In this document: positions 1 through 33,921 of the stretch, in pieces
Layout: each line of letters starts with the position of its first letter
Position numbering within the stretch: position 1 is the first letter of the stretch
Assembly: GCF_000239155.1 (NCBI RefSeq)
Contig: NZ_AGVX02000216.1
Span: 1 to 33,921 of the forward strand
DNA from: Actinoalloteichus spitiensis RMV-1378
GTDB taxonomy: Bacteria; Actinomycetota; Actinomycetes; Mycobacteriales; Pseudonocardiaceae
Length of the DNA: 33,921 nucleotides
Reading direction: 5' to 3'
Program-made: the position numbers and the translations under genes
Notes under the pieces: model-generated
What the model was told of the DNA's origin: nothing
Databases searched by the model: none
The model's input: only the letters and a program-made list of their open reading frames with translations

Positions 1-594
1 CGGCTGCCGGTCGTCCTCCGCCAGCAGCGGCCCGCGTCGACGCCGGATCCGCAACACCCCGGCGTCCACGCTGGGGGCCGGCCGGAACGCCCGGGCCGGA
101 ACCCGGTCGACCAGGTCGAACTCGAACCACGGCCAGTGCGCGGCGGTCATCATGGTCGCCCCACCCACCCCGGCACGTTTCCTGGCCACCTCCCACTGGA
201 GCAGCAGCACCGCCGTGTGCCAGTTCGCCCGCTCGTCGAGCAGGCGCCGCAGCAGCGGAGTGGTCAGGTGGAACGGCACGTTCGACACCACGACGTGGTC
301 GGTGGTGGGAGCTCGGTACCGGAGGAGGTCGGCCCGGACGACGCGGGCCGAGTCGCCCAGCCGGGCGGCGAGGCGGCGCGCCCGGGACGGGTCGAGTTCG
401 ACGGCGGTCACCGGGCGACCCAGGTCGACCAGGGCCGAGGTGATCGCGCCGTCACCGGCTGCCAGCTCCAGGACGGGGTCCGGCGCGGCCGATGCCACCA
501 GCTCGGCGATCAGGCGGACGACGGCGCGGTCGACCAGGAAGTTCTGGCCGAGTTCGTGCCGCCCCCCGACGGGACTGTGGGAACGGGAGGACAC
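1..594 (-). CDS. erm: Erm-type 23S rRNA adenine N6-methyltransferase (3' end outside window)
   Basis: Transfers methyl groups from S-adenosylmethionine to the 23S rRNA adenine (A2058 in E. coli numbering), giving macrolide-lincosamide-streptogramin B resistance. Seen: ELGQNFLVDR near the N-terminus (the family's QNFL box), the SAM-binding stretch VLELAAGDGAIT, and the catalytic-type box VVSNVPFHLTTPLL (N-V/I-P-F/Y motif IV). RNA-binding residues follow (LLLQWEVARKRAG and FRPAPSVDAGVLRI). 198 codons are present; family members are usually 250-290 residues, so the C-terminus lies left of position 1. Start GTG at 594 is chosen because AGGAG stands five bases before it and the protein then begins shortly before the QNFL box. 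The reading frame upstream is open only to a stop at 790-792, which is the stop of the leader peptide. Family assignment is firm; the erm class cannot be given. Confidence 0.93.
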   Translation of the reverse strand, partial: MSSRSHSPVGGRHELGQNFLVDRAVVRLIAELVASAAPDPVLELAAGDGAITSALVDLGRPVTAVELDPSRARRLAARLGDSARVVRADLLRYRAPTTDHVVVSNVPFHLTTPLLRRLLDERANWHTAVLLLQWEVARKRAGVGGATMMTAAHWPWFEFDLVDRVPARAFRPAPSVDAGVLRIRRRRGPLLAEDDRQP

Positions 595-789
595 TGCTGC
601 TCCTGCGAGGACGTTGGTGGGGATGTCCGGGCGGCGCACGGCACGCGCGGACGGGAGAACGTCGGAACAGACGGCGGCGTGGTCCCACTGCCACGGGCCC
701 GCGACTCGGACCCGGTGGTGGTCAGACGGAACTGACCACGGTCCGGGTGGAACGCGGGGGCGCGAGCGGTACGAAGGGCGACACCGCCG
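595..789 (-). promoter_or_regulatory. Candidate attenuator leader of the erm mRNA
   Basis: About 195 transcribed bases separate the leader-peptide stop from the erm start, and they contain no other plausible gene. Two compact hairpins are visible at 782-799 and 718-739. The 3' arm of the first (781-788) could instead pair with 673-680 (8 pairs, one G-U). The AGGAG before the erm start can pair weakly with TCCT just after the GTG. This arrangement is typical of erm translational or transcriptional attenuators, but the switching order of the structures is inference. Confidence 0.55.
718..739 (-). other. Second hairpin in the erm leader
   Basis: GTGGTCAG and CTGACCAC form a perfect 8-bp stem with a 6-base loop. 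It lies between the leader peptide and the erm start. Flanking GGACC and GGTCC could extend it past a small bulge. No U-run follows, so it is not an obvious intrinsic terminator. Confidence 0.5.
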
Positions 790-799
790 TCAGGCGGTG
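782..799 (-). other. Hairpin over the leader-peptide stop codon
   Basis: CACCGCC and GGCGGTG form a perfect 7-bp stem with a 4-base loop; the TGA of the leader peptide lies in the loop region. A ribosome paused at the Arg-Leu-Arg codons just upstream would cover the 5' arm and open this hairpin, as expected for an erm attenuator. Confidence 0.6.
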
Positions 800-837
800 C
801 GCAGCCTCACGAAGAAGGAGGCGGAGAAGCAGGACAT
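790..837 (-). CDS. erm leader peptide with RLR stalling motif
   Basis: A 15-codon ORF reads MSCFSASFFVRLRTA then stop. It is in the same frame as erm and ends 195 bases before it. Many erm genes are preceded by a short peptide on which a macrolide-bound ribosome stalls; the well-studied class represented by the ErmD leader stalls at Arg/Lys-X-Arg/Lys, there MRLR. The VRLR here matches that motif. It is close to the C-terminus, and the following hairpin is placed to be disrupted by the stalled ribosome. The ATG lies only about 8 bases after the -10 box, so the message probably starts at or just before the ATG with no Shine-Dalgarno. The coding call is inferred from position and motif, not from homology to a known leader. 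Confidence 0.75.
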   Translation of the reverse strand: MSCFSASFFVRLRTA

Positions 838-844
838 GGCGGGA

Positions 845-874
845 ACCGTAGGCTCCGCCCCCCGCCGGAGTCAA
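845..874 (-). promoter_or_regulatory. Promoter of the leader peptide and erm
   Basis: On the minus strand TTGACT (874-869) and TACGGT (850-845) are separated by 18 bases, a good match to the principal actinomycete sigma factor. The expected start is near 838, one or two bases before the leader ATG at 837, so the transcript would be leaderless, as reported for one of the ermE promoters. Confidence 0.65.
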
Positions 875-986
875 CGCGGTTTCCGTGAGAGGACGGCCAC
901 CCGCCACCCGCTGGTGAAGTTCTTCGGAGCGTTCGCTCGCGTGATCGCGGCGCGGACCAAGCCGCGCCGCGCGAGAACGTCGACGG

Positions 987-3075
987 CTATGGTGCCTCGG
1001 CCTTCATGACCTCCAGTGCCAGTTCCCAGAGGGACCCTTCACCAGGGACGTGCCATCGACTCGGCCCAGGGATCGACTTCGATTCGCTTCCGGTCGCCAG
1101 GAGGATCATGTGCTTGACCAGCCGGGTCGGGGAGTAGGACTTCCCGTCCACGGCCCAGATCAGGGGCTTTCCTCGGGTGTTGCTCCAGGTGGCCTGCGCC
1201 CGACGAGGGTCAGCGGCAAGCCATGCGCTGAGCTGGAGTCGTTCCGGCTTGGTGCCAGCGCGGAATTCGAGCGCCGTGCCGTCGGCGAGACGACCAGCGT
1301 CGATCAATGTCGGAACCGCGTTGGCCCGGCGTTCGTTGCTTTCCTTCGTCAGCGGCCGGTAGTCCTCGGGAAGCTCCGGCATGGAAGTTCCCTTGGTGAT
1401 GCCCTCGAGGACCCTGCTCGCCAATACCCGACACCGTTCGGGTTTGGTGAAGACGGTGAGGACGTGACTGCTGGAGCCGAACGTGGCGTTGACCTCGTAG
1501 CTCATCCGCTCGATGACAGCGTCGGTCAGCTCCGGGATCCGCTCCAGTTCGTCGTCCCACCCCCCCGTCCGGCTCGTCCATTGCCCGACTCGACAGGAGC
1601 TGGAGGACCACGTGCGTGGTCAGCAGGTTCGCCTGCTGCACAATCTGGGCCGCACGGCCTTCCAACGCGGTCTGTCGGGCACGCAGCCTGGCCGAGACCT
1701 CTCGCAGGGCCTGCACGGTCCGCCATACCCTGAACGCGGACGGTTTGCCGCCGAACAGTGCTTGGTAGGCCCCTTGCTCCCCACGCTCCCACAGCAGCGA
1801 GCTGTCACGCTTCGCCCGTGCCGCCCAGTCCGGGTTGCGGTGGGCGCAGGCCAACGCCCTGGCCGCCTCGACCACGGAACAGCCCGCGTCCGGCGCTGGA
1901 TCGACCTCTCCCCGTTTGACGACGTAGGTCTTGTGCAATGACAGGGCGAACTCGTCGCGCAGCCTGGCCTGGTCGGGGTCCAAGGCGACGAAATCCCTCG
2001 CCTCGACCCGGTTCTGTGTGTTCGTCGCCTTCGTCACCGCGCTGGCGAAACCCTCAGGACAGTGCTCCAGGGAGATGAAACGGACCCATACGCGGCCACG
2101 AGCCAGCGCCTCCGGTGCCTCACGTGTGGCCTCGCTGATGGACTTCACGGTCTGGGCACCGTTGACGACACTCGCTCCGGTCAGGTGGAATTCCCCCGTC
2201 GCGTAGCGAGCCGTTCGCCGCACCGAGTCGCAGAGCACCGTGATCCCGTTGTTGAAGTACCAAAAATGCTCAGGTTTCTCGCGTAGAGTCCGCATCAGGT
2301 CCCTGTTGACCTCGGTGACGCCCAACGAGCGGCGGATGTTCTTCGCGAACAGGCGTTCTCCGTGTTCCGAGTACCAGCGAGCCACCTCGGCGACGGGCAT
2401 GGTCCCGTAGTAGGCGCGGTAGGGGTCGGCCAACTGGCCCACGTCCTCGATGTGAGCCTCCAGTTCGATGGCGGGATCGGCCAGGCCGTCTCGGACGAAC
2501 CGGTGGAAGTCCGCAAGCGTGCGTACGACGACGTCCAGCATCGGTTCGTCGCCGTCGTTCATCTTCGCGCAGATGGTGTCGAGTTCGGCGGTGATCTCGG
2601 GTGCCAGTTCGCTCTGTCCCATCAAAGCGATCACAAGGGTGATGCGCACCCCTGGAGTGGCGAGGGCCTCGTCCACCTCGCCCGCGATCTTCTGGAACCG
2701 CGAGTTGAAGTGGTCGTACTCGCCGTTGACCAGTTTGGTGAGCCCCCGCTCCAGCTTGAGCACCGCGCTCAGATCCAGGCCGGCCTTGGCGCGGTCGCTC
2801 CACTTCGTCTGGACCAACCAGACATGCGGCGCCCCGCCACTGTTGACCGCCACGCCGTCGATGCCGTGATCGTCACGGCCGTCGATGACCCCAGCCGCCG
2901 CGTCGGCCGTGGTGCAACCGGTGATGTCCTGGATCGCGAACGCGGTCAAGGCCCGGGACAGGTAGACCTGTTCGCGTTCCGGTGCCGACCTCTTCTCCAC
3001 GTCGGACATCTCGATGTGATCGGAGAACTCCCGTAGGAGGGCGTCACGAATGTGCCGGATCTTCAACGCGAGCAT
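987..3075 (-). pseudogene. AIPR-family phage-resistance protein, frameshifted
   Basis: Abortive-infection phage-resistance (AIPR) family protein with a nuclease-like N-terminus. The first frame gives about 505 good residues from ATG 3075 (AAAGGA before it). GIDG at 71-74 and QTK at 89-91 resemble the D...QxK core of PD-(D/E)xK nucleases. The AIPR core follows: NIRRSLG (246-252), FWYFNNGIT (271-279), VVNGAQT (303-309), TKATNTQN (348-355) and DFVALD (361-366). At a run of seven C on the plus strand (1560-1566) the frame is lost. Removing one base restores WDDELERIPELTDAVIERM and about 190 more residues to the stop at 987, total near 695. As written, the first frame runs on with unrelated sequence to 1210. 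It could be a real mutation, phase variation at the tract, or a base-calling error. GC looks lower than in the neighbours, hinting at horizontal transfer. Confidence 0.85.
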
Positions 3076-3407
3076 GAGTTCCTTTCAAGGTCGATCCACG
3101 ACGGTGGTGTCCGCTGGGGACGTCGCCTTCGCATTCCGCAGGGCGAGCGAGAACATCACTGGGGCCTCCGGTGCCGTGCTCGCGCGGGTCGGCCCCAGAC
3201 TAGGGTCTGGAATGCTGGGCACCCAGCGACTTCACGAGTTTTCCGCACGTACCTCGCGGTCTCGGCCGGTCCCGTACCGCGGAGCGCGAAGTGGTGGTGT
3301 CTCACCCTTCCCCAGTCGGGTAAGGAAATGGATTACCGGAAGTGGATCCCGATCCTGTTCCTGAGCAGGTGGCCCATTGCTGGAGCTGGCTCGTCCGGAC
3401 CCGGTGC
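3076..3407. other. Non-coding gap upstream of the AIPR gene, with two adjacent dyads
   Basis: No convincing gene is seen. CCAGAC/GTCTGG (3195-3210, 4-base centre) and GCTGGG/CCCAGC (3214-3227, 2-base centre) sit side by side about 120-150 bases upstream of the AIPR start. They could be an operator pair or a terminator for the decayed gene upstream. Function is unknown. Confidence 0.4.
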
Positions 3408-3948
3408 TCACCGGCCGCCGGGGCGGACCAGGTCGCTCTCGTAGGCGAGGGTGACCAGCCGCGCGCGGTCCCGGGCGTTGAGTTTCGTGAGCAGCCTGGT
3501 CACGTAGGTCCGCGGTCCTCGTGCCAGACCACGACCTCGGGGTGCCGCGCCGGGCGCGCCGCAGGACGGTGGCCACCGCTTCCTGGACGACGCGGCGCAC
3601 CGGCGTCCCCACCACCAGCGGAGACGAGAGCGGAACCCTCCGGCCCTGGTCCGGACGGTCAGGCCACTGTCGGAGACCGACGTGACCAGCCGGGCCAGCT
3701 GGTCGAGCCCCGGCATCGGTGACCGGCCGTCCCCCTCGACGGGGATCCCGCAGCAGTCCCGGGGTGGCCGGTAGCTCCCGCGACGCGTCCTCGCTGGCGG
3801 ATCGGATCGCTCCGAGAGCCGACCTAGCCGAGGCAGGAACGTCCTCCGGGGCCCGCGCAGCCACCGGAACCGCACCTGGCCCGACCGACTTTCGCGCGGT
3901 CCCGCGGGCGTGCCGCCGCGGGATGGCGACACGCGCCGTGACGATCAC
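3408..3948 (-). pseudogene. Remnant of a two-component histidine kinase/LuxR regulator
   Basis: Pieces of two proteins appear in alternating frames. About 3846-3745 encodes ARSALGAIRSASEDASRELPAT, like the dimerisation helices of actinomycete NarL-system kinases. About 3735-3650 encodes GLDQLARLVTSVSDSGLTV in another frame. About 3640-3550 encodes RRVVQEAVATVLRRAR, like the conserved YRIVQEALTNVLRHA of the ATPase domain. About 3512-3408 encodes YVTRLLTKLNARDRARLVTLAYESDLV, the end of a LuxR-type DNA-binding domain. The kinase and regulator parts are fused with the receiver domain missing. At least three frame changes plus a large deletion are needed, so it is a decayed gene pair. Exact edges are uncertain. 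Confidence 0.7.
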
Positions 3949-4040
3949 GTGTCGGTGGCCGCTCCTATGGTTCGGCCCATCAGCTACGGCGAGCCGAGGC
4001 CACCGCCCGGCCCCACCCCACGAACCTCACGGAGCACGCG

Positions 4041-5489
4041 ATGGCCAGCAGCGCCGACCAGACCACGTACCTGGAACTGTCCGAAGAGGGCGGCGGCGCC
4101 CACAAGTTCTACGAGGTGCGGATCAGCGGGACCGAGGTGACGATCACCTACGGGCGGATCGGCGAACGCGGCCAGGTGCGTTCCAGCGCCTACGCCACCG
4201 AGGAGAAGGCGGCGGCCGCGGCGGCGAGGAAGATCGGCGAGAAGGTCCGCAAGGGGTACGCCCCGGCGGTGCGGGGGGTGCGGCAGCGCCGGGCCATCAC
4301 CCGACGGGAGATCGTGAGCACCCGGTCCACGGCCCGGCAGGCCCCCGTGCTGTGGCGTTTCGACTCCGGCGCCCCGGCGTTCGGCATCTTCGTCAACGAC
4401 GAGCAGGCCTGGGTCGGCAACGAGAAGGGTGACGTCTTCACCCTCGCCCACGACGGCACCGTCACCGGCCGCTACGGGTTACCCGACGGCGTCAAGTGCA
4501 TCGTCGCCGACGACTTCTGGATCTACGCCGGCTGCGACGACGGCCGGGTCTACGACCTCGGCGGCAAGATCCCGCACGTGGCCTACGAGATCGCCGAGGA
4601 CGTCGACATCTACTGGCTCGACGTCAACGACGGTGTGCTCGGGGTGTCCGACCGCCAGGGTGGCATCACCACGGTCGACCACGAGGACGAGTTCCAGTGG
4701 CGCCGCACCAGCTCCGGGAACTACGCCTGGATGGTGCGGTGCGACGACGACGGCGTCTACCACGGGCACTCGGGCGGCGTCACCCGCTACGGCTCCCGGG
4801 ACGGCCAGCCGGTGTGGCACACCGACACGCGGGGCAGCGTGCTCTTCGGCTGGCAGGAACGCGACGACGTCTACGCCGGCACCTCCTTCGGCTCGGTGTA
4901 CCGGATCGACAAGGCCAGCGGTGCCGTGCGCAACCACTACCGGTGCGACGCCGCCGTGTTCTCCTGCGCCACCTCCCCGGACGGGCGGTACGTCTTCGCC
5001 GGGGACAACCACTCCTCGGTGTACTGCTTCGCCGCCGACGGCACCCGGCTGTGGAAGCTGGGCACGGGCTGCGGTTCCGCCTACTCGATGCAGTACCACG
5101 ACGACCGGCTCTACGTCGTCACCACCGACGGCTCGCTGGCCTGCATCGACGCCAGTGAGCAGGCGGTCACCGCCGCGAAGGAGGGGCAGCTGCCCCGGAC
5201 CGAGGACATCAAGGCCACCGGGTGGGAGCGGGTCACCCCGTCGACCCGCCTGGAGACGGTGCGGCGCTCCGCGAGCACCCGCGGCCTCGCCGGCGTGGAG
5301 GTCGAGTGCGTCCAGGAGGGCGGCCGGACCCGGGTCCGCGTCCTGACCCCCGGGTTTGACCCGACCTGGCGCGTGCAGTTCCCCAAGGACATCCGCGAGG
5401 TGGGAGCCCGCTACCTCGTCGCCGAGGTCCACGAGTCCGGTCGTGGCGGCTTCTACCGGGCGCGGGGCGAGATCAAGCGCCTCCTCTGA
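4041..5489 (+). CDS. WGR-domain protein with C-terminal beta-propeller
   Basis: 482 residues. Residues about 10-75 are a WGR domain (KFYEVRISGTEVTITYGRIGERGQ, then the alanine-rich EEKAAAAAARKIGEKVRKGY helix), a module found in PARPs and bacterial MolR-type proteins and thought to bind nucleic acid or partner proteins. Residues about 105-385 hold repeated blade-like units (FGIFVNDEQAWVGNEKGDVFTL, IYAGCDDGRVYDL, VYAGTSFGSVYRID, YVFAGDNHSSVYCF, LYVVTTDGSLACID) resembling PQQ/WD-type beta-propellers. No signal peptide or membrane segment, so probably cytoplasmic. It stands alone between the decayed kinase/regulator and the oxidoreductase. The precise role is not known; I would not assign an enzyme activity. 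Confidence 0.85.
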   Translation: MASSADQTTYLELSEEGGGAHKFYEVRISGTEVTITYGRIGERGQVRSSAYATEEKAAAAAARKIGEKVRKGYAPAVRGVRQRRAITRREIVSTRSTARQAPVLWRFDSGAPAFGIFVNDEQAWVGNEKGDVFTLAHDGTVTGRYGLPDGVKCIVADDFWIYAGCDDGRVYDLGGKIPHVAYEIAEDVDIYWLDVNDGVLGVSDRQGGITTVDHEDEFQWRRTSSGNYAWMVRCDDDGVYHGHSGGVTRYGSRDGQPVWHTDTRGSVLFGWQERDDVYAGTSFGSVYRIDKASGAVRNHYRCDAAVFSCATSPDGRYVFAGDNHSSVYCFAADGTRLWKLGTGCGSAYSMQYHDDRLYVVTTDGSLACIDASEQAVTAAKEGQLPRTEDIKATGWERVTPSTRLETVRRSASTRGLAGVEVECVQEGGRTRVRVLTPGFDPTWRVQFPKDIREVGARYLVAEVHESGRGGFYRARGEIKRLL

Positions 5490-5784
5490 CCAGCGCGGCG
5501 AAGGCACGCTTCCCGGTGTTCCTGTCGCCGGCCCCGGGTACGGACGCGGGTGGCCGGACGAGGCTGGCGTGCGCGCCGCCGCCTGGCCGCCACTCGGACG
5601 GCACCGCGCGGACAGCCCCGGGGTTCCTGGCCGAGGGTCCCGAGGACCTCACCGCTCGGTACGGGCACGAGGGGCGTGGACCAGGTCCCCCGCATTCCCG
5701 CTGCTACCCGGACCGCACGCCGTCGTCGACACGGGGGAGCGGCATGGTGGGCCCACACCAGGACCGCCCCGCCGCCCTGGGAGG

Positions 5785-6701
5785 TCAGGGGTGGATCACG
5801 TACCGGCCGCGCACTCCGCCACCGGCCACGGCGCGGTGCGCGTCCGGGACCTGGTCCAGTGGCACGGCGGCGTGCACCCGAGCGGGCAGCTCCCCGGCCG
5901 CCACGCGGCCGAGCAGGTCGTCCAACCGGGTGCTGTCGGGGCCCGCGACGACGGTGTGGACGGTGATGCCGCGCTCGGGGGCTGGCGCGTTGCCCGGTTG
6001 GACACCGACCAGGGTGCCGCCGTCGCGGACCAGGGCCAGCGCCCGCTCCTGGAACACCGCGCAGTCGGCGACGGCGTCCCACCCCGGTTCGGCGTGGGTG
6101 ACGAACGCGGCGTCCAGACCTCGGACGAACTCCTCGTCGGCCGGCCTCGCCAGCCCGGTGACCCGCCAGCCGCGGTCGGCGGCGAGGACGGCCAGGTAAC
6201 CGCCGACCGCGCCCGCCGCCCCGGTCACCAGCAGCCGGTCGCCACCGGGGTCGCGTCGCCGAGCAGGTCGAGGATCCCCGCGGCGGCGAGCCCGTTGACC
6301 GGCACGGTCGAGGCTGTCGACAGGTCCAGCCCGTCGGGCACGACGGCGAGTTTGGCGACCGGCACGGTGAGCTGCTCGGCGTAGGAGCCGTGGTCGCGGT
6401 CGAAGCCGTCCACCAGACCGGCGACCCGGGTGCCCACGGCCAGGTCCACATCCGGGCCGGTCGCGACGACGGTGCCGGCGAAGTCCCAGCCCAGACCGGT
6501 GAGGTCCGGCTGGTGGATCACCCCCCTGGCGTGGAACAGGCCGGCGGCGACCGCGAGATCGACGGGGTTGACGGCCGCCGCGGCGACCGCGAGCCGGACC
6601 TCACCCCTGCCGGGCTCGCGGACGGGGACGTCGATGATCTCGATCGAGTCGGGGCCGCCGGGGTCCCGGACGACGGCGGCGCGGAAGGTGGACGTGCTCA
6701 C
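5785..6701 (-). pseudogene. Quinone oxidoreductase-like (MDR family), single-base frameshift
   Basis: Zinc-independent medium-chain NADPH:quinone oxidoreductase type. The first part, from GTG 6701 (GAGGAG before it), reads STFRAAVVRDPGGPDSIEIIDVPVREPGRGEVRLAV, then VNPVDLAVAAG and GLGWDFAGTVVATG, the GroES-like half. It stops after GDATPVATGCW near 6227. The second part begins in another frame at about 6245: LLVTGAAGAVGGYLAVLAADRGWRVTGLA, the Rossmann nucleotide-binding half, ending in GRYVIHP at 5785. The span is 917 bases, one short of 306 codons, so one missing base (likely within ACCCCGGTGG, which would read ATPGGDRLLVTG) explains it. It is divergent from an HxlR regulator, a common pairing in which the regulator senses quinones or aldehydes. 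It is either inactivated or a base-calling error. Confidence 0.85.
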
Positions 6702-6782
6702 AGCGTGCTCCTCAGGACGGTTGCTGCCCCATGACTGGGTCCTCGCACCACTGTGGGCGGGATACTCCCCAACGGGAAGAAG

Positions 6783-6796
6783 GCACTTCGAAGTGC
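6783..6796. promoter_or_regulatory. 14-bp perfect palindrome between oxidoreductase and HxlR genes
   Basis: GCACTTCGAAGTGC is fully self-complementary and lies 34 bases before the HxlR start and about 82 bases before the oxidoreductase start. As the only strong dyad in this divergent intergenic region it is the best candidate for the HxlR operator. This is inference from position and symmetry. Confidence 0.55.
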
Positions 6797-6829
6797 GTAA
6801 GGCACCCGGTGCTGGAAGGTGGGCGTGCG

Positions 6830-7273
6830 ATGACGACGAGGACGGCGACCGAGCAGCGGGAGCGGGCGCGAGCGAGCTACGACGCCTTCCTGGCGGGCTG
6901 CCCCAGCCGTCAACTGCTCGACCGGATCTCCAACAAATGGACCGCCCTGATCCTGGCCGCGCTCGGCAGCGGCGGTCCGCATCGGTCCGGTGAGGCCTGC
7001 GCCGACGGCCCACGACCGATGCGCTACTCGGAGCTGGCCAGGCGGCTCGCCGGGGTCAGTCAGAAAATGCTCACCCAGACGTTGCGCTCCCTCGAACGCG
7101 ACGGCCTGATCAGCCGCACGGTCACACCAACCGTGCCGGTCACGGTCACCTACGAGCTGACCGCTCTCGGCCTCTCACTGCAACACCTCATGCGCGACAT
7201 CAAGGAGTGGGCCGACACCCACATGGACGTCGTGCTCGCCAACGGCGAGGCCTACGACAGCCGCCAGGGGTGA
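6830..7273 (+). CDS. HxlR-family transcriptional regulator
   Basis: 147 residues from ATG 6830, preceded by GGAAGG about 9 bases upstream; a longer frame from 6731 has no such support. The N-terminal cysteine (FLAGCPSRQLLDRISNKWT) matches the conserved Cys and W-T segment of HxlR/YodB regulators. The winged helix follows: MRYSELARRLAGVSQKMLTQTLRSLERDGLISRTVTPTVPVTVTYELT. These dimeric repressors often sense electrophiles or quinones through that Cys. It is divergent from a quinone oxidoreductase-like gene, its likely target. There is an unusual short insertion (GSGGPHRSGEACADGP) between the first helices, containing a second Cys. Confidence 0.9.
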   Translation: MTTRTATEQRERARASYDAFLAGCPSRQLLDRISNKWTALILAALGSGGPHRSGEACADGPRPMRYSELARRLAGVSQKMLTQTLRSLERDGLISRTVTPTVPVTVTYELTALGLSLQHLMRDIKEWADTHMDVVLANGEAYDSRQG

Positions 7274-7282
7274 CCTCGGGCG

Positions 7283-7342
7283 CGCCACGGCAGGCGTGGC
7301 GGGAACCGACCACCTCGGGTGGGTCCGCAGCGCCCGAGGTGG
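7283..7342. terminator. Two hairpins between convergent genes
   Basis: CGCCACG/CGTGGCG (7283-7301, 5-base loop) and CCACCTCGGG/CCCGAGGTGG (7310-7342, 10 bp, 13-base loop) lie between the HxlR stop and the symporter stop. No U-runs follow, usual in high-GC actinomycetes. They are likely bidirectional terminators. Confidence 0.55.
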
Positions 7343-7467
7343 CCCCAGGCGTCGTCGCGGCCGGCTGACCGAGTGATCAGCGCGTCCCCCGAGGTCGGAC
7401 GCCCAAGCCGCCCGTCCCCATCCCGCCCGCTCGGTGCGGTATCCCCGCCCTGTCCTCGCCGGCCCGG

Positions 7468-8931
7468 TCAGGTCTCGCTGACAGCCTCACGAGCCCGGTC
7501 GCCGTCGGGTTCCGGCTCCCAGCACGCGACGTTCTGGACGTCCGGCAGGCGGTCGCGGGTGAAGACGGGGTCGAGCCCCTGCCGCCGCTGCGCCTCGTAG
7601 TCCCGCAGCAGCCGCATCGCCACCGCCCCCAGCGGGGCGATCGCGATCAGGTTGATCACCGCCATCACGCCCATCGTGACGTCCGCGAGGTTCCACACCA
7701 GCTCCAGCGAGCTGATGGCGCCGAGGAACAGGACGCCGACCACGACGATCCGGTAACCCAGCATCACGGCGGGACTGGACGTCAGGAAGCTCAGGTTCGA
7801 TTCGCCGTAGTAGTAGTTGCCCATGACCGAGGTGAAGGCCAGCAGGAAGATGATCAACGTCAGCAGGTGCACCGACCAGGCGCCCAGGCTGGCCGCCAGC
7901 GCCTGCTGGGTGAGCTCCGCGCCCCCGAGGTCGCTGCCGTAGGCGGGGTTGGCGAACAGGATGATGAAGGCGGTGATCGAGCAGACGACGAGCGTGTCGA
8001 AGTACACGCCGAAGGTCTGGGCGAGGCCCTGCTTCACCGGGTGGCTCACCGACGCCGTCGCGCCCGCGTTCGGGGCGGAACCCATCCCGGCCTCGTTGGA
8101 GAACAGCCCCCGCCGGATGCCCATCATCACCGCGGTCCCCAGACCGGCGGCGCCGACCTCACGCAGCCCGAACGCCGAGGCGACGATGTCGGAGAACACC
8201 GCCGGGACCTGTTCGATGTTCATGCCCACCACGATCGCGCCCATCACCAGGTAGATCAGCGCCATGAACGGAACGGCCAGTTGCGCGACCGCCGCGATCC
8301 GGCGGACCCCGCCGAAGATGACCATCCCGGCCAACAGCGCGATCGCGATGCCGACCGCCGGAGCCAACCAACCGGCCGTCTCCGCCCCACCGGACACCGT
8401 GTTCACCGAGTTGGAGATCGCCGCCGCGATGCTGTTCGACTGCACCATGTTGAACACGAAGCCGAAGGTGAAGATGATGACGACGGCGAAGAGGACGCCC
8501 ATCCACCGCTGCCCCAGCCCGTGCCACATGTAGTAGGCGGGGCCCCCTCGGTAGCCGTCCCGGTCGCGCACCTTGAACAACTGCGCCAGCGTGGACTCCA
8601 CGAACGAGGCGGAGCCGACGACCAGCCCCATGATCCACATCCACATGACCGCGCCCGGCCCACCGAGGCTGATGGCGATGGCGACGCCGGCGATGTTGCC
8701 GGTCCCCACCCGGGCCGCCGCGGAGATCGCGAAAGCCTGGAAGGAGGAGACGGCCGGCTTCCCGTCCCGCGCCCGCTCCGGCTTCCCTCCGAGGTTGCGG
8801 ACCATCTCCCGGACCAGCCGGAACTGCACGCCTCGGGAGCGCACCGTGAAGTAGATGCTGACCACGGCGAGCAGGGGGATGACCAGGTAGGTCCAGAAGT
8901 CGTCGTTCAGCGCGACGATCGCGTCGTTCAC
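7468..8931 (-). CDS. AGCS-family amino acid (alanine/glycine):sodium symporter
   Basis: 487 residues from GTG 8931, with AGGGG about 6 bases before it. It is an integral membrane protein with about ten to eleven hydrophobic helices, taking up alanine or glycine with sodium. Family marks: SSFQAFAISAAARVGTGNIAGVAIAISLGGPGAVMWMW in the N-terminal third, GGPAYYM, and NEAGMGSAPNAGATASVSHPVKQGL (the GMGSAPN signature). The length matches the family (450-540). The C-terminal tail (LLRDYEAQRRQGLDPVFTRDRLPDV...) is cytoplasmic and typical of actinobacterial members. It is transcribed alone. Substrate choice between alanine, glycine and others cannot be read from sequence by eye. Confidence 0.93.
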   Translation of the reverse strand: MNDAIVALNDDFWTYLVIPLLAVVSIYFTVRSRGVQFRLVREMVRNLGGKPERARDGKPAVSSFQAFAISAAARVGTGNIAGVAIAISLGGPGAVMWMWIMGLVVGSASFVESTLAQLFKVRDRDGYRGGPAYYMWHGLGQRWMGVLFAVVIIFTFGFVFNMVQSNSIAAAISNSVNTVSGGAETAGWLAPAVGIAIALLAGMVIFGGVRRIAAVAQLAVPFMALIYLVMGAIVVGMNIEQVPAVFSDIVASAFGLREVGAAGLGTAVMMGIRRGLFSNEAGMGSAPNAGATASVSHPVKQGLAQTFGVYFDTLVVCSITAFIILFANPAYGSDLGGAELTQQALAASLGAWSVHLLTLIIFLLAFTSVMGNYYYGESNLSFLTSSPAVMLGYRIVVVGVLFLGAISSLELVWNLADVTMGVMAVINLIAIAPLGAVAMRLLRDYEAQRRQGLDPVFTRDRLPDVQNVACWEPEPDGDRAREAVSET

Positions 8932-9291
8932 TGTTCCCCTACCTCGTTCTCCGTCGAGACGTACCGTTCTCGTCCCCTACGGCGGGTCGCGGCCCCGGGA
9001 GGAGACGATTTGGAGCGGCGTGATCGCACGCCGTGACCACGTCGGCCTGCGGCACCGTACACACGTTCACTCCACCGTGCACCCCCGGGCGGGGAGGGGT
9101 CGCCGGCGAGTCCCCGGTCCGCGCCGCGTCGTGCGGCGTCCTCCCTGGTGAAGGTCCGGTGAAGGGGCACGATCGAACCCGGTGTGATGTGGGTCGCGTC
9201 AACGGTGGAGGGCTCGGGGGCGCGCCACCAGGGAGGGTGGCGCCGGCGGGGCCGTTCCCCGTCCAGGTGTCCGGCTGGGGGCCGGTCGGGC
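8932..9291. other. Non-coding gap upstream of the symporter
   Basis: No convincing gene. A hairpin, CGGCGTG/CACGCCG with a 4-base loop (9016-9033), may end the methyltransferase transcript. I compared the region with glycine and ydaO-type riboswitch cores, because symporters of this type can be riboswitch-controlled, and saw no clear match. Confidence 0.35.
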
Positions 9292-10023
9292 TCAGCGCCG
9301 GCGGCAGGTGTAGGCGGCGTACACGGAGCCGACGAAAGCGCTGTCGACCACCTCAAGCCCCACCCGGTCCAACATCGGTTCGAGCAACCAGCGGAAGGTG
9401 CTGAACTCGGTGCGGACGTGCTCCGCCAGGTCGTGCGCGGTGTACCCCCGCGCCGAGTCGTCCACGGCGTGCTGGAACCACCGGGAGAACACGGTCTCCA
9501 CCTCCCCCGGGTCGGCGTCGTAGACCAGGTCGCGGAGCCGGAGCACGCCGCCCGGCCGGAGCAGACCGGCGATCCGGCGCAACGCGAGCGCTTTCCAGAA
9601 GTCGGGTAGCTGGTGCAGCGCGTTGCGGGTGTGGACGACATCGGCGGGCGCACCGGTGTGCTCGTAGCTGAGGAAACCCGCGCGCACGCACTCGACGTTC
9701 CGCCACCCCTCGCCGGTCACCCTCGCGTTCAGCACGTCGAGCATCGAGGGGGAGACGTCCACGGCCACGACCCGCCGGACGTGCGGCGCCACCGCCATCG
9801 TGAAACGCCCGGTGCCGGCGCCCAGGTCGACCACGGTGGACTCCGAGGTCATCCCCGCCGCGCGCAGCGCGGCGAGGTCCGCCGCGATCTCCCCGTCCTC
9901 GTCGCTGGGAGCACCGTCGTCCCGGCGGAAACCGGCCTTGCGTTCGTAACCGGCCACGAATTCCGGGTCCAGGTGCTCCGGTCCCGCGTAGGCCATCTCG
10001 TCCAGCCACCAGTCAGCGGTCAT
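9292..10023 (-). CDS. SAM-dependent methyltransferase (class I)
   Basis: 243 residues from ATG 10023. Motif I is VVDLGAGTGRFT (residues 64-75), followed by VRRVVAVDVSPSMLDVLNA (acidic D89 for the ribose of SAM), then DVVHTRNALHQLPDF and the LLRPGGVLRLRDLVYD strand. This is the Methyltransf_11/25-type fold with a C-terminal extension (EVETVFSRWFQHAVDDSARGYTAHDLAEHV). The substrate is unknown; similar proteins are annotated only as class I methyltransferases. The frame is open far upstream but the upstream part is composition-biased and unlike protein. It is divergent from the phosphatase gene at 10270. No strong Shine-Dalgarno is seen before the chosen ATG; MHDHG upstream is an alternative start. 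Confidence 0.88.
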   Translation of the reverse strand: MTADWWLDEMAYAGPEHLDPEFVAGYERKAGFRRDDGAPSDEDGEIAADLAALRAAGMTSESTVVDLGAGTGRFTMAVAPHVRRVVAVDVSPSMLDVLNARVTGEGWRNVECVRAGFLSYEHTGAPADVVHTRNALHQLPDFWKALALRRIAGLLRPGGVLRLRDLVYDADPGEVETVFSRWFQHAVDDSARGYTAHDLAEHVRTEFSTFRWLLEPMLDRVGLEVVDSAFVGSVYAAYTCRRR

Positions 10024-10108
10024 ACCGTGATCGTGGACCCGGGGCACGAGTCCGCGCCACCGAGATTCCCCCCGCCGCCGGCTCCGTGCTCCGCCCTCCG
10101 GTTTCCGT

Positions 10109-10129
10109 CCCCCGGGATCAGCCCGGGGG
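10109..10129. other. Hairpin/dyad in the divergent region
   Basis: CCCCCGGG and CCCGGGGG are perfect 8-base arms around a 5-base centre, lying between the divergent methyltransferase and phosphatase genes. It may be an operator. No known binding consensus is recognised. Confidence 0.35.
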
Positions 10130-10269
10130 CTGCGGGCTCCGGAGGCGAACCCCGCGCGTGCGCCGTTCACGGGACGTCCCGGTCGCGGCCGTCCACCAGT
10201 TGGCCGGGATCCGGTGCCGGACTCCCGAGCACCCCCGTGTCCGCTCCCCGTCGCCGCTAGCGTGAGCCG

Positions 10270-10788
10270 GTGCGCATCCTCTTCGTCTGCACCGGGAACA
10301 CCTGCCGATCCCCGATGGCGGCGGCCATCACCGAGGCGGTCGCCGCCCGGCGCTCCATCCCGTTGCGGGTGTCCTCGGCCGGGCTGCACGCCGAGAAGCT
10401 GATCAGCCCGGACACGACCGCGATGCTCCAGCGGCGGGACATCGACCCGGGGCCGCGTCCGGCCGTCCAGGTCACGCCGCTCCTCGTCGAACAGGCGGAC
10501 CTGGTGCTCGCCGCGACCCGCGCCCACCACGACGCGCTCCGCTCCGGGGTGCCCGCTGCCGCCTCCCGGGTCCACGTCTGGGCCGACTTCGTGGCACGGG
10601 CCGCCGCGCTGCCCCCGCAACCGGACCTCGCCGAGTTGTGCGCCCGCCTCGACGAGGGCGAGCCCCTCCAGGACACCGACCTGGTCGACCCCGCCGGGCG
10701 GGGCCGGGCCGCCTACGAGACCGCGGCCGCCCAGATCGACGACCTCGCCGAACGGCTCCTGGACGTGCTCGCCGCACTCGCCCGGTAG
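10270..10788 (+). CDS. Low-molecular-weight protein-tyrosine phosphatase
   Basis: 172 residues from GTG 10270. The catalytic P-loop is at the very N-terminus: C7-TGNTC-R13-SP (C-x5-R-S). The general-acid aspartate is D140 in DLVDPAGRG, the D-P of the family. Helices between fit the fold, and the length is normal (150-190). The enzyme removes phosphate from phosphotyrosine through a cysteinyl-phosphate; arsenate reductases share the fold, but the DP motif near residue 140 favours a phosphatase. It stands just upstream of a DUF6314 gene (100-base gap) with no clear functional link. Confidence 0.92.
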   Translation: MRILFVCTGNTCRSPMAAAITEAVAARRSIPLRVSSAGLHAEKLISPDTTAMLQRRDIDPGPRPAVQVTPLLVEQADLVLAATRAHHDALRSGVPAAASRVHVWADFVARAAALPPQPDLAELCARLDEGEPLQDTDLVDPAGRGRAAYETAAAQIDDLAERLLDVLAALAR

Positions 10789-10888
10789 CCCTCCGCCCAC
10801 CTCCCCGGCGGCGCGCCTGTCCGCCCGGCCGGCGGGGTGCCGCCCTCCCCGCCCTGGGGCCCGACCCGGCTCCAGGACAATCCAGGGC

Positions 10889-11350
10889 GTGAACGCCGGG
10901 AGCGATCCGCCACCACCCACCACCGCCGCCACCGACCTGCGGAGCTACCTGCTCGGCCGGTGGCGGCTGGACCGGGGGATCAGCACGCCGGAGGGAGGGG
11001 AACTCGGCACCTTCACCGGAACGGCCGAGTTCACCGACGCGGCCCCCGACCTCCTCCGCTACCGGGAGGAGGGCCAGCTGCGGTTCGGCACCCACGTAGG
11101 GCCCGCCTACCGCACCCTGTGGTACCGCACGACCGGTGCGGCCACCGCCGAGGTCACCTTCGACCACGGTGGCTTCTTCCACACCGTCGACCTCAGCGCG
11201 TCCCGGTGGAACGCCGAGCACCTCTGCGTGGCCGACCTCTACCAGGTGGAGTACCTGGTCCGGACCGAGGACACGTGGACGCAGCGGTGGCGGGTCACCG
11301 GCCCCGCCAAGAACCACGTCATCACCACCCACTACTCCCGGAGCGGATGA
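10889..11350 (+). CDS. DUF6314-family protein
   Basis: 153 residues from GTG 10889. The recognisable line is DLRSYLLGRWRLDRGI, then GTFTGTAEFT, LLRYREEGQLRFGTHVGPAYRTLWYR, AEVTFDHGGFFHTVDL and VTGPAKNHVITTHYSR, which fit DUF6314, a small beta-rich (lipocalin-like) family of actinobacteria with no proven function. No signal peptide. It is on the same strand as, and 100 bases after, the phosphatase gene, so co-transcription is possible. Assignment is from remembered family pattern. Confidence 0.8.
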   Translation: MNAGSDPPPPTTAATDLRSYLLGRWRLDRGISTPEGGELGTFTGTAEFTDAAPDLLRYREEGQLRFGTHVGPAYRTLWYRTTGAATAEVTFDHGGFFHTVDLSASRWNAEHLCVADLYQVEYLVRTEDTWTQRWRVTGPAKNHVITTHYSRSG

Positions 11351-11463
11351 ACCCCGCTGTCGTCGAGCACGCCACGAGCGCCCGGTTCGACCGCCTGCCC
11401 GCACCGGACAGCCGGACCGTCCGTGGGCGGCGGGATCCCCTCACGGAGTGGTGGCGTACCCGG

Positions 11464-12159
11464 TCAGGGGCTCGGCAGGTGCGCGGCGACGTCGGCGACG
11501 GCGTGCAGCAGGGCGGGGTCCGGACTTCCGGACAGCGGTTCCGCCTCGGCGATCGTCAGCACCCTGCCGTGGGGCTCCGACCCGTAGTAGTCGGCGGTGA
11601 ACCGCACGGCCGACAGCTCGGGGAACGGGCTCCACGCCGGGTGGAAGTCACCGGAACCGTGGATGTCGAAGACCTGCTGAAGCCGTGACACCTCCGCCGC
11701 GTCGCGCATCCGGACCCAGGCGATCGACACCGCGACGTCGTTGCCGTGCTCGTCCCGCACGGAGAACAGCTGGCGGCGGAGGGACTGGCACGGTGTCCTC
11801 TGGAAGAAGGTCCGCACCTGGCCGAACGAGTGCCGTGCGCAGTTGGTGTGGCGACGGCTCCGCTTCTTGTGCCGTTGGGTGACCCGCAGTTCCTTCCACG
11901 CCGTCGTCCGCTGCCCCTTCCTCGCCGCCGTCCTGGCGCTGGGCAGTCTGGTCTGGATGACTCGCGCGACGGCCTGGTTTCCCGCTCCGGCCACGACCTG
12001 GCCACCACCGAAAAGCGTCCCGCCAGTCGTGCCGACGGACGCCGCTCCCATCAGTGTGACGGTGGCCGCCGCGGCAACCACCGGACCCGCCTTCCGGGAA
12101 CCACGGCTGTCCTCGATGAAGATCCGTCTCCCGTTCTTGGTAATCCACCTACCGGCCAT
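11464..12159 (-). CDS. Hypothetical membrane-anchored protein
   Basis: 231 residues from ATG 12159, which has GAGGAG six bases upstream. The N-terminus is MAGRWITKNGRRIFIED, then one hydrophobic segment at about residues 27-50 (VVAAAATVTLMGAASVGTTGG). A strongly basic stretch follows (about 70-95, RTAARKGQRTT...RHKKRSRRHTN), then a folded-looking domain starting CARHSFGQVRTFFQRTPCQSLRRQLFSV with two cysteines 17 apart. That domain includes VAVSIAWVRMRDAAEVSRLQQVFDIHGSGDFHPAW and AVRFTADYYGSEPHGRVLTIAEAEP. I do not recognise a characterised family. The segment plus basic linker suggests a single-pass protein; a cysteine pair outside the membrane could form a disulfide. It is transcribed alone. 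Confidence 0.8.
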   Translation of the reverse strand: MAGRWITKNGRRIFIEDSRGSRKAGPVVAAAATVTLMGAASVGTTGGTLFGGGQVVAGAGNQAVARVIQTRLPSARTAARKGQRTTAWKELRVTQRHKKRSRRHTNCARHSFGQVRTFFQRTPCQSLRRQLFSVRDEHGNDVAVSIAWVRMRDAAEVSRLQQVFDIHGSGDFHPAWSPFPELSAVRFTADYYGSEPHGRVLTIAEAEPLSGSPDPALLHAVADVAAHLPSP

Positions 12160-12352
12160 GCGGCTCCTCTGCTCCGGGGAAATCGGCCCATTCCTAGCGG
12201 GGGTGGGGGACAGTTCTGCTCGCAGCGGCCCTCCGTTCACCCGGTCAGGGGATGACGAGTGCGCGCGTGTCGCTGTTCGACGGCGTGTCGATGGGGGGTC
12301 GACCGGGCCGCCGAGGTGGCGGGGGGCGCGGGGAGCGGGTGGAGGCTCGCGC

Positions 12353-12373
12353 GGTGGTGGTGGTGGTGGTGGT
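12353..12373 (+). repeat. (GGT)7 triplet repeat
   Basis: Seven GGT units in tandem in non-coding DNA, next to other G-runs. It could form a two-tetrad G-quadruplex or be an unstable microsatellite. Confidence 0.8.
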
Positions 12374-12654
12374 GTCGAACGCCACGTGCCCTTCGTCGAA
12401 ATGGACGCGGGGAGCAGGTCCGAATCCGTTCCGGAACTCGGCCACAATGGTGCCGGAATCATGTCGAAAATTGCACTGTTCGGGTCAGTGTGCTGGCGGG
12501 CGGTCGGGCCGATGATGTCTTCGTGCGCATTTCGGCCCGGCGGTCGTGATGTGGTGGTGGGCGAGGTGTCCGCCTTCTCCCGATTCGTGGCGGAGGTACC
12601 GGGGGTGGCGTACTCCTTTCCTGTCCGCTCGGGGAGTGCTGGTCGTTTCCGTGA

Positions 12655-13782
<1,128 letters not shown>

Positions 13783-13887
13783 TCCGGACAGCGGTGACCA
13801 CCCCGGTGGCCGGCCGGCCGTCCTGAGGGCGATATCGACGTCTCCGCCGCGGTCCTCGAAGCGGGACCGGCCAGCACCGGGGTACCA

Positions 13888-13917
13888 GGGGACGGGCGCT
13901 CAGCAGCGCCCGTCCCC
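13888..13917. terminator. Bidirectional terminator between xylanase and DadA-like gene
   Basis: GGGGACGGGCGCT and AGCGCCCGTCCCC form a perfect 13-bp stem with a 4-base loop, placed between two convergent genes. No T-run, as usual in high-GC actinomycetes. Confidence 0.75.
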
Positions 13918-13943
13918 GCTCCCGTGCCACGGTGGGCGGGCCG

Positions 13944-15206
13944 TCACCGCAGCGGGTCGAGTGCCCGCAGCGGTTCGGGGCGGCGGCCGGTGGTGATGAG
14001 TTCCGCCAACAGCCGTCCCGTCACCGGGCCCTGGGTGAGGCCCCACATGCCGTGCCCGCCCGCCACGTACACACCGGGCACTCCGACCTCCCCCACGAGC
14101 GCGCGGCCGTCCGGGGTGACCGGGCGGGGGCCCACCCACTCGTCGGTGCGCCGATCCCAGTCGATGCCGGTGAGGAACGGTCGTGCCGAGTCGACGATCG
14201 CCTCGATCCGGGCCTGGTCGAGCGCCGCGTCCGGGGGCTGGAACTCCATGGTGCCGGCGACGCGCAGCGACCCCTGGTAGGGCGTGCAGGCGACCCGGGC
14301 CTCCGGGAGGTAGATCGGCCCCGCCACGGGATCCGAGGTCGGCACGGTGAAGGAGTAGCCGCGTCCGGCCCGCACCGGCACCCGCACGCCCCACTGGCGG
14401 GACAGGCGGTCCAACCAGGCCCCGGTCGCGAGGACCAGGACGTCGGCGGAGATCGTCTCGGCCGAGGAGGAGCGGACGACGGACTGGTCCGTGCTGCGGT
14501 GCGTCTCGATGACCTCGAACCCGTCGAGGACCACCCCGCCCCGGTCGCGCACCGAGTCGGCCAGTGACCGGGTGAAGGCCCCCGGGTCCACGTACCGCTG
14601 CCCGTCCAACCTGACGGCGGCGGTGATCTGGCCGGATGCCTGCGGAAGCCGCTCCCGCAGGTCCGGTCCCTCCAGGCCCGTGTAGTCGATGTCCTGGCCG
14701 ACCTCCCGCATCCGGCGCAGTTCCTGGAGGAGGTGGGTCGCGTCGGAACGGTCGCGGAACAGCGCCGTCACCGGGGCACGGTGCGTCTCGGCCCTGACCC
14801 CGTTCGCAGCCAGTTCGTCGAAGGCGTCCAGAGCGGCCTGGTTGAGGGGGAGCCCGGCGTGGGCGGCGCGGCGCCACGAGCCCCACGTGCAGTGCGCGGC
14901 GAACCGGAGCAGGAAGCGCCACAGGTCCGGGTCGACCGTCACGGGCACGTGCAGCGGTGCCTTCGGGTCAGCCAGCGACCGTAGCCCGTAGCGCAGCACG
15001 CTGGGCTCGTTCAGGGGGATCGCCAGGCCGGGGGAGAGCCACCCGGCGTTGCCGTGCGAGGCTCCCGCCGCCACGCCGGCGCGGTCCACCACCGTGACCT
15101 CGACGCCTCGCTCCTGGAGGAACCACGCGGTCGACAGGCCCACCATCCCCGCTCCCACGATGACGGCCGACCGGGGCCCGCCGCTGCCTCGCGTTCCGGT
15201 TCCCAT
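13944..15206 (-). CDS. FAD-dependent D-amino acid dehydrogenase/oxidase (DadA-like)
   Basis: 420 residues from ATG 15206. The FAD-binding Rossmann motif is VIVGAGMVGLSTAWFLQERGVEVTVVDR, followed by ASHGNAGWLSPGLAIPL, the segment characteristic of DadA and related deaminating flavoenzymes. Other family features: YVDPGAFTRSLAD, DVLVLATGAWLDRLS, and the C-terminal FAD contact GVYVAGGHGMWGLTQGPVTGRLLAELI. It oxidises an amino acid (D-amino acid or related amine) to the 2-oxo acid with release of ammonia. Substrate cannot be fixed: proline, glycine/D-Ala and hydroxyproline oxidases look alike. Length fits DadA (about 410-430). It stands alone between a convergent xylanase and the glyoxalase-like gene. 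Confidence 0.88.
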   Translation of the reverse strand: MGTGTRGSGGPRSAVIVGAGMVGLSTAWFLQERGVEVTVVDRAGVAAGASHGNAGWLSPGLAIPLNEPSVLRYGLRSLADPKAPLHVPVTVDPDLWRFLLRFAAHCTWGSWRRAAHAGLPLNQAALDAFDELAANGVRAETHRAPVTALFRDRSDATHLLQELRRMREVGQDIDYTGLEGPDLRERLPQASGQITAAVRLDGQRYVDPGAFTRSLADSVRDRGGVVLDGFEVIETHRSTDQSVVRSSSAETISADVLVLATGAWLDRLSRQWGVRVPVRAGRGYSFTVPTSDPVAGPIYLPEARVACTPYQGSLRVAGTMEFQPPDAALDQARIEAIVDSARPFLTGIDWDRRTDEWVGPRPVTPDGRALVGEVGVPGVYVAGGHGMWGLTQGPVTGRLLAELITTGRRPEPLRALDPLR

Positions 15207-15342
15207 GACACCTCCAGGTCTGGACTTGACTGCTCTCCCCGAGCATGGCCCAGAATCCGTGACGTGTGTGTGTCGGGAGTGGACCGATCGCCGGAAGGTG
15301 ATCCTCGACTCGCCCCGCCGGCCGCGCCGGGAACGGCGGGGG

Positions 15343-15765
15343 TCATCGGCCGGGGCTGTCCAGTTCCTCGAACAACGTCAGCTGGAGGCCCGCCGGGCCG
15401 TTGAGGCGGGAGTTCAGCGACCGCCACGGGGTCTGCCGGGGGGAGGCGACGAGTTCGGCGCCACCGGCCACCAGATCGGTGGTGCGTGCCTCCGCGTCGT
15501 CGACCTCGAAGGCGACACGCAGCCGAGCGCTGCGCGTCCCCTCCGCCTCGATGCCGTCGATCATCCGCACCTGCGCGGGGTTGGCGAGTTCCAGCGTGGC
15601 CGCGCCGGCGTCGAGGATCGCGACCCTGGCGTCCCCGTCACCTTCGAAGGCCGCCCGCTGCGGGAGGCCGAGTACGTCCCGGTAGAAGGTGAGCGCCGCT
15701 TCGAAGTCCTCGGCCTCGACGACGAGGCGCAGCTGCCGGACCGGTGTGGTCGTGGTGTCGGTCAT
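15343..15765 (-). CDS. VOC/glyoxalase-family protein
   Basis: 140 residues from ATG 15765; a start three codons upstream is also possible. It has the two beta-alpha-beta-beta-beta halves of the vicinal oxygen chelate fold: VRQLRLVVEAEDFEAALTFYRDVLGLPQRAAF in the first half and RLRVAFEVDDAEARTTDLVAGGAELVASPRQTPWRSLNSRLNGPAGLQLTLFEE in the second. The FYRDVLGL segment and closing LTLFEE are typical, the last often giving a metal-binding Glu. Members include glyoxalase I, ring-cleaving dioxygenases and antibiotic-binding or modifying proteins, so the function is open. It is divergent, 39 bases apart, from a MerR regulator that probably controls it. Confidence 0.88.
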   Translation of the reverse strand: MTDTTTTPVRQLRLVVEAEDFEAALTFYRDVLGLPQRAAFEGDGDARVAILDAGAATLELANPAQVRMIDGIEAEGTRSARLRVAFEVDDAEARTTDLVAGGAELVASPRQTPWRSLNSRLNGPAGLQLTLFEELDSPGR

Positions 15766-15804
15766 GCTGGTCACGCTAGGAGCTGACACTGATGTGAGGG
15801 GCAA
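15766..15804. promoter_or_regulatory. Divergent promoter region of VOC and MerR genes
   Basis: Only 39 bases separate the two start codons, so both transcripts must be leaderless or nearly so and share regulatory DNA. An imperfect dyad is centred in CTGACACTGATGTGAG, the likely MerR site. MerR proteins usually sit on a long-spaced promoter; the -35/-10 pair is not clear by eye. Confidence 0.45.
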
Positions 15805-16191
15805 GTGCGGATCGGTGAACTCTCGCGGCGCACCGGCGCCAGCCGGCGTTGCCTGCGGTACTACGAGGAACGCGGGCTCATCGCCGCCGAACGAGGTCCC
15901 AGCGGGCAACGCCACTACTCCGACCACGTCGTCGAGCGTGTCCTGTTGGTGCGGCGACTGCTCGAGGCGGGCTTGGGCACCCACGCCATCGCCGACGTGC
16001 TGCCATGCCTGGCCGACCCGGCGACCCAGACCACCTCCCTGACCTCCCGACTGGTCGTCGAACGCGACCGCCTCGCCCGTGAGATCGCCGAACGGCGCAG
16101 GATGCGCGACGCCCTGGACAGGTTCATCGACCAGGCCCCGCCCCTCGACCGGCACGCGGAGGTGTCCCCGACGCCGGAGTGGCCCTCCTGA
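15805..16191 (+). CDS. MerR-family transcriptional regulator
   Basis: 128 residues from GTG 15805. The winged helix-turn-helix is MRIGELSRRTGASRRCLRYYEERGLIAAERGPSGQRHYSDHVVERVLLVRRLLEAGL, with the conserved R-YYE-GL-RxxxGxRxY pattern. A coiled-coil dimer helix follows (RLVVERDRLAREIAERRRMRDALDRFID). The C-terminus is short with no metal-binding cysteine set or clear ligand domain. The cysteine in the recognition region (SRRCLRYY) replaces the usual small residue. It is divergent from a VOC-fold gene, a pairing often seen where the regulator activates a detoxification or antibiotic-binding enzyme. Confidence 0.93.
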   Translation: MRIGELSRRTGASRRCLRYYEERGLIAAERGPSGQRHYSDHVVERVLLVRRLLEAGLGTHAIADVLPCLADPATQTTSLTSRLVVERDRLAREIAERRRMRDALDRFIDQAPPLDRHAEVSPTPEWPS

Positions 16192-16232
16192 GACGTGCAA
16201 GGCGTGGTCGGCGCCACCGGGGCACCGGGGGC

Positions 16233-16269
16233 ACCGGGCAGGGCGCACGCGGGCCGTGCCCTGCCCGGT
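16233..16269. terminator. Hairpin between convergent MerR and WYL genes
   Basis: ACCGGGCAGGGC and GCCCTGCCCGGT are perfect 12-base arms with a 13-base loop, between two convergent genes. It is a likely bidirectional terminator. Confidence 0.65.
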
Positions 16270-16391
16270 CCGGTTGCCCGGTCCCGAGGCCGGGTGGGGC
16301 GCTCTGGGCGCGTTCCCGCCCAGCACGCGGTGGGGGCGTGGTCATCGCTGCCCGAGGCCAACCACTCCCGGTGGCCCGGGTCCGGCCGCTG

Positions 16392-17369
16392 TCAGGGAGC
16401 TCCGGGCTGATCGTCGTCGAGGGAGCGCAGGCACCGCCGCCCGATGGCGCGCAGCCCCGCGACCAGTTCGTCCGGCCCGTCGACGAGGGTGAAGTCGGCA
16501 TCCACCGAGGTGATCATCCAGGCCAGGTCGCGGGGGCTGTCGGAACCCACGCGCAGCAGGCAGCTGGTGTGGTCGACGGCCTCGAGGACCCCCATGCCCG
16601 GCCAGATCCGGTCCGCGACCGCCTCGGCCGGCTCGTGCAGGGTCACCGTCGCCTGGTAGGGCCAGGCCCGCGCGGACAGCCGGTGCGCCACGTAACTGGC
16701 GGGGTCCTCGCCGCCCGGCAACTCCCGGGGGGTGAAGCGGGGGCCGTTCGGGACGCGGGGCCGCAGCCGGTCCACCCGGAAGGTGCGCCAGTCGTCCCGG
16801 TCGGTGTCGAAGGCGACCAGGTACCAGTGCCGACCGAAACTGACCAGGCTGTGGGGCTCGGCCGCCCGCGGGCTCACGCCACCGTGCGGGCTGGCGTAGT
16901 CGAACCGCAGGCCCTCCCGCCGCCGGCACGCCTCGGCGACCGCCATCAGGACGTCGGGGTCCACCCCCGGCCCGGGGACGGTGCCCGCGCGGACGGTCGC
17001 CGTGTGCAGGGTGTTCACCCGGTACCGCAGCCGGGAGGGCAGCACCTGCTCCAGTTTGGACAGCGCGCGCAGCGAGGTCTCCTCGACGCCGGCGACCGAG
17101 CCGGCGGTGGCCGTGCGCAGGCCGACCACCACCGCGACGGCCTCGTCGTCGTCCAGCAGCAACGGGGGCAACGCCGCTCCCGCGCCGAGGCGGTACCCCG
17201 CGGTGCCCTGGGTGGCGTGCACCGGGTAACCGAGCGAGCGCAGCCTGACCACGTCCCGGCGGACCGTCCGGGTGCTCACGTCCAGCCGCTGGGCGAGATC
17301 AGCGGCGGTCCACTCCCGCTGGACCTGGAGCAGGGACAGCAGCCTCAGCAGCCTGGCCGACGTTTCCAC
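16392..17369 (-). CDS. WYL-domain (YafY-type) transcriptional regulator
   Basis: 325 residues from GTG 17369; a GTG one codon earlier is equally possible. N-terminal HTH_11: [61 protein letters not shown]. The WYL domain is in the second half, where [27 protein letters not shown] carries a W-Y-L triplet and downstream arginines for ligand binding. The C-terminal WCX extension ends [19 protein letters not shown]. These proteins bind DNA and sense a nucleotide or small molecule. It is divergent from an epoxide hydrolase gene and faces an AGGAC/GTCCT dyad, which suggests it represses that gene and itself. Confidence 0.93.
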
Positions 17370-17396
17370 CACACCAGCAGAGCCTGCCGGCCGCTT

Positions 17397-17413
17397 AGGA
17401 CGCAAACTGTCCT
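17397..17413. promoter_or_regulatory. Inverted repeat operator in WYL/epoxide hydrolase intergenic region
   Basis: AGGAC and GTCCT are separated by 7 bases. The dyad lies just upstream of TACCGT (17424-17429), a likely -10 box of the hydrolase gene whose predicted start falls on its ATG at 17437. The site would overlap the -35 region, so binding should repress. Similar GGAC...GTCC dyads are common next to actinobacterial WYL regulators, from memory. Confidence 0.55.
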
Positions 17414-17436
17414 CACCGGTTCCTACCGTCTCCCGC

Positions 17437-18705
17437 ATGACAGGCACCGCCAACGGCATCCGGCCCTTCCGCATCGACGTTCCCCAGACCCAGCTCGACG
17501 ACCTCCACGACCGGCTCACCAACACCCGCTGGCCGGACGAGGTCCCGGGGGTGGGCTGGAGCCGGGGAGTGCCCACGTCCTACCTGCGGGAACTCACCGA
17601 GTACTGGCGGGAGCACCACGACTGGCGCGCCCGGGAGGCCGAGCTCAACCGGCATCCCCAGTTCACGACGCGCATCGACGGGCAGAACGTGCACTTCCTG
17701 CACGTCCGGTCCACCGAGCCGGGTGCCACGCCGCTGCTCCTGCTGCACGGCTGGCCGGGAACCTTCGCCGACTTCCTCGAGGTCATCGCGCCCCTCACCG
17801 ATCCCCGCGCGCACGGAGGTGACCCGGCCGACGCCTTCCACCTGGTGATCCCGTCCCTGCCCGGGTTCGGCTTCTCCGTGCCGCTGGCCGGGCCGGGCAT
17901 GAACGCGGCCAGGATGGCGGGGATCCTCGCCCGGCTGATGGCCGAACTCGGCTACGAGCGGTACGGCGTGCAGGGTTACGACACCGGGAGCTGGATCGCT
18001 CCCGAGGTGGCCAGGCAGGCGACCGACCACGTGGTGGGCGTCCACGTCAACGCCATGCTCTCCTTCCCGGTCGGCGCGCCGGGGGAGATGGACGGCCTCA
18101 CCGAGAAGGAACAGCGCAGCTGGGACGGGATGCGGGACTACAACGACGGCTACCTCCAGTGCAACGCGAAGCGGCCGCGGACCGTCGCCTACGGGCTGCA
18201 CGACTCCCCGGTCGGCCAGCTCGCCTGGATCGTGGAGAAGTTCAAGGAGCTGTCCGAGCCCGAGGACGGCCTGCCCGAGGAGAGCCTCGACCGGGACTGG
18301 ATGCTGACCACCGTCGCCCTGTACTGGTTCACCGGAACGGCGGGCTCGGCTGCCCAGATCTACTACGAGGAGATGTCGGCGAACTCCTGGAGCGACGCCG
18401 AGGGGGGAGGCGAGTGGGACGCGTCAGGGGAGGCCGCTGCCTCCGGTTCGTGGGGTGGGGCTGACCAGGCCGGGGACGGCCGTGAGCCGGCGGGAGCGAG
18501 CGGGGTGAGCTGGGCACCCGAGCGGGGCACGACTCCGACGGCGGTCCTGCTCTCCGCCCTCGACGTCACCGTCCGGCCGTGGGCCGAGCGTGACCACAAC
18601 GTCGTGCGGTGGACCGAGTTGGAGCGGGGCGGGCACTTCCTGTCCCAGGAGGACCCTGGCGCGTTGGTGGCCGACGTCCGGGCGTTCTTCCGCCAGCTCC
18701 GCTGA
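17437..18705 (+). CDS. Epoxide hydrolase, alpha/beta-hydrolase fold, with atypical insert
   Basis: 422 residues from ATG 17437. An N-terminal epoxide-hydrolase segment ([29 protein letters not shown]) precedes the hydrolase core. The oxyanion-hole motif HGWPG is at 104-108, the nucleophile Asp182 is in VQGYDTGSW, and the catalytic His400 is in [14 protein letters not shown] and YYEEM (Y309/Y310) supply cap tyrosines. It adds water to an epoxide through an ester intermediate. Odd: residues about 321-364 are a Gly/Ala/Ser/Glu-rich stretch ([21 protein letters not shown]...) where relatives usually pass directly to the T-P-T-A strand; the total is about 40 longer than usual. Catalytic residues are intact. 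Probably controlled by the divergent WYL regulator and leaderless. Confidence 0.92.
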
Positions 18706-18780
18706 GCCGGGCGGGGTTGGGCACGCCGGTCCGCCGTGCCCGCGCCGCGACCGGCCGTGGTCGATGGGCGGGCCCGACCG

Positions 18781-19971
18781 CTACTGGTTCGCGCGCCGGA
18801 CGGCACGCTGGACCAGCACCCGGACGCCCGGGAGGTGGATGGCCCGGATGGCGAGCGCGCGCGCCCACACGTGCGCTCTCGTCGGCGGGGCGTACTGGCT
18901 CATCCCCTTCCGCGCCAGGGACTGCCGCTTCCGGACCTCCGCGCGCAGCGACGACTCCCAGCCGCGCAACGCGGCCGGCACGTCGTCGCCGTGGTCGGAG
19001 AGGGCGGCGGCGAGGCGGTCGGCGCCGGCCAGTGCCAGACCCGCGCCGCGGCCGGCGAACAGCGTGACGCACCAGGCCGCGTCGCCGAGCAGCACGACCC
19101 GGCCCCGGCTCCAGCTCTCCGCCACGATCTGGCTGACCGAGTCGAAGTAGACGAGGTCCGGGTTCGCCCCGAGTTGGCGGAGGACGTCGGGTACCGGGCC
19201 GCCCAGGTCACCGAACGCCGACGTCAGTGACTCCGTCGCTCCGCGCGCGAGTTCGCCGTCGACGTCGGGGCAGCGGTAGGTGAAGAACGCCGAGGACCGG
19301 CCCGGCCCCAGGTTGATGACGGCGGCGGTGCGGCCGGGGCCGATGAACGTCGCGCTGGTCCGGTCCGGTACCTCCCGCGAGACCCGGTCCAGGGGGAGCG
19401 CGCCCACCACGTGCCGCAGGTCCAGCCGGAAGTCGGCCTCGGGGCCGAACACGAGCCGCCGGATGCCGGAGTGCAGGCCGTCGGCGCCGACGAGCAGGTC
19501 GGCGTCGACGGTGCCACCGTCGCTCAGGGTCGCCTGGACCCCGTTGGCGTCCTGGTGGACGGCGCGGACGGTGGTGCCGAAGCGGAACTCGGCGGCGCCC
19601 TCGGCCGCCGCGTGGAGCGCTGCCTCCAGGTCACCCCGGAACGCGGTGACCGCCCGGCCCCCCAGGGCGCCCTGGGCGAGCGCGGGCGGGACGGTGAACG
19701 TGCGGCGTCCATCGGCCCTGATCAGGACCGAGGTGAGGAACCCGAGGTCGCGTGCCCCGAGCGCGGGCAGGATGCCCAGGCGCTCGGCGGCGTCGTACCC
19801 GGGGCCGGTCAGGTTCACGAGGTAGCCGCTGCTCCGCCGGGTGGGGGAGCGTTCCACCACGAGGACGTCCCAACCGATGTGGCGCAGCCTGGTCGCGGCG
19901 GCCAGTCCCGCGATGCCCGCGCCGACGACGACCGCTCGCCGCCGCGCCGTTCCGGTGAAGTCGAGCGCCAT
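18781..19971 (-). CDS. FAD-dependent monooxygenase (TetX/PHBH-like)
   Basis: 396 residues from ATG 19971. Group A flavoprotein monooxygenase marks are all present: the GxGxxG motif AVVVGAGIAGLAAATRLRHIGWDVLVVER, the DG motif LLVGADGLHSGIRRLV, and the GD motif RGRVVLLGDAAWCVTLFAGRGAGLALAGADRLAAAL. Such enzymes use NAD(P)H and oxygen to hydroxylate aromatic or polyketide-like substrates; the class includes TetX and Rox, which inactivate tetracyclines and rifamycins. The GYLVNLTGPGYDAAERLGILPAL region resembles the TetX-like subgroup. The substrate cannot be given. It is divergent from a TetR repressor with an extended operator between, so it is probably switched on by its substrate. Confidence 0.92.
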   Translation of the reverse strand: MALDFTGTARRRAVVVGAGIAGLAAATRLRHIGWDVLVVERSPTRRSSGYLVNLTGPGYDAAERLGILPALGARDLGFLTSVLIRADGRRTFTVPPALAQGALGGRAVTAFRGDLEAALHAAAEGAAEFRFGTTVRAVHQDANGVQATLSDGGTVDADLLVGADGLHSGIRRLVFGPEADFRLDLRHVVGALPLDRVSREVPDRTSATFIGPGRTAAVINLGPGRSSAFFTYRCPDVDGELARGATESLTSAFGDLGGPVPDVLRQLGANPDLVYFDSVSQIVAESWSRGRVVLLGDAAWCVTLFAGRGAGLALAGADRLAAALSDHGDDVPAALRGWESSLRAEVRKRQSLARKGMSQYAPPTRAHVWARALAIRAIHLPGVRVLVQRAVRRANQ

Positions 19972-19986
19972 GGCGTACCCCTCCCT

Positions 19987-20029
19987 TGATGAGCATGTGT
20001 TCAAACCTAGTATGAACACATGCTCATCA
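19987..20029. promoter_or_regulatory. Extended TetR operator: 17-bp perfect inverted repeat
   Basis: TGATGAGCATGTGTTCA (19987-20003) and its exact reverse complement (20013-20029) are separated by 9 bases. Each arm also contains a degenerate palindrome TGAnCAnnTGnTCA, so two TetR dimers may bind. It begins 16 bases upstream of the monooxygenase ATG and ends 39 bases upstream of the chosen TetR start. Confidence 0.8.
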
Positions 20030-20067
20030 TGGGGTGGTCGGGGGTACCCCCACCTAGACTGGGGCCC

Positions 20068-20667
20068 GTGCCCAGAGGAGTCGCCATCCCGGAGATCCGC
20101 CAGGAACTGTTCGCCGCCGTCGAACGCGTCATCGACCGGGACGGACCGAGCCGGCTCAGCGGGCGCGCCGTCACCACCGAGGCCGGCGTCGCCAGCGGTC
20201 TCCTCTACGCCCACTTCGCCGACCTCGACGACTTCCTCGCCGCCTACGCCACCGACCGTTCCTTCCTGATCTCCGCCGGCGCCGCGACGCTCTCCGACCG
20301 GGCCGGCACGGGCGAGGTCGCCGGCAACCTGTCCGACGCGCTCACCGCCACACCGTTGACCAGCCTCCGGGCCACCCTCACCCTCCTCGTCGCCCGCCCC
20401 GGGCTCGTGGAGCGGGTCCACGCCGTGCTCGGGCCTGGTGGCAGCGGCCTCGACGCCCTCGAAGCGGCCGCCACCAGCTACCTCGCCGCCGAACAACGGC
20501 TCGGCCGGCTCGCCCCGCCCGCCGACCCCGACGCGCTCGCCCTCGCCGTGGTCGGGGTGTTCCACCACCTCGCCCTCACGGCCGGCCACCAGCCAGGCAT
20601 CCACGCCCGCCTCCGCAGCGCCGTCACCGGCCTGCTCGCCCCCGTCACCTCGCCCGCTCCCGCCTGA
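20068..20667 (+). CDS. TetR-family transcriptional repressor
   Basis: 199 residues from GTG 20068. The N-terminal HTH is IPEIRQELFAAVERVIDRDGPSRLSGRAVTTEAGVASGLLYAHFADLDDFLAAYATDR; the LLYAHF segment is the recognition helix and its end. The C-terminal ligand domain is alanine/leucine rich (LRATLTLLVARPGLVERVHAVLG...). A longer frame starts at 20020, inside the operator, so the later GTG is preferred; TAGACT at 20055-20060 is a -10-like box seven bases before it, giving a leaderless message. It most likely represses itself and the divergent flavin monooxygenase. Confidence 0.9.
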   Translation: MPRGVAIPEIRQELFAAVERVIDRDGPSRLSGRAVTTEAGVASGLLYAHFADLDDFLAAYATDRSFLISAGAATLSDRAGTGEVAGNLSDALTATPLTSLRATLTLLVARPGLVERVHAVLGPGGSGLDALEAAATSYLAAEQRLGRLAPPADPDALALAVVGVFHHLALTAGHQPGIHARLRSAVTGLLAPVTSPAPA

Positions 20668-21215
20668 CCCACCCGGGAGCACACGACATGCCCCGCGCTC
20701 CCCGGCGCGCGATCGGCGGGGCCAGGGTGGAGGTCGACCGGGCTCTCCGCTGGTCCTGCCGCCACCCGGGTGGTGAGGTGACCCGCCGAGGCTCCCCCGG
20801 GTGGCAGCGCGGCACGCCGGGCGGTGGTGCCCGCGACCGGTCAGCCGGTGCCACGCTCCGACGGTCAACCGACCTCGGCGGGCCACCGGTGCGCGCACGG
20901 CCGACGGAGCCGGCACCCGCCGGACCGGACCCCGGCCCCGCACCTGGTCCCCACCACCCCCGAGGTCGACCACGGGTACCCCCTGGCCCGGTAGCGAGAG
21001 GGGAGCGCGGTCCCCCTCCGCGCGGGCCTTCGCCACCGCTGCCCGCCTCCTGACCGACCTCGCCCCCACCGGTGAGGAACCCCGCGTGTGGGCGCCGAGC
21101 GGAGCCGCGCATCGGACCCCGTCGACCCCGGGCGGAACCGCCCACCCCGGCTCCGGGGTGGGCGGTTGGGAACCCCGTGAGCCAGGAGGCGACGGGCGGT
21201 GAGGATGCCTACCGG
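20668..21215. other. Non-coding gap between TetR and ABC operon
   Basis: About 550 bases between convergent genes. The frames present are proline/arginine/glycine-rich and unlike protein. The only clear structure is the strong terminator at 21136-21167. Confidence 0.4.
21136..21167. terminator. Strong terminator after the ABC operon
   Basis: AACCGCCCACCCCGG and CCGGGGTGGGCGGTT form a perfect 15-bp stem with a 2-base centre (in practice 14 bp and 4). It lies 49 bases beyond the permease stop and probably works both ways. Confidence 0.75.
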
Positions 21216-22043
21216 TCAGCTCGGGTGCTCGCGACCGTACAGCTTCCGCGACCAGAGATACCCGCCGAGCGTGATGAGCGCGCACCAGCCGAGCGCGACC
21301 CAGCCGTGGTGGCCGACCGGCTGGTCCATCAGCAGGCCGCGCAGCGTCTCGATGATCGGGGTGAACGGCTGGTACTCGGCGAACCAGCGCAGCCCGGTGG
21401 GCATCGAGTCGGTGGGGACGAATCCGCTGCTGAGGAAGGGCAGCAGGATCAACGGCATCGGCAGGTTGCTCGCGGTCTCCACGCTCCTGCTGACCTGACC
21501 GAGAGCCACCGAGAGCCACACGAGGGCGAAGGTCACCACGGCGAGGAAACCCGTGGTCGCCAGCCAGCCGCCCAGCCCGGCCTCGGGCCGGAAACCGATG
21601 AGCAGCGCCACGCCCATCACGATCGCCAGGCTGAGGAAGGCCTGGACCAGGCTCCCCACGACGTGGCCGGTCAGGACCGAGACCCGGGCGATGTGCATGG
21701 TGCGGAACCGGGCGATGATCCCCTCGGTCAGGTCCATGGCGATCGAGATGGCGGTGCCCTGCACCGTCGAGGTGATGGTCATCAGGAGGATGGCCGGTAC
21801 GACGTAGGTGAGGTACTCGGACCGTCCGCCGGGGCCTTCGCTGATCCCGGCGCCCAACGTCCCGCCGAAGACGTACACGAACAGCAGGAGGAACACGATC
21901 GGCATCCCGACGAGCAGCAGGGTCGTCGACGGATACCGGAGCATGTGCCGGAGGTTGCGGCGCGACATCGTCGCCGAATCCCGCAACGGGTGGAACCGGA
22001 GGGCGGCGGGCGCCGGGCCGGGGAGGGAGGGTGCGGTGACCAT
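21216..22043 (-). CDS. ABC-2 type transporter permease (DrrB-like)
   Basis: 275 residues from ATG 22043, which overlaps the ATPase stop by one base (TGATG). That gives tight translational coupling. Six hydrophobic segments are visible, the first STTLLLVGMPIVFLLLFVYVFGG and others YVVPAILLMTITSTVQGTAI, SLAIVMGVALLIG and LATTGFLAVVTFALVWLSVA. Typical DrrB features are MDLTEGIIARFRTMHIARVSVLTGHVV and the LPLILLPFLSSGFVPTDSMP-like loop (MPLILLPFLSSGFVPTDSMPTGLRWFAEYQPFTPIIETLRGLL). With the ATPase it would form an exporter for drugs or lipids. Confidence 0.92.
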   Translation of the reverse strand: MVTAPSLPGPAPAALRFHPLRDSATMSRRNLRHMLRYPSTTLLLVGMPIVFLLLFVYVFGGTLGAGISEGPGGRSEYLTYVVPAILLMTITSTVQGTAISIAMDLTEGIIARFRTMHIARVSVLTGHVVGSLVQAFLSLAIVMGVALLIGFRPEAGLGGWLATTGFLAVVTFALVWLSVALGQVSRSVETASNLPMPLILLPFLSSGFVPTDSMPTGLRWFAEYQPFTPIIETLRGLLMDQPVGHHGWVALGWCALITLGGYLWSRKLYGREHPS

Positions 22044-22999
22044 CAGGTGCTCACCTTCTCGGTGCCGGGCTGGCCGGTCAGGGCAAGGAAGACGTCGTCG
22101 AGGTCGGGGGTGCGCACGGACAGCCCCTCGACCTCGATACTCCGGTCGTCGAGCCTGCCGAGCACTTCCCGCAACGACCGGAGACCGCCGTCGCTGGGCA
22201 CGCGCAGGGCAAGCGTGCCGTTCTCCCGCGAGGAAGTGCCGAGCGCGCGTTCGGCGTCCTCCAGGCTGGTCGGGTCCGCGAACCGCAGGAGCACGTGGCC
22301 CCCGGGGACGAGCCGTTTCAGCTCCTCCGCCGTGCCCTCCGCGACCAGCCTCCCGTGGTGGAGGACGCCGATCCGATCCGCCAGCTCGTCGGCTTCCTCG
22401 AGGTACTGGGTGGTGAGGAAGACGGTCACCCCGGTGGACACCAGCTCGCGGACGATCCGCCACATCGCCCGGCGACTCCGGGGATCCAACCCGGTGGTCG
22501 GTTCGTCGAGGAAGATCACCTGGGGGTCGCCGACCAGGGTCATCGCGAGGTCGAGCCGCCGCCGCATACCTCCCGAGTAGGTGGACGCCGGGCGCTGAGC
22601 GGCGTCGACCAGGTCGAACCGCCGCAGGAGCTCAGCGACGCGCCGCCGGCCGTCACGTCGGGGCAGGTGGTGCAGGTCCGCCATCAGGAGCAGGTTCTCC
22701 TCACCGGTGAGGAGGGAGTCCACCGCCGAGAACTGGCCGGTGACGCCGATCGTCGCGCGGACCGCGTCGGGTTCGGTCCTGAGGTCGTGCCCGCGGACCC
22801 GTGCGGAGCCGCCGTCGGGAGCGGCCAGGGTGGACAGGATCCTGACGGTGGTGGACTTGCCAGCTCCGTTCGCGCCGAGCAGGGAGTACACCGTCCCGGT
22901 GGGGACGGTCAGGTCGAGCCCGGCGAGTACGACGTGCTCGCCGAAGGACTTGCGCAGCCCGGTCACCGAGATCGCCGGTGGGGCGGGTGTGGTGGTCAT
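22043..22999 (-). CDS. ABC transporter ATPase (DrrA-like)
   Basis: 318 residues from ATG 22999. The nucleotide-binding domain is complete: Walker A LLGANGAGKSTTVRIL, Q-loop GVTGQFSAVD, signature YSGGMRRRLDLAM, Walker B VIFLDEPTTGLD and switch His replaced by Gln/Tyr in LTTQYLEEAD. The Q-Y at the H-loop is characteristic of the daunorubicin-resistance (DrrA) subgroup. The C-terminal DUF4162-like tail closes with SVRTPDLDDVFLALTG. Together with the overlapping permease gene it would drive ATP-dependent export. It is third in a four-gene operon after the RHH and DUF4097 genes. The substrate is unknown. Confidence 0.94.
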   Translation of the reverse strand: MTTTPAPPAISVTGLRKSFGEHVVLAGLDLTVPTGTVYSLLGANGAGKSTTVRILSTLAAPDGGSARVRGHDLRTEPDAVRATIGVTGQFSAVDSLLTGEENLLLMADLHHLPRRDGRRRVAELLRRFDLVDAAQRPASTYSGGMRRRLDLAMTLVGDPQVIFLDEPTTGLDPRSRRAMWRIVRELVSTGVTVFLTTQYLEEADELADRIGVLHHGRLVAEGTAEELKRLVPGGHVLLRFADPTSLEDAERALGTSSRENGTLALRVPSDGGLRSLREVLGRLDDRSIEVEGLSVRTPDLDDVFLALTGQPGTEKVST

Positions 23000-23029
23000 G
23001 CTTCCCCTTCCGTCCTGGGCGGGAGGTGA

Positions 23030-23878
23030 TCAGGCACGGCGGATCGTGATGTCGCCGTGGGAGGTACGCGCCCGGACCTCGACGGTCACTTCGGACTCCT
23101 TCGGGCCGGAGGCCTCGTCCAGCAGGTTGCGCACCCGGCCGAACTTGGTGGCCACCTCGAGCCAGGCGGCGGTGCCGGCGGCGATGCCGACCTCGATCCC
23201 ACCGAGCGCGGTCTCGAGCGTGACGGCGTCGCGGGTCGCCTCACCGACTCGGACACTCCCGTTGGCCGTCCTCGCGGCCAGTCCCGCCTCCGCCCGCTCG
23301 ACGGAGATCCCGCCGTTCGACGAGCGCAACCGGGCGTGGTCACCGGCCGTGTCGATGCGGATGTCACCGTTGGAGTTCCTGACGACCGAGGTGCCCTCGA
23401 TCCGGCCGAGGCTCACCTTCCCGGACCCGGTGTGGATCTCGGCGTCCCCTTCGACGTGGGCCACGGTGACGTGACCGTGCGCCGTGTCCACGTGCAGCGG
23501 ACCGGTGTGTTCGAGGTGGATGTGCCCCGTGGAGGTCTTGAAGCGGGTCGCCGCGAGCCGGCCGACGCAGTTCAGGTCCCCGAGTTGCACCGAGCCGGTC
23601 AGGTGGGAACCGGTGGGCAGCTCGACCACCACGTCGACCGACCTGGTCTTCCGGGAGAAGTCGAAGGCCGGGACCTTCGGTCCCTGGACTCGCAGGACAC
23701 CGCTGGCGTACTCGACGGTGACCTGCTGGGCGGTCCGCACGTCGGAGTCGTCGGACTCGTCGGTCGGGCGCACCTCGACCCGGGTGTCGGTCCGGTCGCT
23801 CGCGATGACCCGCACTTCGCTGGTGACGCCGAGTTCCAGCAGGACGGAGATGGGTTCGGGCGTGTCGAATCTGGGCAT
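23030..23878 (-). CDS. DUF4097-family beta-strand repeat protein
   Basis: 282 residues from ATG 23878. It has a long series of short right-handed repeats of the form G(D/H)(I/V)x(I/V)xxxxG: FKTSTGHIHLEHTGPLHVDTAHGHVTVAHVEGDAEIHTGSGKVSLGRIEG and so on, ending ARTSHGDITIRRA. That is the adhesin-like DUF4097/DUF4098 fold. No signal peptide or membrane segment, so it seems cytoplasmic. It sits 30 bases before the ABC ATPase gene and 68 bases after the RHH gene, an arrangement I recall as common in streptomycete-like genomes. Its molecular role is unknown; a sensing or scaffolding role beside the transporter is only a guess. Confidence 0.88.
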   Translation of the reverse strand: MPRFDTPEPISVLLELGVTSEVRVIASDRTDTRVEVRPTDESDDSDVRTAQQVTVEYASGVLRVQGPKVPAFDFSRKTRSVDVVVELPTGSHLTGSVQLGDLNCVGRLAATRFKTSTGHIHLEHTGPLHVDTAHGHVTVAHVEGDAEIHTGSGKVSLGRIEGTSVVRNSNGDIRIDTAGDHARLRSSNGGISVERAEAGLAARTANGSVRVGEATRDAVTLETALGGIEVGIAAGTAAWLEVATKFGRVRNLLDEASGPKESEVTVEVRARTSHGDITIRRA

Positions 23879-23946
23879 GGTGATTCCCCGTGAGGTGGTG
23901 GTGGAGCGTCCCCCGCGCGGGGGACGTGTGGTGGAGGTGGGTGCGC

Positions 23947-24468
23947 TCAGCGAACCCAGCCGGTGAAGCCCTGTTTGCCCCGAGTGCCCCGGCCGGTGTG
24001 CTCGGAGCGCGGGTCGCGCTCCGGCTGTCGCAGGGCGGCGGTGGCGGCCCGCACCAGCCAGGCGTTGACCGAGCGACCCTCCCGGGCCGCGGCTTCCTCC
24101 ACCGCGGCCTTCAGTTGTTCGGGCAGCCGGACGTTGATGCGCGTCGTCGGTCCGTCCTCGGGGATGGCGGGCGGGTTCGCCGTCGTCGCGGGTTCGCCAA
24201 CGGTCGGATCGGCAGACGGTTCGCTGGGGGGTGGGGTCACGACGAAGCTCGGATCGCGTCCGCGCAGGCGCAGTTCCACCGACCCCGGAGCCAGGTCGCG
24301 GGTGATCTCGTCCGAGGCCGCGGAGAGGGCGTCCAGCAGTGTCATGCGGATCGCTGACTCGAGTGGACCGGTCAGGCGCTCGACCAGCGCACGCGACTCC
24401 TCGCCGCCGGCGTTGGCGAGGGCCGCGAACTCACGGCCCAACTGGCTCACATACCTGGTCAAGTCCAT
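23947..24468 (-). CDS. Ribbon-helix-helix domain protein
   Basis: 173 residues from ATG 24468. Residues about 1-70 are helical (RYVSQLGREFAALANAGGEESRALVERLTGPLESAIRMTLLDALSAASDEI). A Pro/Thr-rich linker follows, then TRINVRLPEQLKAAVEEAAAREGRSVNAWLVRAATAAL (about 109-146), a clear Arc/CopG/HicB-like ribbon-helix-helix. It is first in the operon with DUF4097 and the ABC pair and so is the likely autoregulator. Such proteins are sometimes labelled toxin-antitoxin components, but no toxin partner is adjacent. Upstream, GAGTGGC occurs twice 11 bases apart (about 24515-24535) and TGGCA twice near 24472-24484, possible direct-repeat binding sites. Confidence 0.85.
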   Translation of the reverse strand: MDLTRYVSQLGREFAALANAGGEESRALVERLTGPLESAIRMTLLDALSAASDEITRDLAPGSVELRLRGRDPSFVVTPPPSEPSADPTVGEPATTANPPAIPEDGPTTRINVRLPEQLKAAVEEAAAREGRSVNAWLVRAATAALRQPERDPRSEHTGRGTRGKQGFTGWVR

Positions 24469-24812
24469 GGCATCATCATGGCACCACTCTGGCTCAGGTG
24501 TAAGGCAGGTTGGCGCATGAGTGGCACGCGAGTGGCTCAGCGGCGGAGCTGGCTGGGGAGTACACGCTGGTCAGCGGGCCAGCGGCCGGCGCCGTAGGGT
24601 GACACGACACCTGACCGGCCGGATCTCGCCTGGCTGCTCCGGGCCGTGCGGGTCCCGGAACGCGACGCGACATCCCCTCCCCTGGTTGCGGCAACGTCGG
24701 TCGGAGGCTGCTCGAACCGGTCCTCGCCCTCGAACCCCACGCACCCCGAAAACCGCTTGCGGGCAGCGAACCGGCGCGAGGACCATGTCGGCGTCCAGAG
24801 ATCGGGGGCCCC
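24469..24812. other. Divergent intergenic region of RHH operon and grpB-like gene
   Basis: No convincing gene in 344 bases. It must hold both promoters. Short direct repeats (GAGTGGC twice, TGGCA twice) lie close to the RHH start. Nothing else recognised. Confidence 0.35.
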
Positions 24813-25397
24813 ATGTCGAGTACAGGTGACGAGCAGCTGGCCGAGGTGACCGTGGGAGCGGTCCAACCCCACGACGGCACCATCGAGATCGTCGACCCCG
24901 ACCCCCGGTGGCCCCAGCTGTTCTCGCGGGAGGCCACGCGGATCCGGGAGGCCCTGGGGGACCGGGCACTGGCGGTCGAACACGTGGGATCGACCTCCGT
25001 CCCCTCCCTGGCCGCGAAGCCGATCCTCGACATCGTCCTCGCCGTCGCGGACTCCGCCGCCGAGGCGGACTACGTGCCCGACCTGGAAGCGGCCGGGTAC
25101 GTGCTGCGCATCCGAGAACCCGACTGGTTCCAACACCGCCTGCTGAAGGGAACGGCCCCCGAGGTCAACCTGCACGTCTTCACCGCCGGCTGCCCGGAGA
25201 TCGACCGGATGACCGCGTTCCGCGACCACCTGCGCGGGAACGCCCGCGACAGGCAGCGCTACGAAGCGGTCAAACGTGACCTCGCGCGACGGACCTGGCG
25301 GCACGTCCAGGACTACGCCGACGCCAAGGGGGACATCGTCCAGGAGATCCACCGCGCCATCGCGGGAGGAGGGAGACCGAGCAGGCCAGGAGCCTAG
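24813..25397 (+). CDS. GrpB-family (UPF0157) nucleotidyltransferase-like protein
   Basis: 194 residues from ATG 24813. The defining stretch is VEHVGSTSVPSLAAKPILDIVLAV, the GS...D motif of the nucleotidyltransferase fold as in GrpB/UPF0157. Before it comes IEIVDPDPRWPQLFSREATRIREALG and after it GYVLRIREPDWFQHRLLKG, NLHVFTAG and FRDHLRGNARDRQRYEAVKRDLA, all in family order. A domain like this is also fused to dephospho-CoA kinase in mycobacteria. Biochemical function is not established. It stands alone. The last 10-15 residues (GGGRPSRPGA) are probably disordered. Confidence 0.92.
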   Translation: MSSTGDEQLAEVTVGAVQPHDGTIEIVDPDPRWPQLFSREATRIREALGDRALAVEHVGSTSVPSLAAKPILDIVLAVADSAAEADYVPDLEAAGYVLRIREPDWFQHRLLKGTAPEVNLHVFTAGCPEIDRMTAFRDHLRGNARDRQRYEAVKRDLARRTWRHVQDYADAKGDIVQEIHRAIAGGGRPSRPGA

Positions 25398-25955
25398 GGT
25401 TCACCTCCTCGCCGGGTGCGCCCGTCCTCGCGCCGGTTGGGGTGAGCCCGCCCTCGATCACCCAGGCGCTTCGGGAGGCGAACCGACGACGTTCCTTGGA
25501 GGCGAACTGGCGCCGGCTCCGCGTGACCTTGCTCGCGGTGCCTCGCCTCCCTCGAAACCTCTCCCGTGAACCTGCTCCTGACGGCCTCCCCACGAATGCG
25601 TGACATGGTGGTCGGACGGACCCGGACCCTGTGCGCGATACCGCCGCGACCAGAGCTGGCGAAGCCGTGCGAACTGGCCGCCGCGAGGGAAGCAACCAGC
25701 GCTGGCGATGTCGGGCCCTCGGTCGTCATCCTGGCCGACAGCCGATCTCGGGACCCCTGTCGAGCACGGGCCTTCCTGCGGCCTGGGGATGGGAGAGGCG
25801 CGCCCGTTGGAACGGGCTCGCCGCGATGCGTGACGGGAGGACAGCTCGGTGAGCGGGGCCTCATTCGGCGGCCAGGCGGTGGCGAACAACGCGTTCCGAG
25901 CGGTGCGCTGGTGCTCCAGGAAACGGTGCCCCGGAACGCTGGCGCCGGTCGTGCG
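25398..25955. other. Non-coding gap with no recognised feature
   Basis: About 560 bases between convergent genes. Open frames exist on both strands but none shows a recognisable motif or sensible start. It might hold a long-decayed gene, but I cannot name one. Confidence 0.4.
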
Positions 25956-26588
25956 TCACTCGTCCGTGCTGGCGGAGCGGACCGGCTGGCGGAGGATGGT
26001 GCGCAGTTTCGCCGGCGCCACCCTCCGAAAGTCACTGAGGTAGATCTCGTGGTGCTTGCCCACCATGCGGAGTTCGTTGTCGGGCACGAACTCGTGGTGC
26101 AGCCGGTTGAGCACCGCGGTCTCGTCGTCGAAGGAACCGACGTGCAGGGTCTGGACGCACCGGCCCTCGGACAGCTGTTCCAACCGGACTCCGTCGAGGC
26201 GAGCCGGCGGCTTCCTCGTCCCGACCTGCCGCACGGCCGCGGCGAACATGTCCTGGTCGATCCAGTCGGGAACCATGATCATCATCGTCCAGTCCCACCG
26301 GGACTTGTCCCGTGAGGACGTGAAGGAGTCGAGGTCCTCGGCCCACCACAGGCCTTCCAGCGGCATGACGACGTAGTCCTGCCCGAGGTCCCGCTTGCTG
26401 GCCATCTTCAGCTTGTAGGCGATCGGGTAGAGGGCCTCGACCGCCTCCGAGAACGCCGGCGAGGTGTTCGGGTCCCCGTGGCCGTCGACCATCAGGTACC
26501 GCAGATCAGGTACGTCGATGATCCGGAACTGGTCCTGCTTCGCCTGGTAGGCGTCGAGGCTCCTCTTGAAGTCGATCTTGTTCGTCAT
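25956..26588 (-). CDS. GyrI-like small-molecule-binding domain protein
   Basis: 210 residues from ATG 26588. DFKRSLDAYQAKQDQFRIIDVPDLRYLMVDGHGDPNTSPAFSEAVEALYPIAYKLK is the usual N-terminus of stand-alone GyrI-like/SOUL-related proteins. WWAEDL, WDWTMMIMVPDWID and the closing HHEIYLSDFRRVAPAKLRTILRQPV match the same group. These barrels bind hydrophobic cations or drugs; some hydrolyse cyclopropanoid toxins, others act as drug scavengers. The gene starts inside the PadR regulator gene, overlapping it by 83 bases, so the two are translationally linked and probably co-induced. Confidence 0.88.
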   Translation of the reverse strand: MTNKIDFKRSLDAYQAKQDQFRIIDVPDLRYLMVDGHGDPNTSPAFSEAVEALYPIAYKLKMASKRDLGQDYVVMPLEGLWWAEDLDSFTSSRDKSRWDWTMMIMVPDWIDQDMFAAAVRQVGTRKPPARLDGVRLEQLSEGRCVQTLHVGSFDDETAVLNRLHHEFVPDNELRMVGKHHEIYLSDFRRVAPAKLRTILRQPVRSASTDE

Positions 26589-27105
26589 CGGTCACCCGGA
26601 CTCGCTCGGCGAGCCACGACCTTTCCGCCTCGAGGAGGCTCAGTGAGTACGAGAAGACCTCCCGCGCCGGGAGCGGGAGGGGGACTGGGGCGGCCTCGGC
26701 GGCGCGAATGCCGATGAGGCGCGCCTCCACCTGGGTCAGGCGGCTTCGGAGGGCCTGTGCGTACTCCTCGTCGGAGAGCAGGGGCAGGTTCGCCACTCCG
26801 ACCAGCAGTGGGTTCGTCGCGGGCTGCAGCTCGGTGACCAGGGCGAGCGCGGTATCCCGCGCGGCCTGGCGACCCTCCCCGGTGGCGTGGAAGACCCGTC
26901 GGGACCTCGCGGTCGCGGGGGCGTCCGGCACGTGGACCAGCCCGCGCTTCTCCAGCCTGGTGAGCAGGTAGTAGATCGAGGAGAAGCCGATGTCGGTCCA
27001 CTGGCGGATGCCGCGCTGCTCGATGACCCGTTCCAGGTCGTAGCCGTGCTGAGGTCGTTCGATGACCAGGCCCAGCACTGTCAGCTCCGCTGGTGTGAGC
27101 TCCAT
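26506..27105 (-). CDS. PadR-family transcriptional regulator
   Basis: 199 residues from ATG 27105. The winged helix reads LTPAELTVLGLVIERPQHGYDLERVIEQRGIRQWTDIGFSSIYYLLTRLEKRGLVHVP. The C-terminal dimer helices include DEEYAQALRSRLTQVEARLIGIRAAE and REVFSYSLSLLEAERSWLAERV. The last about 27 residues (TDDEQDRLQEEPRRLPGEAGPVPDHRRT) lie in the overlap with the GyrI-like gene and look unlike family tails, so the true end may have shifted. It is probably leaderless: TAGAAT (27117-27112) ends 6 bases before ATG and is part of a 16-bp palindrome, which makes autorepression likely. Confidence 0.9.
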   Translation of the reverse strand: MELTPAELTVLGLVIERPQHGYDLERVIEQRGIRQWTDIGFSSIYYLLTRLEKRGLVHVPDAPATARSRRVFHATGEGRQAARDTALALVTELQPATNPLLVGVANLPLLSDEEYAQALRSRLTQVEARLIGIRAAEAAPVPLPLPAREVFSYSLSLLEAERSWLAERVRVTDDEQDRLQEEPRRLPGEAGPVPDHRRT

Positions 27106-27111
27106 GGCGCT

Positions 27112-27127
27112 ATTCTAGTACTAGAAT
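27112..27127. promoter_or_regulatory. 16-bp perfect palindrome, PadR operator candidate
   Basis: ATTCTAGTACTAGAAT is fully self-complementary and unusually AT-rich for this region. It overlaps the -10 box of the PadR gene and lies 6 bases before its ATG, an ideal autorepression site. Confidence 0.7.
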
Positions 27128-27230
27128 GAGCGGATCCGTGACCGTGAGGCCTCTGGCGAGGCGTGCGCACTGCGGGGCCGAGCAGGCGGAGAGATCAGCG
27201 AGACGGCGGGCGGCCTGCGGCAGGCGGTCG

Positions 27231-28136
27231 TCAGTGGTGGTGTTCGGCGGGCGCCGTCGAGTGTGGTCTGTCCCTCGGGAGATCCGGGGAACCCGCCGGG
27301 GCCGAGCCGGCGAGGAGCCGTAATGCGTGGGCCGAGCTGGACCCGGGCTCCGTGTCGTAGACCAGCAGGGTCTGGTCCGGGTCGTCGCCCGGTGCGAACG
27401 CCTGGTAGGTGATCGTGAGGTCTCCGACCACCGGGTGGTGGTACCGCTTCGTGCCGATGCCGCGCTCGTGCACCCGGTTGCGTGCCCAGAGGCTCCTGAA
27501 CTCCGGGCTGCGGATCGACAGATGACCGACGAGCTGACCCAACTCGGGGTCCTCGGGATGCCTTCCGGCGTCCATCCGGAGCATGGCCGCCGTGTCGGCG
27601 GCGACCCGGGGCCAGTCCACGTAGAGCTCCCGAGCGTGCGGATCGAGGAACACGAAACGTGCCTGGTTCCGTTCGGGAGCGGGCATCTCGGCGAAGTCCG
27701 CGATGAGGAGCGCGGCGAGCCGGTTCTGCCCGAGGACGTCCAGCCGACGGCCCAGGACGAACGCCGGTCGGAGCACCGCCTCCAGGTCGTCCAGCAGTGC
27801 CCGCGTCGCGGGGTGCAACCGCTGCCTCGGCCAGGCACGCCGGCGGCGCGCCGGCACCGGTCGCGCGATGGTGTGCAGGTGCGCGCGCTCGGCCTCGTCA
27901 AGACACAGGGCATCGGCGAGGGCATCGAGCACTTGCGGGGAGGCGCTCCTGCTCCGGCCCTGCTCGAGACGCGTGTAGTAGTCGACGCTGACGCCGGCCA
28001 GCATCGCGAGCTCCTCGCGTCGCAGTCCCTCGACCCGCCGCCGGCCCGCACCTCGGATGCCGGCCTGTTCCGGTGAGAGCCGAGCGCGCGCCGCGCGCAG
28101 GTAGTCGGCTAGGCGCGGCTCGAGGTGGTGGGGCAC
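27231..28136 (-). CDS. XRE-family regulator with MmyB-like ligand domain
   Basis: 301 residues from GTG 28136; the frame is longer upstream but that part is not protein-like. The N-terminal HTH is LADYLRAARARLSPEQAGI...GLRREELAMLAGVSVDYYTRLEQGRSRSASPQVLDALADALCLDEAERAHL. The LRREELAMLAGVSVDYYTRLEQGR signature is typical of actinobacterial regulators with a C-terminal MmyB-like/PAS ligand pocket, here ALLDDLEAVLRPAFVLGRRLDVLGQNRLAALL, MLRMDAGRHPEDPELGQLVGHLSIRSPEFRSLWARNRV and LTITYQAFAPGDDPDQTLLVYDTEPGSSSAHALRLL. It is divergent from a short-chain dehydrogenase, the usual partner of this class, whose expression it probably controls. Confidence 0.93.
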   Translation of the reverse strand: MPHHLEPRLADYLRAARARLSPEQAGIRGAGRRRVEGLRREELAMLAGVSVDYYTRLEQGRSRSASPQVLDALADALCLDEAERAHLHTIARPVPARRRRAWPRQRLHPATRALLDDLEAVLRPAFVLGRRLDVLGQNRLAALLIADFAEMPAPERNQARFVFLDPHARELYVDWPRVAADTAAMLRMDAGRHPEDPELGQLVGHLSIRSPEFRSLWARNRVHERGIGTKRYHHPVVGDLTITYQAFAPGDDPDQTLLVYDTEPGSSSAHALRLLAGSAPAGSPDLPRDRPHSTAPAEHHH

Positions 28137-28293
28137 AGCTCGAGTGTCCCAAGCCCTCCGCCGGCCGCAAGGGAGGAAGGGGGCCCAGACTGTCCCAGGA
28201 AACGGCGGGCCTTCGCCGAAGCTCGCCTCCGCACCGACCATGAACCAGGAGCGGCCGCGCGGCGCGGAACCCCCGTCGAAAGGAAGCACTGAC

Positions 28294-29133
28294 ATGTCTG
28301 TTTGGTTGATCACCGGTGCTGGCCGGGGCCTCGGTCTCGAGATCGCCCGGGTCGCTCTCTCCTCGGGTGAGCATGTCGCGCTGGCCGCGCGGCGCCCCGA
28401 GAACTTGCCCGAGGATGTCCGTCACCACCCGAACGCGTTGCTGGTGCGCCTCGACGTGACCGACGAGGCGCGGACCAGCGCGGCCGTGGCCGAGGTCATC
28501 GACCGGTTCGGCTCGGTCGACGTGCTCGTCAACAACGCCGGCCGCGGCCTGCTCGGCGCGCTCGAGGAGATCACCGACGCCGAGGCACGCGCGCTGTTCG
28601 ACGTGAACGTCTTCGGCCTCATCAACACCACTCGTGCCGTGCTGCCGAGCATGCGTGCGGCAGGCAGGGGCAAGCTCGTCCACATCGGGTCCCGGTCCGG
28701 CTTCGAGGGCGAGCCGGGCGTCAGCATCTACTCCGCCTCCAAGTTCGCGGTCGCCGGGATCAGCGAAGCCCTCGCGGCCGAGCTCGCGCCCTTCGGTATC
28801 CAAAGCATGGTCGTCGAGCCCGGCGTGTTCCGCACCGACTTCCTCGATGCTTCCTCGGTACAGCTGCCAGGAAGCCGCATCACCGACTACGACGACACCC
28901 CGGCCCACGTCACCCTCGACTGGGCGGAGGAGGCGAACCACAAGCAGCTCGGGGACCCGGTCAAGGGTGCCGCTTTCATCTACCGGGTCGCCTCCGGCGA
29001 CAAGCTCCCCCTGCACCTGCCCGTTGGCCAGGACGCACTGGACCGCCGCTGCGCCATGACCGAACGCATCGAACGCGAGACCGCTCCCTGGCGCGAAGCC
29101 TCGGCTGCCACCGCGCACACGGACAGCGGCTGA
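28294..29133 (+). CDS. Short-chain dehydrogenase/reductase
   Basis: 279 residues from ATG 28294, with AGGA about 9 bases upstream. Classical SDR: cofactor motif TGAGRGLG (7-14), NNAG at 80-83, catalytic Ser133 (HIGSRSG), Tyr146 and Lys150 (YSASK), and VEPGVFRTDF. The D54 in RLDVTD and R33-R34 after the second strand suggest NADP(H). It reduces a carbonyl or oxidises an alcohol; the substrate is unknown. About 30 residues longer than the shortest SDRs at the C-terminus (PLHLPVGQDALDRRCAMTERIERET), normal for this subgroup. It faces the XRE/MmyB-type regulator at 27231-28136. Confidence 0.94.
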   Translation: MSVWLITGAGRGLGLEIARVALSSGEHVALAARRPENLPEDVRHHPNALLVRLDVTDEARTSAAVAEVIDRFGSVDVLVNNAGRGLLGALEEITDAEARALFDVNVFGLINTTRAVLPSMRAAGRGKLVHIGSRSGFEGEPGVSIYSASKFAVAGISEALAAELAPFGIQSMVVEPGVFRTDFLDASSVQLPGSRITDYDDTPAHVTLDWAEEANHKQLGDPVKGAAFIYRVASGDKLPLHLPVGQDALDRRCAMTERIERETAPWREASAATAHTDSG

Positions 29134-29422
29134 CCCCACGAGGGGCCCCTTCGAACCGCGTCCAGGTCCGCTCGTCCACGACCGGAGACGAGAGCCGCCG
29201 CGCTCTTCGTCCGCCGAGCGGTGTCGACGCCCTGATGCGAGGGAGGGCCTTCGAGCATGAGCCGGCCAACCGCCTGCCGTTCGCCGCCCGCCCTTTCCGG
29301 AGCCCCTCCGGAGAGGGCCCGCACCTGCCAGGAGCCACCACGCTGCTCGACGCGGCCCCGGGGTCGGGCACGTTACGCGGACGAGTCGAGGCCATGAGCG
29401 CACCCAAGGTGGCACCCATGGA
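29134..29422. other. Non-coding stretch before the element junction
   Basis: No gene recognised. AGGGGCCCCT shortly after the dehydrogenase stop may act as a terminator. The region should be the chromosomal flank just outside the integrated element. Confidence 0.4.
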
Positions 29423-30841
29423 TCAACTTCGTTGACCCCTGTTCAGCTGTTCTCCCAGGTCACGGGTGGTGGGGCAGGTGGGGCTCGAACCCACGGCCAA
29501 GGGATTATGAGTCCCCTGCGCGGCATCGCTGCACAGCGCAGGTCGGGGAGGCGTTGAGCGCGCGGCCCCTCGCCCTGAAGGCTCCCCTGGGAGCACGTTC
29601 ATGGACAAGTGGCATGGACAGGTGCCCGCACCGGCCCTCCCGACCCGGCGACCACGCCGAAGGGGAAGCTCCCGCCTCACACGAAGATCCAGCTTCTGCG
29701 CGGACGTGAGCAGCCTGACTGATCCGAGTCGCGCCGCGCCCTTCCTCGCTTCCTCGGACTCCCGTTGTGCGTCTTGGTAGTAGCCATCGTCGTGGTACGC
29801 CTGAGCGAGATTGATCGAGATCGAGACGTACGCCCGCTGGAAAGTCCGGTCCATGCCTGCTCTCGTGCTGCTGAGGAGGTCCAGGGATACGTGTTGGCTC
29901 TGGTAGCTCAGGGCGGATATGCGCCAGCGAATCAGGTGGGATCGATCATAGACGATGAACGGCGTCTCGGCTTGATTTCGTTCTTCGGGTAGCAGGCTCT
30001 CCGCGCGGTCGAAAGTCCTGATGCTCGAATCGGTTTCTCCCTTCTTGGCCAGCGCCTCTCCGTGTGCTGCGGCGAGCCAGGAGGCCAGCAACGGAGGGGT
30101 CCTGGTGGCGGCGAGATGGCATGCGGATGCCGTCATCTCGGTAGCCAGATCGATGTCTCCCGTGTCCAGGAGCACGACCGCTTGGCTGGCCTGAGCAAAG
30201 GACTCCAATGACCGGTCCTCCGCGTCGCGGGATACGGCACGAGCTCGGTTGTAGTGGTCCCACGCCTCGCGTATGTCTCCCTGGTCGAGTGACTGCCAGG
30301 CCGCGAGGGTCAGTGCGTCTACCAGAATCCGTGAAAGCTGTCGTCGTTTCCTGCTGTTGAAAAGGTCCCTCAGTAGTGCTTCCAGGTGGCTGATCTGTAT
30401 TCGCAATTCGGGTAGGAGGAAGGACGCTCCGAACTGACGGTCGAGGGTGCGGGTGATCTCCAGTCGTTGGCGGAGTAGTGCAAGCGACGTGTCGTCAAGG
30501 CTTCGGGCGCGGGCGAGGCGCGCTCGGAGTTCCTCGGCGGCTTCCTCGTGGTTCGCCTCGTGTCGCACCGGCTCGTGCGCTGGGCTGAGGAGTTCGTCCA
30601 CGGATCGTTCGAAGAGTGCCTCCAGCAGGCGACGGGTGGAGGGGCGGAGCGGTCCCAGGGGGCTTCCGTCGGCCCTGCGTCCACTGGACAGGCGCTGGAC
30701 GTGGCGGACGCTCAGTGTGGCGTTGATGCCGTGTTCCCGGGCGAAGCGTTCGGCTTCCTCGCTGAACTCCTCCGCCGTCTGCCCGCGCTGGCGGATCAGC
30801 TCACCCATGACGGTTCGACCCGTGCCGGTGATTCGGTCCAT
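29423..30841 (-). CDS. HTH/tetratricopeptide-like regulator of the integrated element
   Basis: 472 residues from ATG 30841. The N-terminus (VMGELIRQRGQTAEEFSEEAERFAREHGINATLSVRHVQRLSSGRRADGSPLGPLRPSTRRLLEALFERSVDELLSP) is the helix-turn-helix of a large actinomycete family. A helical repeat region follows (about 100-385: ALTLAAWQSLDQGDIREAWDHYNRARAVSRDAEDRSLESFAQASQAVVLLDTGDIDLA..., SISINLAQAYHDDGYYQDAQRESEEARKGA). The recognisable protein ends near residue 390; the tail has no family look. From about residue 440 it is translated from the tRNA fragment (AQGTHNPLAVGSSPTCPTT), and the stop is in flanking chromosome. GC appears lower than the chromosomal genes. It probably controls transfer genes; divergent from the small-gene operon, with two operator-like repeats between. 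Confidence 0.8.
   Translation of the reverse strand: MDRITGTGRTVMGELIRQRGQTAEEFSEEAERFAREHGINATLSVRHVQRLSSGRRADGSPLGPLRPSTRRLLEALFERSVDELLSPAHEPVRHEANHEEAAEELRARLARARSLDDTSLALLRQRLEITRTLDRQFGASFLLPELRIQISHLEALLRDLFNSRKRRQLSRILVDALTLAAWQSLDQGDIREAWDHYNRARAVSRDAEDRSLESFAQASQAVVLLDTGDIDLATEMTASACHLAATRTPPLLASWLAAAHGEALAKKGETDSSIRTFDRAESLLPEERNQAETPFIVYDRSHLIRWRISALSYQSQHVSLDLLSSTRAGMDRTFQRAYVSISINLAQAYHDDGYYQDAQRESEEARKGAARLGSVRLLTSAQKLDLRVRRELPLRRGRRVGRAGAGTCPCHLSMNVLPGEPSGRGAARSTPPRPALCSDAAQGTHNPLAVGSSPTCPTTRDLGEQLNRGQRS
29467..29520 (-). tRNA. Partial tRNA-Met-like (CAU) 3' fragment, attachment-site scar
   Basis: On the minus strand an anticodon arm GGGGA-CTCATAA-TCCCT, a variable region, a T arm GTGGG-TTCGAGC-CCCAC and the acceptor 3' strand CTGCCCC-A-CCA are all intact. 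The 5' partner GGGGCAG and a normal D arm are missing upstream. It is therefore not a functional tRNA but the 3' portion duplicated when an element integrated into a tRNA gene, i.e. one att site. The intact tRNA should lie at the element's other end, right of the window. Anticodon CAU fits elongator Met (or Ile2). Exact core limits need the other end. Confidence 0.8.
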
Positions 30842-30868
30842 CGCGCTGCCTGCCTTTCCGGGTCAGGG

Positions 30869-30955
30869 GATCAGCGCTGAACAGCATAGGTCGTCAGAGG
30901 GCGCGAAAGGTCGCAACCAGGTCGTTTCCTGTCGAAGTAGTGTGATCAACGCTGA
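30869..30955. promoter_or_regulatory. Two operator-like repeats in the element's divergent promoter
   Basis: GATCAGCGCTGA (30869-30880) and GATCAACGCTGA (30944-30955) match at 11 of 12 bases, 75 bases apart. The first contains the perfect palindrome TCAGCGCTGA. One lies near each divergent gene, so the element's regulator could bind both. Confidence 0.6.
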
Positions 30956-30994
30956 CTTCTGCTGTTGCTCGTACTTGTGACAGGAGGAGTCGGG

Positions 30995-31309
30995 GTGTCA
31001 GGAGACGAGACCGCTGCCCGCAGAGTGGAGCGGTTGTGGACAACATGGGTGACTTGCCTCTCGGACGGTCTGGACCACGCCGTCACCGACCAGGAGTACG
31101 CCCAGGGGCGGCAGGCCGGGAGCTACACGGCCGTCTGCGGGGTCACGCTGCTTGCCGCCCCTCTGATCAGCCCACCGCTGCCGTTGTGCGGCCGGTGCCT
31201 GAACACCGTCCGAGCCGCCCGGTCTGCGGCTCGACCGCCGAGTCCTCCGCGACGGGGGCCGCTCGGCTGGCTGCGGGGCTGGACGCGGGGCGGCGGTCGC
31301 CGTGGCTGA
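30995..31309 (+). CDS. Small cysteine-containing protein of the integrated element
   Basis: 104 residues from GTG 30995, preceded by AGGAGGAG at about 7 bases. The recognisable part is RRVERLWTTWVTCLSDGLDHAVTDQEYAQGRQAGSYTAVCGVTLLAAPLISPPLPLCGRCLNTVRAA. The pattern C-G...P-P...C-x2-C looks like a zinc site. The C-terminal third is Arg/Pro/Gly rich. I recall similar short proteins next to TraSA-type genes in actinomycete elements, with no known function. It overlaps the next gene by 8 bases, the first of three coupled genes. Confidence 0.75.
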   Translation: MSGDETAARRVERLWTTWVTCLSDGLDHAVTDQEYAQGRQAGSYTAVCGVTLLAAPLISPPLPLCGRCLNTVRAARSAARPPSPPRRGPLGWLRGWTRGGGRRG

Positions 31310-31544
31310 CCCGATCCTGCTCATCGTTCGGCTGCTACCAGGTCTGGTGGGGGAAACACGTCGAACCTGTCATCTGATCCCCATCTACCGGCATGTCCCA
31401 CTACCCCGGGCACTGACCGCCTACTGCGGGCACCGGTTCGACGTGGACACGGTGGAGCCCTTGTGGCGGATCACCGGGATGCCGTGCAACGCCTGCCTGG
31501 CCCGCAGCCCTGGCCCGAACCTCGAACTGGGTGGCTCGCGGTGA
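31302..31544 (+). CDS. Small cysteine-containing protein, second of coupled trio
   Basis: 80 residues from GTG 31302, inside the end of the previous gene. It reads HLIPIYRHVPLPRALTAYCGHRFDVDTVEPLWRITGMPCNACLARSPG in its core. C-G-H plus C-x2-C (YCGHRF, MPCNAC) again suggests a zinc-binding site, echoing the previous protein's CG...CGRC. The two may be related halves of one functional unit. No characterised family recognised. Its stop overlaps the start of the next gene (GTGA). Confidence 0.7.
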   Translation: MADPILLIVRLLPGLVGETRRTCHLIPIYRHVPLPRALTAYCGHRFDVDTVEPLWRITGMPCNACLARSPGPNLELGGSR

Positions 31545-31798
31545 TCCGGCGGTGGTTGCGGTGGCTCCGGCGGGCGGGCCGGCATCGGGGTGATCGCAGG
31601 TCGGTCAGCGTGCCGGAACTCGTCTCGCGGGCGACCGCGTCCGGGGCGGCGGTCCGGTTGGCGTGGAAGGCCGAGGAGGTGGACAGCGCGGGGTTGGTGC
31701 GGCCCTACGCGCAGAACCAGATCGCCACCGCGATCCTGCCCGTGTTGACGGGTGTGACGGACTCCGAACACGGCACTCACCCTTGGCGGAAGGACTGA
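31541..31798 (+). CDS. Small hypothetical protein, third of coupled trio
   Basis: 85 residues from GTG 31541 in the GTGA overlap with the preceding stop. The sequence starts with a basic region, IRRWLRWLRRAGRHRGDRRS, then PELVSRATASGAAVRLAWKAEEVDSAGLVRPYAQNQIATAILPVLTGVTDSEHGTHPWRKD. No family recognised, no cysteines, no membrane segment. The tight coupling argues for a real gene. The first copy of the TGTGACGG repeat (31753-31760) lies inside its 3' end. Confidence 0.65.
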   Translation: MIRRWLRWLRRAGRHRGDRRSVSVPELVSRATASGAAVRLAWKAEEVDSAGLVRPYAQNQIATAILPVLTGVTDSEHGTHPWRKD

Positions 31799-31922
31799 GA
31801 ACGCGCGATCAGACAGACGTCCGTTGGACCCGTCACACCCGTCACAGCGCGGGGAGACGCTGGTCAGCGCGGTGGGCGGCCCGTCACACCCTGTCTCGGT
31901 GTGACGGGCCGCCCTGTGACGC
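31753..31922. repeat. Cluster of TGTGACGG octamers, candidate transfer site
   Basis: TGTGACGG or its complement occurs exactly at 31753-31760, 31830-31837, 31839-31846, 31881-31888 and 31900-31907, with a 7/8 copy at 31915-31922: six in 170 bases, in both orientations. Streptomyces TraB-type translocases recognise plasmid-specific 8-bp repeats in the clt locus, which usually lies beside the gene. That makes this a candidate, but two of the copies are also arms of the hairpin at 31874-31914. Confidence 0.6.
31874..31914. terminator. 17-bp perfect hairpin between convergent element genes
   Basis: GGGCGGCCCGTCACACC (31874-31890) and its exact complement (31898-31914) flank a 7-base loop, between the coupled trio and the convergent translocase gene. 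It can end transcription from both sides. It also carries two TGTGACGG repeats, so it may have a second role. Confidence 0.75.
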
Positions 31923-31940
31923 CGTGACACCTCCCAGGTT

Positions 31941-33920
31941 TCATCCCGTCCCCTGCCCCGTGGCGGAGGACGGGGTGGTTCGGGCGGTCGCGGCGGCCGC
32001 TCGGATGTCGCTGATCCGGTAGCCGCGCACCTGCCGGTTCCCGTGGGCGGTGGCTACCCGGTACCGGGTGGGGCGGCAGCCCGAGTCCCGCAACTGCTGG
32101 GCGAAGCGGACGGGGTTGACGCGCAGGGCGTCGACGAGTTCGGCGGTGGCGACGAACTCCCGGTCCTCCGGAGAGTTGTCGAGGTAGGCCAGCACGGCGG
32201 ACAACGGTTCCGGAGGAGCCGTTGAGCCTGTGTCCCCAGACCGTGCGGGCGTTCCTGCGGGAGCGGTGGTCGGGCGTGCGCCGGTGGCGTGTCCCGTCAA
32301 GGTGCCGAGCTTCTCCCGCACGACCCGGCCCCGCCGGCAGAGCATCCGCCAGTCCTCGTCAGCGAGGTAGTAGGTTCGCACGGTCGTCGCGACAGCCTCG
32401 CCGCTCTCGGTCTCCTCCGCGTCGGGGCGGAGGATGCCCACCCCCTTGTGTCCGGGCAACAGCCGGCTGCTGTCGTAGCCCCGGGAGTGCATCTGGTCTC
32501 CCAGCACGATGTTGCTGTCCCGCCAGTCCATGACCCGCAGCGCGAAGCGGGAACCCAACACCGCGCGCAGGCCGGAGGGGATGGTGCGGGTGTCCGGACG
32601 CTGGGTCGTCAGCACCAGCACGACGCCGGCTGCCGGCCCCTTCCTCGCCAGCCAGGTCAGCAGCTCGGCCACGTGCTCCCCGGTGGTGGTGGCGCGGTCC
32701 CGCACCGCGAGCGGTTCCCGGTGTTCGAGGGGCACGTGCACCTCGTCGATCAGGACGACGCTCACCGGCATCGCCAGTGCCGGGTCTCGGCTCAGTTCCC
32801 GGGTCACCTTCGACTCCGGACACCGGTCGTCGGGAAGCTGCCGCATCCGCCGGTAGCGGTCCTGGACATCACGCACGAGTTCCTCAAGCCAGCCGATCAG
32901 GTCGTGGACGTCGCTGTGGTCGTCACCGGAGAGGAACCGGTGAGCCAGGGTCGCGGCGGCGTCCCAGTCCTTGCCCGCCTTGAAGTCGGCGACGTAGAGG
33001 CGGGCGTGCGGATCGAGGATCGCGCCGGACACCGCGACTCGCGCCGCGAAGGTCTTCCCCTGTCGAGGGAGCGCACCGATCAGCAGCGAGGTCCACACCA
33101 ACGGGAGATCCACCTGCCGCTGGCGCGCGTCCACCCCGAAGGGCACCGGGTGCCACACGTCCCACTGGGCCACCGCGAGAACGGGCGTCCCGGTGGCTGG
33201 CCCTGCGTAGGGGTCGCGATCGGCCACCCACAGCGCCACTCGGCCGGCGTGCCCAGCCTCGCCCCGAACGCGTTCGACCACGAGTTGGGTCTCGTCCACG
33301 GCCAGCGCGGACGCCAACGCCTCCCGGTGGTGCAGCACGTCGGTGGCCTTGCGGGTGGCGGGAAGGTCGATGGTCACCGCCCACCCGGCGCCGCTCCGCC
33401 GCATCCGGTGCACCACCTGGAGCATCTCGTCTCGGCCGAGGAGCTTGGCGTCCCGGAACGCCGCCGCCAGCGGCCCGGGGTCCCAGGTCCACGCCAGGCC
33501 CCGCCGGCCAGCCAACACCGTCGCGCGCCCCGGCTGTCCCTCGCGACGTCGACCCCACCACGCCAGGGTCGCCGCGCACCCCACCGCGGCCACCCACGAC
33601 CCGGTGGCTCCCCACAGCAGGTCCACGACCACGGCGGCGGCGGGGAGCAGTGCCAGGACGGTGAGGGTGATCCGCCAGCGCAGCAGCGACAGTTCCCGGA
33701 TGTCGCGGTACTTCTCCGCCAGCTTGTCCGCCTGCTCGGCCGCACGGCGGTAGTCGCGGACGCCAACCCAGGCTCGCCAGGCCCGCAGTCCGGCCAGCGC
33801 TCCCCGCCCCACCGCGCGGAGGAACCGCAGGGGTAGGGACACCAGCACGCCCAGGAGGTCGACGACGACCCGGCCGGCTCTCGGTGGGGTGGGGGTGGCG
33901 GGTGGCCGCCGTGTGGCGAC
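31941..33920 (-). CDS. TraSA-like FtsK/SpoIIIE DNA translocase of the integrated element (5' end probably outside window)
   Basis: At least 635 residues from a GTG at 33848, but the frame stays open to the window edge with protein-like sequence (RVVVDLLGVLVSLPLRFLRAV), so the real start is probably just beyond. Membrane segments near the N-terminus (LTVLALLPAAAVVVDLLWG and VAAVGCAATLAWW) are followed by the motor domain: Walker A GALPRQGKTFAARVAV, Walker B VSVVLIDEVH, and WLARKGPAAGVVLVLTTQRPDTRTIPSGLRAVLGSRFALRV. The C-terminus (SAVLAYLDNSPEDREFVATAELVDAL...YRISDI) is a winged-helix-like domain that could recognise short DNA repeats. It is a hexameric pump for conjugal transfer of double-stranded DNA between mycelia. 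The adjacent TGTGACGG cluster could be its target. Confidence 0.9.
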   Translation of the reverse strand, partial: VATRRPPATPTPPRAGRVVVDLLGVLVSLPLRFLRAVGRGALAGLRAWRAWVGVRDYRRAAEQADKLAEKYRDIRELSLLRWRITLTVLALLPAAAVVVDLLWGATGSWVAAVGCAATLAWWGRRREGQPGRATVLAGRRGLAWTWDPGPLAAAFRDAKLLGRDEMLQVVHRMRRSGAGWAVTIDLPATRKATDVLHHREALASALAVDETQLVVERVRGEAGHAGRVALWVADRDPYAGPATGTPVLAVAQWDVWHPVPFGVDARQRQVDLPLVWTSLLIGALPRQGKTFAARVAVSGAILDPHARLYVADFKAGKDWDAAATLAHRFLSGDDHSDVHDLIGWLEELVRDVQDRYRRMRQLPDDRCPESKVTRELSRDPALAMPVSVVLIDEVHVPLEHREPLAVRDRATTTGEHVAELLTWLARKGPAAGVVLVLTTQRPDTRTIPSGLRAVLGSRFALRVMDWRDSNIVLGDQMHSRGYDSSRLLPGHKGVGILRPDAEETESGEAVATTVRTYYLADEDWRMLCRRGRVVREKLGTLTGHATGARPTTAPAGTPARSGDTGSTAPPEPLSAVLAYLDNSPEDREFVATAELVDALRVNPVRFAQQLRDSGCRPTRYRVATAHGNRQVRGYRISDIRAAAATARTTPSSATGQGTG

Positions 33921-33921
33921 C

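What the first reader, a model, noticed from the sequence alone, without database searches (positions are those of the whole stretch)
594..874. Leaderless leader peptide with Arg-Leu-Arg in front of erm: a macrolide-sensing attenuator
A TTGACT-18-TACGGT promoter ends 7 bases before the ATG of a 15-codon ORF (MSCFSASFFVRLRTA). The peptide ends in VRLR-TA, the Arg-X-Arg motif known to stall macrolide-bound ribosomes on the ErmD-type leader. A 7-bp hairpin holds its stop codon, and erm starts 195 bases on with a good AGGAG. The combination of a leaderless leader ORF and an RLR motif in a high-GC actinomycete looks like a distinct variant of erm control.
Basis: partly seen in the sequence, partly recalled or inferred. 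Interest (0 to 1): 0.82.

Follow-up and report, generated by a model that had tools for sequence, protein, structure and literature searches.

The report
Leaderless drug-sensing leader before erm
In front of a macrolide-resistance gene in an Actinoalloteichus bacterium lies a tiny gene, apparently starting at the very end of the mRNA, whose Arg-Leu-Arg ending most likely stalls drug-bound ribosomes and switches resistance on; comparison shows that nearly all related erm genes in actinobacteria, and some drug-pump and ribosome-protection genes, share this switch design.

Summary
On the minus strand, ATG 837 to TGA 790 encodes MSCFSASFFVRLRTA, 7 nt after TTGACT-18-TACGGT; erm starts at GTG 594 with AGGAG. 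It is not chance: 94 of 103 non-redundant actinobacterial erm upstream regions carry a short ORF ending in RxR plus 0-3 residues and starting 6-8 nt after TANNNT (0.1 expected, 0 on the other strand); plasmid Erm(X), Erm(36) and Erm(55) have it too. New here: (1) the promoter has a WblC/WhiB7-type box (GAAACC, 3 nt before the -35); (2) leader end and spacer form a conserved chain of competing RNA arms (closed A:B, C:D, E:F; open B:C, D:E) with covariation, RxR being placed so that a stalled ribosome would cover A but leave B free; (3) a covariance model finds the same module before TlrC-type ABC-F and LmrA-type efflux genes; Rfam has no match. The window has a long-spacer version (A:B 10 bp; B:C' 11 bp). 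Best explanation: a WblC-driven, macrolide/ketolide-sensing translational attenuator. No experiment was possible; arrest and induction are inferred.

The parts
878..883 (-). WblC/WhiB7-type box GAAACC, 3 nt upstream of the -35
   Evidence: sequence; consensus GAAAWY-3-TKGMNN from PMC7157823, 5 of 6 here; box score enriched over leaders, 46% vs 0.5% of random positions
869..874 (-). -35 TTGACT
845..850 (-). -10 TACGGT, 18 nt from -35, 7 nt before ATG
   Evidence: the -10 to start distance is 6-8 nt in all 81 leaders tabulated
790..837 (-). leaderless leader ORF MSCFSASFFVRLRTA*, arrest motif R11-L12-R13 at 807-799
   Evidence: 48/48 identical in A. caeruleus
823..832 (-). arm Z: leader codons 2-5 (CUGCUUCUCC), 9 of 10 bases complementary to the erm Shine-Dalgarno region
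   Evidence: free fold; cognate duplex -13.4 vs -8.5 kcal/mol for foreign partners
793..802 (-). arm A (GCGCACCGCC), last codons of the leader
   Evidence: hairpin A:B -18.7 kcal/mol
778..788 (-). arm B of the closed-state hairpin; 791-781 pairs with C' in the open state
   Evidence: A:B -18.7, B:C' -22.7 kcal/mol
707..748 (-). strong mid-leader hairpin (GTGGTCAG/CTGACCAC plus outer pairs), counterpart of the D:E hairpin
   Evidence: covariance-model match 813-692, 24.1 bits; fold
670..680 (-). arm C' ACGCCGCCGTC, 11 bp with B; 8-bp core kept in four relatives
600..604 (-). erm Shine-Dalgarno AGGAG
1..594 (-). erm, 23S rRNA (A2058) methyltransferase, GTG start, 3' end cut by the contig end
   Evidence: NCBIfam and Pfam

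Best explanation
This is a doubly gated, macrolide/ketolide-inducible translational attenuator of erm. Step 1 (inferred from the promoter): WblC/WhiB7 raises transcription when translation is inhibited; the mRNA starts at, or within a base or so of, the leader ATG at 837, so the leader is translated leaderless. Step 2 (inferred from the motif): a macrolide-bound ribosome stalls at R11-L12-R13, Leu12 in the P site. Step 3 (from RNA anatomy): without drug the ribosome finishes and leaves, the leader end (A) pairs with the segment after the stop (B), and the erm Shine-Dalgarno region stays closed, here probably also by pairing with leader codons 2-5. A ribosome stalled at RLR covers A up to the stop codon but leaves B free; B pairs with C', downstream pairings shift, and the erm start region opens. 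The same A-F design, with covariation, is seen across actinobacterial erm genes and before some ABC-F and MFS resistance genes.
For: 94/103 erm upstream regions with an RxR-terminal leaderless ORF vs 0.1 expected and 0 on the opposite strand; -10 to start 7+-1 nt in 81/81. R1 is coded AGG, CGG or CGC and the middle residue is L, I, P, T, D and others: selection acts on the +x+ peptide. Exactly 2 residues follow RxR in 63/81 and 1 in 12, the geometry that masks A and spares B. Open-state helices: 79.4% of cells paired vs 38-51% slid, 51 double-change cells vs 25.9 shuffled, 0/500; closed-state helices 80.9% vs 34-50%. Cognate B:C and D:E pair better than foreign arms. Forcing the leader to be ribosome-covered raises predicted erm RBS accessibility by more than 0.15 in 31 loci and lowers it in 5 of 78. 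A WblC/WhiB7 orthologue is in the genome. ErmDL RLR stalls with Leu7 in the P site (PMC8298421); Erm(X) is already thought to be attenuation-controlled (PMC3350403). No intrinsic terminator.
Against: No transcription start, arrest or induction data for any of these loci. In the window the predicted gain of RBS accessibility is small (SD core 0.13 to 0.20-0.22) and the arms after C' align poorly with the main class. The +x+ motif is essential for ketolide but not for erythromycin arrest on ErmDL. C:D and E:F are conserved without covariation, and A:D and A:F also beat shuffled arms. The CM match of the window is weak (24 bits).
Confidence: 0.8

Rival explanations
1. Transcriptional rather than translational attenuation: leader stalling prevents premature (Rho- or hairpin-dependent) termination in the 195-nt spacer, as for tlrA, lmrC and whiB7.
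For: tlrA and lmrC in Streptomyces are controlled by transcriptional attenuation (reference list and text of PMC8546547); the spacer holds strong hairpins.
Against: No intrinsic-terminator-like site in 560-1000; in the main class the last arm directly pairs with GCGGAG, the Shine-Dalgarno, next to the ATG.
Confidence: 0.12
2. The leader is only a by-product of a leaderless WblC promoter; WblC alone induces erm and the RLR codons have no sensing role.
For: WblC box and WblC orthologue; WblC regulates Erm(O) in S. coelicolor.
Against: RxR is kept in 94/103 leaders with changing codons and fixed distance to the stop; leaders without a recognisable WblC box keep RxR.
Confidence: 0.05
3. The sensed drugs are not, or not mainly, macrolides: the leader may sense lincosamides, other 50S drugs or general translation stress.
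For: The same module precedes LmrA-like lincomycin efflux genes; some ABC-F leaders lack RxR (L142, L143).
Against: +x+ is the known macrolide/ketolide arrest motif; Erm acts on A2058.
Confidence: 0.1

Closest known systems
Erm(X) leader peptide of Corynebacterium plasmids (MLISGTAFLRLRSNR here, L117)
   Same: RLR near the C-terminus, -10 seven nt before the ATG, hairpin over the stop codon, erm about 100 nt on; CM match 26.7 bits
   Different: spacer about 100 nt instead of 195; no clear WblC box; the literature held here mentions its attenuation but not leaderless initiation
ErmD/ErmDL (Bacillus), RLR class of arrest peptides
   Same: Arg-Leu-Arg arrest motif (PMC8298421)
   Different: in ErmDL the RLR is at codons 6-8; here RLR sits 2 codons before the stop and the ORF is leaderless
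ErmC translational attenuator
   Same: stalled ribosome frees a buried Shine-Dalgarno by swapping hairpins (as described in PMC10219788)
   Different: different arrest motif (own knowledge); here a chain of about six arms and a leaderless leader
WblC/WhiB7 regulon promoters
   Same: GAAAWY-3-TKGMNN-16 to 19-TANNNT layout, TSS 7-8 nt after the -10 (PMC7157823)
   Different: here the start coincides with a leader-peptide ATG
Leaderless amino-acid leader peptides of Streptomyces (trpL, leuL, ilvL)
   Same: leaderless leader ORF plus attenuator (PMC8079986)
   Different: contain codons of the regulated amino acid; mostly followed by terminators
lmrC, tiaA, are5sc uORFs
   Same: antibiotic-sensing uORFs in Streptomyces
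   Different: different uORFs (MLV, MVGDDDISG), transcriptional attenuation, lincosamide/streptogramin A/pleuromutilin response

Membership tests
RLR (+X+) class of macrolide-arrest leader peptides | Arg/Lys-X-Arg/Lys in a short leader ORF before a resistance gene | tested here: met
   R11-L12-R13; conserved in relatives
RLR (+X+) class of macrolide-arrest leader peptides | drug-dependent arrest with X in the P site | not testable with these tools
   needs toeprinting
erm translational attenuators | mutually exclusive hairpins, one burying the erm RBS, one freed by stalling on the leader | tested here: met
   main class; window: A:B and B:C'; RBS burial in the window only from folding
erm translational attenuators | inducibility by macrolides | not testable with these tools
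   no expression data
transcriptional attenuators | intrinsic terminator between leader and gene | tested here: not met
WblC/WhiB7 regulon | GAAAWY box 3 nt upstream of the -35, spacer 16-19, TANNNT | tested here: met
   GAAACC-GCG-TTGACT-18-TACGGT, 5/6 in the box; WblC orthologue present
WblC/WhiB7 regulon | WblC binding and wblC-dependent induction | not testable with these tools
   needs ChIP or a wblC mutant
leaderless transcripts | transcription start at the start codon | tested here: inconclusive
   -10 placed 7 nt before the ATG, 6-8 nt in 81/81 relatives; start not mapped
known Rfam RNA families | match above gathering score | tested here: not met
Main-class A-F attenuator of this report | covariance-model match ending at the erm start | tested here: inconclusive
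   window matches 813-692 (24 bits, E 0.0024 in the window) but ends 98 nt short of erm; a long-spacer subclass

The most novel reading that the evidence does not exclude
A previously undescribed actinobacterial RNA family: a portable antibiotic-sensing 5' module (WblC-type promoter fused to a leaderless +x+ leader peptide and a six-arm domino switch) that controls unrelated 50S-drug resistance genes: erm, TlrC-type ABC-F, and LmrA-type and other MFS efflux genes.
Probability: 0.6. Interest if true: 0.8.

Novelty: new variant of a known kind. Interest (0 to 1): 0.7.

Why it matters
If true, the inducible macrolide resistance of much of a phylum, including mobile Erm(X), Erm(36) and Erm(55), rests on one shared design that may sense ketolide-type as well as macrolide drugs, couples a global stress activator to a ribosome sensor, and starts on leaderless mRNA. 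It gives a directly testable rule (RxR two codons before the stop, B just after it) for predicting inducible resistance in actinobacteria, including antibiotic producers, and a model system for drug-dependent arrest of leaderless translation.

Tried and rejected
Intrinsic terminator or transcription attenuation: no site. Rfam: no family. RNAalifold on the full gapped alignment in Python gave no structure, so structures were written by hand from arm complementarity and tested with controls. A universal 5'-end:RBS helix (Z:F) was tested: better than permuted partners over 20 clusters (-12.2 vs -10.3 kcal/mol, 1/300), strong in the window, but absent in several groups, so it is listed as an extra, not a defining part. 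In (labels; block length) codon numbering was one off (block 47 is Arg11 in the P site, block 50 is Leu12); conclusions do not change. The pikR1/pikR2 paper (PNAS 2015) could not be read, so its leader is not compared. A first, narrower motif (hydrophobic, Pro or Cys middle residue) found 76/103; widening to R-any-R gave 94/103.

Full report
WHAT IS THERE. All features lie on the minus strand. TTGACT (874-869), 18 nt, TACGGT (850-845), 7 nt, then ATG 837 of a 15-codon ORF, MSCFSASFFVRLRTA, TGA 792-790. The RLR codons are 11-13 (807-799). erm begins at GTG 594 with AGGAG (604-600) after 195 nt and is cut by the contig end; its best models are Erm46 and Erm38, Pfam RrnaAD. One other in-frame start exists at 639 but 594 has the Shine-Dalgarno and aligns with relatives. 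The nearest named relative is Actinoalloteichus caeruleus DSM 43889 (91% Erm identity). Between the two, the leader ORF is identical (0/48 differences), the promoter region differs at 6.4%, the spacer halves at 2.0% and 6.2%, erm at 6.6%, and the DNA upstream of the promoter at 48.7%: the conserved unit starts at the promoter.

NOT CHANCE. From 111 loci 103 non-redundant upstream regions were kept. 94 hold an 8-30 codon ORF ending R-x-R plus 0-3 residues, starting at ATG/GTG 6-8 nt after TANNNT; Markov shuffles give 0.1 on average (maximum 1), the opposite strand 0. Five more have RxR with a longer tail (Pseudonocardia type). The -10 to start distance is 7 nt in 50, 8 in 22 and 6 in 9 of 81, the distance at which WblC-promoter transcripts start (7-8 nt, PMC7157823), so leaderless initiation is likely but not mapped. 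The middle residue is I, L, P, T, D, F, Y or E, R1 is AGG, CGG or CGC: the +x+ peptide, not the DNA, is conserved. Plasmid genes Erm(X), Erm(36) and Erm(55) have it, Erm(50)/Erm(51) have GRLR with a longer tail, and Erm(46) has lost the first Arg.

PROMOTER. GAAACC lies exactly 3 nt upstream of the -35, matching the S. coelicolor WblC box GAAAWY in 5 of 6 positions. Over the leaders the combined box and -35 score averages 7.5 against 5.3 at random positions; 46% versus 0.5% reach 8.5. A WhiB7 orthologue with 64% identity over query residues 17-89 is in the genome (the query was the M. tuberculosis WhiB7 sequence written from memory). Some genera (for instance Agromyces) show no recognisable box.

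RNA SWITCH. In most relatives the leader stop and the erm start are 100-116 nt apart (median 107) and the spacer has recurring arms: A, end of the leader; B, CGGCGG right after the stop; C, CCGCCGC; D, GCCGGTGCGGC; E, GTGCTGCCCGGCTCCG; F, GCGGAGC next to the ATG. Neighbouring arms are complementary, giving a closed set A:B, C:D, E:F (Shine-Dalgarno buried) and an open set B:C, D:E. On 44 sequences the open set is paired in 79.4% of cells (slid controls 38-51%), with 51 double-change cells against 25.9 in shuffles (0/500); the closed set in 80.9% (slid 34-50%) with little covariation. Duplex energies of true arm pairs beat foreign arms for B:C (-15.6 vs -13.8 kcal/mol) and D:E (-21.5 vs -18.5), slightly for A:B (-12.4 vs -11.5), not clearly for C:D and E:F. 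RxR lies 2 residues before the stop in 63 of 81: with the middle residue in the P site the ribosome front (about +15/16) reaches the stop codon, hiding A and sparing B. Blocking that stretch raises predicted RBS accessibility from 0.34 to 0.45 on average (31 loci up by more than 0.15, 5 down, of 78); a ribosome at the start codon has nearly the same predicted effect (0.44), so this calculation alone does not single out the RxR position.

THE WINDOW'S OWN VERSION. A:B is 802-793 with 788-778 (10 bp, one bulge, -18.7 kcal/mol); B also pairs 11 bp with C' at 680-670 (-22.7 kcal/mol); both are kept in L004 and, with sequence changes, in L009-L011. Between B and C' sits a strong hairpin (748-707). 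The covariance model matches 813-692 with 24.1 bits, so the first 100 nt resemble the main class and about 98 nt more separate it from erm. The free fold pairs erm's GGAGCAGCAG with leader codons 2-5, better than 99% of foreign partners. How the last arms free the Shine-Dalgarno here is the weakest step: predicted accessibility rises only modestly.

BEYOND ERM. The model found the module in 38 of 150 genomes of the family and 10 of 198 of the class, under strict filters. Besides erm it directly precedes ABC-F genes of the TlrC/CarA/OleB/SrmB type (leaders MVRLGPVFWVRIRLR, MNIRFMRLRNRR), LmrA-like DHA2 efflux genes (MSGASAAATAAVTRTHRL...VTRTLRH) and another MFS group (MPASDRLRRP, MPKAVRTRRR). 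Three of these downstream proteins (L140, L142, L151) were checked against NCBIfam; the others are named by sequence resemblance to them. Rfam has no counterpart.

COMPARISON. Functionally it works like ErmC/ErmD-type attenuators and is closest to the Erm(X) leader. ErmDL arrests at Leu7 of Arg6-Leu7-Arg8, with RLR essential for telithromycin but dispensable for erythromycin (PMC8298421), so conservation of +x+ hints at ketolide-type inducers. Leaderless leader peptides are known for amino-acid attenuators in Streptomyces (PMC8079986); other antibiotic uORFs in Streptomyces are different. I found no description of a leaderless RxR module shared by erm, ABC-F and MFS genes in ten full-text searches, but subscription papers, among them the pikR1/pikR2 study, were not readable, so novelty is provisional.

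VERDICT. Observation confirmed; attenuator reading supported; 'distinct variant' replaced by a design found across actinobacteria. Shown: sequence, conservation, statistics, covariation. Inferred: start site, arrest, induction, order of arm swaps.

Noticed in passing
L140-L149, L151, L155, L159-L163: The same leaderless leader plus RNA module directly precedes ABC-F (TlrC type) and MFS (LmrA-like and another) genes; the leaders of L142/L143 lack RxR, and L163 ends RPWTRA.
   Followed up: partly
L118 and L122 (Erm(46) plasmids): Leader ends TEFRRF: the first Arg of the motif is Glu, while the RNA arms look intact; inducibility may differ. A third Erm(46) stretch (L123) was fetched but not used.
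   Followed up: no
L091, L109, L114, L115, L082: Leaders of Streptomyces and Catenulispora have Cys- or Cys/Ala-rich N-termini (e.g. MSACSCACAACACAACAAMTRIRRP) of unknown role.
   Followed up: no
L081, L094, L102, L103, L106, L107, L110, L111 and L124: Microbacterium/Cryobacterium/Kocuria variants end R-D/E-R-R-A/S and have a divergent spacer.
   Followed up: no
L035, L077, L083, L084, L105: Mostly Pseudonocardia leaders carry RLR followed by 8 or so more residues (e.g. RLRRDARTPRS), with a different downstream RNA.
   Followed up: no
window 987-3075 (-): AIPR-domain gene (Pfam PF10592) appears split by a frameshift near a C run at about 1561; the C-terminal part seems to continue in another frame (987-1505).
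   Followed up: partly
many loci, e.g. L013, L020, L038, L046, L049: First 8-9 nt of the leaderless mRNA are complementary to the bases around the erm start (AUGGGUG/CACCCAU, UGUGUGUGC/GCACACACA).
   Followed up: partly
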